Origin: a virus
Direction: 5' to 3' (one strand)
Virus record (IMG/VR): IMGVR_UViG_3300036792_000107
Location: 1-64,000 of that record
Length of the DNA stretch: 64,000 nucleotides
Below are positions 1 to 64,000 of this stretch, piece by piece. The notes beneath the pieces are model-generated. The model did no database searches and was not told the origin of the DNA. It saw only the letters and a list, made by a program, of their open reading frames with translations. The position numbers and the translations under genes are program-made. Positions within the stretch are counted from its first letter, which is position 1. Each line of letters begins with the position of its first letter.

Positions 1-428
1 AGATTTCGCAAGACCAAACCGTCCGCCGGCGCAATTTCATAAAAAATTGCGAATTAACCGCCATTTCGGAATTGTCCGAATTCATTTGCCGGCGACAATT
101 GCAAATGGCACGCCGACCGTTGCGCGCGACAATTGCGAGGCGGCTAGAATGGTCGCACGAATAGGCACTCCGGAATAGGCACTCCCCTGTGCACGCGGCA
201 ATTGATAAGCAATCCACATTCGCATGTAGTTAGCAATGTTAACAACTCCATCAATGCAATCATATAACTGTATGCACGTACGCCCGTTAACCACACATGG
301 TTACTTATACAGATGGAATAAATGCAAGATCAATTACGTTATACCTACTGCGAACGTCGATAGTGGGGGCCGGCTCACCGTGTGCAGTGCTGCCACTGAC
401 ATACACTCAATACATGAACTGGACATAC
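1..428. other. Left-end region without a convincing gene; short repeats
   Basis: No ORF here has a ribosome site or protein-like composition. It holds short repeats: an 8-bp inverted repeat (30-37 with 44-51), a 6-bp one (65-70 with 75-80), two copies of GCGACAATTGC (92-102, 126-136) and a tandem 13-base repeat GAATAGGCACTCC (159-171, 173-185). The stretch is visibly AT-richer than the rest of the window. It could hold replication, packaging or promoter sites, but nothing in the sequence decides this. Confidence 0.5.
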
Positions 429-662
429 ATGCCTGAACCTACCAATCGTGACATCATGTCCAAGCTGGACATGCTGGACACAGCGATCACCACACGGTTG
501 ACTGCGCTGGAAACGCGCATGATTAACCTAACGGCCAAAGTGGACGAAATAGACACGCGCCTCGAACGTGTTGAAACGGATGTACGTGACATGCGTACCA
601 CACTTAGCTATCTGCACAACTCACACATACAGCATGTGATGGATAGCGATAGGCACACATAG
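429..662 (+). CDS. Small coiled-coil protein, unknown function
   Basis: 77 residues. After a short N-terminal tail the whole protein reads as a heptad repeat with Leu/Ile/Val at a and d positions (about residues 11-65) and charged residues elsewhere, so a long dimeric or trimeric coiled coil is likely. A start at 414 in the same frame is also possible; neither start has a good Shine-Dalgarno site. It is isolated and followed at once by two hairpins that probably end its transcript. Function unknown. Confidence 0.6.
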   Translation: MPEPTNRDIMSKLDMLDTAITTRLTALETRMINLTAKVDEIDTRLERVETDVRDMRTTLSYLHNSHIQHVMDSDRHT

Positions 663-680
663 ACACATAGCAGACGCACA

Positions 681-715
681 CAATGCCCAGACTCGATACC
701 TGAGTCTGGGCATTG
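681..715 (+). terminator. Perfect 14-bp hairpin, probable terminator
   Basis: 681-694 is exactly complementary to 702-715 around a 7-base loop. It begins 18 bases after the stop of the coiled-coil gene. There is no long T run, as is common in actinobacterial terminators. Confidence 0.65.
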
Positions 716-732
716 CTATGTTCGAATCAGTA

Positions 733-766
733 AACGGCGATATCGGTAATGTCCGATATCGCCGTT
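733..766 (+). terminator. Second perfect 14-bp hairpin
   Basis: 733-746 pairs perfectly with 753-766 around a 6-base loop, followed by GCTGTTTTCG. It lies 17 bases after the first hairpin, so the two form a tandem terminator or an RNA-end stabilising pair. Confidence 0.6.
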
Positions 767-877
767 GCTGTTTTCGAATTTATTGCTGTGTTCATTCGAA
801 TCTAGCTAGCTCACCTGCCCCGATATCAAAGCGGACATATAGGCGAATATCTCCGAATCGATGCCGGGTATACGACC

Positions 878-1057
878 ATGCCTAGAAGCACGTTTAGGCT
901 CTCAGATTGGCTCTTTGGTGCCTTAGAACGGTTCTTGCAGGTCACAGCGTTACGGCATCGCTACGATATCGATTCGTTCATCGGTAGGAACGTGCGTACG
1001 CGCGCACGGAAGATGCCCCGGTTTGTCCTACGAACCAAACTCGCAAAAGTTTTTTGA
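878..1057 (+). CDS. Possible small basic protein
   Basis: An open frame of 59 codons starting ATG, rich in Arg/Lys and Phe/Leu. No clear ribosome site precedes it. It is the only protein-like frame in the 663-2057 stretch. It may be a small DNA-binding protein or not a gene at all. Confidence 0.35.
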   Translation: MPRSTFRLSDWLFGALERFLQVTALRHRYDIDSFIGRNVRTRARKMPRFVLRTKLAKVF

Positions 1058-1737
1058 ATCTGCCTAGAACCTGCGCACATATACCGACAATGCCCGGTTT
1101 GTCATAGCTAGTTTGCCTGGTTCTGTGTAGCGATGTACCGATTTTATCCCGTTAACCTGTAGCGGGTAACGCGCTAGGTTGGAGCTAGATGGAAATTTGA
1201 ACAGCGGCCGGGGGGCCGGCGCGCGGGACCTGCCGTAGGGCGGGATTCGCGCAAACGCTCCCCGTGTCCGCACGCAACTTGAGAACTTGATACGCGCGAC
1301 GAAATCGGCTCACCAGCGGCTAATCCGTGCGTGCTTGCAACAGGAACTATATAACGGCAACTAGAGCAAGCAGGCCAGTGTTAGACCGGGCGTGAAGCGA
1401 CAGAGACGGATGGGACGTTCCCTTAATCGCGCGGAATGGTGAGATGGTACAAAATCGGAAAAACCGGACACTTCCACTGTTCGGTTACCATCTCCAAACA
1501 AAGGCCGATATTTTGCTGGTTTAGAACAAACCAGAGCACACAGCGAAAACGTGTGTCTGACTGTTCAATCGCTTTCAACTGTCCTACGGCGACGGATTGA
1601 CTGTTCAGGTTTACAGGGTGCCCTGGCACGGAAGTAGCGGGACCATTAGCAGATGGTTCGAAATGCTTTACCTATCCCTCAGCTCAACGGGTGTGAGCGT
1701 ACAAATGGCCGCACACCCTGCGCATTACCTCAGCTTC
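1058..1737. other. Non-coding stretch
   Basis: No supported gene. Contains a 7-bp hairpin (1516-1522 with 1528-1534) and three ACTGTTC motifs (near 1477, 1560 and 1600), two of them inside the longer direct repeat TGACTGTTCA. No function can be assigned. Confidence 0.4.
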
Positions 1738-2034
1738 CCAATTCCGACCGTCCAATAGACGGAAGTCCGCGTAATGGTTCGCCTAGCGGCGTAACTGCAT
1801 TGCGCTTAATTTCGTCTCCGGACGGTCGGAATTGGACGGCTATTAGGGCGTTCGATATACGCGGTTTCATTCGCGGCTATCGAACGTCGCAATAGCCGTT
1901 AGCCGTGCATAAGGCAGGAATGATACTCCTGAAACCGGAGTTTGGCGTCAATGCCGTTCTAGTGACCAGAGAAACAGCGCGCGGACACTCTTACGTATCT
2001 AGCGGTAATCCGAGAGATAGCCAATGCACGGCTA
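1738..2034. repeat. Cluster of inverted repeats (structured region)
   Basis: Three inverted repeats follow each other: 1738-1753 with 1820-1835 (16 bp, perfect); 1838-1844 plus 1850-1857 with 1878-1885 plus 1891-1897 (15 bp interrupted by a 5-base internal loop); and 1900-1910 with 2024-2034 (11 bp, perfect). No supported coding sequence overlaps them. The density points to a structured RNA or a DNA site such as an origin or packaging region; the sequence alone does not choose. Confidence 0.6.
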
Positions 2035-2057
2035 CGGCGTTATATGAAAGGCATCTC

Positions 2058-2126
2058 ATGATCACATTCCTAATCGCTCTCGCAATCCTCATCCTAATCG
2101 TGTTCTCGGCAATCAAGGGACGGTAA
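2058..2126 (+). CDS. 22-residue membrane peptide
   Basis: One hydrophobic helix (about residues 3-18) ending in a basic tail, behind a good ribosome site (GAAAGG, 8 bases before ATG). It is the first gene of the early-type block and is followed two bases later by the next start. A single-pass inner-membrane peptide; role unknown. Confidence 0.6.
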   Translation: MITFLIALAILILIVFSAIKGR

Positions 2127-2128
2127 CC

Positions 2129-2281
2129 GTGCTCACTCTCAGCACCCTACGCGACATGCAAGCGACTCTGGACACCCGTTACCGCGCCGGCGAGATCACG
2201 GTGACCGAATACATGTCACTGTCAGAAGATGTCTCCGTTCTAGAGGCACGCTACAGCCGCTCACACGCGACGGTGAGGTAA
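2129..2281 (+). CDS. Small helical protein, unknown
   Basis: 50 residues, GTG start two bases after the preceding stop. The sequence is short, helical and charged (central RYRAGEITVTEYM segment), a pattern often seen in small phage proteins with an alpha-helical hairpin. No family recognised. Confidence 0.6.
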   Translation: MLTLSTLRDMQATLDTRYRAGEITVTEYMSLSEDVSVLEARYSRSHATVR

Positions 2282-2287
2282 CCAGCC

Positions 2288-2527
2288 ATGGCACGCCACA
2301 CTCACGCTTCCAAGCCGCCTACAGCCATTTCTAGCGGCTTTACGGGCACTGGCGGAAGGTTCGCACCCAACAACGGACACGCGGACATCGCACCTTCCCG
2401 CACATCCATTCACGCAAAGCCTCACGTTGCCTACCGTCCGGCTAATTCCGACGGCAGCGGTATCGAGAGGCATCGCGGCCACAAGTTCTCTCAGGCATCG
2501 TACGAATCCACACAGCTAGGTTGGTGA
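2288..2527 (+). CDS. Small polar protein, unknown
   Basis: 79 residues, rich in Ser, His, Gly and Pro with little hydrophobic core, so possibly disordered or nucleic-acid binding. ATG six bases after the previous stop; the next gene follows four bases downstream. No family recognised. Confidence 0.6.
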   Translation: MARHTHASKPPTAISSGFTGTGGRFAPNNGHADIAPSRTSIHAKPHVAYRPANSDGSGIERHRGHKFSQASYESTQLGW

Positions 2528-2531
2528 CATC

Positions 2532-2717
2532 ATGGCTCAATTCCTCACGCTAGACACACTCCGTACGCTCACAAGTGACCAGCAGCAATTCCTACAGGCA
2601 CACGCTGCCGGCCCACTGGTCACCCCGCGCGACCTTAACGACGCGACTCTCGCCGGCTGGTCATGCGGATTCGACTACCGGGACAGTGCCGGCATTCTCC
2701 GGCACTCAACGCACTAG
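2532..2717 (+). CDS. Small protein, unknown
   Basis: 61 residues starting with an amphipathic helix (LDTLRTLTSDQQQFLQAHA) and ending in a short Trp/Tyr/Phe segment. Good spacing from a GGTTGGTGAC ribosome site. Last gene before conserved hairpin A. Confidence 0.65.
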   Translation: MAQFLTLDTLRTLTSDQQQFLQAHAAGPLVTPRDLNDATLAGWSCGFDYRDSAGILRHSTH

Positions 2718-2727
2718 GCGCATGTTG

Positions 2728-2762
2728 ATAGTGATGGGCAGACCCGTTCTGTCCGTCGCTAT
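2728..2762 (+). terminator. Conserved intercistronic hairpin A
   Basis: 2728-2742 pairs with 2748-2762 (15 bp, several G-U pairs, 5-base loop). The G-U pairs work only in the + strand RNA, so this is an RNA structure. It lies between a stop (2717) and the next ribosome site. Hairpins B (3752-3787) and C (5807-5845) share its position and shape. Confidence 0.6.
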
Positions 2763-2795
2763 AGATGTACACCTATTAGTGAGAGGGAAAACACA

Positions 2796-2975
2796 ATGGA
2801 AGACCTAAACACGTTCAAACACATCATCAACGCCAGTTACGACACCTACGCCGACGTCATGCGCAGTGAACGACGCGCGGTGGAATCGTTCGTGACGGAT
2901 GTCACAGAGTCAATCGTCGCTTACGTGCAAGGTGTTGGCGACGCGCGGCGAGACAACGGATGGACTTGGAGCTAG
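2796..2975 (+). CDS. Small acidic helical protein, unknown
   Basis: 59 residues behind a GAGAGGG ribosome site downstream of hairpin A. Mostly one long charged helix with a Trp-rich C terminus. No family recognised. Confidence 0.65.
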   Translation: MEDLNTFKHIINASYDTYADVMRSERRAVESFVTDVTESIVAYVQGVGDARRDNGWTWS

Positions 2976-2977
2976 CC

Positions 2978-3154
2978 ATGCAAAGCTACTGCCACAATTG
3001 CGGGCACTTCTCACAGCTCAACACCTCCGCACTCTGCACATGGTGCGTTAGGCGATTCTACGAGCTAAGCCGGCTGCCACGTCCGACCGACAACGACGTT
3101 CCCGTTACGGCACTGGCATGGTCGCACATGCCTACGATGGAGGTCTCGCCGTGA
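2978..3154 (+). CDS. Small zinc-ribbon protein
   Basis: 58 residues. Two CxxC pairs (CHNC near residue 5, CTWC near residue 23) form a zinc-ribbon knuckle pair, followed by a basic and proline-rich tail. The ATG at 2978 lies two bases after the preceding stop, which excludes the longer upstream start. Probable nucleic-acid or protein adaptor; role unknown. Confidence 0.65.
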   Translation: MQSYCHNCGHFSQLNTSALCTWCVRRFYELSRLPRPTDNDVPVTALAWSHMPTMEVSP

Positions 3155-3321
3155 ACTACGTACGCGTCGAAACACAGCGTAAGCCGCTACCCTCACCCGT
3201 TGCCGTATCGGTCTACACATCCGAGTCATGGCAAGCGGCTATGGCTGACTGGCGATTCGCCAGCCGTTACCACGTCGTATCCGTCCAACCGTGTTCCCGC
3301 CACGGGAAGGTCAACTCATGA
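3151..3321 (+). CDS. Small protein, unknown
   Basis: 56 residues, GTG start overlapping the previous stop by four bases (GTGA), implying translational coupling. Beta-like, with a single Cys. No family recognised. Confidence 0.6.
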   Translation: MNYVRVETQRKPLPSPVAVSVYTSESWQAAMADWRFASRYHVVSVQPCSRHGKVNS

Positions 3322-3539
3322 GCGCGCACATTCTTAGGTTCAACGATCACATCGTCGCTATCGAGTGCGACGACAACACCAATCGCCGCTCACGCGCGGC
3401 GCAGATAGGCGCGGTAAAGCGGTGGTACGAACGTGAGATGGGAGTAAAGCTCACACTGTCCAGTACGTCCTACTCAGAAACCTACGGGTTTCTGCACCGA
3501 TCCACGTTCAACTACACCGTTAACACTTTGGAGTCATGA
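3318..3539 (+). CDS. Small protein, unknown
   Basis: 73 residues, ATGA overlap with the preceding gene. The region AAQIGAVKRWYEREMGVKLTL looks like a helix followed by a strand; the rest is polar. No family recognised. Confidence 0.6.
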   Translation: MSAHILRFNDHIVAIECDDNTNRRSRAAQIGAVKRWYEREMGVKLTLSSTSYSETYGFLHRSTFNYTVNTLES

Positions 3540-3745
3540 TGTATCAGCCGGCCTATTACCTTGGACGTCGAATCCACGTGTTCCGTCCGGATTCCCACCC
3601 CGCTGTTTACGTGTACACGTACGTACGGCAGCAAGTCACGTCAGCCCCCGGTCTAAAGGGCAGTCACACAAGCCGTAAGGCGCGACTGCGCCTAGCGCAC
3701 GTCGAATCACGGTTGCTCCTGCCCCGCGCCGGCTCCGCACTGTAA
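3536..3745 (+). CDS. Small basic protein, unknown
   Basis: 69 residues; ATG at 3536 overlaps the preceding stop, with a second ATG at 3539. Aromatic N-terminal half and Arg/Lys-rich C-terminal half (TSRKARLRLAHVESR). Last gene before hairpin B. Confidence 0.6.
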   Translation: MMYQPAYYLGRRIHVFRPDSHPAVYVYTYVRQQVTSAPGLKGSHTSRKARLRLAHVESRLLLPRAGSAL

Positions 3746-3751
3746 CCATCA

Positions 3752-3787
3752 TGGTGATCGGTAGGCCACTACGGCTATCGGTCGCCA
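3752..3787 (+). terminator. Conserved intercistronic hairpin B
   Basis: 3752-3764 pairs with 3775-3787 (13 bp including G-U pairs); further pairs form inside the loop. It starts six bases after a stop codon. Sequence and pairing closely match hairpin C: both have TCGGTAG on the 5' arm and CTATCGGT on the 3' arm. Confidence 0.6.
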
Positions 3788-3798
3788 CGGTAGTTAGC

Positions 3799-3825
3799 AG
3801 TCAATCGAGAGGCAGTCACCATGCA
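3799..3825 (+). promoter_or_regulatory. Repeated ribosome-binding leader
   Basis: A 27-base segment containing AATCGAGAGGCAGTC and the start codon recurs without change at 4041-4067, and 17 bases of it recur at 5859-5875. Each copy places GAGAGG 7-9 bases before an ATG. Shared leaders suggest a common translation signal or duplication of gene cassettes. Confidence 0.6.
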
Positions 3826-4042
3826 GCTAGCTCAGTCGCATAGCGACAATCATCACATCATTGAATCCAAAACCACAACCGTAGCCTATTTCAACGGTCG
3901 CATGTACCGCACTCAACAGCGCACGGCTTACTACGTCTGCAAGAGCGACCCTAGCGCGACATTCCGCGCGACGTCGGTAGTCCGATGGCTGGTCGGCAAC
4001 GCGAACGCTCATGGCGACTACGTTCGTTCGTACTATTCCTAG
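3821..4042 (+). CDS. Small protein, paralogue of the 10458-10685 product
   Basis: 73 residues. The central segment VAYFNGRMYRTQQRTAYYV resembles VRYFNGRKYHIFDRIEHYV in the gene at 10458, so the two are distant paralogues. Starts within the repeated leader. Function unknown. Confidence 0.65.
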   Translation: MQLAQSHSDNHHIIESKTTTVAYFNGRMYRTQQRTAYYVCKSDPSATFRATSVVRWLVGNANAHGDYVRSYYS

Positions 4043-4067
4043 TCAATCGAGAGGCAGTCACCATGCA
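4041..4067 (+). promoter_or_regulatory. Repeated ribosome-binding leader, second copy
   Basis: Identical over 27 bases to 3799-3825, including the ATG and the next two bases. It directly follows the stop of the previous gene, without a hairpin in front. Confidence 0.55.
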
Positions 4068-4368
4068 CGGCATATTCAACGTGTCCCTTCCCGACGTTCG
4101 CCTAGCCCACGTCACAGTTCCCGCTCCCGAACTACAGGAGGGGATGATGATTCAGGTCACGGAATCCGAGATGTGCCGTGACGAAATAACCGACGAAATC
4201 GAATACATAGACAACACGTGGCAAGCACAAGTATCCGCAGTCTCTCCTGTCTGGAATGCGCCTAGTGAACTGTTCGTGTCATTCGGCGACGGTCCAGGCG
4301 CGTGGATACTAAAGTCACAGCACGTAATCCTGGTTATGGGTCTGCTCAACTCACACGGAAGGTTCTAG
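4063..4368 (+). CDS. Hypothetical protein
   Basis: 101 residues, predicted mostly beta strand, acidic in the middle (residues about 33-50). Start fixed by the repeated leader; a longer frame upstream overlaps the previous gene and is rejected. No family recognised. Confidence 0.65.
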   Translation: MHGIFNVSLPDVRLAHVTVPAPELQEGMMIQVTESEMCRDEITDEIEYIDNTWQAQVSAVSPVWNAPSELFVSFGDGPGAWILKSQHVILVMGLLNSHGRF

Positions 4369-4370
4369 CC

Positions 4371-4652
4371 ATGGCAGACATCACAGTGGGCGGTATCGGG
4401 TCCTACGATAAAGACTCGCGCTACGGCCTAGTTCTAGGGTCATGGATCACACGCGGCATCACGGACACTCCGCAAGTGGACATCGAGATAGACCCAACAG
4501 ACATCGCGTTCATCACGTGCGCGGTAATCGACAAGTACGGACTAGACAACGTCCGGCGCATGATCGATAACATCGCACAACAGGACCCTACCGGCCGATC
4601 GGTCGGACTGTCCGCGCCGGCCCGGCTCTTGGAGGGTAGGAAACTCAAGTGA
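4371..4652 (+). CDS. Hypothetical protein
   Basis: 93 residues, ATG two bases after the previous stop. The C-terminal half (IAFITCAVIDKYGLDNVRRM) looks like an alpha-helical segment; the N-terminal half is Gly/Tyr rich. No family recognised. Confidence 0.6.
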   Translation: MADITVGGIGSYDKDSRYGLVLGSWITRGITDTPQVDIEIDPTDIAFITCAVIDKYGLDNVRRMIDNIAQQDPTGRSVGLSAPARLLEGRKLK

Positions 4653-4861
4653 CGTTCACCTATCGCATGACTCCCAGCGAATACGAACGCTACCTAAGCG
4701 AACGGGACGCGCTAGCCGACGATGTGTCATTCCGACAGTCAGCTATGCGGCTAGTCGTGATAGCTGACGGCAAATGGATTCTAGACGGCACGCACGCGCG
4801 CGCCGCCTACGATTCCGGTTTCTACTGGGTACGTACCGCGCGCCCGGTTACATGGCTTTAG
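4649..4861 (+). CDS. Hypothetical protein
   Basis: 70 residues, GTG start in a GTGA overlap with the preceding gene. Helical N terminus (MTPSEYERYLSERDALADDV) then a beta-rich tail with three Trp. No family recognised. Confidence 0.6.
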   Translation: MTFTYRMTPSEYERYLSERDALADDVSFRQSAMRLVVIADGKWILDGTHARAAYDSGFYWVRTARPVTWL

Positions 4862-4876
4862 TGAAAGGGAACTGAC

Positions 4877-5068
4877 ATGCGACTAGACAGTGACGACTAC
4901 AGGGAATCGCCTTACACGCGGTACCTGACAGACAACACGTCGGTATGGGTATGGGGAGCGTTCGATTACGCCGACATGTCCATAGTCGCGCCGCTAGGCA
5001 CGCTTGGCGAACACCGTAGCCTAGTGGCAGACCAGATACGCGCTGAAATAGAAAAGAGAAGCGCATGA
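4877..5068 (+). CDS. Hypothetical protein
   Basis: 63 residues, preceded by GAAAGGGAAC. Aromatic N-terminal half, helical C-terminal half. It overlaps the next start by four bases. No family recognised. Confidence 0.6.
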   Translation: MRLDSDDYRESPYTRYLTDNTSVWVWGAFDYADMSIVAPLGTLGEHRSLVADQIRAEIEKRSA

Positions 5069-5397
5069 TAGACATCACGACAAACCGCGTCATTCACTTT
5101 CACATGTACGTCAGCCGGTACATTCACCGTCTCGGCAACCTGCCTAGCGGTACCTACTGGTGGGACAACGGAGACGGGTACGCCACGACAAACGTCATAG
5201 CCGCATGGCCCGTAGTGACTCACTTCCGTATCCCGCTATCCGGCGGTGACCTAGAAGTGTCCGACGTGGCCGGCGAATGGCACCGTACCGGCTGGCAGGT
5301 CACAGAGCCGGCGTTTACCGGATACGCCACGCTAGAAGATTTCGACGTCGCCACGTACCGCGTCCCGTCGTTCATCCCGCCGGAGCATGATTCATGA
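5065..5397 (+). CDS. Hypothetical protein
   Basis: 110 residues, ATGA overlap with the previous gene. Rich in Tyr, Trp and Gly and likely all-beta. The segment RYIHRLGNLPSGTYWWDNGDG has no match I recognise. Confidence 0.6.
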   Translation: MIDITTNRVIHFHMYVSRYIHRLGNLPSGTYWWDNGDGYATTNVIAAWPVVTHFRIPLSGGDLEVSDVAGEWHRTGWQVTEPAFTGYATLEDFDVATYRVPSFIPPEHDS

Positions 5398-5516
5398 CGA
5401 TGGCCTACCTCCGTTACCTGACGGATGACACCTACAGCCTAGATGCCGCTCTTGAGGACGGCATGACCGATGACGAGTACCTAGAAGTAACCGACCCGTA
5501 CGGAGATGATGAGTGA
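5394..5516 (+). CDS. 40-residue acidic protein
   Basis: Short acidic protein (about 12 Asp/Glu, 1 Arg) in an ATGA overlap behind and a TGATG junction ahead, which is the main reason to call it. No family recognised. Confidence 0.55.
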   Translation: MTMAYLRYLTDDTYSLDAALEDGMTDDEYLEVTDPYGDDE

Positions 5517-5800
5517 TGGCACGCTTCTACCTGTCAGGCACGAACGGCCGTTCCGGTAGCTTTTCAGCCGGCGGACGTTCATCGATATCGTCAAGCCACA
5601 CACGCGGCTGGTCTGCCGGCGTGGAAGTCGAATGTTTTGCGCTAGAGGACGGGCGAGACCGATTCGACGTGTACATGACGCCCGGATCTACCGGCGCTGG
5701 TCACCGTGTCCTAGTCGGGCAGGTCTACAGCCGAGAGGCGGGTTCCCGGCGTGGCCCTAAGTGGCTTGCAGCGCTAGGACGTAAGTCCACTGTGGTTTAA
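5516..5800 (+). CDS. Hypothetical protein
   Basis: 94 residues; ATG in a TGATG junction (GTG at 5513 is an alternative). Ser/Gly/Arg-rich N terminus then beta-like. Last gene before hairpin C. Confidence 0.6.
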   Translation: MARFYLSGTNGRSGSFSAGGRSSISSSHTRGWSAGVEVECFALEDGRDRFDVYMTPGSTGAGHRVLVGQVYSREAGSRRGPKWLAALGRKSTVV

Positions 5801-5806
5801 CTCCCC

Positions 5807-5845
5807 CGGTAATCGGTAGGTCACCCCGTAGCCTATCGGTTGCCG
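5807..5845 (+). terminator. Conserved intercistronic hairpin C
   Basis: 5807-5820 pairs with 5832-5845 (14 bp with conserved G-U positions, 11-base loop). It lies six bases after a stop and is followed by the third copy of the repeated leader. Confidence 0.6.
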
Positions 5846-5876
5846 TAGGAACTAAACCCAATCGAGAGGCAGTCAA

Positions 5877-6149
5877 ATGAACGACAACACCGACGCGCTG
5901 CATACCGCGCTTGCCAACGATGAAGTTCTCTACAGCGAACTAGAGTCGCGCGCTAGGTACGCCGGCGCAGTAGCAAAGGATGAGGGAGAATTCTTTGAAA
6001 TCCTCGCAGACGAGATATGGGAAGTAGCGTGCGACAACTCGGAACACATCCCCGGCTACTCGCATACGGAGCCTATCGACTACACAGAAGTTAACTGGGA
6101 AGAAATAGCCCGCACCTATGAATACAACGACTACCGGGACAGTGAGTGA
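5877..6149 (+). CDS. Acidic hypothetical protein
   Basis: 90 residues, strongly acidic (about one quarter Asp/Glu), one Cys, helical. Starts behind the third copy of the AATCGAGAGGCAGTC leader. An acidic early phage protein could mimic DNA or bind a host factor, but that is speculation. Confidence 0.65.
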   Translation: MNDNTDALHTALANDEVLYSELESRARYAGAVAKDEGEFFEILADEIWEVACDNSEHIPGYSHTEPIDYTEVNWEEIARTYEYNDYRDSE

Positions 6150-6367
6150 CAATGGAAGCAAGCGAACGCAAGGCGCTAGCCGCAAAGCTGCATCGCGCGA
6201 ACAGTCTGGTAAACCAGTCACGGCTAGCTAATGACGGATTCCAGCGATCCGAAATAGCCGGCGATGCATCCAAGCTAATCAAAGAGGTAATCGAGTCGCT
6301 TATGGATTCCAGCGGCATGACCGATTACTACGGCAACCCTACGGAGCGCGATGATGGTACGCGATAA
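6146..6367 (+). CDS. Small helical protein
   Basis: 73 residues, GTG start in a GTGA overlap (an ATG lies two codons in). Amphipathic helices, no Cys. No family recognised. Confidence 0.6.
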   Translation: MTMEASERKALAAKLHRANSLVNQSRLANDGFQRSEIAGDASKLIKEVIESLMDSSGMTDYYGNPTERDDGTR

Positions 6368-6524
6368 CGGCGCGGTGCTTCACCTAATCGCCCGGCAGGT
6401 AAGGCGCATGTCAGACACAGAGGTATACGCACTTACGACAGTGCCCGACCGCGTGACGCGAGAGATAGCAGAACGCGTAGCGCATGAGCGCGCCGAACGA
6501 TACGCAATGGAGAGTGAATCGTGA
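6351..6524 (+). CDS. Small helical protein
   Basis: 57 residues starting ATG at 6351 (or 6354), overlapping the previous gene by 17 bases. Arg/Glu-rich helix throughout. It ends in a GTGA overlap with the next start. Confidence 0.55.
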   Translation: MMVRDNGAVLHLIARQVRRMSDTEVYALTTVPDRVTREIAERVAHERAERYAMESES

Positions 6525-6751
6525 CCAGTCCGCTAGACCGCTTGCGGTACCACGTATCAGGACCGGGAAGCAAAGGGCCGCCTATCACAGAAATACCGCC
6601 CCGGCGTTGTACCTACTGCGGGTCGTACAACCCTCCCGAAACAGCTATGCATACCGCGTTCGTGCGAGCAGCATTCTCCGGACCATATGGTCCTACCGGC
6701 CTTATGTGTGCCGACCCTGATTACTGTGAAGATATGCAAGGGGAATCGTGA
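6521..6751 (+). CDS. Small Cys-containing protein
   Basis: 76 residues, GTG start. CTYC (residues about 30-33) and two further Cys near the C terminus could bind one zinc ion. No family recognised. Confidence 0.6.
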   Translation: MTSPLDRLRYHVSGPGSKGPPITEIPPRRCTYCGSYNPPETAMHTAFVRAAFSGPYGPTGLMCADPDYCEDMQGES

Positions 6752-6948
6752 CCGTTAAGGCTCCCGATAGCCTAGCCGTTACGCAACTGCTAGAAGCCTA
6801 CGATCTGACTACCGGCAATGCGGGATGCAGTTTCAGTATGTGCCCCGGCAGTGACGGCAACAAGATCGTAGGAATGCTGACATGTCGCGCGTGCGCTAGC
6901 CACATCCTACTGCGCCGCGCGCTAAAGCGAATGGGAATAGAGGTATAA
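6748..6948 (+). CDS. Small Cys-containing protein
   Basis: 66 residues, GTG start in a GTGA overlap. Four Cys arranged C-x4-C and C-x2-C with a helical basic C terminus, consistent with a zinc finger. No family recognised. Confidence 0.6.
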   Translation: MTVKAPDSLAVTQLLEAYDLTTGNAGCSFSMCPGSDGNKIVGMLTCRACASHILLRRALKRMGIEV

Positions 6949-6951
6949 CAG

Positions 6952-7191
6952 ATGAACTACCGGCAGATCCTAGACCGTGAGAACGATCTGGTTAACGGCA
7001 TCACTAAAGCGTACGCCGAACAAGATTGGAGAATCGCGCTGGAAATGGCGCGTGAGATCGGCAAACTGTACTCACCCGACGACCCCCTAAAGGCCAGTCA
7101 GCTAGGATTCATGATCAGTACATTGGCTAACAGTCAGTGGTTCGCCGCAAAGCAGGACTCAGTACGCCAGCGCTACTCGGCTCAGTTCTAG
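6952..7191 (+). CDS. Helical hypothetical protein
   Basis: 79 residues, ATG three bases after the previous stop. All-helical pattern with regular Leu/Ile spacing. No family recognised. Confidence 0.65.
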   Translation: MNYRQILDRENDLVNGITKAYAEQDWRIALEMAREIGKLYSPDDPLKASQLGFMISTLANSQWFAAKQDSVRQRYSAQF

Positions 7192-7199
7192 GGGGAATC

Positions 7200-7544
7200 A
7201 TGACTGCACTGTCCGTATACACGTTCATGGTCAGCTACAGCGAAAACCGCACAGAGAAGAAACTACCTCAATTCAGCAGTGTAGGCGCATACACAATCTG
7301 CTACTACACGAACGGCGGATCTACCCTCTGCGCTAAATGCGCGACGGAAACTATCATCGAATGGCACGACGACCCAGAGGGTACGTACGATCCTCCTACC
7401 ATGTACGACACCTACGATGAAGGTCCGACGATTCAGTGTGACGGGTGTAGCGACTCCATCGAATCGTCATACGGAGACCCGGACGCCGACAAACTAGACA
7501 GTAACGAATGGCTTACCGACAGTGAGGACAACGACAGTGAGTGA
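7200..7544 (+). CDS. Acidic zinc-ribbon-like protein
   Basis: 114 residues. CAKC (about 46-49) and CDGC (about 81-84) make a zinc-ribbon pair; the C terminus is very acidic. The ribosome site GGGGGAA lies directly upstream of ATG 7200, so the longer frame from 7137 is rejected. Function unknown. Confidence 0.65.
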   Translation: MTALSVYTFMVSYSENRTEKKLPQFSSVGAYTICYYTNGGSTLCAKCATETIIEWHDDPEGTYDPPTMYDTYDEGPTIQCDGCSDSIESSYGDPDADKLDSNEWLTDSEDNDSE

Positions 7545-7869
7545 ATCGACTTACGGGTGGCTTATCACCTACGACTCCATCGACAATGAGCCGGACATGA
7601 AGACATGCGGCCCCTACAACCTAAGCGCGGGCATGGAAACCAAGCTACGCCAAGCCGTGCGCATAGGACGTGACAAGTACCCCGGCGACGACGTCGAATG
7701 GTTCCGTATGTACGACGACGACGGGGAGCTGTATTACAGCGGCGTGCGAACGGGTGAATCCGACTACGAACACGGATTCGAACCGCTGGAAGACTACGGC
7801 ACACCCAACGCCGGCTGCACGCGCATCGACTACTACAACCCCGACACAAAGACATGGGAGACACTGTAA
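7537..7869 (+). CDS. Hypothetical protein
   Basis: 110 residues, GTG start overlapping the previous gene by eight bases. Acidic, Tyr-rich, probably alpha/beta. Ends in a TAATG junction. Confidence 0.6.
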   Translation: MSESTYGWLITYDSIDNEPDMKTCGPYNLSAGMETKLRQAVRIGRDKYPGDDVEWFRMYDDDGELYYSGVRTGESDYEHGFEPLEDYGTPNAGCTRIDYYNPDTKTWETL

Positions 7870-8357
7870 TGCGATACAACGCGATCACGGACCACGACGA
7901 CATCTTCGCGGTCCCTCAGATGATGATCGATGACACGCCGCTCTGGATCGGCCTGACCGACCTTGGAGCCGACCGCGAACATGACGGCGCTCACAAGTGG
8001 GCTTACAGCGTCGCTACCGGCCCGTGGGACGCCGATGTCCAGTATCAGGGTGAGGACATGCACGGGCCGGTAATGGGTGCTGAGGACCCCGGAGCGATGG
8101 TCGTAGCGCTCATGGGATTCATCGGCGCGTACGGTGACGGTGAACTTCTATGGGATGAGGGGGTAGAACTACGGCACGACGGTGACATCGTCGCAACAGG
8201 CGAAACGGCCGAATTCATCGTCGGCATAGGCGAACGGTGCAGCATCGCGGCAAACGACCTGGAAGAGGGTTATCTCGAATGGTCGGAAGACCTGCACATC
8301 GAAACTAACGGCATCCCCGCGCACATCGCCATCGAAACAGGAAAGGTACCGGAATGA
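7869..8357 (+). CDS. Acidic hypothetical protein
   Basis: 162 residues, among the longest proteins of this block, acidic with many His. Start in the TAATG junction; a frame beginning 15 bases earlier is less likely. No family recognised. Confidence 0.65.
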   Translation: MRYNAITDHDDIFAVPQMMIDDTPLWIGLTDLGADREHDGAHKWAYSVATGPWDADVQYQGEDMHGPVMGAEDPGAMVVALMGFIGAYGDGELLWDEGVELRHDGDIVATGETAEFIVGIGERCSIAANDLEEGYLEWSEDLHIETNGIPAHIAIETGKVPE

Positions 8358-8434
8358 CGCAAGCGCTTATCCTCGCCGGAATAGTGTTCATCGCTGTGTT
8401 CCTGATCATGATGGCCGTACAGGGCGCACTCTAG
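8354..8434 (+). CDS. 26-residue membrane peptide
   Basis: A single hydrophobic helix almost from end to end, in an ATGA overlap with the preceding gene. It resembles the other micro-membrane peptides of this genome (2058, 27770, 36561, 36668, 39763). Confidence 0.6.
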   Translation: MTQALILAGIVFIAVFLIMMAVQGAL

Positions 8435-8446
8435 AAAGGCACGGCA

Positions 8447-8893
8447 ATGAGTCTCCACTACACCACCAACGGTTACGGCGAGATCGCAACCCCGCGCGCC
8501 GAATCATGGCCTAGCTACGCTCTCGCACTCCCCTACGTACTCGGAGACGGGCGCGTATGGGAAATGGCCGAAGAACTGGCCGGCTACATCATCGCCGACG
8601 TGCGCACGGTAGAAGGGCCGGTAGTGTGGCTTACCGGCAACGCGTACATGCCACCGCTACGATCGTTCCCGATCGCTGATCGCGTGTGGAACGCCATGAA
8701 CAACCGCGACGGGGAACTATTCGCGTACTTCGCGGAAGTCCTAGAAGAAAAACTCACAGAGGCACACGTTTACATGGGGTGCCCGGACTACGACAATAGT
8801 CTGTGGGCATGTGACCTGAAAAGATGGGCTTTTCGAGAAGATGCCGACGACGCGGAAAATCTAGAAGACATGTTCGAACGTCGCGCGGAATAA
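8447..8893 (+). CDS. Hypothetical protein
   Basis: 148 residues behind an AGAAAGGCACGGCA ribosome site. Globular composition with many Trp, Tyr and acidic residues. No family recognised. Confidence 0.65.
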   Translation: MSLHYTTNGYGEIATPRAESWPSYALALPYVLGDGRVWEMAEELAGYIIADVRTVEGPVVWLTGNAYMPPLRSFPIADRVWNAMNNRDGELFAYFAEVLEEKLTEAHVYMGCPDYDNSLWACDLKRWAFREDADDAENLEDMFERRAE

Positions 8894-8921
8894 TCCGCCG
8901 CGTAAAGACGTTCTAGTCTAC

Positions 8922-9428
8922 ATGCCGAGAACAAGCGCCGAACAACTCGCCGTCAAGCGTGAGCGCCGCACTGCATGGATTGCCTCTCAAGGTGGCAAGT
9001 GCGTACAGTGCGGCGCTACAGACTCTCTAGAGATCGATCACCTAGAACGCGCTTCCAAAGAGTATGAAGCGGACTACCTTTGGTCACTACACCCCGACAA
9101 CCCTCTAGTGACTACGGAGCTAGCCAAATGTCAACTCCTATGCCGCAAGTGTCACCGATCCAAAACAAACCTAGAAATGCAAACAGCCGAACACGGTACC
9201 CTAAGTAAGTATCAAGGAGGGTGCCGCTGTATCCCATGCACGGAAGCTAACGCAGAACGCCAGCGTATTTACTGGCGTGAGCGCGGTAGGTCCGCGTTCA
9301 AGCCAACCGAACACGGTAAACCCGGTATGTACAACACTCGCAAATGCAAGTGCGATGCGTGTCGTGCAGCTAAGAAAGCCTACGCTGAGGCATACCGCGC
9401 ACGTAAAGCACAAGGGGAGAACAGCTAA
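8922..9428 (+). CDS. HNH endonuclease with two C-terminal Cys repeats
   Basis: 168 residues. Residues about 27-85 carry the HNH pattern: CVQC, then LEIDH, then CRKCHRSKT, i.e. a zinc-bound beta-beta-alpha-metal nuclease. The C-terminal half repeats a module twice, EHGTLSKYQGGCRC..C and EHGKPGMYNTRKCKC..C, probably DNA-binding zinc modules. A free-standing homing-type nuclease is likely. It ends in a TAATG junction with the next gene, and a 28-base gap separates it from the gene before. Confidence 0.8.
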   Translation: MPRTSAEQLAVKRERRTAWIASQGGKCVQCGATDSLEIDHLERASKEYEADYLWSLHPDNPLVTTELAKCQLLCRKCHRSKTNLEMQTAEHGTLSKYQGGCRCIPCTEANAERQRIYWRERGRSAFKPTEHGKPGMYNTRKCKCDACRAAKKAYAEAYRARKAQGENS

Positions 9429-9619
9429 TGAGGATTAAGACGATCGTGGCCGCTACCCTCACGGTAGCGGCCACAGCCGCATACGGGTACCGCGAAGCCT
9501 ACAGGTACAGGCACGGCATTAACTCGCATCCGCCGGTAGAAGCCGCGTTCATCGCGCGCTGGCAGTCCCGTAAGCTGCATGCGGAGGCAGAGAAAATATG
9601 CCGTTCTATGGCTCACTGA
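9428..9619 (+). CDS. Small membrane-anchored protein
   Basis: 63 residues with one N-terminal hydrophobic segment (about 4-20) and a basic cytoplasmic or exported tail. Coupled to the HNH gene by TAATG. No family recognised. Confidence 0.6.
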   Translation: MRIKTIVAATLTVAATAAYGYREAYRYRHGINSHPPVEAAFIARWQSRKLHAEAEKICRSMAH

Positions 9620-9744
9620 ACCAGCGATGGTGTACCGACTGCGGCGAACCAATCCACAAGCTAATGGCCTTTTGGTGGTCGGACTACGGCCGCCGCTGCA
9701 TTACCGGAAGCCTCTACCACATACCGATGAAAGAGGGTAAGTGA
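9598..9744 (+). CDS. 48-residue Cys-containing protein
   Basis: ATG at 9598 behind GGAGGCAGAGAAA inside the preceding gene. One CTDC pair and a further Cys; many Trp. Small metal-binding protein of unknown role. Confidence 0.6.
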   Translation: MPFYGSLNQRWCTDCGEPIHKLMAFWWSDYGRRCITGSLYHIPMKEGK

Positions 9745-10109
9745 TGGCGTTCGAATTCCAAGAACCGACTATCGTCTCTATCTGTGTCGATTGCGTGTAT
9801 TTCAACGCATACGGCCGACTAGACGACACGACTATGGCAAACGACCGAAACGCGGCGGAAAAGCACAAGCAGAACATAGCCGCTAACGGCTGGAAGTGGG
9901 GGACAGAGTTCACGCCGGGATGCGGGAAGGAATGCCCCGAACACGGAATCGCCGCTTACGACAGTGCAGAAGCCTACGAACAAGCACAGCTAGAGGACAG
10001 CGCCGAATCCGAGCCGTGGTTCTCATGGTCCGCGTGCGAGCAGTGCGGAAGCACGCTAGGCGGCGACCGCGAGCACGCTACGGCGTGGGAGTATAAGGAA
10101 CCAGAATGA
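9744..10109 (+). CDS. Zinc-ribbon-like hypothetical protein
   Basis: 121 residues. CVDC near the N terminus and CEQC near the C terminus, with CGKEC between, so up to three Cys pairs. Acidic. ATG in a TGATG junction. Confidence 0.65.
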   Translation: MAFEFQEPTIVSICVDCVYFNAYGRLDDTTMANDRNAAEKHKQNIAANGWKWGTEFTPGCGKECPEHGIAAYDSAEAYEQAQLEDSAESEPWFSWSACEQCGSTLGGDREHATAWEYKEPE

Positions 10110-10279
10110 CACGAGAAAAACTCTACAGCGTCAACCTGTACGCGGAAGGCGGTCGTTACCGCTATGACGTGACGGCACCTAGCCAAAAAGAAGCGCTATT
10201 CCTCGCCGGAATGGTTTTCGGCTCCGAGCACCCGGATTTCGACCGGGAAAATCTGGAATTCAAGGTGACCGTGGAGTGA
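10106..10279 (+). CDS. Small alpha/beta protein
   Basis: 57 residues in an ATGA overlap. The pattern strand, PSQKEALFLAGMVFG helix, strand resembles small ferredoxin-like folds. No family recognised. Confidence 0.6.
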   Translation: MTREKLYSVNLYAEGGRYRYDVTAPSQKEALFLAGMVFGSEHPDFDRENLEFKVTVE

Positions 10280-10461
10280 GCGATCTAGACAAGCTTTACC
10301 CCGTGCGGGTTATCGACGCGGATAACGGCTGGATAGTCCAGCGCTGCAAGGACGCGAAAGAGGCCGCGTGGTTTCTCGGCTACCTCGCCGAACACGGAGG
10401 CAACTACATACGCGCCAAAGTCGAATACAACGGCTACCGTATCGAAAGGGCCGCAAAATGA
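10276..10461 (+). CDS. Small alpha/beta protein
   Basis: 61 residues, GTG start in a GTGA overlap. Strand-helix-strand pattern similar in outline to its upstream neighbour, but no convincing sequence match. Confidence 0.6.
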   Translation: MSDLDKLYPVRVIDADNGWIVQRCKDAKEAAWFLGYLAEHGGNYIRAKVEYNGYRIERAAK

Positions 10462-10685
10462 GCGCAAAAGTCTGGCATCACCCTAAGCACGGCTTTTTCA
10501 CGGTCGCCACGCAGAACTTCACCGTCCGCTACTTCAACGGTCGCAAATACCACATCTTCGACCGCATAGAGCACTACGTCCACCCGAACGGCCACGTGTG
10601 CGACTTCTCACTCCACACTGTCGGCGTACGGCTAGACGGCGAATGGAACCACATTCGCTGGTCGGAAAGAAGTGGTGACGCGTGA
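10458..10685 (+). CDS. Paralogue of the 3821-4042 product
   Basis: 75 residues. YFNGRKYHIFDRIEHYV matches the core of the gene at 3821. His/Trp/Phe rich. ATGA start; the longer frame from 10368 overlaps the previous gene and is rejected. Confidence 0.65.
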   Translation: MSAKVWHHPKHGFFTVATQNFTVRYFNGRKYHIFDRIEHYVHPNGHVCDFSLHTVGVRLDGEWNHIRWSERSGDA

Positions 10686-10912
10686 ATCTAATCGAGCTAA
10701 CCGACGATCAGGTTACCGGCCTGTTCCCGGTCCAAGGGTGGCGCATGAAATGCAGACTGCGCGACGACCTCCCCAAGAAAGAGCGCGTACACAAATTCGT
10801 GCTACGCGGCTGCGAACAGCGCAACTCCGGAACTGATCTCGGCTACATCTACGGCTGGGTATTCGCATGTGTACGGTGCGGCCATGACCGATTCAAGAAA
10901 GATCTCCCGTGA
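10682..10912 (+). CDS. Small Cys-containing protein
   Basis: 76 residues, GTG start. Cys at about 23 and 43 plus a C-terminal CVRC; possible zinc site. Coupled on both sides by four-base overlaps. Confidence 0.6.
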   Translation: MNLIELTDDQVTGLFPVQGWRMKCRLRDDLPKKERVHKFVLRGCEQRNSGTDLGYIYGWVFACVRCGHDRFKKDLP

Positions 10913-11133
10913 GGAACTACAGCGAAAACCCGAACTACTACCCCGACCAGATTAACCCGTTCACATCCCCGCAGCGATTCCTGCCCGCAGAGGTAAGGAT
11001 CTTCGAAGCGGGCAAGTGTTCCCGACTTACGCCGCACGGAATGCCGTGGAACATGTACTGTGAACAGCCGAGTAAGCCGGGGGCGGATTTCGGCTACTGC
11101 GAGCACCACGCAACAGAAAGGGAAACGGAATGA
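10909..11133 (+). CDS. Tandem paralogue 1 (C-GMPW-YC-YCxxH protein)
   Basis: 74 residues. The segment GKC...GMPWNMYC...ADFGYCEHH has three Cys and His residues in a metal-site-like order. The next gene carries a clear second version of the same domain, so the pair arose by tandem duplication. Function unknown. Confidence 0.65.
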   Translation: MRNYSENPNYYPDQINPFTSPQRFLPAEVRIFEAGKCSRLTPHGMPWNMYCEQPSKPGADFGYCEHHATERETE

Positions 11134-11465
11134 GCGGCGTAGGCTACATCGCCCCAACCGAATGGGGGCTGTCGCTTTTCACCGACGACGGTGAACTAGT
11201 GGCGTCATGTAATCCTTCAAAGAAGAAAGGGCTTATCAATCTTAGCCGTGAACTAGAGAACGGCCCATATTACAAAGGCCAGATGAACCCGGCGACACAA
11301 CCCGACAGGTTCACCGACGACGAGATAGAGATATTCGACGCGGGTAAGTGCGGCTACCAAACGGCTTACGGAATGCCGTGGACCGCATACTGCAAAGAGC
11401 CGTCAGTACCGAACGCAGATTTCGGCTACTGCGCGGAACATTCCGACTCGGAGAACTGTGGATAA
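11130..11465 (+). CDS. Tandem paralogue 2 (C-GMPW-YC-YCxxH protein)
   Basis: 111 residues. C-terminal domain (about 52-105) matches the upstream gene: MNPATQPDRF, GKC, GMPWTAYC, ADFGYCAEH. It has an extra N-terminal beta-rich region of about 45 residues. Same metal-binding residue order; role unknown. Confidence 0.65.
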   Translation: MSGVGYIAPTEWGLSLFTDDGELVASCNPSKKKGLINLSRELENGPYYKGQMNPATQPDRFTDDEIEIFDAGKCGYQTAYGMPWTAYCKEPSVPNADFGYCAEHSDSENCG

Positions 11466-11571
11466 CATATTCCGCCTCGCCCACGGCGAATTCATCGAGA
11501 TCGTCCTCCCGAACGGCAATTCCGTCTGGGTTTTCTGGGACGGCAAAATACAGCGAACAAAGGACAAGTAA
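11458..11571 (+). CDS. 37-residue protein
   Basis: GTG start overlapping the preceding stop by eight bases; stop adjoins the next ATG. Beta-like pattern. Called mainly from its tight fit between neighbours. Confidence 0.5.
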   Translation: MDNIFRLAHGEFIEIVLPNGNSVWVFWDGKIQRTKDK

Positions 11572-12015
11572 ATGCGAATTCACACCTCACTCACCTACAG
11601 CGACATGTGGGCCATGCTGGTAGCCGCTAAGCAAGCGGGCAAGATCACGCAGGACATCGATTTCACGGCCAACAGCATGTACGGCTCCAAGAGCCATCTC
11701 CGTGCGTTCGAGATCCAGCTAGGCACCTACGACAAGCACTCACTACCCCCCGGCACGAAAGACCCGCGCGGGAAGGCGTACCGCGTCCGGAGATTCAAGA
11801 ACAGCGGCAAGAGCGGCGCGTACTCGGACGGCGGGGGAGGGCCGTTCGGACGCTGTGACGAGAGCGTGTACGCGGCCACCTACGACGAGTGGGGATGGTT
11901 CCTCGCCTACCTGTTCGCGGCCGACCGTCTCGCCAAGGCGGGAATATACGACGGCGCGGCCGACTTCCAGCGTAAGACCGACTACAAGTTCCGATTTGAG
12001 GGGGAATCTAAGTGA
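11572..12015 (+). CDS. Hypothetical protein
   Basis: 147 residues with a basic Gly-rich middle (KNSGKSGAYSDGGGGPFG) flanked by helical parts. Starts directly after the previous stop. No family recognised. Confidence 0.65.
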   Translation: MRIHTSLTYSDMWAMLVAAKQAGKITQDIDFTANSMYGSKSHLRAFEIQLGTYDKHSLPPGTKDPRGKAYRVRRFKNSGKSGAYSDGGGGPFGRCDESVYAATYDEWGWFLAYLFAADRLAKAGIYDGAADFQRKTDYKFRFEGESK

Positions 12016-12194
12016 CCGACGAGTACCCACCGGACGGTGAACCGTTCCAGATCAGCAGCGAAGCAATCGACCTGCTGTACCGCGCGGTGAGCACGGGCCG
12101 CGTGCTGAGTACCCTCGAACGGCACCGCGCGCTGCGAGCGATAGATTTCATCGCGCAGGCAACTCTAGTCGTACCGCTGGAGGATCAAGAATGA
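12012..12194 (+). CDS. Small helical protein
   Basis: 60 residues, GTG start in a GTGA overlap. Two helices after an acidic, proline-containing start. No family recognised. Confidence 0.6.
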   Translation: MTDEYPPDGEPFQISSEAIDLLYRAVSTGRVLSTLERHRALRAIDFIAQATLVVPLEDQE

Positions 12195-12463
12195 CCTATA
12201 CGTGGAAGCTGGAAATCACGTTCGGGTACGACTCACCGGGCTACCGGGAACAGCCCGGCGGTGACGCGGCGGAATTCTACCAGCACGTACTCCGGCAGTG
12301 GTGCGTGGATGAGGACGACCTGGAGCCCGGCGAACTGACGCGTACCGAAGAGACGGTCACCATCCAGGCCGACATGCTTGACTACCTGCACGGCCTGATC
12401 CTCTGGTCGATCATGCACACCATCCCGACGCGCCTGGAACTGACGCGCCTAACCGACGAGTGA
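12191..12463 (+). CDS. Hypothetical protein
   Basis: 90 residues, ATGA overlap. Acidic, with a C-terminal hydrophobic helix (DYLHGLILWSIMHTI). No family recognised. Confidence 0.6.
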   Translation: MTYTWKLEITFGYDSPGYREQPGGDAAEFYQHVLRQWCVDEDDLEPGELTRTEETVTIQADMLDYLHGLILWSIMHTIPTRLELTRLTDE

Positions 12464-12469
12464 GGGACA

Positions 12470-12742
12470 GTGAACAGGTTCGTTATCCTGTACGCCGACA
12501 ACAGCGTCAAAGACGCTCACGAACGCACTGTGTCGAACATGCTGGACATGGAAGACACGGGAGCGATGGAGGGGGTTGTAGGCATCTACGCGGCCGATGA
12601 GCGGTCAAAGCTAGCACAGATCGCTGTAGCCGAGCAGCGTAACTACAACGGCTTCGACGCGGAAGCCAGCGTCTACTACGCCAGCGCGAGGCTCACGGCC
12701 GGCAAGCGGCTGGTGGGATACGCCCACTACACGCACCACTAA
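12470..12742 (+). CDS. Hypothetical protein
   Basis: 90 residues, GTG start. Alpha/beta composition with a Tyr/His-rich end. No family recognised. Confidence 0.6.
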   Translation: MNRFVILYADNSVKDAHERTVSNMLDMEDTGAMEGVVGIYAADERSKLAQIAVAEQRNYNGFDAEASVYYASARLTAGKRLVGYAHYTHH

Positions 12743-12767
12743 CCACACGGGGGTAAACATGAGCGAA
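12743..12767 (+). promoter_or_regulatory. Leader repeated at 56283-56307
   Basis: These 25 bases, covering CACACGGGGGTAA and the start of the next gene as far as ATGAGCGAA, recur at 56283-56307 with one difference. In both places the segment lies between a TAA stop and an ATG. It suggests transfer of a leader or start region between two otherwise unrelated genes. Confidence 0.55.
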
Positions 12768-13058
12768 CCGTACTACAACGAATGGAACCAGGAACCGGAA
12801 GAATTCTACCCGGACTACGACGACGAACCGGATGAATTCTCCCCGTACACCAGCGATGACGATGACGGGGAAGAAGCGCCCTACTGGAACAACGGGTCGG
12901 CCGACTACGACGTCTGGCCTGCTGCCGACGAAGAGGCCGTAGAATCCCCGCACGTCCACAACGACGAACTGTACGACGCCGTATCGGACGAAGAATGGCC
13001 CGAATCACCGACCGACTGGCGGCTCGGAGAGCCCGCCGGAGACGAGAACTGGAGCTGA
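12759..13058 (+). CDS. Highly acidic Tyr/Trp-rich protein
   Basis: 99 residues, about one third Asp/Glu, plus many Tyr, Trp and Pro; almost certainly disordered. Such proteins can mimic DNA, but no family is recognised. Start lies in the repeated leader. Confidence 0.65.
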   Translation: MSEPYYNEWNQEPEEFYPDYDDEPDEFSPYTSDDDDGEEAPYWNNGSADYDVWPAADEEAVESPHVHNDELYDAVSDEEWPESPTDWRLGEPAGDENWS

Positions 13059-13063
13059 CGCCC

Positions 13064-13171
13064 ATGCTGCTGGCCGACGACATGACCGAAGAGGAACTGC
13101 TGGAAGCGGTAACCGAGCAGCACGCCCTCGCCGCCATCCCGCGCCCGCGCGCCGCCACGGAGGAAAACTGA
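13064..13171 (+). CDS. 35-residue acidic protein
   Basis: ATG five bases after the previous stop; the last codons include the GGAGG of the next gene. One acidic helix. Called from spacing and codon pattern. Confidence 0.5.
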   Translation: MLLADDMTEEELLEAVTEQHALAAIPRPRAATEEN

Positions 13172-13172
13172 C

Positions 13173-13604
13173 ATGAAGGAAATCTGGCCGCTGCACGGCG
13201 ACGACACTCTTATCCAGGTCGATGACAAGACGTGGAATCTCATCAAGAACAGCGCGGGGCTCGACCTGCCAGACGACTCGATGTGGGAATTCGCACGGAA
13301 GCTCATCCTCTCCGACCGCGAAGCCACGCAGGTACGCGAGCGTCACGCACGCGGCGACTACGGCCCTGAACTGCGCGATGTACTCGCCAGCGCCCTGAAC
13401 ATCATCGACCGCACAGACGGCGACTCGTACCACATAGCCGAGCACATCACCGACAAGGTCCACGACATGATGGAGGACGGCTTTACCCAAGACGGGGTAG
13501 GCGCCATGCAGCACAGCTACAACCTGCTCACCAACGAACTCCAGAAGACCACGGAGATGGCCGTCAAGCTGGGAGGGCTCATCCGCGAACTCAAGGGGGA
13601 ATAA
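13173..13604 (+). CDS. Helical hypothetical protein
   Basis: 143 residues behind GGAGGAAAACTGAC. All-alpha, His and Asp rich. Last gene of the early-type block. No family recognised. Confidence 0.65.
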   Translation: MKEIWPLHGDDTLIQVDDKTWNLIKNSAGLDLPDDSMWEFARKLILSDREATQVRERHARGDYGPELRDVLASALNIIDRTDGDSYHIAEHITDKVHDMMEDGFTQDGVGAMQHSYNLLTNELQKTTEMAVKLGGLIRELKGE

Positions 13605-13704
13605 ACACTCTCCGTAAGCTGTTACGACGATTGCGGTCACGGGCCGTCCGAGTCGCGTGGAAGGCGATTCGGGCGGCTCTCGCGTAACCCTGGAGGGGGT
13701 AACA

Positions 13705-14838
13705 ATGAGCAGCACAGAGCTAGACTACGCGCGCAAGCTTGTTGCGAGCGCGCTGTACGCTCCAGACCACTACGCCGACGTAATCGCCGTAGCGTGCGCG
13801 CTAACCCACAAGATCGATGACGTGGACAGCGCGCCGCGCATCCTCGCACTGGGACTGAAGGGAAGCGGCAAGTCAACGATCCTGAAGATCGCCTACCGGC
13901 TGGCCGCGAACGCAACGCCGCCTACCGGCGTCAAGGCGATGACCGGCCCGAGCTACGTGGCCGACTTCCGGATGAACCCGCGATCGACCCACCTGCTGGA
14001 CGAAGTGAACCAGCTTTTCGGGGAAGCCGGCAGCAACGGCAAGAGCAGCCAGTTCTACACCTACCTGAACCAGGGATACCTGCGGGACACGGCGTACGCC
14101 CAGTACCAGGAAAACCGCGTGAAGATGCAGATTCCGATCTTCGGCGTCGTGTTCATGGCCGGCCTGGGGCTCGGATGCCCTGACGACACCCGCGACCGTT
14201 CGGTCGTCCTGAAGATGGAGTCCGCGCCGGCCCACGTCGAAGTTGCGGACTTCTCGCTCAAGGAGACGAAGGAAGCATTCGACTACGCGGGCCGGATGCT
14301 TGCCTCGTGGGTCTCGCGCGTGCCGAAGCTGAACGTGTCCGCGTGCCGTGGACTTCACCCGAAGCTGAACCACCGCCGTATGGAAGTCTGGGGTCCGCTG
14401 TTCGCGGTGGCAATGGCCGCTGACGAAGGCGAACCGGGCGAGTGGACAAAGCGCATACTAACAGCGTTCGAACGAATCGAACTGAACGACGGCGTGCCGG
14501 TATATGCACCCGAGGATCAGATCCTGCTGGACTATCTGGACTTCTACCACCAGAAGCCTATGGACGGCGTCCCGTCCGGCGCGTTCGCGGAGTACGCACA
14601 CAACCAAAAGCACGGCGCATACTCCGGTATGAAGCCGGGCCAGTTTAAGCAGTTCGCGGTCAAGATCTTGGGGCCTACTGCCCCATTCTACAATGTAGAA
14701 ACGCAGGGGATGCTGCGGGGATGGTCGCACGATATCCACAATATGAACCTCCGCCACGCTCAGGCCCGTAAAGCCGAGCTAGAAGCTGAAAAGCGCCAAG
14801 ATTCGGGCGAAAAGGAGGACTGGTCTGAGGAATTCTAA
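13705..14838 (+). CDS. P-loop ATPase (DUF3631/helicase-like)
   Basis: 377 residues. Walker A GLKGSGKST (Lys about 56) and Walker B HLLDEVNQ (Asp 99, Glu 100) define a RecA/AAA-type ATPase; overall layout resembles DUF3631-like ATPases found with mobile-element primases, though I cannot confirm the family. ATG follows GGAGGGGGTAAC. Residues about 309-357 (MKPGQFKQFAVKILGPT ... RGWSHDIHNMNL) recur, recoded, at the end of the GIY-YIG protein directly downstream. Probably acts on DNA. The ATPase call is firm, the role is not. Confidence 0.75.
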   Translation: MSSTELDYARKLVASALYAPDHYADVIAVACALTHKIDDVDSAPRILALGLKGSGKSTILKIAYRLAANATPPTGVKAMTGPSYVADFRMNPRSTHLLDEVNQLFGEAGSNGKSSQFYTYLNQGYLRDTAYAQYQENRVKMQIPIFGVVFMAGLGLGCPDDTRDRSVVLKMESAPAHVEVADFSLKETKEAFDYAGRMLASWVSRVPKLNVSACRGLHPKLNHRRMEVWGPLFAVAMAADEGEPGEWTKRILTAFERIELNDGVPVYAPEDQILLDYLDFYHQKPMDGVPSGAFAEYAHNQKHGAYSGMKPGQFKQFAVKILGPTAPFYNVETQGMLRGWSHDIHNMNLRHAQARKAELEAEKRQDSGEKEDWSEEF

Positions 14839-14876
14839 TACAGAAATACGTAAATACGGATCGGAGGGAGGAAACG

Positions 14877-15464
14877 ATGAAGCACGACCTGTACCGTCAC
14901 TACGACACCGACGAAAACCTACTGTATATCGGCCGTACAGTACGGGGCGTAAAGCGCGCCAACGAACACGCACGGGACAAATCGTGGTGGGATGAAGTAG
15001 TGGTCACTCGCTACGAAAAATTCGATAGCCTCGCGGAGCTGAAAGAAGCCGAGAAAAAAGCGATCCGCGAGGAAAATCCCTTGTACAACAAGCAGCGTTA
15101 TCGCCTGACGACAGTAAAAACACATACGCGTCTAACGCGACAGAAAAAGCGCTTGGTATCTAGCGGCGTCTACAAGAAAGAATGCATCAATAGCCTCTAT
15201 GTCACTTACTTCTCTCTCGGAGAAGACCAAAAGTCCGTAAGGTCTGGACTTCTCGCGCAGATAGCCTACCCAGTCGTGACCCGGATACAGCCGATGCAAC
15301 CCGGGCAATTCAAACAATTCGCAGTTAAGGTACTCGGGCCGACTACACCGTATTACGACGGTGAGAAGACGGTTCGCGGCTGGACGGGCGTCGTTCACAC
15401 CACGAACCTTCACGAAGCCGAGATAGCTCTAAAGGAGATGGAAGATGCCCGCACAACGCCCTAA
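14877..15464 (+). CDS. GIY-YIG endonuclease with captured ATPase C terminus
   Basis: 195 residues. Residues 1-80 have the GIY-YIG pattern: LYRHYDTDENLLYIGRT, an Arg/His-containing helix, a Glu (EEN) and PLYNKQR. Residues about 140-190 match the last part of the upstream ATPase (PGQFKQFAVK is identical in both; then LGPT..YY, RGW, NL). In that ten-residue identity eight codons differ, all synonymously. Lower GC than its neighbours suggests transfer. Most likely a homing endonuclease that carries a recoded copy of its host gene's 3' end. Its end overlaps the next start by 20 bases. Confidence 0.8.
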   Translation: MKHDLYRHYDTDENLLYIGRTVRGVKRANEHARDKSWWDEVVVTRYEKFDSLAELKEAEKKAIREENPLYNKQRYRLTTVKTHTRLTRQKKRLVSSGVYKKECINSLYVTYFSLGEDQKSVRSGLLAQIAYPVVTRIQPMQPGQFKQFAVKVLGPTTPYYDGEKTVRGWTGVVHTTNLHEAEIALKEMEDARTTP

Positions 15465-15663
15465 GGACACGTTCCGAGTCCACGCGCTAGCAGCAGCGAA
15501 GAAGCCGAAGCGGAAGGATGCACCCAAGCACGGTGAAGTGACGGTCAAGCGCGTCAACCCGGAAGCGCTGGCCCTCGCGCGGAATATCGCTCACGGCCGG
15601 GATGTTCACGTGGAGGTACGGCCTGACGGCACGATCGACATCGTCAACGGCAGCAAGCACTAG
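15445..15663 (+). CDS. Small basic protein
   Basis: 72 residues, Lys/Arg-rich N-terminal half (AAAKKPKRKDAPKHGEVTVKR), then a small alpha/beta end. Behind AAAGGAGATGGAAG. Possibly nucleic-acid binding; no family recognised. Confidence 0.65.
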   Translation: MPAQRPKDTFRVHALAAAKKPKRKDAPKHGEVTVKRVNPEALALARNIAHGRDVHVEVRPDGTIDIVNGSKH

Positions 15664-15674
15664 AAGGAGAAAAC

Positions 15675-15893
15675 ATGAACCCGTTCGAGAACCTGGAAGC
15701 ACAGAGGCAAGTCACCGAGATAGCGAGGCTCGTCATGTTCTCGCCGTTCGAGGAGGCCGCGCTCACTGAGCTGATGAAGGTGATGCAACCGGGTCACCCC
15801 TTCCCGAAGGAACCCGGACTAAGCGCCAACGGCCCGTTCGGGGGCTACCTGATCGCCTACGACCCCTCCCTCGAAGAGGGAGACAGCGAATGA
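15675..15893 (+). CDS. Small protein, unknown
   Basis: 72 residues behind AGAAGGAGAAAAC. Helical first half, Gly/Pro-rich second half. ATGA overlap with the next gene. Confidence 0.6.
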   Translation: MNPFENLEAQRQVTEIARLVMFSPFEEAALTELMKVMQPGHPFPKEPGLSANGPFGGYLIAYDPSLEEGDSE

Positions 15894-16075
15894 CCGACTT
15901 GATCATCCGGCGAACCATAGATCTCGTCTTCAGCGCGGTAGCAGCTGTCATCGGCGCGCAGATCGTGGACTGGGGACTGTCCGCCATGCACGTCAACGTC
16001 GGCCTGGAAGGACCGTACGCCATCCTCATGGCACTGTCCCTGGTCATCGTCGCCGCAACCCCGACCCGGAAGTGA
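15890..16075 (+). CDS. Small membrane protein, two helices
   Basis: 61 residues with two hydrophobic segments (about 10-28 and 40-56). Inner-membrane protein of unknown role. Confidence 0.6.
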   Translation: MTDLIIRRTIDLVFSAVAAVIGAQIVDWGLSAMHVNVGLEGPYAILMALSLVIVAATPTRK

Positions 16076-16082
16076 GGAACGA

Positions 16083-16394
16083 ATGTCAAACTACAGCGAT
16101 GCCTGGCAAAATGGGATCACCCTTACCAAGGAGGTCCCCGTGCCGGAAGCCACAGTCCCCAGCGAATCGGAGCTGCACGCGCTCACCGGCCTGCCGGAGT
16201 TCCAGAGGCTTGACCCGGAAACGGCACTCCAGGCGTGCGACGGCCACGCCAGCGGCGGCGTCACCGCGCTGGTGGCCATGAAGCTCCCCAGCGGCTTCTA
16301 CGTCCTGCTGTGCGGGCACTGCGCCCGTAAGGCGGGCTACGAGCACACAGCTACTACACCGCCCGAAAACCGATCGATCGGATCTGACCACTAG
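16083..16394 (+). CDS. Cys-containing protein, DUF7455-like core
   Basis: 103 residues. The motif CDGH...ALVAMKLPSGFYVLLCGHCARK resembles the short zinc-binding DUF7455-type core common in actinobacteria and their phages (CxxC-x-n-CxHH), with partly changed ligands. Family assignment is tentative. Confidence 0.6.
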   Translation: MSNYSDAWQNGITLTKEVPVPEATVPSESELHALTGLPEFQRLDPETALQACDGHASGGVTALVAMKLPSGFYVLLCGHCARKAGYEHTATTPPENRSIGSDH

Positions 16395-16643
16395 ATGTAC
16401 GCCGGCATCGGGCGGGGTGGGGCGGCTATCGCCCCCCTCGCCCTTATCTTTTACGTCCTCCTGCTCCCGTTCTGGGTACTGTGGGCCGCTTTCGTCATAC
16501 TGGGAGCCGTCATCCGAACCGCCTACGCGCTGGGCTGCTGGTACGCCCAGTACCGCAGCGACCTGGCGGAAGCCCGGAACGAACCCGAACTTCCCGGCAA
16601 CCTGCCGATGCCCCCGACCTCACCCGTCATCCGTAAGTTCTAG
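16395..16643 (+). CDS. Membrane protein
   Basis: 82 residues, two adjoining hydrophobic segments (about 9-45), then a charged and proline-rich tail. Starts directly after the previous stop. No family recognised. Confidence 0.6.
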   Translation: MYAGIGRGGAAIAPLALIFYVLLLPFWVLWAAFVILGAVIRTAYALGCWYAQYRSDLAEARNEPELPGNLPMPPTSPVIRKF

Positions 16644-16656
16644 AAAGGCCAAACTC

Positions 16657-16836
16657 ATGATGATCCTGTTCTCGCTCCTCCGCATGGGTATACGCGCCAG
16701 CCAGAACGCGCAGAACACCCAGAACTCTCAGCCGTCCCCGACCTACAGCTCCGAGGGAGAGGCATTCCTGTACGCGCTGCTCTCCGGAGTGATCGTCGTC
16801 ATCCTCGTGGCCCTGGTCGGTCACCACGTCATCTAG
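16657..16836 (+). CDS. Small membrane protein
   Basis: 59 residues; ATG at 16657 or 16660 behind TAGAAAGGCC. Polar Gln/Asn/Ser-rich middle and a C-terminal membrane helix (FLYALLSGVIVVILVALVG). No family recognised. Confidence 0.6.
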   Translation: MMILFSLLRMGIRASQNAQNTQNSQPSPTYSSEGEAFLYALLSGVIVVILVALVGHHVI

Positions 16837-16874
16837 CCCGGAATACTCACGCTGCCAGCGGGGTTAGGACGGTC

Positions 16875-17171
16875 ATGGAAGACGGCCCCGCAAAGAAGAA
16901 ATGCACCGACTGCCCGTTCCTGCGGATGGCAGCGCGGGCTGAGCGCATGATGGAGTGCGGCATCATCCCGACCAAGGAAGAGTGGGCCGGCAAGAACCGG
17001 GTAGCCGCCATCCACGTCGGCGTAGAACGCGACGAGCGCGGATGCGCCGGCCCCGTAAGGGGCAAGTGCCGTTTCAGCGATGACGCCAACATGGCCGAGG
17101 TTTCGTTCGACCCCAACGTCCCCCTCCTGAAGAGGCGCGTGGACGACGGCCAGGACCACTTCTACCACTGA
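16875..17171 (+). CDS. Cys-rich hypothetical protein
   Basis: 98 residues. CTDC near residue 10 and later Cys at about 28, 57 and 64 could hold a metal or Fe-S cluster. Short unrecognised family. Confidence 0.6.
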   Translation: MEDGPAKKKCTDCPFLRMAARAERMMECGIIPTKEEWAGKNRVAAIHVGVERDERGCAGPVRGKCRFSDDANMAEVSFDPNVPLLKRRVDDGQDHFYH

Positions 17172-17181
17172 GAGGATCATC

Positions 17182-17430
17182 ATGCGAGAGATCGGGCCGC
17201 TAAAACCGCACTACGACCCCGGCGAGGTGTTCTACACAATACGGAAGGAAGACGTCGGCAAGCAGGTTATCGAAACGGAGATCGGGAAGATCGACGTTGG
17301 CACAACACTAGGGCGCGTCATCACGGCCGACATCGGCCGTCGTCTGTACCGGAAGAACCTCGGGGACTCCGGCTACACCTGGCAAGCCGAGAACAACGCC
17401 CAACGACGGAAGAGGGAAGGCAAGTCATGA
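17182..17430 (+). CDS. Hypothetical protein
   Basis: 82 residues behind GAGAGGATCATC. Predicted beta-rich (VGKQVIETEIGKIDVGTTLG) with a basic tail. No family recognised. Confidence 0.6.
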   Translation: MREIGPLKPHYDPGEVFYTIRKEDVGKQVIETEIGKIDVGTTLGRVITADIGRRLYRKNLGDSGYTWQAENNAQRRKREGKS

Positions 17431-17879
17431 ACATCGGCCCCGTCAGCACCCAGAACACCGATGTCAGCACGGGGCGTACCCGCGAAGACATCCACACATC
17501 CCAGATCCCGCCGCGACTGGCAGAGGACGGAGACCATGTACGGGAGTACAGCCCGGTCCTGCACGATAAGCCAGTACGAGAGACCCCGGCAGTGGGCAGC
17601 GAAGGACGCCGGTTCGGCACCAACGTACTCCCCGAGCCGATCAGCGTCTCCGTGGAAAACGCCCGCTGGTACCTCGCCATGCTGTACGGCATGGACACGG
17701 CCGACTCGATGATAGGGCGCGCGGCGTCCGGCGGGGTGGTCAACGGCGAGAAGTTCACCGTCAAGGACAGCCAGGCGCGCACCAGCGGGAAGCTGTCCGT
17801 CACCACCGACAAGTCACGGCCGGGGATGTTCGTCCTGGTACCGCACTTGCTAAGGCAAAGTGGTGGGAAGCGGAAGTGA
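17427..17879 (+). CDS. Hypothetical protein
   Basis: 150 residues, ATGA overlap. Polar N-terminal 70 residues, then a more ordered part with WYLAMLYGMDTADSMI. No family recognised. Confidence 0.6.
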   Translation: MNIGPVSTQNTDVSTGRTREDIHTSQIPPRLAEDGDHVREYSPVLHDKPVRETPAVGSEGRRFGTNVLPEPISVSVENARWYLAMLYGMDTADSMIGRAASGGVVNGEKFTVKDSQARTSGKLSVTTDKSRPGMFVLVPHLLRQSGGKRK

Positions 17880-18238
17880 GCTACAGCTTCGGCTTCGACA
17901 ACGCGCTCCTGGCGGAAATCAGCAAGATAGTAACCGAAAGGAAGAAAAAGAAGATGAAAGAGATCACCCTGAACGGCGAGAAGTACGTCAACCTGGATCA
18001 GTACATCTCGGAACTGACCACCGTCAACCTGGACGGTGAACTCTACTTCAAGGTAGAAGAACCGCCCGCGCCCGAGCCTGAGCTGCCGAACTACGGCGTC
18101 ATCATCGACGGTGACGGGGATTTCTGGAGCCGCGACCCGGACAACCGGGAGATGTGGCGGATGCTGCGCCCGACCGGCCGTGCGACCAAGACGCGCGAGC
18201 AGCTTTCCACCCAGTACCAGATCGTACGGGAACTGTGA
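17876..18238 (+). CDS. Hypothetical protein
   Basis: 120 residues, GTG start. Basic helix (about 20-29), then a domain with ITLNGEKYVNLDQYISEL and GVIIDGDGDFWSRD, similar in style to short phage 'display' domains. No family recognised. Confidence 0.6.
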   Translation: MSYSFGFDNALLAEISKIVTERKKKKMKEITLNGEKYVNLDQYISELTTVNLDGELYFKVEEPPAPEPELPNYGVIIDGDGDFWSRDPDNREMWRMLRPTGRATKTREQLSTQYQIVREL

Positions 18239-18585
18239 ACATCGAGCGGATGACCGATGAGGTCAGCCTGAACCAGATGGCTCGCGCCGGGGACGAAACC
18301 GTCCCCGTGCGCGAGATCTTCCGCCGGGCGTCGAATGACGCGGTGCTGGTGGAGATCGCGCGCAAGGCCATCGAAGACGCCGCGATAGCAACCCGTCAGC
18401 GCGGCATCGGGCACCCCAACGCCGCCAACGGCATCACCTGCCTGAACGCTGACGGCAGCCCGAGCTACGTCATCCGCGTCTGGACACCCGACGCCATCAT
18501 CCTCGCGCTCAAGGCGATAGCCGGCGCGGACGACCTTCAGGTAGCGCAGATGCGCTCGTACATCAAAGCCCACTACGAAAGGTAG
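18235..18585 (+). CDS. Hypothetical protein
   Basis: 116 residues, GTG start in a GTGA overlap. Alpha/beta with a conserved-looking WTPDAIILALKAIAGADDL helix. No family recognised. Confidence 0.6.
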   Translation: MNIERMTDEVSLNQMARAGDETVPVREIFRRASNDAVLVEIARKAIEDAAIATRQRGIGHPNAANGITCLNADGSPSYVIRVWTPDAIILALKAIAGADDLQVAQMRSYIKAHYER

Positions 18586-18588
18586 CTC

Positions 18589-18759
18589 ATGCCCGACTTC
18601 AGCGACTTCAACGACAGCCCCAACGATAACCGCAAGTGGGTAAGGAACCGGCTGGCCAGCAAGAACATGAAGATCGACTACCGGGACGTCCTCCAGCGGC
18701 TCCCGCAGTCCGTCATCGACGTGATCTTCCTCGAAATGGCCCGGAGGTTCGATGGCTAG
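18589..18759 (+). CDS. 56-residue helical protein
   Basis: Polar start then basic helices. The last eight bases overlap the next gene's start. Called from spacing, ribosome site AAAGGTAG and codon use. Confidence 0.55.
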   Translation: MPDFSDFNDSPNDNRKWVRNRLASKNMKIDYRDVLQRLPQSVIDVIFLEMARRFDG

Positions 18760-18937
18760 GAAGAAAGCTAAGCCCGTGCCGTCTCCCAGCGGCGACAGCT
18801 CGCCGCGCACTGTTTCTCTTCTCGCGCTCGAAGCGCTGGCCCGCTACACCGAAAGCGACCTGGCCGGCCCGAAGGAACGCATGCACAAAGACCTGGCCGT
18901 GAGGCTGGCTCAAGTGGCCAGCAAGAACGAATGGTAG
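18752..18937 (+). CDS. Small basic/helical protein
   Basis: 61 residues: basic, Ser/Pro-rich start (ARKKAKPVPSPSG), then an amphipathic helix. No family recognised. Confidence 0.6.
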   Translation: MARKKAKPVPSPSGDSSPRTVSLLALEALARYTESDLAGPKERMHKDLAVRLAQVASKNEW

Positions 18938-18941
18938 GCAG

Positions 18942-19346
18942 ATGCCCGAAGACACCGGAAAGAGCTACGAAAGCCCGTTCAAGATCCCTAAGTGCAACTG
19001 GAAGAAAACCGGCAACGGCAACGACCCTGCCCGCTGGCCTAACCTGCACGAATCCAACGACAAGTGCCCGCTTCACAGCCGGGCCAGCAGCAACTGGACT
19101 GACTGGTACATCTACCGGGAGAAGTTCGCTACCGACAAAATCGAATCCAACCGGGAATACTACCTGGACAAGATGCTCGGCTTCGTCACCCTGGAGAACC
19201 CGCCGGACGCCCCGAGCCTCGTGAAGCGCAAGCCGGCGATCGTCAAGAAGCAACTGAGCTGGGAAGCCGCTTTCTGCCTCGCTGCCCTCACCGCAGTCGG
19301 CGTTACCTTTCTCGTCGTCATGATCGCATTCTTCGCAATCGGATAG
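18942..19346 (+). CDS. Membrane-anchored hypothetical protein
   Basis: 134 residues with a Cys/Trp-containing soluble part and one C-terminal membrane helix (about 110-132). Tail-anchored topology. No family recognised. Confidence 0.6.
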   Translation: MPEDTGKSYESPFKIPKCNWKKTGNGNDPARWPNLHESNDKCPLHSRASSNWTDWYIYREKFATDKIESNREYYLDKMLGFVTLENPPDAPSLVKRKPAIVKKQLSWEAAFCLAALTAVGVTFLVVMIAFFAIG

Positions 19347-19366
19347 TCCCGCGTACGGGAGGTCAC

Positions 19367-19819
19367 ATGGGAACGCACGCAGCAAAGAAAACCTTGCCTC
19401 TGCCGAAATTCCGACGGCGACCGCGACGGGAGAAGCACCGTTCGTGGAAGCGTTGGGCCGCGTGGATCGCGATCACCATCGTCGCGCTGTTCACGGCTAT
19501 GTGCGTTCTCGGCGCTCTCGTTCCTGCGAAGACGCCAGCACACGCTGCGACCGCACCAGGACCGCCCGGCATCATGACCGTTCTTCACGGCCACGTCGAA
19601 GCCGTCGTCCAGAGCACCACCGAAGGGCGCAACGTAACACTGGTGAACACCGGCACGCAGCCCGCGTCGGCTGTCTTCACCTGGACCCAGCTCTGCGTCG
19701 AAGGGCCGACCGTGACCGCGTACAACCTCCAGACGCAGACCTACAGTACGCCGATCGGCGGCATCAAGACCACGATCCCGGCAGGGCAGGCGCGAGTCTA
19801 CGTCCTGGTGAAGGAATGA
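19367..19819 (+). CDS. Exported or membrane-anchored protein
   Basis: 150 residues. Very basic N terminus, a hydrophobic segment (about 30-52) followed by AHAAT, so a long signal peptide or signal anchor; the rest is beta-rich and extracellular. No family recognised. Confidence 0.6.
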   Translation: MGTHAAKKTLPLPKFRRRPRREKHRSWKRWAAWIAITIVALFTAMCVLGALVPAKTPAHAATAPGPPGIMTVLHGHVEAVVQSTTEGRNVTLVNTGTQPASAVFTWTQLCVEGPTVTAYNLQTQTYSTPIGGIKTTIPAGQARVYVLVKE

Positions 19820-19847
19820 ACGCGCTTGCGCGCGTGTTCTCAAAGGC

Positions 19848-19908
19848 ACCGGGCCGTCCGTGATACGTCATCAATCGGGTGAGTATGAATCTCCACGGCC
19901 GGCCCGGT
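19848..19908 (+). promoter_or_regulatory. Long stem-loop in an intergenic gap
   Basis: 19848-19855 pairs with 19901-19908 (8 bp) and 19858-19862 with 19894-19898 (5 bp). It fills the 109-base gap before the 19929 gene. A terminator or leader structure; the long loop leaves room for a protein or RNA ligand. Confidence 0.5.
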
Positions 19909-19928
19909 AACTCACGAGAGGGGTAACC

Positions 19929-20045
19929 ATGATCATCCCGTGGCTCATCGTCTGGGCCATCCAGGGCACACCGCACGTCGAGTGGTTCGGCCCGCACTGG
20001 AACGACTGGGGAGTTACGTGCCTGCTGGCGCTGATCGCCGGATGA
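19929..20045 (+). CDS. 38-residue membrane peptide
   Basis: Two short hydrophobic stretches separated by a His/Trp-rich link. Behind AGAGGGGTAACC, and overlapping the next start (ATGA). Unknown role. Confidence 0.55.
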   Translation: MIIPWLIVWAIQGTPHVEWFGPHWNDWGVTCLLALIAG

Positions 20046-20524
20046 GCGTAACCGTGGACGGCCGGAACATAGACGGCCAGAACGTATGGGAAGACTGGCG
20101 CGGCAACGCGTACATGGTGGGCTCGCTGGTCCTGTACCCGCGCCTGGACGGCAGGTCGTGCGAGATAGCGGAAGGCCGCGTTCTCGATCTGTACGAGGTC
20201 TACCGTGACGAAGACTACAAGTGGCATAAGCTCGCGGCCGGCGAAGAGGCTCCGCTGCACGAGGTGATGCGGTGGATGTGCATCGAGACCCGCGAAGTGC
20301 AGCAGCTCCACGACGAGCTGCACAGCGAGCGCACGTGGGTTACTGAGCCCCGGGAAACCGAGCGCCGCGCCAAGATCATGCCGACAGGGCGCACGTCGCG
20401 GTTCGCGCGCTGGGACAAGAAGTGGCAGTGGAACGAGGAAACCCAGCAGGGGGGCTTCGTAGACGCCGAACCCCGGCCCGTCACGCTCATTATCACCAAG
20501 TCGATCACGGTGCCGTCGCCGTGA
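20042..20524 (+). CDS. Hypothetical protein
   Basis: 160 residues, ATGA overlap. Small beta barrel-like N-terminal part and a charged helical middle (HEVMRWMCIETREVQQLHDEL). No family recognised. Confidence 0.6.
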   Translation: MSVTVDGRNIDGQNVWEDWRGNAYMVGSLVLYPRLDGRSCEIAEGRVLDLYEVYRDEDYKWHKLAAGEEAPLHEVMRWMCIETREVQQLHDELHSERTWVTEPRETERRAKIMPTGRTSRFARWDKKWQWNEETQQGGFVDAEPRPVTLIITKSITVPSP

Positions 20525-21090
20525 ACATCTTCAAGCGAAGGGAAAAGAACCCGGTGGCTATCAGGACGTTCTGGGGAGATGACGACCCCGATCCCGTGGA
20601 AATCCCGGCAAAAGACCTTTGCTTCGGCCGTACCGAGCCGCTGGAAGGCATCCTCACGAGCTACGGGACCGGAGACCCGGTCACGCCGACGATCGTGGCC
20701 GCGCCCTACCTGAATACGTTCAGCGCCTTCTGCGACTCCTCCTCGATCCGGCGAGACAGCCGCAACGTTCACTTCCTGCCGTGCCCCCACCCCGGGCTGG
20801 CCAGCCCGACTTTCTACACATCAAGCAGTGCGCCTAGCTTCAGCCTGGTGGGAAGGTCACTCGGCACGGGCCTCGTGGAAAGGACACTCGGCACGGGCCG
20901 CTGGGAGCACGTAGCATTCGTCGGCGTCCACCCGGACCAGCACAGCACCCTCTACTGCAGCGCCGACGACGCCTGGTACATCCTGGAGACCCTGCGCGCC
21001 CGGGGACACATCAAACGCGCGTTCCACTACCCGAACCCGCTGGACGTCAAGCCGAACTACCAGTACCCGGAGATTGGACCCATCCTGTGA
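20521..21090 (+). CDS. Hypothetical protein
   Basis: 189 residues, GTG start. Contains a near-tandem repeat GRSLGTGLVE / ERTLGTGRWE (about residues 107-127) and several His/Cys. No family recognised. Confidence 0.6.
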   Translation: MNIFKRREKNPVAIRTFWGDDDPDPVEIPAKDLCFGRTEPLEGILTSYGTGDPVTPTIVAAPYLNTFSAFCDSSSIRRDSRNVHFLPCPHPGLASPTFYTSSSAPSFSLVGRSLGTGLVERTLGTGRWEHVAFVGVHPDQHSTLYCSADDAWYILETLRARGHIKRAFHYPNPLDVKPNYQYPEIGPIL

Positions 21091-21725
21091 AAACCGCACT
21101 TATGTTCGCAACCGGAACCGCGCTGGCCGGCCTCGCGGCGTGCAGCTCAGTCAGCAGCACGGCATCGACGGCCCCGCACTTCACCCCCAGCAGCGTTGCC
21201 TCCCCGCCCGTACCCGCCCGCACCGTCCCCGTTCACGTCACGCTGCCATCGGCGACAGCGCCGGCCACCGTCCCCGGCAACACCCCGCTCAAGGTGGCTT
21301 CCACGCCGTCTCCGGACGCCTGCTCCAGCCTCGGCATCGAGATCGTCAACCTCGGCGGCGCGGCTGGGTCTTCCTACCAGCAGCTCCAGTTCACCAACGA
21401 CAGCAGCACCCCGTGCACCCTCGGCGGCTACCCCGGCGTGTCGCTGACTACGAGCCAGGACACCGGATCTCAGATCGGCAGCGCCGCGTCGAAGAACTCC
21501 GTCACGCAGCCCACGGTGGTAACCCTCGCGCCCGGCAAGGAGGCGACTTCGCAGCTGCGGATCACCGACGCGGGCAACTACCCGCAGACGCAGGGGCACA
21601 CAGAGCAGTCAGCGTGGCTCCAGGTGTACGCGCCCGGCTCAAAGACCCCCGTCTACCTGCCCGACACCGTAACCGGGACGACCGTCACGTCGGTGAATCT
21701 CCTGGCCGTGTCACCCGTCGTGTAG
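21087..21725 (+). CDS. Lipoprotein with DUF4232-like domain
   Basis: 212 residues. Signal peptide with lipobox LAAC (Cys about 19), a Ser/Thr/Pro-rich linker to about 75, then a domain with CSSLGIEIVNLGGAAGSSYQ, FTNDSSTPCTLGGYPGV and a late LAPGKEA, the pattern of DUF4232 domains of actinobacterial secreted proteins. GTG start in a GTGA overlap. Would be anchored outside the host membrane; phage lipoproteins often block superinfection, but that is inference here. Confidence 0.75.
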   Translation: MKTALMFATGTALAGLAACSSVSSTASTAPHFTPSSVASPPVPARTVPVHVTLPSATAPATVPGNTPLKVASTPSPDACSSLGIEIVNLGGAAGSSYQQLQFTNDSSTPCTLGGYPGVSLTTSQDTGSQIGSAASKNSVTQPTVVTLAPGKEATSQLRITDAGNYPQTQGHTEQSAWLQVYAPGSKTPVYLPDTVTGTTVTSVNLLAVSPVV

Positions 21726-21852
21726 ACTCTCCGTAGCTTTACTCCGTGCGGACGGCTCTGCCAAACCTTTCGGGCGGGGCAACATGCGGCCTGCTTCGGG
21801 TGGGGTTTTTTGGACGTTTGTACTCCACGGAAGGCCGCAATCCGTCGCACGC

Positions 21853-21890
21853 AGAAGAAGCCCTCTCGATCCGTCGAGAGGGCTTCTTCT
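21853..21890. terminator. Strong bidirectional terminator
   Basis: 21853-21869 is perfectly complementary to 21874-21890 (17 bp, loop TCCG). It starts with A-rich and ends with T-rich arms and lies between convergent genes ending at 21725 (+) and 21898 (-), serving both. Confidence 0.9.
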
Positions 21891-21897
21891 GTTCCCG

Positions 21898-22788
21898 CTA
21901 GCTCGCCGGCGTCACCTGGACGATCGAGAGGTTCAGGCTGTCGAGCGTGTACGTGCCCGAGCCGGTGTCGCTGTCGTAGCCGAAGGCGTAGACCTTGATC
22001 GTTCCGGCCGCTGCAAGGGTGACGAGCTGCGCGCCGCTGTAGTAGCTGTCGATTGTGTCGTGCGCGCCGGACTCCAGCGGGCCAGCGCCGACGTTGAACA
22101 GGTCGTTGGAGAAGTCCACGAGCGGAGTGCCGTTATAGACGAAGAACTGCGGGAACACGTCAACCGCGCCCGTGCCGCCGGACGGCGGCGTCGCCTTGGC
22201 GCTGACGCTGATCAGGTAGGTTCCGGCCGCGAGGGAAACGTCCGAGCCGACCTGCTTCGCGTTCGTGGCGAAGGGACCTCCCGTCGTAACGGTCGTCGCA
22301 GTACCGCCGGTAAGGTCGCTGGAATGAACGCTGACAACTCCGGAGGGACCGGCAGGTCCAATAGCCCCGGCCGCGCCTACTGCTCCTGCGGCTCCCTGTA
22401 GGCCCCCTGCGGCGCTTGCGTAGAACGTGACAGGCTGCGACCATCCGGTGGGAACGCCGTTGACCGTGAACGCCACCTTGAGGTCCAGCGCCTGCCCGGC
22501 TACGTCAGCGGGAAGCGGCACGGTCGTGCCGGTCGATTCGCTCGCCGTTCGCGGCGTGTGGATGACGAGGGCCTGCGTGCTGGCGTTGTAGACGAGGACT
22601 TCAGCGAGGACCGCGTTCCCGACACCTCGCCATCCGACATCGACGCTCCCGGCGGAAGTGGAGACTACGTGGATGTCGTGGGTCTGGGCGGTGTCGTCGG
22701 CGTGCGCGATGCCGGAGACTCCGAACGTGAGCGCGCCCGCTGCCAGGACGGCGGAGGCTACCGCTGCCTTCTTCTTGGTAAGGAACAT
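21898..22788 (-). CDS. Secreted collagen-like protein with C1q/TNF-like C terminus
   Basis: 296 residues. Basic start and hydrophobic core ending AHA/DD give a signal peptide of about 30 residues. Residues about 35-125 look like a beta-sandwich; about 128-149 are seven Gly-X-Y triplets (GLQGAAGAVGAAGAIGPAG); the rest looks like a jelly-roll trimer domain. A secreted trimeric phage protein, unlike a virion protein because it has a signal peptide. Last gene of the lysis cassette, with its own leaderless-type start (TAGCCT six bases before ATG). Confidence 0.7.
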   Translation of the reverse strand: MFLTKKKAAVASAVLAAGALTFGVSGIAHADDTAQTHDIHVVSTSAGSVDVGWRGVGNAVLAEVLVYNASTQALVIHTPRTASESTGTTVPLPADVAGQALDLKVAFTVNGVPTGWSQPVTFYASAAGGLQGAAGAVGAAGAIGPAGPSGVVSVHSSDLTGGTATTVTTGGPFATNAKQVGSDVSLAAGTYLISVSAKATPPSGGTGAVDVFPQFFVYNGTPLVDFSNDLFNVGAGPLESGAHDTIDSYYSGAQLVTLAAAGTIKVYAFGYDSDTGSGTYTLDSLNLSIVQVTPAS

Positions 22789-22794
22789 GCACCC

Positions 22795-22800
22795 AGGCTA
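22795..22800 (-). promoter_or_regulatory. -10 hexamer of leaderless type for 22788 gene
   Basis: On the minus strand TAGCCT lies at -12 to -7 from the ATG at 22788, with no Shine-Dalgarno sequence between. Transcription would then start at the A of ATG. One of seven starts with this spacing. Confidence 0.55.
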
Positions 22801-22808
22801 CAGGACGG

Positions 22809-23036
22809 CTACTTATCGCTCGGGCCGAGCTGCACAGTCACGGTGTTCTTGCTACCGCAGGTGCAGTCTAGTTCCCTGAGGTACGCTGCAAGGCACTCCT
22901 GTGAACAGAACTCGTACCGTAGTTCGTTGAGGCAGTCGCACTCGTCGCGGGTCAGGCGCAGAACGTCCTCGCCGTAGGACGTCACCTTCCCGCAGGTATC
23001 ACAGCCGTAGTAGACGCACTTGCCGTTGCCGCACAC
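22809..23036 (-). CDS. Cys-rich zinc-binding protein
   Basis: 75 residues, 9 Cys: CVYYGCDTC, CDC, CSQEC, CTC. Treble-clef or TRASH-like zinc folds would fit (the FCSQECLAAYL segment is typical of such knuckles). GTG start one base after the holin-like gene's stop. Role unknown. Confidence 0.65.
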   Translation of the reverse strand: MCGNGKCVYYGCDTCGKVTSYGEDVLRLTRDECDCLNELRYEFCSQECLAAYLRELDCTCGSKNTVTVQLGPSDK

Positions 23037-23037
23037 G

Positions 23038-23409
23038 CTAAACGGCCTTCTTGACGTCCCCGGCGATGTCGCTCACCTGCGTGACAGCCCCGTCAACGGC
23101 CTTGAACGCCTGCGTGACGTCCGAACGGGCATCGACCGCGTTCCCCTGCCGTACGGCAGCCGCTGCAGCCTCTGCGTCGCTCACGACGACCTGGCCGTCC
23201 ACGAGCAGCGCCTTGATGTTGCTGTTCGGCACCGTGAAGACGCCGAGCGCCGTTACCGCCGTGACGATGATGCTCACCCAGCCGGGCGGCGTTGCCAGTG
23301 CGAACAGCAGGATCGTGGCGACTACGCCCGCGACCGCGACTACGCCCTTGGCGTACGGGAGGTACTTTTCGAGCGGCGCGGGAACTGCGAACGGGCCGAT
23401 GTTAGCCAT
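23038..23409 (-). CDS. Probable holin
   Basis: 123 residues. Two membrane segments (about 18-38 and 42-60), then a polar Ala-rich helix and a Lys-containing end: small size, two helices and position three genes after the endolysin all fit a phage holin that permeabilises the host membrane. ATG behind CCGGAGTGCAAA. Assignment rests on topology and context. Confidence 0.65.
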   Translation of the reverse strand: MANIGPFAVPAPLEKYLPYAKGVVAVAGVVATILLFALATPPGWVSIIVTAVTALGVFTVPNSNIKALLVDGQVVVSDAEAAAAAVRQGNAVDARSDVTQAFKAVDGAVTQVSDIAGDVKKAV

Positions 23410-23525
23410 TTTGCACTCCGGTAGGGTCGGTAACGCCAGTAATAGATGTAATACCAGAGTAGCCCCTTCAGGCTCTCAATTTCGAGGGTCACCGTGGCGA
23501 GCAGCGCCATCAGGAAATCGATCAT
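23340..23525 (-). CDS. Small membrane protein, possible lysis partner
   Basis: 61 residues, ATG in a TGATG junction with the HNH gene. An N-terminal amphipathic or membrane helix, aromatic patch LLWYYIYYWRYRPY and a basic tail. It overlaps the holin-like gene by 70 bases, so the C-terminal part may be fortuitous. Could be a second holin or antiholin; unproven. Confidence 0.5.
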   Translation of the reverse strand: MIDFLMALLATVTLEIESLKGLLWYYIYYWRYRPYRSAKWLTSARSQFPRRSKSTSRTPRA

Positions 23526-24139
23526 CACGCCCCATCCTTACGATGGGTACGAATCCGGTGACAGTTAGCACATACCACGTCACACTTTAGCACTTCAGCC
23601 ATAATCTTGTCCCACGACCAGCCGAGCATAACGGCGACACCCTTTAGCTTCTCCTCACCGGGCCGGTGATCGAAATCTAGAGCGAATCCGTGCTCGGCAT
23701 AACCGCAGTCGGCACACCCTTTATCAATTTTGTACTTTGCAAGAAGCTGCCTTCGGTACCAACGACATTCATCGTTGCACCCCTTACAAAAACTGCGAGA
23801 AGAACTTCCTCGCAGTGGAGTGTTACACCCTTTACAGCAACCCGGTGTTTCATACCATGAACTCCGTATAGCTGGACGCCGGGAAAAGGTTCTCACGCGA
23901 TGGCAGTTAGCGCATACTACGTCACACTTTGCTATCTCCGCTTGCAAAACTTCAGCTCGTGCGAGCATCAACCAGGAGACCTGCTGCTTCTTAACTTCTC
24001 CCGGTCGATGATCAAAATCTAGCGCAGCAGCGTGTACAGCGAAGCCGCAGTCCGAACAGCCCTGCTTCAACTTGAGATCAGCTATTGAAGCCCTGTTATC
24101 TGCTGACTTCTTGCGTATGTACTCAGCCCTCTTTGTCAT
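23525..24139 (-). CDS. Tandem HNH endonuclease
   Basis: 204 residues with two copies of one HNH module: CSDCGFA..ALDFDHRPGE...KCDVVCANCHRVRT and CADCGYA..ALDFDHRPGE...KCDVVCANCHRIRT, joined by a Cys-rich linker (CKGCN). Each copy has the catalytic His of DFDH and the ANCHR finger. Start ATG 24139 in an ATGA overlap. AT-richer than its neighbours. An internal duplication inside a homing-type nuclease inserted in the lysis cassette. Confidence 0.8.
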   Translation of the reverse strand: MTKRAEYIRKKSADNRASIADLKLKQGCSDCGFAVHAAALDFDHRPGEVKKQQVSWLMLARAEVLQAEIAKCDVVCANCHRVRTFSRRPAIRSSWYETPGCCKGCNTPLRGSSSRSFCKGCNDECRWYRRQLLAKYKIDKGCADCGYAEHGFALDFDHRPGEEKLKGVAVMLGWSWDKIMAEVLKCDVVCANCHRIRTHRKDGA

Positions 24140-24600
24140 AACCACTCGCGGCCCTCCGGTTCAGGCGCGGTGAAGCCCTCCTTTGCCATGCGGCGCTGAA
24201 TCTTCGCCTTGCCCGCTTCAGGTGAGAGGTTCCCACGGATGTTGTTGCAGTTGAGCCCGCAGGTGAGGCACCTGTTCTTCTGCGTGTTCGCGGTGCCGTG
24301 CGCCGGCCGCAGGTTCGTGATCGAGTCGTCGCCGCCTTCGGCGTACTGGAGCACGTGGTCGGCCTGGAGAGCGCCGGGATGGCCGCAGAGCCAGCAGATG
24401 CCGTCGTAGTGGTCGATCACCGTGGCGACGATCCGCTTCCAGGCTTTGCCGCTGGGGTGCCTCTGCTCGCCCGCGTACCCCGACATGCGCTCGCCGGGTG
24501 TCTGCGGTGACGGCTTTGCCTCAAGATTAGATATGCCGGGTGCAGGCGTGGATTTAGACACGGGCTTCTTGCTCGATGCCGTTTTGTAGTTAGAGGGCAC
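24136..24600 (-). CDS. HNH endonuclease
   Basis: 154 residues. CWLCG, LQADHVLQYAEGGDDSITNLRPAHGTANTQK and a C-terminal CLTCGLNC give a canonical HNH (H in ADH, N in NLR, H in PAH). A disordered basic start of about 45 residues. GTG directly after the preceding stop. May be a homing nuclease or a packaging-associated HNH protein; the latter usually sits near terminase, which is not in this window. Confidence 0.8.
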   Translation of the reverse strand: MPSNYKTASSKKPVSKSTPAPGISNLEAKPSPQTPGERMSGYAGEQRHPSGKAWKRIVATVIDHYDGICWLCGHPGALQADHVLQYAEGGDDSITNLRPAHGTANTQKNRCLTCGLNCNNIRGNLSPEAGKAKIQRRMAKEGFTAPEPEGREWL

Positions 24601-24810
24601 TTAGCTGACGCTTTCCCAGCGCGGGATGAAACCCTCTTCAGGGCCGGTGAAAAACCCGTCAACGTTAACAAGGCCGTAGCCCACCGGAACCGGAATCCTG
24701 AAGCGCTGGCCGGCCCTGTCGGTTTCGAGGCGCAGCGTGTAGAAGCTCTCAGCGTCGTCGCGCCACACGCCCAGTTCCTTGAGCTTTTCCACGACTTCGT
24801 CCGTGGTCAT
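24601..24810 (-). CDS. Small protein after the endolysin
   Basis: 69 residues, ATG in a TGATG junction with the endolysin. Helix-strand pattern, no membrane segment. Unknown role in the lysis cassette. Confidence 0.6.
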   Translation of the reverse strand: MTTDEVVEKLKELGVWRDDAESFYTLRLETDRAGQRFRIPVPVGYGLVNVDGFFTGPEEGFIPRWESVS

Positions 24811-25841
24811 CAGCTCACCGCGATCTTGGCCAGGGCCTTGGCCGTGGAAGGCCCGTATACCCCGTCGGGGGTAAGGCCCGAGTGGACCTGGAAGTTCTTG
24901 ACCGCCGTCTCGGTCTGCGCGCCGAAGTCACCGTCTGCCTGGATGCCGCGAACGCCCCGCAGGCCGCTGTTGCGCAGGTAGTACTGCATGGCCGCGACCT
25001 GCTTGCCCGTGGTGCCGAACTTGAGCACCGGGTTGCCGCTGGGAACGACCGGAGGGGGCGGCGTCGGCTTGACTACGGTCACAGGGGGCTTCTTCTGGAG
25101 AGCGGCAGCGGTGGCCGGCCCGACGATTCCGTCAGCGGCGATCTTCTCGTGCGCCTGGAACTTCATCACCGCCGCGTACGTCTTGCCGCCGAAGTCGCCG
25201 TCCACGATCAGCTTGCCGATGCCGAGCACCGCAGCCCAGTAGTTGATCTCGATCTGCACCGTCTTGACGGCGTCCCCGGTCGAACCGAGCGTCAGCGTCG
25301 CAGGAGTCGGTGCGGGCGCGGGAGCGGCGTTGGAGACCACGTAGCCCCGGAACACGTCGTAGTCGTTGACGCCGGAGGCGTACTGGGTGGCGTCGGCCGT
25401 GGAGTTGCCGTAGCCGCAGCCCGAAGGGGAGCACAGGTGCTGGCCGATGTAGTGCGCGGTCCACAGGTAGTAGCTCAGGCGGGAGATCCCGTTGGCCTTC
25501 AGGAACAGCTCCAGGTCCTTCGCCCAGCTCGCCATCACGTAGACGAGCGGCTTGGACGCCCCGAACTTGCCCTGCTTCAGCCACGCCAGGCAGTCGGCGT
25601 AGGACCCGGACTGGGTTGCCGACAGGGTTCCCGGTTCGACATCGACGGCGACAGAGCCCGCAGACGCGGCGAGCCTCGTGGCCACGGAGATCAGGTAAGC
25701 GTGCGGGAAGCGGTCCTTGAGCGCGGTCATGTTGGCGAACGGCCCGTTGTAGTAGCCCGCGTAGACGCTGAACCCCGCGTCAAGGGCACTCACGGTAACG
25801 TTGTCCTGGCCCCAGACGCAGTCAGCGGGAACTGATGCCAT
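24810..25841 (-). CDS. Endolysin: glycoside-hydrolase-like domain plus two peptidoglycan-binding domains
   Basis: 343 residues. Residues about 1-167 look like a TIM-barrel lysozyme-type domain (GH25-like or DUF1906/Rv2525c-like): [19 protein letters not shown] with acidic Asp-x-Glu, and a final ADATQYAS. A Pro/Ala linker then two PG_binding_1 domains (about 180-248 and 268-343), each with DGDFG and a GVYGP/GIVGP turn. ATG 25841 follows AAAGGGGGC; an upstream start at 25886 is not needed. Cleaves host cell wall at lysis; first gene of a minus-strand cassette. Confidence 0.85.
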
Positions 25842-26055
25842 GACGGCCCCCTTTCGTCGGTTTTCGCCCGGTTCCCAACGTACCATGACGGGGCAAAACG
25901 GGCACTCTCAGCCGCTGTTTACACTTGTTTACAAGGCCGATTCCCGGTTCACCTGAAATTTTTCTCTCAATCGGGACTACGAGCGGTAACAGTCGTGTTA
26001 CACCTAGCAACGGCAGCTGCTCCCCTAGCAGTAGTCACACGGAGGTGAAACGCAG
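25842..26055. promoter_or_regulatory. Divergent promoter region
   Basis: Separates the minus lysis cassette from the plus gene at 26056. It has two TGTTTACA repeats (about 25916-25934), a 6-bp inverted repeat GTAACA/TGTTAC near 25985-26000 and the motif GTTACACC, which recurs near other starts. Promoters for both directions are expected here. Confidence 0.5.
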
Positions 26056-26310
26056 ATGGCAAGAGTGCCTAGCGGACAAATCCCGGAACCCCGAGACGAC
26101 GACAACGACGACGACGGCTCGATGCCGCGCAAGCGGAACCAGCTGGACCCCGTCCCGAACGTCACCGTACTCGGGTACATGGACGGCAACATCGCCCTGC
26201 GCCTCGGATGGCGCACCGGGATGCGAGTCGTCTCCAACTCCCGTTTCAAGTTCATGCGGGAGGAACTGGAGATGAACATCATAGACGACCCGGACGAATA
26301 CCTCTTCTAA
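26056..26310 (+). CDS. Small acidic hypothetical protein
   Basis: 84 residues behind GGAGGTGAAACGCAG. An Asp-rich patch (about 14-20), then an alpha/beta end. No family recognised. Confidence 0.65.
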   Translation: MARVPSGQIPEPRDDDNDDDGSMPRKRNQLDPVPNVTVLGYMDGNIALRLGWRTGMRVVSNSRFKFMREELEMNIIDDPDEYLF

Positions 26311-26340
26311 CCCCAGACCCCTTCAGGAGGCCATCCCACC

Positions 26341-26475
26341 ATGGCTGAACGACAGGTACAACCAAATAGACCGCGTCGGCGCAAGAAGCGCAGGAGGCGA
26401 ATCTGCCCCGTCAGGCCCCGCGCCTGGCGGGGCTCGCCTTTGCCTACCAGCCGTCAGCGTGGTCCACGCACTTAA
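26341..26475 (+). CDS. Possible Arg-rich peptide
   Basis: 44 codons behind AGGAGG; the first half contains PRRRKKRRRR. The frame runs through a terminator-like hairpin and overlaps the minus gene's end, which argues against it; the strong ribosome site argues for it. Confidence 0.4.
   Translation: MAERQVQPNRPRRRKKRRRRICPVRPRAWRGSPLPTSRQRGPRT
26405..26433. terminator. Terminator between convergent units
   Basis: 26405-26416 pairs with 26422-26433 (12 bp with one G-U in the + RNA, 5-base loop). Placed just past the minus gene ending at 26444 and downstream of the plus gene ending at 26310. Confidence 0.75.
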
Positions 26476-26614
26476 TCGGCCAGATCGGCTCGCACAGCTC
26501 GCACTCCCCGCTGAGCAGCGCCGGGAACTCCCGTTCTTCTTCTTCTTCTTCTTCTTCTTCTTCTTCTTCTTCTTCTTCTTCTTCTTCTTCTTCTTCTTCT
26601 TCGCGTTCGCTCAT
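26444..26614 (-). CDS. Polyglutamate protein with Cys/His motif
   Basis: 56 residues: MSER, then 23 consecutive Glu, then a 29-residue end with CELC-x7-CVDH, which could bind zinc. All 23 Glu codons are GAA. It starts one base after the stop of the 26921 gene, so the pair forms a minus operon. The frame, spacing and motif make it a real gene; function unknown. The repeat should be length-variable. Confidence 0.7.
   Translation of the reverse strand: MSEREEEEEEEEEEEEEEEEEEEEEEEREFPALLSGECELCEPIWPIKCVDHADGW
26534..26602. repeat. (TTC)23 / (GAA)23 microsatellite
   Basis: 69 bases of uninterrupted TTC on the + strand, lying inside the 26444-26614 gene and coding its polyglutamate. GAA/TTC runs can form triplexes and change length by slippage. 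Confidence 0.95.
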
Positions 26615-26615
26615 G

Positions 26616-26921
26616 TCAGTGGTTACCGTGGAACTTCTGCGCGTCCTTGATCTTCTGCGCGAAATCGACCGTGTGCGAAGAAGCGAGGGTGGTCTTACCC
26701 ATGTCCTTCAGGTTGACCGGCTTGAACGAGCTGTTCAGGGCGTCGGCCAGGTCGTCAGCGCCCGTGGAAGCGGCTACGGACTTGACGGGGTCGCGGACTA
26801 CGGAAGCGGCTGTGGCGTTCGCGGCGTCCTTAGCCTCAAGCTCGGCGAGCAGCGCGGCTGCCTGCGCCTCGGCATGCTGGAGGTCGGCGTTCGCCTGTGC
26901 GTTCGGGTCCAGGGGGTTCAT
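26616..26921 (-). CDS. Ala-rich helical protein
   Basis: 101 residues, an Ala/Asp/Lys helix-rich protein without Cys. ATG at 26921 with TACACT at -12 to -7 and no ribosome site, so probably leaderless. Function unknown; could be a minor virion or scaffold-like protein. Confidence 0.65.
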   Translation of the reverse strand: MNPLDPNAQANADLQHAEAQAAALLAELEAKDAANATAASVVRDPVKSVAASTGADDLADALNSSFKPVNLKDMGKTTLASSHTVDFAQKIKDAQKFHGNH

Positions 26922-26927
26922 GCGGCC

Positions 26928-26933
26928 AGTGTA
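26928..26933 (-). promoter_or_regulatory. -10 hexamer of leaderless type for 26921 gene
   Basis: TACACT on the minus strand, six bases from the ATG. The same hexamer at the same spacing precedes the 55264 gene. Confidence 0.55.
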
Positions 26934-27025
26934 CGGCCCTTACGGTGCCCTTACGAGGGGTACTGGATTCTACCAGGCGATGTTACCCTTCACGTGTACC
27001 CTTCCCCTCTCGAAGGAGGTACGCC

Positions 27026-27775
27026 ATGGTTGCCGTTGTCAGCGCCCCTGCCCCGGCGTCCTACCGCGTCCAGCCCGGAGACACGCTTTCGGCGATCACC
27101 GAAGAGTTCTACGGGAACGAAGCAGACTGGCCCGCGCTCGCGAAGGCCAACCGCCAGATGAAGAACCCGGACGTGCTGCACGCGGGCGACCTGGTGAAGC
27201 TGCCGAAGACGCTGGGTGCCTCCACGGTCACAGCCGCGTTCACCCAGCCGCTTCCCGTGCACGTACCGCAGCACGCCGCAGCGCCGAAGCCCGTTTTCAC
27301 CCCGAAGGCCGCACCCGTGTACGCACCGACGCACACGGCAGCCAGGGCCGTCCCGGTGCCCGTAGGAATTCCGGCGTCCGGCAACATGGTCGGCATCGCT
27401 GCGTACTTCGAAGACCACGGATTCACCCGCGCAGCCTCGGCGGGCATAGCAGCGGCGGTCTGGGGCGAATCGGGAGGCAACCCCGAAAGCGTCGGGTCGG
27501 GCGGATTCGGCCTGATCGGCTGGACCGGCAACACAGTCGGCCTTCCCGCCGGGTACTACCCGGACGGCGACCGCGCCCGTGACATGAGCATCCAGCTCGC
27601 CGGGGTTGTCGGGTACATCGACGCCGAAGGCGGCAAGAACGTCCTCAACGACGCCGGAGGGCCTGTGTCCGCCGCTGAGGTGTTCTCCCGGGTCTTCGAG
27701 AGGCCCGCTGTCCTGTACTCCGACATCCACTACGGCGGGGCAGGCGACCCCACCGCGATCTACAGCGCGCTATAG
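27026..27775 (+). CDS. LysM plus phage tail lysozyme-like protein
   Basis: 249 residues. LysM domain at about 12-60 (YRVQPGDTLSAI ... LHAGDLVKLP), a Pro/Ala linker, then about 125-249 a lysozyme-like domain (YFEDHGFTRAASAGIAAAVWGESGGNP, GGFGLIGWTG) like the phage tail lysozyme family; the Glu of WGESGG is the likely catalytic acid. Behind CGAAGGAGGTACGCC. No signal peptide. A peptidoglycan hydrolase, either virion-borne for entry or accessory to lysis. Confidence 0.8.
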   Translation: MVAVVSAPAPASYRVQPGDTLSAITEEFYGNEADWPALAKANRQMKNPDVLHAGDLVKLPKTLGASTVTAAFTQPLPVHVPQHAAAPKPVFTPKAAPVYAPTHTAARAVPVPVGIPASGNMVGIAAYFEDHGFTRAASAGIAAAVWGESGGNPESVGSGGFGLIGWTGNTVGLPAGYYPDGDRARDMSIQLAGVVGYIDAEGGKNVLNDAGGPVSAAEVFSRVFERPAVLYSDIHYGGAGDPTAIYSAL

Positions 27776-27844
27776 GTGCCTGATCAGCCATACTGCGGCG
27801 AGAACGCCGATGACTACGATCAGCACTACAAGCCAGGTTGCCAT
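27770..27844 (-). CDS. 24-residue membrane peptide
   Basis: A single membrane helix with a basic tail, behind a textbook GGAAGGAGGCGATT ribosome site. Its stop overlaps the last codons of the opposite-strand lysozyme gene by six bases. Confidence 0.6.
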   Translation of the reverse strand: MATWLVVLIVVIGVLAAVWLIRHL

Positions 27845-27876
27845 AATCGCCTCCTTCCCTCATTAACCAGCGTAGG

Positions 27877-28380
27877 TCAAAAACTCGCGATCAGCGCGTC
27901 TAGCTCCGGTGTGCGCTGGAACCATTCACCGTTAACACGCAACGCTGCAAGGTGGTGATGGAAGTACGCTTCTAGCTTGTAGACGTCCGACGTCGGCAAT
28001 GTACCTAGTAGTACGAGCTTCCTCGGATTGCCTACCTGAAGCTGGCTCATACGGAGAGTTACTGATGCCTGCTTCGATAGCCCGATTTTTACATAACGCT
28101 CGTCGCCTTCTTCTGCGATAAAGTAAACGACGCCTTCTACAGAAGTGTTAAAGCGAGTCTTCTCACGACACACTTCACACAGCGCCATTCCTTCGATGGC
28201 GACCTTAGAGCACAAAACGCACTTCCCGGCTTCGCGCGCCTCAGCCTCGTATCCGCGATTCCTGATAGTGTGCTTGTCAGCGCACAAACGGCACCTCAAC
28301 TTAGTCGCGAGAGGTGTCTTCCCGCAGTCCTTACAACGGCCTTCACGCACGTATTGTGCGTAGTATTTCGCATTCGGCAT
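27877..28380 (-). CDS. Zinc-ribbon plus T5orf172/GIY-YIG-like nuclease
   Basis: 167 residues. Three zinc knuckles in the first half (CKDC/CRLC, CVLC/CEVC), then about 82-167 a T5orf172 (Mug113)-type GIY-YIG domain: VYFIAEEGDERYVKIGLS, an R in LRMSQLQ, LEAYFHHHLAALRVNGEWF. Low GC. Probably a homing nuclease. ATG 28380 with TATATT at -12 to -7. Confidence 0.75.
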   Translation of the reverse strand: MPNAKYYAQYVREGRCKDCGKTPLATKLRCRLCADKHTIRNRGYEAEAREAGKCVLCSKVAIEGMALCEVCREKTRFNTSVEGVVYFIAEEGDERYVKIGLSKQASVTLRMSQLQVGNPRKLVLLGTLPTSDVYKLEAYFHHHLAALRVNGEWFQRTPELDALIASF

Positions 28381-28386
28381 ACGCCC

Positions 28387-28392
28387 AATATA
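28387..28392 (-). promoter_or_regulatory. -10 hexamer of leaderless type for 28380 gene
   Basis: TATATT on the minus strand, six bases from the ATG; no ribosome site in between. Confidence 0.55.
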
Positions 28393-28504
28393 CCCCCATT
28401 TACCTCAATGTGGGTAAAAACCCTTTGACTTTGAGGGGGGAATTTTCAAAACCTTATTCTAAGGGCATTCCCTGGTTTCGGCTGGAACAAAAAGTATCGT
28501 CAGC

Positions 28505-28615
28505 TCAGAGCACCCCGAAGCTCCGCAGGATGTAGAAAATCTCCATGGCGATGTAGAACGCCACCGCCCACGCGAACATGGTCACGGCACAGCCGAAGCG
28601 GTCAACGGCGTTCAC
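28505..28615 (-). CDS. 36-residue membrane peptide
   Basis: GTG start overlapping the polymerase stop (GTGA), so translationally coupled to it. One membrane helix with aromatic ends. Unknown role. Confidence 0.6.
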   Translation of the reverse strand: MNAVDRFGCAVTMFAWAVAFYIAMEIFYILRSFGVL

Positions 28616-31600
28616 GAGCTATCAGGCCAGCTTTCCCACGGCTCGTCTGTGTCCGCACCGATCATGACCTCGAACCCGGGTGAGCTTAGCACAGTCGAGC
28701 GCATGCAGTTCTGGAGAGCGCGGGTAGCCTCGTGAGCCTCGTCAGCGGGGACAAGCACGTCAATTTCATCATGAATAGGCAGCAGCGGCAGCTTGCCCCA
28801 CCGGGTACGGCTCCAGCGGATCAGCCCGTCGATCAGCAGCTCCCGCGCAGTTCCCTGGATGGCCCCGTTGCCCGCAGCGTGCGCGCCGTTGGTGACGTAG
28901 ACATTGCGCCCTGAGTAGGTCTGGTAGACCATGTGGCGCGCGGTTCCGGGGATCTCCTGGCTGAAGTTGGTGCCCGTGGAGTAGTCGCGCCACATGCGCG
29001 TGCCCTTTTCGTAGCACATACGTAGCCACGTGTCCCATTGGGTGTACGCAGGTGCTACAGAGTTGAACGCCTCCCACACCTGCTGCATGAGTTCGATGTC
29101 GCAGCCCACCTGGTCAGCCGCAGTAGCGGGACCGCCGCCGAACAGCCGGGTGAACGTGCCGCGCTTGGCCTGGTACCTGTGCTCCTTGGTGGCCTCCGGG
29201 CCGTGCGCGGTGTGGGCCGTCAGCCAGTGCAGTCCCAGGTGCTCTTTGCCTTCACCGCACGCGCAGAACTGCGGCCCGTCAGGGTACTCGTCGGGGTGAA
29301 CGAACTCCCCGCACCTGCGGCACTGGTTCGACGTCTCTGCCTCGTACAGCCCCCTGTCACCGGACAGCGCAGCCGCAACCCGGATCTCGCAGCCCTCGAA
29401 GTCGGCGCTGATGCCCCGCAAAGGCGTCAGAATGCCCCCAGAAGGGACGATCTCCCACTGACCGTCCCGGAGTGCCAGAAACGCCTCTCCGGCCCGCACA
29501 CAGGCCCGTATGCCCCCTTGACGGCTGTTACCGGAGACGATGACCTTCCCGTTGCAGCGGACGACGACCGCGCCCGAGGAAACCGTCACGCAGTGAACCA
29601 TCCCGTCCGAGTCTTCCTCGGTTACGTTCGTACGGGACGCCCACCGCTCGGCCTTCGGGAATACCTGCACGTTGGCGTACTCGCGCCCGTCTACGCGCTT
29701 GAACGACCGGCACGTGGAATGCCCCGACAGGAACGCCGCCATCTCCACGGCGTCAACTGCGTCCGCGCGGCTAAGAGCCTGGTTGTAGGAAGCACACCGG
29801 GTACTGTCGCCATCCCAGATCATGACCTCGCTCAGGAAGCCGTCAAGCTCTGAAGAATCCAGTTCCAGCAGCGCGGGGATGCTGAACGTCTTGGAAGGCA
29901 TCGAAAGCCACGGGACGCAGTCGGCCTCGTAAGCCTTGGCTTCCATGATGACCTTGCCACCTGCGGTGTTCGGTGTGGTCCTGACTTCGAACCCCAGCTC
30001 ACGGGCACGGTCAGCCTTACGCTGCTTCGTGATCTTGATGGAAACGAACCGCCGGTCGGCGGCAAAGTAACCGTCTGCCTGCACGGCAACGGCACGATAC
30101 AGCGCAAGGCGTTCGGCGTCGTTCAGCTTGCGTCCCTTGAGCCGGCCGCCCCGGATGAACTTGCGGTCCACGATCTTGTCGTCAGTACCGTGCTTCAGCC
30201 ACGAATCCGCGCGTTCGACCATGAGCTTGCCGTCGCGGGTCTTGGAGTAGACACGGTGGTTCGGGGTGACGAGCTGTTCGTGGTGCTCGCCTTTGATGCG
30301 GATCATCGTACCGTCGTACGGCTGGTGGGTAACCGCTTCGGGAACGACGAACTCGATGATTCCTTCTGCCCATTGGGCTACGTGCTCCGAGCCGTCTAGC
30401 TCGGGAAACGCCTTCCAGCCCTGGTCTGTAAGGATGTCCATGTCTGAAGTATAACAGAACTGCTGCCCGTTGGGGCGAACGCAGGACATGCGGCCGGTCT
30501 TCGCGTTGATCGTGTACACCGTGGGCCGCATCATCGAGTCGCCGTGGGTGCACAGGTTCTCAAGCGGCCTCAGCAGCAGCCCGAGCTTCGTTACCTGCCC
30601 CCGGTAGCTGACGATGCTGCGGGCCAGTTCGCTGCCGCGCTTCGCGATAGGCTCCAGCGATTCCTTCCCGGCGGTGGGCTTCTTCGTCTTGCGGTCGCAC
30701 TTCAGCGGGAACTCTGCCGGGCGCTCCAGCAGGTACTCCAGCACTTCCTTCGACGCGGACGGGTTGACGATCCGGCCTTCGGTCAGCTTCTCCACGGTTT
30801 CGCGGGCTTCGGCGTGGCCGGCCTCGGCTTCGGCGATCTTGGCGCGGATGTGGCCGAAGTCCAGCGGGAAGCCGTCCATCGCCGCCCTGGCGCAGACCTT
30901 CTGCGCGATGCGTTCCCGCTCCATGACGTCAGCGCCCACCGGAAGCGGCGGGAGGACCCGGAGCACCGCTGCGAGATCGAGTACGTCCGAGCCCGCGTAG
31001 CGCACCATCACCGTCGCGAACTTCGACACCTGGTGCCAGCCGTTGCGCTCGGGAGGGGTCGTGTTGTCGGTCTTCTTCAGGCACTTCATGACCGCGAACA
31101 GCTTGTCCTTGGCCTCTTCGGCTGACGGCGACACCGCGTACTCGCGAAGGAGGTCTTGGGCCAGCTGCTTGAGCTTGTCGGCCTCGGAGCCGCAGAGCAT
31201 CGGGTCGGTGAGCTTGGCGCGGATGACGGAGTCGTGGAGCTTGTCCCAGATGTCATCCCAGCTGATCAGCCCGGCTACCACGCACGGCACCGCGTCGGCC
31301 GTCACCGAGTGAGCCCAGATCCTCCCGGCGGCGTTCAGCGCCCAGCTCGCGATCATCGCCTGCTTCTCGTCGGCCGCGTCCAGCACCACGGCCATCTCCT
31401 CGCCGCCCAGCTGCACGGTGCGGAGTTCGTAGTACTGGTGCCCGACCCAGTACCCGGACGTTTCGGTGTCCAGGCAGAGGTCTTCAAGGTACTGCTCGAT
31501 GATCTCCACGGCTGTCATCGCGTGGATCTCTTTGACCGTGCCGTCACGCAGGACGACAGCGGGCAGCTGCACTCGCCCCTCTTCGGCTTCGTCCCGCTTC

Positions 31601-31722
31601 TGCTGCTTGGCGGCGGCTATCTGCTCGCGGGCCAGCCTGGTCCGGTTTTCCTTTTCGGCGGCGCGCTTGGCTCTCGCGTAGCCAGCCTTGCACGCCTTCA
31701 CCCTCGGGTCCATCTTCGGCAC
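28612..31722 (-). CDS. Family A DNA polymerase with intein
   Basis: 1036 residues, of which 423-732 are an intein; the mature protein would have 726. N-terminal 3'-5' exonuclease-like domain (LCLDTETS with Asp/Glu; ExoIII-like VRYAGSD). Polymerase motifs: RMSCVRPN...QQF, motif A SADFEGCEIR, motif B RYQAKRGTFTRLFGGG, motif C LPIHDEIDV. A Cys-rich insert CRRC...CAC lies between A and B. Starts GTG 31722 (ATG at 31713 possible); TAGAGT lies at -12 to -7, so probably leaderless. Replicative polymerase, divergent from the primase-helicase gene. Confidence 0.9.
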   Translation of the reverse strand: MPKMDPRVKACKAGYARAKRAAEKENRTRLAREQIAAAKQQKRDEAEEGRVQLPAVVLRDGTVKEIHAMTAVEIIEQYLEDLCLDTETSGYWVGHQYYELRTVQLGGEEMAVVLDAADEKQAMIASWALNAAGRIWAHSVTADAVPCVVAGLISWDDIWDKLHDSVIRAKLTDPMLCGSEADKLKQLAQDLLREYAVSPSAEEAKDKLFAVMKCLKKTDNTTPPERNGWHQVSKFATVMVRYAGSDVLDLAAVLRVLPPLPVGADVMERERIAQKVCARAAMDGFPLDFGHIRAKIAEAEAGHAEARETVEKLTEGRIVNPSASKEVLEYLLERPAEFPLKCDRKTKKPTAGKESLEPIAKRGSELARSIVSYRGQVTKLGLLLRPLENLCTHGDSMMRPTVYTINAKTGRMSCVRPNGQQFCYTSDMDILTDQGWKAFPELDGSEHVAQWAEGIIEFVVPEAVTHQPYDGTMIRIKGEHHEQLVTPNHRVYSKTRDGKLMVERADSWLKHGTDDKIVDRKFIRGGRLKGRKLNDAERLALYRAVAVQADGYFAADRRFVSIKITKQRKADRARELGFEVRTTPNTAGGKVIMEAKAYEADCVPWLSMPSKTFSIPALLELDSSELDGFLSEVMIWDGDSTRCASYNQALSRADAVDAVEMAAFLSGHSTCRSFKRVDGREYANVQVFPKAERWASRTNVTEEDSDGMVHCVTVSSGAVVVRCNGKVIVSGNSRQGGIRACVRAGEAFLALRDGQWEIVPSGGILTPLRGISADFEGCEIRVAAALSGDRGLYEAETSNQCRRCGEFVHPDEYPDGPQFCACGEGKEHLGLHWLTAHTAHGPEATKEHRYQAKRGTFTRLFGGGPATAADQVGCDIELMQQVWEAFNSVAPAYTQWDTWLRMCYEKGTRMWRDYSTGTNFSQEIPGTARHMVYQTYSGRNVYVTNGAHAAGNGAIQGTARELLIDGLIRWSRTRWGKLPLLPIHDEIDVLVPADEAHEATRALQNCMRSTVLSSPGFEVMIGADTDEPWESWPDSS
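29527..30456 (-). other. Intein in DNA polymerase (310 residues)
   Basis: Begins with Cys1 in CYTSDMDILTDQGWKAF after QQF, has a block B-like LVTPNHRVYS, an endonuclease-like block (RAVAVQADGYFAADRRF, degenerate LAGLIDADG style), and ends VVRCNGKVIVSGN followed by Ser+1. Removing it restores RPNGQQF-SRQGGIRAC, the conserved polymerase segment just before motif A. A class 1 intein; whether the nuclease is active is unclear. Confidence 0.9.
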
Positions 31723-31728
31723 GCCAGG

Positions 31729-31734
31729 ACTCTA
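31729..31734 (-). promoter_or_regulatory. -10 hexamer of leaderless type for polymerase
   Basis: Minus strand TAGAGT then CCTGGC then GTG. The whole box resembles that of the divergent gene (TACAGT, GCTGGC, ATG). Confidence 0.6.
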
Positions 31735-31789
31735 TCTCACGAGACACCCCGAATGTGGCTTAACTTACCAACGTCTTAGCTTCGTCGTC

Positions 31790-31830
31790 GTCTCATTCCG
31801 AGTATACAAAACATACTCGGTCTATGAGAC
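31790..31830. promoter_or_regulatory. Palindromic operator candidate
   Basis: 31790-31796 pairs with 31824-31830 (7 bp) and 31798-31805 with 31813-31820 (8 bp, CCGAGTAT/ATACTCGG, 7-base spacer). Sits in the middle of the divergent gap between polymerase and primase-helicase, well placed for a regulator acting on both. Confidence 0.55.
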
Positions 31831-31927
31831 TCCTTCGAACGAGAAGCGGGCAAGTTTCTCAAGACGGTGTAAGACGGACATTTGCGACAGTCCCCTCAGA
31901 TTTTTACGACACAGCGACAGGCCGTGA

Positions 31928-31933
31928 TACAGT
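31928..31933 (+). promoter_or_regulatory. -10 hexamer of leaderless type for primase-helicase
   Basis: TGATACAGT: an extended -10 with TACAGT at -12 to -7 from ATG 31940. No ribosome site. Confidence 0.6.
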
Positions 31934-31939
31934 GCTGGC

Positions 31940-34204
31940 ATGACACAGTTCCAGTCACCTTCCGCGCTGCTCGGCCTCGCCCAGGACATGATCCTGAAGG
32001 GCTGGCAGCCGGTGTGGTGCCCGCAGCGCCAGTCAGGTTCGTTCTCCCCTGAAGCAGGCTGCACAGGAGGGGTGGAGTACCCCACGGTCCTTCCGCAGCC
32101 TGCCGTTGCCCACAAGCTGGCCTTCCGCCCGCCTCCCAACGTGATCGCGATCGACGTGGACCACTACGAGGACAAGCACGGCGAGGACACCCTGATGCGC
32201 GCGGAAGCGTGGCTGGGCGAGCTGCCGATGACGTTCCGGGTAACCAGTCGCGGGTACAGCAACCCCTCCGGCCGCTACCTCTTCCGCATCCCGGCCGACC
32301 TGACGGTCACCGACTCCTCCCTCTACCAGTTCGCCGACCCCGGCACGGGCAAGACCGACATCGAGATCGTCCGCACAGGGCACCGCTTCTCATGGGCACC
32401 CGGCGACTACCACTTCAAGAACGACCAGCTCATCCAGTGCTGGGACGAAGAAGGCACGCTGTGCGAGCTGCCCGTGGTCACCGACCTTCCCGAGCTGCCG
32501 GAGAAGTGGGTCGCCTACTTCCGCAACCCGCCGGTACCGCAGAGCCGCGAAGCGTACACGAGGCCCAGCGACGGCGCTGAGTGGTGGCTTTCCCAGGCTG
32601 ACTCCTCACTCGGTTCCGACGCCGAGCTGTCTTCGTTCGCTTACAACATGCTGCTCTCGCGGGTATCCGAAGAAGAGATCTGGGAGCAGTGGCAGCGCGT
32701 AGCCGTAGACCTTGACCCGGCGCGTCCGTGGGAGCGCAGCGACTTCGACCGCCACATGGGCAGCCGCGCGCAGAACAAGGCAGCGGACGTGCTCGCCAGG
32801 CAGGACCACGAGTACCAGTACGCGCTCAACACCCCCGGCATGACCGAAGAACGCCTTCGCGAGATCGCAGAGGGGAACGCCAGGGCGTACGAGCTGCGCC
32901 AGGCCGTGACCGCCAGCGTGGAAGTGCCGTTCAACACCGAAGTCCTCCAGCGGTACGCAGACCGCGCGGGCATCACCCTCCCCGCAGACGGCGACGACGA
33001 AGACGAGCAGCTTGTAGACGTAGAGCTGGCCGTGCGGGCGCAGCCCGGCTACCAGCAGCTGCTGTGGCAGGAACTCATGCGGACGTTCGCCCGGCGCGAG
33101 GCCGCGAAGATGCTCCAGGGGAAGTTCGACGGCTTCGAGGACATCAGCGCCCTGGAGGCTCCGCCTGACCCCGCGCTGCTCCTGGTCACCGGCAAGGACA
33201 GCCCCGCTACCGCAGTCATCGCCCCGAAGACCGTTACCGTGCTGTCAGGCCACCGTGCCTCCGGCAAGACGTGGATCTCGGCGATGTGGGCGGCGCAGGT
33301 GATCAGGGCCGGCGGTCACGTGCTGTGGCTGGACTTCGAACGGCAGCCGCACGGCCTGATGCAGAAGCTGTCCGCCACGGGACTCCCGAAGCACATGATC
33401 GCGCACCAGCTGCACTACACGAGCAGGCTTCCCGGCGTGGACGTACTCACCGCCGACATCACGCGCTACAAGGGCTACGGCAGGCCGGTGCTGTTCGTAG
33501 TCGATGCCTTCCGTGGCCTCCAGAACACCCTGTCCCCTGAGGCCAGCGCCTACGACGGCGATGCGGTGGAGCGCGTCTACCTGGAGTACCTGAACCCGTG
33601 CTCGGAGGCGGGCGCTACCATCTGCCTGCTGGACCACATCGCGAAGAACGGCAACGGCAGTACCTTCGGCAGCGAGCGGAAGGAGTCGGCAGCGGACGTA
33701 GTCATCAAGGTCGAACAGCTCGCCCCGTTCACCAAGACCGTGCCCGGATTCTCCTCCATGGAGGTGACCAAGGACAGGTACGGCGTGATCGCGGCGGGGT
33801 CGATGGCCGGCTACCTGTGGATGCCGGGGGACGGTTCGAAGTCGGGGAGTTCGATCGAGCAGTACCCGTCCGGCCCCGAGCTGAGGAACTGGAGCCCGAG
33901 GGAGTCCGAGGAAGCAGCCGCAGTCGAACTCAGCCACAAGGGCCAGCGGGAGGTCGCCGTGGCGCAGGTGGTCGCGGACAATCCGTTGCAGTTCGGCCCG
34001 AGGGAGCTGGGACGCCATGTCCAGAGCGTGTACCCGGAGCTGTTCCCGAGCGCCAAGGCAGCCACTGACTTCGCGGGCAGGATGTGCAAGGAAGGCAAGC
34101 TGCTCAAGGAAGACGGCCCGCAGGGGAAGTACGACGTACCGAGGGTGAACCTCAGCAGCGCGGCGGCGATCGACTTGACGGCCATGGTAGGGGACGGGGA
34201 GTAA
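31940..34204 (+). CDS. Primase-polymerase / RepA-type helicase
   Basis: 754 residues. N-terminal half like bifunctional primase-polymerase domains: AIDVDHYED with Asp72 and Asp74, then TGHRFSWAPG. C-terminal half is a RecA/RepA-type ATPase: Walker A SGHRASGKT (Lys443), Walker B VLFVVDAFR (Asp522), and ICLLDHIAKNG...GSERK. Such fusions prime and unwind DNA at phage forks. ATG with leaderless-type promoter; next gene follows after four bases. Confidence 0.85.
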   Translation: MTQFQSPSALLGLAQDMILKGWQPVWCPQRQSGSFSPEAGCTGGVEYPTVLPQPAVAHKLAFRPPPNVIAIDVDHYEDKHGEDTLMRAEAWLGELPMTFRVTSRGYSNPSGRYLFRIPADLTVTDSSLYQFADPGTGKTDIEIVRTGHRFSWAPGDYHFKNDQLIQCWDEEGTLCELPVVTDLPELPEKWVAYFRNPPVPQSREAYTRPSDGAEWWLSQADSSLGSDAELSSFAYNMLLSRVSEEEIWEQWQRVAVDLDPARPWERSDFDRHMGSRAQNKAADVLARQDHEYQYALNTPGMTEERLREIAEGNARAYELRQAVTASVEVPFNTEVLQRYADRAGITLPADGDDEDEQLVDVELAVRAQPGYQQLLWQELMRTFARREAAKMLQGKFDGFEDISALEAPPDPALLLVTGKDSPATAVIAPKTVTVLSGHRASGKTWISAMWAAQVIRAGGHVLWLDFERQPHGLMQKLSATGLPKHMIAHQLHYTSRLPGVDVLTADITRYKGYGRPVLFVVDAFRGLQNTLSPEASAYDGDAVERVYLEYLNPCSEAGATICLLDHIAKNGNGSTFGSERKESAADVVIKVEQLAPFTKTVPGFSSMEVTKDRYGVIAAGSMAGYLWMPGDGSKSGSSIEQYPSGPELRNWSPRESEEAAAVELSHKGQREVAVAQVVADNPLQFGPRELGRHVQSVYPELFPSAKAATDFAGRMCKEGKLLKEDGPQGKYDVPRVNLSSAAAIDLTAMVGDGE

Positions 34205-34208
34205 ACCT

Positions 34209-34916
34209 GTGACACGGAGCGTTGTACTAGGTATGAGTACAGACCTAGCTGCCCGGAGGCCCGAGTCTCCGTTCGACAGCCTCAAGCACACCGACCCTGA
34301 CACAGGAGAGGATTACTGGCTCACCCGCGAAATGTGGGAGCCAGCCGGCTACGCTACGTGGCAGAAGTTCGAGGAGCTTGTGAAGCGGGCCATCAAGGTC
34401 TGCGAGGACAAGTTCCCAGGTCAGGGATATATTAACGACTCAGTTAAATCATCGCCGATGCCAAACGGGGGCGCTCGGGAGGTGAAGGACTACCGCTGCA
34501 CCCGTTACGGTGCGTACATGGTTCTCAGCCGGTCGGACAAGCCACACCTAGCCGACTACTTCGTCATGCAGACCATGTACGCGGAGAACGCACAGCGCAT
34601 TGAGGCAGTCGTCTCAGCTTCCCCGGATAAGGGTTCACTGGAGTGGTTCGATGCGCTGATGTCGCGGGGTGTCGTGGACTTCTTCGCGAACGGCAACCCG
34701 AAGTGCGTGGACCCGGAGTACAGGCCCGTCCAGTCGGTTACCGTGACACAGGTTCCGGACAAGGAAGCCTACGCTGTAGTCGAGCGTAAGATCGTGGACG
34801 CTCAGGTGAAGGCGTGCTCTGCCATCGCCGCCGAGCGTGAGCGGGGTATGAGCGCCGTCCAGCACTTCTACAGCGCACTGGGCCGCAAGCCTGTGTCCGG
34901 CGGCAGTGAAACTTGA
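34209..34916 (+). CDS. DinD/BRO-like protein
   Basis: 235 residues. Residues about 20-125 match the N-terminal domain of DNA-damage-inducible protein D: WEPAGYATWQKFEELVKRA, ACE-like VCED, KSSPMPNGGAREVKDYRCTRYGAYMVLSRSDK, ADYFVMQT. C-terminal half is helical. GTG behind GGGGAG. Likely a regulator or repair-associated protein; exact role of this family in phages is unclear. Confidence 0.7.
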   Translation: MTRSVVLGMSTDLAARRPESPFDSLKHTDPDTGEDYWLTREMWEPAGYATWQKFEELVKRAIKVCEDKFPGQGYINDSVKSSPMPNGGAREVKDYRCTRYGAYMVLSRSDKPHLADYFVMQTMYAENAQRIEAVVSASPDKGSLEWFDALMSRGVVDFFANGNPKCVDPEYRPVQSVTVTQVPDKEAYAVVERKIVDAQVKACSAIAAERERGMSAVQHFYSALGRKPVSGGSET

Positions 34917-34985
34917 AGCATCCCGGCTGAGCTGGAAGACCCGAACTCCAAGGCATGGGACAACCCCCACATCTAACCAGCTAGG

Positions 34986-35022
34986 GTTAAAGGGAGTCTC
35001 CATCGCGGGGGCTCCCTTTAAC
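34986..35022 (+). terminator. Terminator
   Basis: 34986-35001 pairs with 35007-35022 (16 bp, two G-U) around ATCGC, followed by TTTGCG. Ends the primase-helicase/DinD unit. Confidence 0.85.
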
Positions 35023-35029
35023 TTTGCGC

Positions 35030-35035
35030 TAGACT
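35030..35035 (+). promoter_or_regulatory. -10-like TAGACT before 35043 gene
   Basis: TAGACT lies seven bases before the ATG and right after the terminator, with no ribosome site; a near-leaderless start. Confidence 0.45.
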
Positions 35036-35042
35036 CACGCTC

Positions 35043-35201
35043 ATGGATAACGAGTTCGAACCTACTGACGCTGGGCTTGCCGAGATCGGCGTGACCCGCG
35101 AGACTGCGCGCAAGGTCCGCGACGCCTACCGCAAGTACGACTGGGAGCATTTCCAGGCTAGCTACAAGGAGAACTGCAAGAAGTACTTCGACCTGGAATA
35201 G
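35043..35201 (+). CDS. 52-residue helical protein
   Basis: Charged, Lys/Glu/Tyr-rich, probably two helices with a possible helix-turn-helix (LAEIGVTRETARKVRDAY). No ribosome site; TAGACT upstream suggests near-leaderless expression. Function unknown. Confidence 0.6.
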   Translation: MDNEFEPTDAGLAEIGVTRETARKVRDAYRKYDWEHFQASYKENCKKYFDLE

Positions 35202-35217
35202 GTTCTGTAGTCACCTG

Positions 35218-35226
35218 GTTACACCC
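35218..35226 (+). promoter_or_regulatory. GTTACACC motif before lipoprotein gene
   Basis: GGTTACACC stands four bases before ATG 35230. The same nine bases stand four bases before ATG 49614 on the other strand; neither start has a ribosome site. Possibly a second promoter type. Confidence 0.4.
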
Positions 35227-35229
35227 AGT

Positions 35230-35712
35230 ATGAAGACAACCACTAAGACTGCGCTCGGGGGCTTCGCGATGGTCGCCGTGGCTCTCGGCGCGGCTGCCTG
35301 CACCTCGCACTCCAGCACGCCAGCGCACGCCGCTCCCGGCCCCACTGTCACCGAGACCATCCCCGTGGCCGGCCCGACCCAGACCGTGACCAAGTCGCCG
35401 CCGCCTCCCCCGACAGGATCGACCGTCGCTACCTTGACCGGCTCCGGAACAGCGGTTACCAAGTCCTTTAACGTGCCGGCGTCCGGAGATTTCGTAGTCC
35501 AGTGGACGTACTCGGGCAACGACTCCTCCGGCAGCGCGGACAACTTCATCGTCACCAACACCGGGGCCGGCCTCGCTACGAGCCTCCCCAACGACATCGC
35601 CACCTCCGGGCACGGTTCGACTGAGGTCACCGGGGACAGCGGCACCGAGTCGTTCAACGTCCAGGCTGACTCCACGTGCTCGTGGACCATTACCGTAGTC
35701 AGCGCCTCTTAA
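35230..35712 (+). CDS. Lipoprotein
   Basis: 160 residues. Signal peptide with lipobox LGAAAC (Cys 24), a Pro/Thr-rich spacer (to about 63), then a beta-sandwich-like domain of about 95 residues. Would be tethered outside the membrane. Superinfection exclusion is a reasonable guess only. Confidence 0.7.
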   Translation: MKTTTKTALGGFAMVAVALGAAACTSHSSTPAHAAPGPTVTETIPVAGPTQTVTKSPPPPPTGSTVATLTGSGTAVTKSFNVPASGDFVVQWTYSGNDSSGSADNFIVTNTGAGLATSLPNDIATSGHGSTEVTGDSGTESFNVQADSTCSWTITVVSAS

Positions 35713-35735
35713 CGTCAGGTGGTGCGCTACCGTTT

Positions 35736-35761
35736 AAGGACTCCCGGCCGTGGGGGTCCTT
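35736..35761 (+). terminator. Terminator
   Basis: 35736-35745 pairs with 35752-35761 (10 bp, one G-U), loop GGCCGT, then TAGCGTTTAGG. Lies 23 bases after the lipoprotein stop. Confidence 0.75.
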
Positions 35762-35778
35762 TAGCGTTTAGGAGAACG

Positions 35779-36144
35779 GTGAAGACGTACGAGCAGGTAC
35801 AAGTGGGCGACGACGTCCTGGTGTTCGACTACAACGGGCACCGCATAGGGCAGCCAGACGACGGCTGGGAGGGGAAGGTCGTGAAGGCAGGCCCGAAGCT
35901 CATCACGATCGACTACGGGAAGTACACGACGGAGGTCTTCCGGCGCGAGTCTGGCCGCGCCAACGACAGGTACGGGCACCAGTACTACAAGACCCCTGAG
36001 GAGTACGCGGAGACGCGCCGCCGTAGTGACGCGCTCGCTGCGCTGCGGGAGTTCGGGCTGGAGCCGGTCAGGTTCTCAGGCGTCAAGAACATCGCCACTG
36101 ACAGGCTCATCCAGATTGTCGCGCTGCTGGAAGAACCCGAATGA
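35779..36144 (+). CDS. Hypothetical protein
   Basis: 121 residues, GTG behind TTAGGAGAAC; the longer frame from 35719 crosses the terminator and is rejected. SH3-like beta start (VGDDVLVFDYNGHRIG), helical end. No family recognised. Confidence 0.65.
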   Translation: MKTYEQVQVGDDVLVFDYNGHRIGQPDDGWEGKVVKAGPKLITIDYGKYTTEVFRRESGRANDRYGHQYYKTPEEYAETRRRSDALAALREFGLEPVRFSGVKNIATDRLIQIVALLEEPE

Positions 36145-36150
36145 TACAAT
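36145..36150 (+). promoter_or_regulatory. -10 hexamer of leaderless type for 36157 gene
   Basis: TGATACAAT: near-consensus extended -10, TACAAT at -12 to -7 of ATG 36157, overlapping the previous gene's stop. Confidence 0.65.
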
Positions 36151-36156
36151 TCCGGC

Positions 36157-36564
36157 ATGACAACGCCACCGGCCACCGGGGTCACGGCACAGCCGAAGGT
36201 CAAGAAGAGGCAGAAGGTAGAGCCCGAAGAAGGCTCAGACCTCAGCCGCCTGTTCTACGAGCTGCCCGAACTCGAAGCGCAGAAGAAGGAAGCAGAGGAG
36301 AAGCTGGCCGCGCACAAGCGCAAGATCCAGCAGGAGATCTCGAAGTCCGTAGCCAGCCCCGGTGACATGCCGGACCAGTTCGACATCCCCGCCGACCCTC
36401 ACGGCGGCTACCCCGCCTACACCCTGGCTGCCCGTGAAGGCGCGTGGCGCGTGGACACCGAGGCACTGAAGTCGGAAGACCCCGAGACCTACGTGAAGTG
36501 GGCGAAGCGCGGTCAGCCGTACTGGGAGCTGAAGAGGAAGACAACGAACAGGGTGAAGCGGTGA
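36157..36564 (+). CDS. Hypothetical protein
   Basis: 135 residues. Basic start, a coiled-coil helix (about 30-65), then a small C-terminal domain with WRVDTEALKSEDPETYVKWA. First of a four-gene coupled unit leading to the Cas4-like nuclease. No family recognised. Confidence 0.65.
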   Translation: MTTPPATGVTAQPKVKKRQKVEPEEGSDLSRLFYELPELEAQKKEAEEKLAAHKRKIQQEISKSVASPGDMPDQFDIPADPHGGYPAYTLAAREGAWRVDTEALKSEDPETYVKWAKRGQPYWELKRKTTNRVKR

Positions 36565-36668
36565 TCTGGGCCGCGCTCGCAGTCATCTTCGGGGTGCTGC
36601 TCGTCGTCTCCCTCGGTGTCATCATCGGCTTCATTCACCTGCTGATGCACATGATGGACGGCTTCTGA
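36561..36668 (+). CDS. 35-residue membrane peptide
   Basis: GTG in a GTGA overlap; one membrane helix (about 3-25) with a His/Met-rich end. Unknown role. Confidence 0.65.
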   Translation: MIWAALAVIFGVLLVVSLGVIIGFIHLLMHMMDGF

Positions 36669-36781
36669 TGGCTACCTACATTCTCCTCGGGCTGCTCGCC
36701 TTTATCTCCGTGGCTTTCTGGCTCACCGTTTTCACTTACGCGATCAAGTTCATGATCCCCGCGAGGCAGCGCCGTGGATAA
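36668..36781 (+). CDS. 37-residue membrane peptide
   Basis: ATG in a TGATG junction; one membrane helix and a basic tail. It overlaps the nuclease start by eight bases. The two neighbouring micro-membrane peptides may act together. Confidence 0.65.
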   Translation: MATYILLGLLAFISVAFWLTVFTYAIKFMIPARQRRG

Positions 36782-37664
36782 CCTCCCGAGCCTCGAAGCA
36801 TGGGCAGCTCAGACCCGTAACGCCTCCCCGATGCTGGGCCAGAACGGCAACTCGGCGTGGGCGCAGCGCTATTCACAGGAACTCCGAGAGGTTGTGGTCC
36901 GTTATGCCGACCGGCTCCCCCGTAACGTCCAGCGGCACCTGGGTCCGTCTGAACTCGGCCACCTTTGCGATAGGCAGCTCGTCGGTAAGATGGCGGGCAT
37001 ATCGCTGGGGTCCGGCGGAGGCAATAATATGCATGACCCGTGGGCGTCTATTGTCGGTACAGCTATCCATTCATTTCTCGAACAAGCCTTTCACTGGGAA
37101 TCACAGCGGCTGATCGAAGAGAACCACGTCACTAACGCACGCGGGGTAAGGTGGTGGACGGAGCGGAAGGTAACCCCTGACCCTGGTGCCCCGTCTCCCC
37201 ACCCCGGCACCGCCGACCTCTACGACGCGGCGACCTTCACCTTGAACGACCACAAGTGCCAGTCCGAGGGAGTCCGCGACAAGCTCCGCAGGCACGGCCC
37301 TCCTCATCACTACTTCATGCAGATGCTGCTGTACGCCATGGGCTACATGTACGAGGGCTACCAGGTGCAGCGTGTGTGCCTGGTGTCCTGGCCGCGTACC
37401 CACTCGACACTGGACGACATGTACGTCTGGGAGCACGTCATCACGGACGAAGACATCGTCGCCGTGGCGAAGCTCATCGAGAAGACCCAGGTCCGTGAGC
37501 AGCTGGCCCAGCTCGTAGTCAACGGCGACGTGAACTACATGGAGATCCCGGCCGCCCCTTCCGACGAGGACTGCCAGTACTGTCCTTTCTTCAGGCCGGA
37601 CGCCGCGTTCAACCCGAACGTCAGGGGCTGCGCCGGCACCGCCGGAATAAAGAAGGCCGCTTAA
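36774..37664 (+). CDS. Cas4/RecB-like PD-(D/E)XK nuclease
   Basis: 296 residues. One Cys after the start (SELGHLCDRQ) and C-terminal DCQYCPFF...RGC make a four-Cys Fe-S site as in Cas4/AddB nucleases; between them GTAIHSFLEQ, GTADLYD and LNDHKCQ supply the metal-binding and catalytic residues of the PD-(D/E)XK fold. GTG start. In phages such proteins process DNA ends in replication and recombination. Confidence 0.8.
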   Translation: MDNLPSLEAWAAQTRNASPMLGQNGNSAWAQRYSQELREVVVRYADRLPRNVQRHLGPSELGHLCDRQLVGKMAGISLGSGGGNNMHDPWASIVGTAIHSFLEQAFHWESQRLIEENHVTNARGVRWWTERKVTPDPGAPSPHPGTADLYDAATFTLNDHKCQSEGVRDKLRRHGPPHHYFMQMLLYAMGYMYEGYQVQRVCLVSWPRTHSTLDDMYVWEHVITDEDIVAVAKLIEKTQVREQLAQLVVNGDVNYMEIPAAPSDEDCQYCPFFRPDAAFNPNVRGCAGTAGIKKAA

Positions 37665-37731
37665 CAGTTTAATCCGGCATGAATCACCTGAACTACAAGG
37701 CCCGGAAGCCCGCGAATCCCGGGAGGCTGCT

Positions 37732-38052
37732 GTGCAACCTGTCCCGCCCCTTCCACCTGTTCCTCAGGGTGGGCGGCCCTGTGTTCCTTCTCCATATGGA
37801 GGTTGGCTCTGCGGTACTCACGGTACGCCCCTTGCCGGCTGTTCTCGGAGCGAGGAAGAAGCCGTGAGCTACGACTACGACGACGCCTACTTCTGTCACG
37901 GGTACCATCTCTGCCCGACGGTCTTCGCCGATAAATCCAACTTCTGGGTGGGGATGCTGGGCGGCGACATCTGGTTTGAGGCTCCTACCAAGGAAAAGCT
38001 GACCGAACTCATCGAAGAAGCCGTCGGCAGCGTGCCCGAGCCGGTATGCTAG
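37732..38052 (+). CDS. Cys/His-containing hypothetical protein
   Basis: 106 residues, GTG behind GGGAGG. CVPSPYGGWLCGTHGTPLAGC suggests a zinc site; acidic end. A competing frame from 37679 overlaps it but lacks protein-like composition. A start at 37864 would give only the acidic half. Confidence 0.6.
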   Translation: MQPVPPLPPVPQGGRPCVPSPYGGWLCGTHGTPLAGCSRSEEEAVSYDYDDAYFCHGYHLCPTVFADKSNFWVGMLGGDIWFEAPTKEKLTELIEEAVGSVPEPVC

Positions 38053-38145
38053 GAGGTGCCAGGCAAGATTTTTCGTAGTCAAGGAATAGACCTGAAGACC
38101 TGGCCGTTACACCACACGACCCACTGAGCACCTGGAGAACATCAC

Positions 38146-39105
38146 ATGCAGTTCAACCCGACCCTGTACGCCCAGATCGCGGCTACGAGCCCTGTTAACG
38201 CCCAGCAGTACCTCGAAGCGTGCAGCGCCCCTCTCTCAGCGAACACCGCCGTCAACCCGGCCGCGCTTCCCACTCCGACGTCCCAGCCGCAGGCACAGCC
38301 CTACGTGAACCCGGCGGCAGTAGCTCAGCCCGCACCTGAACTCGCACGCGGCACCCTGGAGGACTTCTACTCCCAGCCGACCGGCGGCTCGGCACCTTCT
38401 ATCACCTCGAAGTTCTTCACCAAGCGCCAGCAGGGCTCCTGGCTCCAGCTCGAAGTCACCAGGGACGTGACCAACGCGGACGTCCGCCAGCAGACCACCC
38501 CGCAGGGCCAGCCCCAGGTCTACCGTGACGGCAAGCCGAAGTTCGTGCTCGTGGTCCCGCTCAAGGTCACCGGCTCCAGCGACGGCACGCACTTCACCGA
38601 GTTCCCGGACGGCGAGGGATCGCTGTGGGTCAAGGGCGTTCTCGCTGACGAACTGCGCCGGTCGATGACGGCAGCGGGAGACCCGAGCGGCTACCCGAAG
38701 GGCGGCGCGACGATCGTCATGCAGTCCTCCGGCGAGAAGCCGTCGCGGACTCCCGGCTTCAGCCCCACCAAGCTGTACCAGCTCCAGTACTCGGGGCCGG
38801 TTACCGCTGCGGCGGAGGCCATCACGACGGGCGTCCCTCCTACGGTAACGGCGATACCTTCTGCCGTCACTTCTGCCCCTGCGCCGACGCCTGTGACCCT
38901 GGCTGCCCCCTCGGCTGCGCCGGCTAACCCTCCTGTACCCTCTATCCCTACTGCGGCTGCCACTACGCCTCCGGCTGCCCCGGTAGCCGTCGCCGCTGAC
39001 ACCGCTCCCGTGGCCAGCTTCCAGCCGCCGAACGCGACTCCCGTAGCCGCTCCGGTGCTGGACGACAAGGCCGCCCTCCTCGCCCGTCTTCAGGGCAACG
39101 GGTAA
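38146..39105 (+). CDS. Probable ssDNA-binding protein
   Basis: 319 residues. A core at about 70-225 (FFTKRQQGSWLQLEV, VYRDGKPKFVLVVPLKV, GSLWVKGVLADELRRSMTAAG, LYQLQY) resembles the OB-type ssDNA-binding proteins of actinophages in segment order; flanked by Pro/Ala-rich disordered arms and an acidic-containing tail. Placed after the Cas4-like nuclease. Family call tentative. Confidence 0.6.
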   Translation: MQFNPTLYAQIAATSPVNAQQYLEACSAPLSANTAVNPAALPTPTSQPQAQPYVNPAAVAQPAPELARGTLEDFYSQPTGGSAPSITSKFFTKRQQGSWLQLEVTRDVTNADVRQQTTPQGQPQVYRDGKPKFVLVVPLKVTGSSDGTHFTEFPDGEGSLWVKGVLADELRRSMTAAGDPSGYPKGGATIVMQSSGEKPSRTPGFSPTKLYQLQYSGPVTAAAEAITTGVPPTVTAIPSAVTSAPAPTPVTLAAPSAAPANPPVPSIPTAAATTPPAAPVAVAADTAPVASFQPPNATPVAAPVLDDKAALLARLQGNG

Positions 39106-39122
39106 CCACTCCCGGTTAAAGC

Positions 39123-39180
39123 GAAGGCCGGGCACCCGCGTCAAACCCACATCACGACGCTCCCCGGGTGCCCGGCCTTC
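39123..39180 (+). terminator. Terminator
   Basis: 39123-39138 perfectly complements 39165-39180 (16 bp), 26-base loop, followed by TTAAA. Closes the 36157-39105 unit. Confidence 0.85.
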
Positions 39181-39217
39181 TTAAACCACCTAAGAAACTA
39201 CCTAAAGGGGTACCGTC

Positions 39218-39733
39218 ATGTCCGTACTGCCAGACGACCGCGCCCGCATGTACATGGCCGCTGTCGAAGCCGAGCACCGCAGGGGCAAGGACTACCTGCT
39301 CCAGGTCTGGGAAACCGGGCACCTGATGCGCACGTACGAGGACCGGCCCGACGAGATCTCCGCCGCGATCGGCAAGTCCACGTTCTGGGTGTACGAGCGG
39401 CTTCGCCTCGCCGGGGACTACACCAGGGCTCAGCTTGTAGCACTTATCGACCAGTACAAGATCGAGACCAAGGCTGAGCTGATGTCCCGCGCGTACGGCC
39501 ACATCGCCCCGGCGGAGAAGACCCGCAAGGCCGTGCACATCCCGCTCACCCTCGTGCAGGAAGCGAACTACGTGGGCTTCGACATCACGGCGGAGCTGAA
39601 GCACTTCCTGTCCGAGGTGAAGCTGTCGGAGCTGCGGCCGATCCTCAACAAGTACTTCGCCGAGCACAAGGCGAAGGAGCAGGCCGCAGCGGTACCTTTC
39701 CCCGGGTTCACGCCGGCACCGCAGTACGTGTGA
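39218..39733 (+). CDS. Helical hypothetical protein
   Basis: 171 residues behind AAAGGGGTACCGTC. All-helical; residues about 44-68 (DEISAAIGKSTFWVYERLRLAG) resemble a helix-turn-helix of a ParB or sigma-like type. Perhaps a DNA-binding regulator. Confidence 0.6.
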   Translation: MSVLPDDRARMYMAAVEAEHRRGKDYLLQVWETGHLMRTYEDRPDEISAAIGKSTFWVYERLRLAGDYTRAQLVALIDQYKIETKAELMSRAYGHIAPAEKTRKAVHIPLTLVQEANYVGFDITAELKHFLSEVKLSELRPILNKYFAEHKAKEQAAAVPFPGFTPAPQYV

Positions 39734-39762
39734 CCTAAGTACCTCACGGAAGGGTGACCCGG

Positions 39763-39870
39763 TTGAAGTACGGATGGCAGGACTACGCGCTCATCGCAGG
39801 GATCGTCGCGTGCTTCGCGCTGTTCGTCTACGGCTGGGTCACCCTCCTGCTGGAGATGGGGTGGATCTGA
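39763..39870 (+). CDS. 35-residue membrane peptide (TTG start)
   Basis: TTG behind GAAGGGTGACCCGG. One membrane helix. TGATG junction with the next gene supports it. Confidence 0.6.
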   Translation: MKYGWQDYALIAGIVACFALFVYGWVTLLLEMGWI

Positions 39871-40034
39871 TGGTGTGGCAAGAAGTGAGCACGGTGCAGG
39901 AGGGCGCGGCGCTGAGCGAAGGCATCTGCCCGGTGCACGTTGCCTCCCTCGAACCGTGCCCTGTCCCGCGCTCCGGTCATCTTCACGGGTACTGCCCGCT
40001 GTGTGACATGTGGTGGATAGGAGGCGTACATTGA
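39870..40034 (+). CDS. 54-residue Cys/His protein
   Basis: CPVH...C...C-x2-C pattern (last part YCPLCDMW) fits a zinc finger. ATG in TGATG junction; ends overlapping a TTG start. Confidence 0.6.
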   Translation: MVWQEVSTVQEGAALSEGICPVHVASLEPCPVPRSGHLHGYCPLCDMWWIGGVH

Positions 40035-40195
40035 ACTTCCCTGACATGCCTACGACGTACGAGCTGACGCGGGAAGTAGCTGACCACGAGCTGCTGCTGG
40101 TGTTCAACAGCGACGATGAATGCTCGCGGTTCCGTGAGTGGCTGGAAGGACCGGGATGGGACGGCTTCAAGCGGTACTGCGAGAAGGGACGGTAG
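40031..40195 (+). CDS. Small protein (TTG start)
   Basis: 54 residues; TTG 40031 follows AGGAGGCGTACA. A small alpha/beta protein ending in GWDGFKRYCEKGR. Precedes the SNF2 gene by two bases. Confidence 0.6.
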   Translation: MNFPDMPTTYELTREVADHELLLVFNSDDECSRFREWLEGPGWDGFKRYCEKGR

Positions 40196-40197
40196 TA

Positions 40198-48202: not shown

Positions 48203-48586
48203 TTACTCATCCTCTTCTTCGGTGTCGTGCGGTGGGCGCGGAGCGCGGATAACGTCTCCGAGGGGGAGGCTTCCCCACACGGGCCGTGCCTGTTCTTCCT
48301 GGTAGAGAAGGCGTTCGTTGATCTGCTGTATGGTGCTCGTGTAGATGTCCCGCTGAAGTTCCAGCGCTTCGCGCAGGTCTTCCAGGAAGCGGGCGTCTTC
48401 GGCGCTGAGCGTCCCCTGGGCTGAGAGGTCAGGGAGCGGCCGGATCTCTTCCACGAATATGTTCGTGCGGTCGTTGACCCACGGGACCATCTCCTTCAGC
48501 GCGTTGAAGGTCATGCTCCGTATGTTGGCGGACACGTAGCCGTCAGATACTCCGTGAACGCGGACTACTATGTTGAAGCTTTTCAC
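48203..48586 (-). CDS. Hypothetical protein
   Basis: 127 residues, GTG start. Beta-rich start (FNIVVRVHGVSDGYVSA), coiled-coil-like middle, acidic end. No family recognised. Confidence 0.6.
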   Translation of the reverse strand: MKSFNIVVRVHGVSDGYVSANIRSMTFNALKEMVPWVNDRTNIFVEEIRPLPDLSAQGTLSAEDARFLEDLREALELQRDIYTSTIQQINERLLYQEEQARPVWGSLPLGDVIRAPRPPHDTEEEDE

Positions 48587-48755
48587 TATTCCCCTTCGAC
48601 TTGGCGGTACGGGAGCGTTGCAGGCGCTGGGTTACGTGCCTGATCTTCACCCCCAGGATGTACCGCTGTGCGTGGAGAGTATCGAGCATACCCGACAGGT
48701 ACGCGTCTTCGTCGTCTTCCAGCGGGCCGGTGCCCTCCATGTCGATGTGGTTCAT
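48543..48755 (-). CDS. Small helical protein
   Basis: 70 residues; acidic start then a basic helix. Overlaps the next gene by 44 bases and touches the metalloprotease stop. Confidence 0.55.
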   Translation of the reverse strand: MNHIDMEGTGPLEDDEDAYLSGMLDTLHAQRYILGVKIRHVTQRLQRSRTAKSKGNSEKLQHSSPRSRSI

Positions 48756-49420
48756 CAGGCTGCCTCTTCGTCTTCCGGGTTGAACGCCTGGCGGCAGATC
48801 CCGCACAGTACCGGCGGGACGCCCAGCGCTTCGAACTTCTTCGCGAATGCCTTCGACCACGGGATCGAGTTGTCACCGTCTGGACACTCACAGTAAGCCT
48901 TAACACTGGGCTTCTTCGCTTTCTTCCCTTCAGGCTCGCGCGGTGACACGAAGTTCTTGCAAGCGTCGTCCAGGTGCTTGATCTCGAACGCGTAGGTTTC
49001 CGCTGTGTCACGGGTGATCGTGCAGTTCGAGTAGCCGAGCGTCGGGCCACCGGACTCTGACGGGCCTTCCAGCCCCATCGACTCGGCCAGCTTCACGAAG
49101 ACCTTGTTGTGGTAGCGGCCCCGGTTCGAGGTGTCCTTGAGGCCACGGGTGTGGGCCAGGGCGTGGGCTGCTTCGTGGATGAGGGTCTGCATGACCTGCT
49201 CGCCGCCGTCCATCATGCGCTCGCCCGACACCCAGACTTCGGCCAGCTTGTGGTCGCCGTCCGTGTGCCAGGCTTCGGCGCAGTGCTGGCCCCGGATCGC
49301 GGCTTCGCTCTTGTGGCGGCGGCGTCCGGTGACGATGACGACCTTGGGTACGTCGGGGTGGTTGCGCTGGATGGCTTCCCAGGCGAGGTTAAGTACGGTG
49401 ATGATGTGTGTGCTGTTCAC
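48755..49420 (-). CDS. SprT-like zinc metalloprotease
   Basis: 221 residues. The HEAAHALAH motif (zinc-binding HExxH) sits in a domain resembling SprT/Spartan-type or putative phage peptidases; a C-terminal C-x-C ... CGIC pair resembles a zinc ribbon. GTG in a GTGA overlap. SprT proteases cut DNA-crosslinked proteins; whether this one does is unknown. Confidence 0.7.
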   Translation of the reverse strand: MNSTHIITVLNLAWEAIQRNHPDVPKVVIVTGRRRHKSEAAIRGQHCAEAWHTDGDHKLAEVWVSGERMMDGGEQVMQTLIHEAAHALAHTRGLKDTSNRGRYHNKVFVKLAESMGLEGPSESGGPTLGYSNCTITRDTAETYAFEIKHLDDACKNFVSPREPEGKKAKKPSVKAYCECPDGDNSIPWSKAFAKKFEALGVPPVLCGICRQAFNPEDEEAA

Positions 49421-49614
49421 TGGCTCGGGTCCTTTTCCACGCAAATCAAGAAGCGCTCGCCGTTGACTATGACGGCCTGCGTGAGGCAGTCGGTCAGGGT
49501 CTTGCCGAACGCGCCTATCTGGCGCGGGGTGGGGAGGGGGTCCTGGAGGGCAACTTCCTCGTAGAAGTATTCCATGCAGCCGTTCAGGTCTTGAAGTAGC
49601 TGTTGTGCGTTCAT
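49417..49614 (-). CDS. Small protein
   Basis: 65 residues, ATG preceded by GGTTACACC and four bases, like the 35230 gene. Helical with three Cys. Coupled to the metalloprotease. Confidence 0.6.
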   Translation of the reverse strand: MNAQQLLQDLNGCMEYFYEEVALQDPLPTPRQIGAFGKTLTDCLTQAVIVNGERFLICVEKDPSQ

Positions 49615-49618
49615 GCAC

Positions 49619-49627
49619 GGTGTAACC
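49619..49627 (-). promoter_or_regulatory. GTTACACC motif before 49614 gene
   Basis: Minus strand GGTTACACC, four bases from the ATG, matching 35218-35226 in sequence and spacing. Confidence 0.4.
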
Positions 49628-49635
49628 AAGTCTGG

Positions 49636-49983
49636 TTAGGATTCATTCCCGTGGAACTCTGCGTGCCGCTTCAGGATGTGCTCCAGCGTGACACTGCCGT
49701 GGCGTACCTGGTGATCGGGGTGGTGCCTGCGGCACACCTTGTACTCGCCGCCCGCTGCGGGGTAGCGCCCGATCCTCATGCAGCTTTCGACGTGGCAGTT
49801 CACGAAGGGAAACACCACGGAGACGATCGCGAGGGCAGGGATGAACCCGGACCACAGCTGGTAGGTAATCGGCGTGCCCGCAGGATAGGGGTAGATCCCG
49901 AGGACGAAGCCGGCCGCGTGGGGGTACGACACGACAAGGAGGATAAAGCAGGCGGCGATCACCAGCCAGGGGACGTACTTCAC
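49636..49983 (-). CDS. Membrane protein with Cys/His tail
   Basis: 115 residues, GTG start. Two membrane helices (about 4-26 and 43-61), then a tail CHVESC...CRRHHPDHQ...VTLEHILKRHAEFH that could bind metal. No family recognised. Confidence 0.6.
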   Translation of the reverse strand: MKYVPWLVIAACFILLVVSYPHAAGFVLGIYPYPAGTPITYQLWSGFIPALAIVSVVFPFVNCHVESCMRIGRYPAAGGEYKVCRRHHPDHQVRHGSVTLEHILKRHAEFHGNES

Positions 49984-50318
49984 CGTGCCAGCCTCTTTTT
50001 CGCCCGGTTTGTCAGGAGAGTCACCCAGCCACGGTTCTTTCGAATCATCTGGGTGACCATCTTCGCGTACAGCAGGTCGGATTCGTTGTCCATGTCGTTT
50101 TCCAGGCCCATCAGCCAGTCGTGGACGTCCTTCCAGAGCTGGTCGGCGTTCACCAGCATGACGTTGCCGTCTTCGTCGGTGCGCTCCCAGATGTCCTCTT
50201 CAACCTTGCGGTACGCGGGGATGAAGTCCTTGACCAGTGCGTCGGTGAGCATGGTCACGATAGGCTTGAGCTGGCTTGTAATGGTGCCGTCGCTGTACGT
50301 GTGCTTCTTGTCGTCCAT
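49980..50318 (-). CDS. Helical hypothetical protein
   Basis: 112 residues, acidic first part and a basic end. GTGA overlap with the membrane protein gene. No family recognised. Confidence 0.6.
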   Translation of the reverse strand: MDDKKHTYSDGTITSQLKPIVTMLTDALVKDFIPAYRKVEEDIWERTDEDGNVMLVNADQLWKDVHDWLMGLENDMDNESDLLYAKMVTQMIRKNRGWVTLLTNRAKKRLAR

Positions 50319-50331
50319 GGCCCACCTCCGG

Positions 50332-50769
50332 TTAGGGCTGGCTGTATGCCTGCTGGCAGTTGCGGGGTGCGTTGTGCTGGGCTACGAAAGCCTCGTACGA
50401 AGCCGCCTTGGACTTTACGGCAGCCGTGGGCTTCGAGCCTTCGAGGAGGGTCACGAGTTCGTCCAGTGCGGTGACCGTTCCCGCTGCGCGGTCGTTGCCG
50501 GTCATGCACGCGTTGATGGCTTCCTGGCGCAGGGCGTTGGTGGAATTCCGCTGCCCCATGTAGAGGCTCACGCCGAATCCCGCGAGCACGAGCAGCAGCA
50601 CTACCGCGCAGGAGAGGGCAATGGTGAGCCTCTTCCACAGAGTGGCGGTCTGGGCGGCGGAGTAAGCGGAAGCCTTTGCGTTCTCAGCGGCCCCGGCGGC
50701 AGTGTTAACCTGAAGCTGAAGGTTCTCGATTGCCTTTTCAGCTGCCTGGATGAAGTTACTTTCCACCAC
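50332..50769 (-). CDS. Membrane-anchored helical protein
   Basis: 145 residues, GTG start (a second GTG follows). Ala-rich coiled helix, one membrane segment (about 48-70), then a periplasm-side or extracellular helical domain with two Cys. No family recognised. Confidence 0.6.
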   Translation of the reverse strand: MVESNFIQAAEKAIENLQLQVNTAAGAAENAKASAYSAAQTATLWKRLTIALSCAVVLLLVLAGFGVSLYMGQRNSTNALRQEAINACMTGNDRAAGTVTALDELVTLLEGSKPTAAVKSKAASYEAFVAQHNAPRNCQQAYSQP

Positions 50770-51391
50770 TGCGCTCCTCCTTGTCGCGCGCCGACCTGTG
50801 CATTGCGTGACCCATCGCAGCCATACGCTGCGGGTTAACTATATCCATTGTACTAAGCAAGATCGCGGCAAAGGTCTGCTCGCCGGGGAAAACCGGGAAG
50901 TCCAGCGTCGTACCGGGTTCGTAGTTCCGGATCTGCACGAGGATCTTCTTCAGCTCGGTGCGTTCCTCCGGAGTCAGCGTACCCTCAACGAAGGCTTCGA
51001 GCAGGTGGTCCACGCGGGCGCGCTCAGGGTGCGGCTGGTGCAGGCCCTTGGCAGCGTTCATCGCAAGCGACTCCAGGGTGTTCCAGTATGTGTCCACCTT
51101 AACGCCCATCTGGCTGATCTTCTCAGTCATGTCGCGTATGTAAGAAGAATTTTCTTTTACGCTGTCTTCTATACGGCTACAGCGATCGCCCAGCTGGGTC
51201 ATCTGGGTTGTGTGAATAGCCAGGGAGTCTTTCACCGGCTCGATCGCCTTGTACGCTATCTGCTGGACGGCCTGGTTGAACTGGGAGTTCTTGTGGTCCT
51301 TGTGAGCCATCCGCTCCTGCCGCCACGCGATGAGGAGGCTCACGATAGCGATGAAAGCGAGGACGAATCCCGTAATGGTGGCAGGGTCCAT
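50756..51391 (-). CDS. Membrane-anchored coiled-coil protein
   Basis: 211 residues: an N-terminal membrane helix (about 7-23), a long coiled coil (about 30-105), then a globular end (LTPEERTELKKILVQIRNYEPG). Possibly a spanin-like or membrane-remodelling protein; unproven. Confidence 0.6.
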   Translation of the reverse strand: MDPATITGFVLAFIAIVSLLIAWRQERMAHKDHKNSQFNQAVQQIAYKAIEPVKDSLAIHTTQMTQLGDRCSRIEDSVKENSSYIRDMTEKISQMGVKVDTYWNTLESLAMNAAKGLHQPHPERARVDHLLEAFVEGTLTPEERTELKKILVQIRNYEPGTTLDFPVFPGEQTFAAILLSTMDIVNPQRMAAMGHAMHRSARDKEERSGGK

Positions 51392-51432
51392 CCTCGCTCC
51401 GATCGCACGTAGTCGTTTAGACCATTTTACTT

Positions 51433-51858
51433 TCAGGCAAGCGGGTCACGCTCGTGTCCGTCCTTTACGCTGGCGAACAGGGCATGGCGTGCCGCGTCCC
51501 GCGCGTCCTTGAACTTCGGCCCCATCGGGAAACCCGTTTTCTCCAGGCGCTTGTCCGTGGCCCACGGCTTGACGTCGGCGGCTTTGCGCATTCGCGGGCT
51601 CGGTGCCATGGTGCGGGTGTGCTCTGTGATCCGGCGCGTCAGCTCGGCGTCTTCTCCCTTGGTCCCGGCCCTGTTGCTGGGCACGAACTGCTCGATCGCC
51701 ACGACGCGGGGCCGGTAGCAGTCGATGACCCGCTGGATGAGCCAGAAGGATGCCAGCCCGTTAACCTGGAACGCGGCCCACTGCCAGCCTGAGGCCGTTA
51801 CGACAAGGATGCAGACCCCTGTGCTGGGGCCTGCGTCTACTCCTACGTACGTAGCCAC
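51433..51858 (-). CDS. RuvC-like Holliday junction resolvase
   Basis: 141 residues with the RNase H fold pattern: YVGVDAGP (Asp8), VVAIEQF (Glu), and DARDAARHAL (Asp). A RuvC-type nuclease that would cut branched DNA in replication/packaging. GTG directly after a TAG. Confidence 0.8.
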   Translation of the reverse strand: MATYVGVDAGPSTGVCILVVTASGWQWAAFQVNGLASFWLIQRVIDCYRPRVVAIEQFVPSNRAGTKGEDAELTRRITEHTRTMAPSPRMRKAADVKPWATDKRLEKTGFPMGPKFKDARDAARHALFASVKDGHERDPLA

Positions 51859-52452
51859 CTAGAGGCCGTTCCGCATCTGGCTGATGGCGCGCTGCTTCTC
51901 TTCGAGGTTGCGCCTGATCTTGTCGGTCGGGTCCTGGTACTGCGTTTCCGTAGTCACGGGAAGAAGCGAACCGAGGATTATCCGGGCCGGGTTGTTCACA
52001 CTCAGATCCGCCATGGCTTCGTGGATTTGGTTGTGAACATGCTCGGCACCCGCCTGCCTGCCCTGCCTGGCACCTTCGCGGAACGCCAGGTCGTACAGGC
52101 TCGTGATGACGAACTTCAGTTCGCGGTGCGTCAGCGGGATGCGGCTGTCGAGCTGGTCCATGGCGTCGGCGACGGAAGTAGACTCGTGGATCGGCATGTT
52201 AGTTCCTCTGGGTAGTCGTTCCTGTAACTGTTCGTTCGTATAACCGAGGATGCGCCGCCTCCATTCCACGGGAACTCCTGAGATCCCGTAAAATTTCAAG
52301 TCGTCGCGGATCTCTGCGTCAGGGTAGGGGCTGCACCCCAGGAACGCGCAGCAGGGCTCGCCTGAACCGGGGCACTCGTGGTCGTTCTTGATCTCGGCGA
52401 AGGCTCCGCCTCCGTGGCGCACGCGCCTGATGTACGTGTGGCTCCAGGCCAT
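51859..52452 (-). CDS. Hypothetical protein, possible two starts
   Basis: 197 residues from ATG 52452: first part with HECPGSGEPCCAFLGC (Cys-rich), second part helical. An in-frame ATG at 52198 has a much better ribosome site (AGAGGAACTAAC) and would give 112 residues. Either the two parts form one protein or a fusion has joined two genes. Confidence 0.55.
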   Translation of the reverse strand: MAWSHTYIRRVRHGGGAFAEIKNDHECPGSGEPCCAFLGCSPYPDAEIRDDLKFYGISGVPVEWRRRILGYTNEQLQERLPRGTNMPIHESTSVADAMDQLDSRIPLTHRELKFVITSLYDLAFREGARQGRQAGAEHVHNQIHEAMADLSVNNPARIILGSLLPVTTETQYQDPTDKIRRNLEEKQRAISQMRNGL

Positions 52453-52486
52453 CCCTTCAGCCGACCACAGCCAGCCGATGACGCCG

Positions 52487-53221
52487 CTATCGGGAGCGCT
52501 CGGCTTCAACAAAGCTGCCCCACTGTTCCGCTGCGGCCCTGGCGAAGCCCTCAGGTGTGATCGACCTGAGGATGCTCCTGCGCGCACGCCCCTGGCTGTC
52601 TTCCCAGTTCTTGTTCATGCCCTTCTTGCCGTCCGCCTTGTCCGTGCGCCACGAACCTCCGCCGGTCACCGTCCGGCTAACCCCTTCTGGGTAATCGAAC
52701 TCGGAGTGCGTGGCTTCGAGCTGCGGAAGCTGAGACTGAACAGGTGGCCAGCCGGAGCCGAGAGTCGCAGGCCGGTACCACAGGCACGTCTTCTTCTGGA
52801 GCGGAGTGCCGAACATCCACGGCTCTACGACCTGGTCCGGTTCGCGGAACACCTGCGACATGATGCCAGCGGGATTCTCCACGACTACGTAGGCGCGGGG
52901 AGGGGGCTTCCTGTACATCTTCATGAAGAAGTTAGCGGCTGCCGCCTGGCGTCCGTCTGCCTGCTTCTGCTTCCAGTACCTCGCGCCGCCCTGGCAGAGA
53001 TCGGTGCAGGGAGGATGGGCGATGACGAGATCCCAGTTTTTCTCGATGATGTCGAGAACGTCGCCCTGGTAGTGCCGGCCCAGGTTCTCTACGCCCGCGC
53101 GGATGTTCCACTGGTCTGTTTCATCTGGTAGCAGGTCAGCCGACCACGCATTCCAGCCCCGTATCGCGAACTGGGACCTTACCCTGCCACTCATTTCGCA
53201 GGCTACCAAGACACTGAGCAT
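52487..53221 (-). CDS. DNA cytosine C5-methyltransferase-like protein
   Basis: 244 residues. Motif I-like VLVACEMSGRVRSQF, Asp in WSADLLP, motif IV AHPPCTDLC with the catalytic Cys, motif VI VVVENPAG. Shorter than stand-alone C5 methylases and common in actinophages; may modify phage DNA against host restriction. ATG behind AGGGGAACACGTA, overlapping the upstream TAA. Confidence 0.75.
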   Translation of the reverse strand: MLSVLVACEMSGRVRSQFAIRGWNAWSADLLPDETDQWNIRAGVENLGRHYQGDVLDIIEKNWDLVIAHPPCTDLCQGGARYWKQKQADGRQAAAANFFMKMYRKPPPRAYVVVENPAGIMSQVFREPDQVVEPWMFGTPLQKKTCLWYRPATLGSGWPPVQSQLPQLEATHSEFDYPEGVSRTVTGGGSWRTDKADGKKGMNKNWEDSQGRARRSILRSITPEGFARAAAEQWGSFVEAERSR

Positions 53222-53517
53222 TACGTGTTCCCCTGCTTTCCTGACTTCAGCTTCCCGGGTGCGTCGAACCAGACATCCACGGACAGGTCGTAGTGCCTGC
53301 CTTCGTGCCCGGCGTCGTGACTGCACCTTACCCTCACGCTACCGCCTCCCGGCCTGTCGGTACGGCATGTCAGGCGGCAGGAGGCAGCGGCGTCAGGGTA
53401 CCGGAAGTCGATGGTGGCAGACCCTCCGCAGTTTCCGCACAGTACGGTCGGGTGCTTGGCTTCCGGAAATGAATTGTATTCAGCTATGCACCCGCAGCTC
53501 AGCCGGAATGCACACAC
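53221..53517 (-). CDS. Cys-rich zinc-finger-like protein
   Basis: 98 residues, GTG start. CGNCGG, further single Cys at about 4, 8 and 10 and a CSHDAGHEGRHY segment suggest one or two zinc sites. Overlaps the methyltransferase start by one base. Confidence 0.6.
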   Translation of the reverse strand: MCAFRLSCGCIAEYNSFPEAKHPTVLCGNCGGSATIDFRYPDAAASCRLTCRTDRPGGGSVRVRCSHDAGHEGRHYDLSVDVWFDAPGKLKSGKQGNT

Positions 53518-53596
53518 GGCATGGTGAGTCCTAGAAATCGGAGGTGCCAGACTTAGACAGCATCCCCTTAGTTTACCAGGGCGTCATTTTGCCGGT

Positions 53597-53842
53597 TTAG
53601 GAGAAGAGGTCAGCGGATATCACGCCGCTTGTCCCGTCGTATTCGACATAGGCGAACTGCGTGGGAGTGCCCGCTTCATTTCGCTCCAGCACGGACCACT
53701 GGGTCAGCCATTCTTCCCCGTGGACGCCTATCTTGACCCAGCCGCCGCCCTCCGCCAGGGAGTTGATCACCAGCATCGCGACGGCCATGTCACCCGCGCA
53801 CGCCGGGATGTCGAGGGTGAATTCAGGCGTTTGCAGGTACAT
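53597..53842 (-). CDS. Small alpha/beta protein
   Basis: 81 residues, ATG in a TGATG junction with thyX. No family recognised. Confidence 0.6.
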   Translation of the reverse strand: MYLQTPEFTLDIPACAGDMAVAMLVINSLAEGGGWVKIGVHGEEWLTQWSVLERNEAGTPTQFAYVEYDGTSGVISADLFS

Positions 53843-54555
53843 CACGGCGCGACCCTCCCGTGCTCCTCGAATGCGCGGTAGGTAAAGGGCAGCCGCTGGC
53901 GGAAGATGTCCTGCATGTCGAGTGCCACCTGCTCGATCTCGTACTGCGGCTTGCTAGGGTAGGCGGCGTCGGGGTCATCGATCCGCAGTGACAGGAAGTT
54001 CATCAGCGACCGGGCGTTCATCGTCACGTAGAAGGACGTGTAGATCGACACCGGCAGGATGGCGCGGGCTACCTCGCGGGCGACGCCGAGGCTCAGCATC
54101 ATCTCGTACCTGCGGTAGCACACCGTGGCGGTTTCACGCAGGGTGGCGATGACCTCGGTGTACAGCTCGATGGTGCCGGGCTTCATGACGTAGTGTCCGG
54201 GCTTGCCTTCCTGTACGAGACCGCGCGCAGGGGCCGGCGTCCAGAACACCGCGTCCAGCTCCTTGTACCTTGCCGACTCTTCGTTGTAGCTGGCGAACCT
54301 GTGCCGCATGAACTCGCGGGCCACGAAGATAGGCGCGTGGACGCGGAACTCGAAGACGGCTTTCTCGAAAGGGGAGCCGTGCCTGTTCTTCACCAGGTAA
54401 TTGATCAGGCCCTTGTCACGTTCGCGGTCGTGCACGCCGGTCATGCCGTGCCATGCTTCGGTGGAGACACGGGCCGCATCGCAGACCCGGGCGTCGCTTC
54501 CCATGAAATCGACCAGCTCGACAGTGCAGCCGTCGCGGAAGGTGATGTCACGCAT
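53842..54555 (-). CDS. thyX: Flavin-dependent thymidylate synthase ThyX
   Basis: 237 residues with the ThyX signature RHRFASYNEESARY, upstream HGSPFEKAVFEF, and later SLMNFLSLR. Converts dUMP to dTMP with FAD, NADPH and methylene-THF. Full length. ATG lies seven bases upstream of the end of the preceding gene's stop region. Pairs with the B12 reductase in dNTP supply. Confidence 0.93.
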   Translation of the reverse strand: MRDITFRDGCTVELVDFMGSDARVCDAARVSTEAWHGMTGVHDRERDKGLINYLVKNRHGSPFEKAVFEFRVHAPIFVAREFMRHRFASYNEESARYKELDAVFWTPAPARGLVQEGKPGHYVMKPGTIELYTEVIATLRETATVCYRRYEMMLSLGVAREVARAILPVSIYTSFYVTMNARSLMNFLSLRIDDPDAAYPSKPQYEIEQVALDMQDIFRQRLPFTYRAFEEHGRVAP

Positions 54556-54748
54556 CCTTTGCCGCCCTCTTCCTCATCCGCTTCGTAGCCGCCAGGGCCT
54601 GCATCGCCGCGCCGTGCTCAGTGGGGGTAGCCGTCATCTCGCGCTCGGCAAAGTCCGCAGCCTCCTGGATAGCACGGTTGATGTCTTCGCGCTCTAGCTT
54701 GCGGATGCGGTTCAGTTTCTTGCGCTCGCGCTTAGCTTTCGTAGTCAT
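54548..54748 (-). CDS. Small basic helical protein
   Basis: 66 residues behind GGAGGGTTAACACGGGC; Lys/Arg-rich helices (KAKRERKKLNRIRKLERED). The same frame is open far upstream (see 54548-55264), but the ribosome site and composition support an own start here. Confidence 0.6.
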   Translation of the reverse strand: MTTKAKRERKKLNRIRKLEREDINRAIQEAADFAEREMTATPTEHGAAMQALAATKRMRKRAAKDA

Positions 54749-55264
54749 GCCCGTGTTAACCCTCCGGACACTAGGAGTATTCCTACTGCCGTGCGCTCTG
54801 GATCGTGTCGAACTCTTCGGCCGTGGCGCAGATGAGGATGTCGTTGGAGTGCACGGTCTCCGGCTCGACAGGATTGAGGTCGGCGTCGTACAGGCGGCTC
54901 TCCTCATCGAAGATGTCGCGGTTGGACTTGTCGGGGTGAACACGGAAGAAGGTAGCCATAACGGACATCCTACATTAAATGACCAGCCCGGCACGCCCCG
55001 AACTGAATCGTATTCCCAGCAGTACTCATTGTTCCTGATGGTCTCGCGCCACCACCCGAATGTGCCGGGGCCGGTGACTTCCACGTGCGCGAAGTGCGCC
55101 ATCTCGGTTGCGAGGCGCAGGGCTTCGTCTTCGCTGTTCGGCCCTATGCGCAGCACGATCACGAAGTCCTCGCCGTACCAGTCGCTTTCGGAGTAGCGGG
55201 CTACGGGAGGCTTGCGCGCGTTGTAGACCTTGCCGTTCGGGCGTACCACAGACCGGGGTTCCAT
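54548..55264 (-). CDS. Hypothetical gene whose frame lacks its own stop
   Basis: The first about 98 codons (MEPRSVVRPNG ... GVPGWSF) look real and start with a leaderless-type ATG. The frame then runs open across two other genes to 54548. The middle part (Ser/Thr/Arg/Pro-rich) looks like an out-of-frame shadow of the 54968 gene. Either the stop was lost by an indel (a shift by one base would reach a TAG at about 54972), or the protein is really 238 residues. The true end is uncertain. Confidence 0.45.
   Translation of the reverse strand: MEPRSVVRPNGKVYNARKPPVARYSESDWYGEDFVIVLRIGPNSEDEALRLATEMAHFAHVEVTGPGTFGWWRETIRNNEYCWEYDSVRGVPGWSFNVGCPLWLPSSVFTPTSPTATSSMRRAACTTPTSILSSRRPCTPTTSSSAPRPKSSTRSRAHGSRNTPSVRRVNTGMTTKAKRERKKLNRIRKLEREDINRAIQEAADFAEREMTATPTEHGAAMQALAATKRMRKRAAKDA
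54783..54968 (-). CDS. Small protein
   Basis: 61 residues (or 58 from the ATG at 54959). Acidic, with VHPDKSNRDIFDEESRLYDADLNP-like order typical of small phage proteins. Overlaps the open frame of its upstream neighbour. Confidence 0.6.
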   Translation of the reverse strand: MSVMATFFRVHPDKSNRDIFDEESRLYDADLNPVEPETVHSNDILICATAEEFDTIQSARQ

Positions 55265-55270
55265 GGGGGT

Positions 55271-55276
55271 AGTGTA
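55271..55276 (-). promoter_or_regulatory. -10 hexamer of leaderless type for 55264 gene
   Basis: Minus strand TACACT, then ACCCCC, then ATG. Same hexamer and spacing as at 26921. Confidence 0.55.
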
Positions 55277-55283
55277 AGAGGGT

Positions 55284-55928
55284 GTGAGAGACACGTGTGG
55301 TTGGCTGTTGAAGAATGACCCGTCGCGGCCCTGCGTACGGGAACCGGGTCATCCAAACAAGCATAGAGACGCTATCGCCCAGCGACGAGCAGCTGAGAGA
55401 ACAGCGGCGTACTACTGTTCGGACGCGGGCCGAAGGAAGCTGCGCGTTAAGAACACAGTTAAGGTAAGGAAGTATCGTCAGCGGAATCCGGAGAAGATGC
55501 GCCGAGACGGAACTACCGCGTATCATCGCCGCCGAGCAAGGAAGCAGGCAGTCCCGTCTATAAGCTGGAGCCGAGACGGCCTTATCGCTACTTACGGTGC
55601 TACTTGCTGGCTATGTAGCAGGTCTTTGTCTGAACGGTGGCACGCCGATCATGTCGTGCCTGTATCTCTGGGAGGCTGGGATGTTCCTTCTAATTTGCGG
55701 CCCGCTTGTGCGAGCTGTAATAGCCGAAAGTGTAATCAACTAGTAGGAGATCTTACTATCATTTGGTCGGCTATATTTTCGATGAGACTATGGTTTGGAG
55801 GAGGGAAGGCATTATGGCCCTGCTGGACGAAGAGAACGGCATCCCCCGCAAGCACGTGCGCGGGCCGACTCCGCAGTACGCGAAGATGCCGCGCGCCGGC
55901 AGGGTTATCATCGACCCCGCGAAGCTGA
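55284..55928 (+). CDS. HNH endonuclease (3' end overlaps regulator gene)
   Basis: 214 codons, GTG start behind AAGAGG. Basic N-terminal half, then HNH core CWLC...WHADHVVPVSLGGWDVPSNLRPACASCNSRK. The last about 40 codons overlap the 55814 gene and look like its shadow, so the protein's natural end was probably lost or shifted. Clearly AT-richer than neighbours: a recent homing-type insertion is likely. Confidence 0.7.
   Translation: MRDTCGWLLKNDPSRPCVREPGHPNKHRDAIAQRRAAERTAAYYCSDAGRRKLRVKNTVKVRKYRQRNPEKMRRDGTTAYHRRRARKQAVPSISWSRDGLIATYGATCWLCSRSLSERWHADHVVPVSLGGWDVPSNLRPACASCNSRKCNQLVGDLTIIWSAIFSMRLWFGGGKALWPCWTKRTASPASTCAGRLRSTRRCRAPAGLSSTPRS

Positions 55929-64000: not shown

Follow-up and report, generated by a model that had tools for sequence, protein, structure and literature searches.

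A GIY-YIG nuclease encoded by an actinobacterial phage ends in a domain homologous to the C-terminal domain of the ATPase encoded by the adjacent gene; the catalytic residues of the nuclease are intact, and the pairing recurs in relatives that share different types of domain with their neighbours. We consider it probable that this enzyme is modular, that it acts in homing or interference, and that it took its C-terminal, putatively DNA-binding domain from the neighbouring replication ATPase gene.

The gene pair lies in a stretch of 64,000 nucleotides, hereafter the window, with which a virus record of 70.7 kb begins. We assign the source to an actinobacterial phage because its gene for ribonucleotide reductase is similar (~72% DNA identity) to the corresponding genes in phages of Streptomyces and other actinobacteria. 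Two other genes of this phage deserve mention in their own right. An intein-like segment apparently splits the DNA polymerase I gene (28612-31722, minus strand) without breaking the frame; residues ~270-421 and 771-1010 match polymerase models, and the intervening stretch starts with CYTSDMDIL and ends near SGNS. The phage also encodes a Ro60-type protein (43652-45253, plus strand) with TROVE and Ro60 vWA domains (E 1e-63).

The ATPase gene (13705-14838, plus strand) encodes 377 amino acids and the nuclease gene behind it (14877-15464, plus strand) encodes 195. Searched against its own genome, the ATPase matches the 3′ part of the nuclease gene (15225-15455) with 42% identity over 80 amino acids (E 4.4e-14) and no stops, and the local alignment of the two proteins, in which 27 of 50 residues are identical, scores 142 against a maximum of 51 among 500 shuffles. 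The initial annotation had described the nuclease as carrying a protein-level copy of its neighbour's C-terminus, and both this reading and its open reading frames were correct. Both genes encode MxPGQFKQFAVKxLGPTxPxY followed by RGW, H and NL, with the conserved core at 14629-14679 in the ATPase (MKPGQFKQFAVKILGPT) and at 15294-15344 in the nuclease (MQPGQFKQFAVKVLGPT), both on the plus strand. The likeness reaches upstream of the core that had been noticed initially, covering residues ~285-364 of the ATPase and ~117-190 of the nuclease; we delimit the shared domain as ATPase residues 285-364 (14557-14796, plus strand) and nuclease residues 117-195 (15225-15461, plus strand). Its protein sequence has been kept, because dN is 0.33 while dS is saturated. 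Searches for this domain elsewhere returned nothing beyond chance in phages, viral contigs, a species-level genome collection and ~800 actinobacterial genomes, and as far as these searches reached it appears to be private to the ATPase-nuclease pair. Two matches (loci L089 and L090) proved to be to a histidyl-tRNA synthetase motif and were judged to be chance. The searches found neither an ATPase homologue close enough for allele comparison nor a nuclease-free phage at this locus.

Several lines of evidence identify the N-terminal part of the nuclease (residues 1-75; 14877-15101, plus strand) as a GIY-YIG catalytic domain. The protein matches the PHROG 16880 (E 1.5e-18) and PHROG 3312 (E 3.8e-18) profiles, and its best annotated relatives are mycobacteriophage endonucleases; the identity within the GIY-YIG domain is 40% to Whouxphf gp70 and Veteran gp66 and 38% to Yoshi gp55. 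The score against the Pfam GIY-YIG model (PF01541) is 21.0 bits (E 4e-4), under the gathering score of 22.6 bits, which is a curation threshold and not a biological one; Yoshi gp55 and the related nucleases at loci L211 and L195 all score above it. Residues Y6, Y17, G19, R27, H31, E59 and N71 are invariant across six relatives, and the GIY-YIG catalytic constellation is complete. A phylum-wide search with the nuclease returned chiefly long proteins of UvrC size. The catalytic domain is joined to the shared domain by a linker (residues 76-116; 15102-15224, plus strand), which is the most AT-rich part of the nuclease (GC3 0.54). Folded alone, the nuclease gave a model with a pLDDT of 40, which was set aside. 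Judging from its sequence, a GIY-YIG nuclease that carries a copy of its neighbour's C-terminus falls most naturally among homing-type enzymes, as the initial annotation had proposed.

The ATPase is of the AAA+ type and is distantly related to DUF3631 proteins of Streptomyces plasmids (tblastn, 29-31% identity over 219 amino acids, E 1e-9); from 302 relatives, 80 genomic loci were kept. Its score against the Pfam DUF3631 model (PF12307) is 18.8 bits (E 0.002), below the gathering score of 24 bits, and we therefore call it a remote DUF3631 relative and not a member of that family. The DUF3631 relatives, replication ATPases of Streptomyces integrative plasmids, adjoin a prim-pol and an integrase there. 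A structural model of the ATPase built with ~42 relatives (pLDDT 82) matches MCM-type AAA+ helicase domains in the PDB (Z 17.6), a comparison that mainly spans residues 1-269 and thus says little about the C-terminal domain; Foldseek matches include ORC and RuvB, and the model also matches phage primase-helicases in BFVD. The genomic context of the DUF3631 relatives and the matches of the model to MCM-type and primase-helicase proteins together make a role in replication likely. The C-terminal region (residues 269-366) is modelled as helices at 291-299, 311-325 and 342-366, with a poorly predicted, wing-like stretch at 325-337. This suggests that the shared domain is a winged helix, and its position and predicted fold are compatible with a DUF3631-type C-terminal domain. 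A profile built from 80 DUF3631 C-terminal domains gave no match to the shared domain above shuffled controls, so the winged helix is put forward as a structural suggestion.

The initial annotation had also proposed a recoding of the copy that would spare it from being cut, pointing to the ten identical residues PGQFKQFAVK, in which eight codons differ, all synonymously. The count is right; the proposed recoding, in contrast, finds no support, because codon divergence of this degree is ordinary for homologues of such age. The eight differences, in a core picked post hoc, compare with 4.2 expected (p 0.009), and across all 27 identical residues 16 codons differ where 12.4 are expected (p 0.08), the expectation being independent choice from each gene's own codon usage. 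The divergence lies within the range of nine other nuclease-neighbour pairs that we compared; across the ten pairs, different codons are used at 45-64% of identical degenerate residues, with the window's pair at the top of the range (64%). The pattern is best read as ordinary synonymous saturation between old homologues.

In base composition the nuclease gene does stand out as AT-richer than its surroundings, as had been noted at the outset, with a GC content of 0.52 compared to 0.615 for the window and a GC3 of 0.62, a value that puts it among the lowest ~1-2% of stretches 93 codons long. The C-terminus of the ATPase is likewise somewhat low (GC3 0.71, lowest ~8%), and the AT-rich tract begins within the 3′ part of the ATPase gene. 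Homing endonuclease genes commonly, though not by strict definition, stand free between other genes and deviate in composition; the nuclease gene does both. The lowest GC3 among the genes examined (0.53) belongs to an HNH endonuclease gene elsewhere in the window (8922-9428, plus strand), another possible mobile nuclease.

The pairing of a nuclease with its neighbour recurs. We surveyed relatives of the nuclease in phages and then in Streptomyces genomes and plasmids, ignoring the N-terminal extensions found in the first survey, where matches came from stretches before the start codon and often from out-of-frame translation. Among 59 GIY-YIG nucleases with a C-terminal part, 11 have a C-terminal part homologous to a same-strand gene within 600 bp, and these span 6 of the 24 families of such parts; the other 48 lack a neighbour match. 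Matches within a locus were found for 11 of 821 near same-strand open reading frames and 0 of 7,644 distant or opposite-strand ones, counts that include non-gene stop-to-stop frames, with equal inflation in both classes. Between loci, C-terminal parts match in ~1.4% of pairs, and several of the shared domains have no match at any other surveyed locus. The initial annotation had raised the alternative that the shared segment is a common domain ending many unrelated proteins. In the collections searched, this is not the case for the window's sequence; at the family level, the C-terminal part is swappable and often recognisably DNA-binding.

The partners in these pairs are diverse. In two mycobacteriophages the partner is a tyrosine integrase: the C-terminus of Yoshi gp55 and the N-terminal domain of its neighbour, the integrase gp54, are 59% identical over 51 amino acids, and in Demsculpinboyz the C-terminal part of the nuclease similarly matches the integrase N-terminus (53% over 74 amino acids). 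In both of these phages the donor integrase lies downstream of the nuclease, whereas most other donors lie upstream; the copy is C-terminal to the nuclease domain in all 11 matched cases, which is the position of the DNA-binding domain in GIY-YIG homing enzymes such as I-TevI. In Streptomyces, the nuclease at L214 matches a neighbouring HTH protein (49% over 83 amino acids) and that at L211 a neighbouring XRE protein. Those at L253 and L255 match a small upstream protein (49-54% over 71-80 amino acids), which belongs to one family with the small neighbouring protein matched by the nuclease at L195. Because the L195 protein has no Pfam or NCBIfam match, DNA binding by these three partners is presumed. 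The weakest of the eleven cases are those at L204, L217 and L263, in which the C-terminal parts match neighbouring GntR regulators at 31-36% identity, no closer than ordinary paralogues. Four nucleases that have no neighbour match also adjoin replication genes: those of Veteran and Whouxphf (replication initiation protein), Pytheas (RepA-like initiator) and Send513 (primase). A candidate pair in Veteran, gp66 and gp67, shares a CxxC..CxxH module over 27 amino acids alone; this was not significant and was left out of the count.

Three further observations came from the same survey. The second half of the PHROG 16880 profile is an integrase N-terminal-type domain, and the profile finds integrase-sized open reading frames in genomes; the profile thus mixes GIY-YIG and integrase N-terminal domains, and integrases can be mislabelled by it as 'endonuclease'. 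Several Streptomyces plasmids of 85-92 kb (L253-L263) have a GntR regulator, a small gene and a GIY-YIG nuclease at one locus, and the C-terminal parts of these nucleases either are GntR-type or resemble the small gene, as though taken from a local repertoire. A separate Streptomyces clade of GIY-YIG proteins (L225-L240) has a conserved C-terminal tail starting with PPPPPD and no neighbour match, and looks resident rather than mobile.

How might a neighbour's domain serve a nuclease? Integrases, initiators and other replication proteins, and repressors frequently have their binding sites (att sites, origins and operators) next to the genes that encode them. A nuclease with a domain borrowed from such a neighbour would therefore be directed to its own locus in relatives that lack it. 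We propose that the domain was gained long ago, by duplication or recombination, that it binds DNA, and that the two copies recognise an identical or related site. This site would lie near the gene pair and could be a replication origin or an operator, perhaps the three 8-bp direct repeats at 14837-14860 (AATACAGA, AATACGTA and AATACGGA), a candidate binding site in the gap between the ATPase stop and the nuclease start. They are the only triple of such quality in the 64 kb window, where 0.2 would be expected. We infer that the nuclease would bind, cut and home; the outcome would be homing, the destruction of competing related phages or elements that lack the nuclease, or both. Self-cutting might be avoided if the ATPase occupies the site, or if carriers have a split or altered cut site.

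Four other explanations were weighed. One builds on the yeast WHO elements, in which a host gene is followed by a nuclease and then by a copy of the host gene's 3′ end (PMC7282813); a WHO-like nuclease would have brought a cutting-resistant replacement for the 3′ end of the ATPase gene, and the displaced original end would have become fused to the nuclease. The initial annotation had similarly allowed for insertion into the gene with both ends left functional. The order in the window, gene, nuclease and 3′ copy, equals the WHO product (PMC7282813) and fits both versions, and the start of the AT-rich tract inside the ATPase 3′ part also favours a WHO-like event. However, the WHO copy is a separate fragment outside the nuclease that serves recombination and may decay (PMC7282813), whereas the window's copy is part of the nuclease, in frame and conserved. 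In Yoshi and Demsculpinboyz the gene order is wrong for such an event, the copy being of the N-terminus of a downstream integrase, and the codon divergence is ordinary. That the copied domain is C-terminal whether the donor lies upstream or downstream argues for a targeting domain and against a leftover of insertion. We regard a WHO-like origin as unlikely.

Just as unlikely, in our judgement, is a joint role of the two proteins in which both bind the origin and the nuclease nicks it to help start or resolve replication. Replication proteins do occur among the neighbours of the family, and a common domain would imply common sites, but an integrase and regulators are also among the partners, and no such nuclease is annotated beside the ATPase relatives on plasmids (L004, L005). 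Slightly less probable again is that the shared domain serves protein contact or dimerisation instead of DNA binding, so that the pair forms a complex: the domain itself matches no recognised DNA-binding family, yet several relatives share a recognisable HTH, GntR or integrase N-terminal domain with their neighbours. That both genes recruited common domains independently and are adjacent by accident is very improbable: HTH and GntR domains are common in Streptomyces and cross-locus matches occur, but the matches within loci are all to near genes (11 of 821 versus 0 of 7,644), several shared domains are unmatched at other surveyed loci and the window's domain is unmatched in every collection searched.

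The closest known system is the origin-directed nuclease Odn of phage ICP1, a tested case of an initiator-like domain that aims a GIY-YIG-type nuclease (PMC8263062); nucleases of the Odn type target the origin of a foreign replicon. In Odn, a nuclease of the GIY-YIG superfamily is joined to a domain like the DNA-binding domain of a replication initiator, and the identity is 42% there too (PMC8263062); in the window's nuclease the domain, which would bind DNA, is shared with a replication-type ATPase. The two differ in that Odn's domain is similar to a parasitic satellite's initiator (PMC8263062), whereas the window's donor is the phage's own adjacent gene. Moreover, the Odn domain is N-terminal (RepA_N) and the window's is C-terminal, and Odn has been assayed for activity whereas that of the window's nuclease is predicted. 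T5orf172 homing endonucleases, in the available text of one account, shuffle DNA-binding domains with other genes, and in coliphages the T5orf172/RepA_N proteins are counterparts of satellite initiators (PMC10448857). They and the window's nuclease are alike in their modular domain exchange; as far as that text goes, it mentions no pairing with a neighbour in the same genome, and among the partners no integrase, XRE, GntR or AAA+ ATPase protein. The same text gives I-TevI as a GIY-YIG domain, a linker and a C-terminal DNA-binding domain (PMC10448857). This layout matches that of the window's nuclease, but I-TevI is intron-encoded, unlike the window's enzyme. The DNA-binding part of I-TevI is not known to derive from a neighbouring gene. 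The PHROG 16880 endonucleases, of the Yoshi type, have the same nuclease domain as the window's enzyme and a different C-terminal domain. In the open-licence literature, to the extent that its text was available, we met no description of a nuclease paired with an adjacent gene in this way, and an earlier report may exist elsewhere.

How free-standing homing endonucleases gain new targets is an open question. We tentatively suggest, as a possibility somewhat short of an even chance, that free-standing GIY-YIG nucleases have a general source of specificity in the genes beside them: by residing next to proteins that bind close to their own gene, and by copying DNA-binding domains from them, they would become aimed at their own insertion locus in every relative without the nuclease. 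The recurring nuclease-neighbour pairing leads to a rule for prediction, in which the adjacent gene tells what the enzyme binds. Many annotated phage 'GIY-YIG endonucleases' thereby become testable, and Yoshi gp55 and gp54, in a laboratory system with Mycobacterium smegmatis, would come first. Such a source of specificity would extend the Odn principle beyond conflicts between phages and satellites to the phages and plasmids of actinobacteria.
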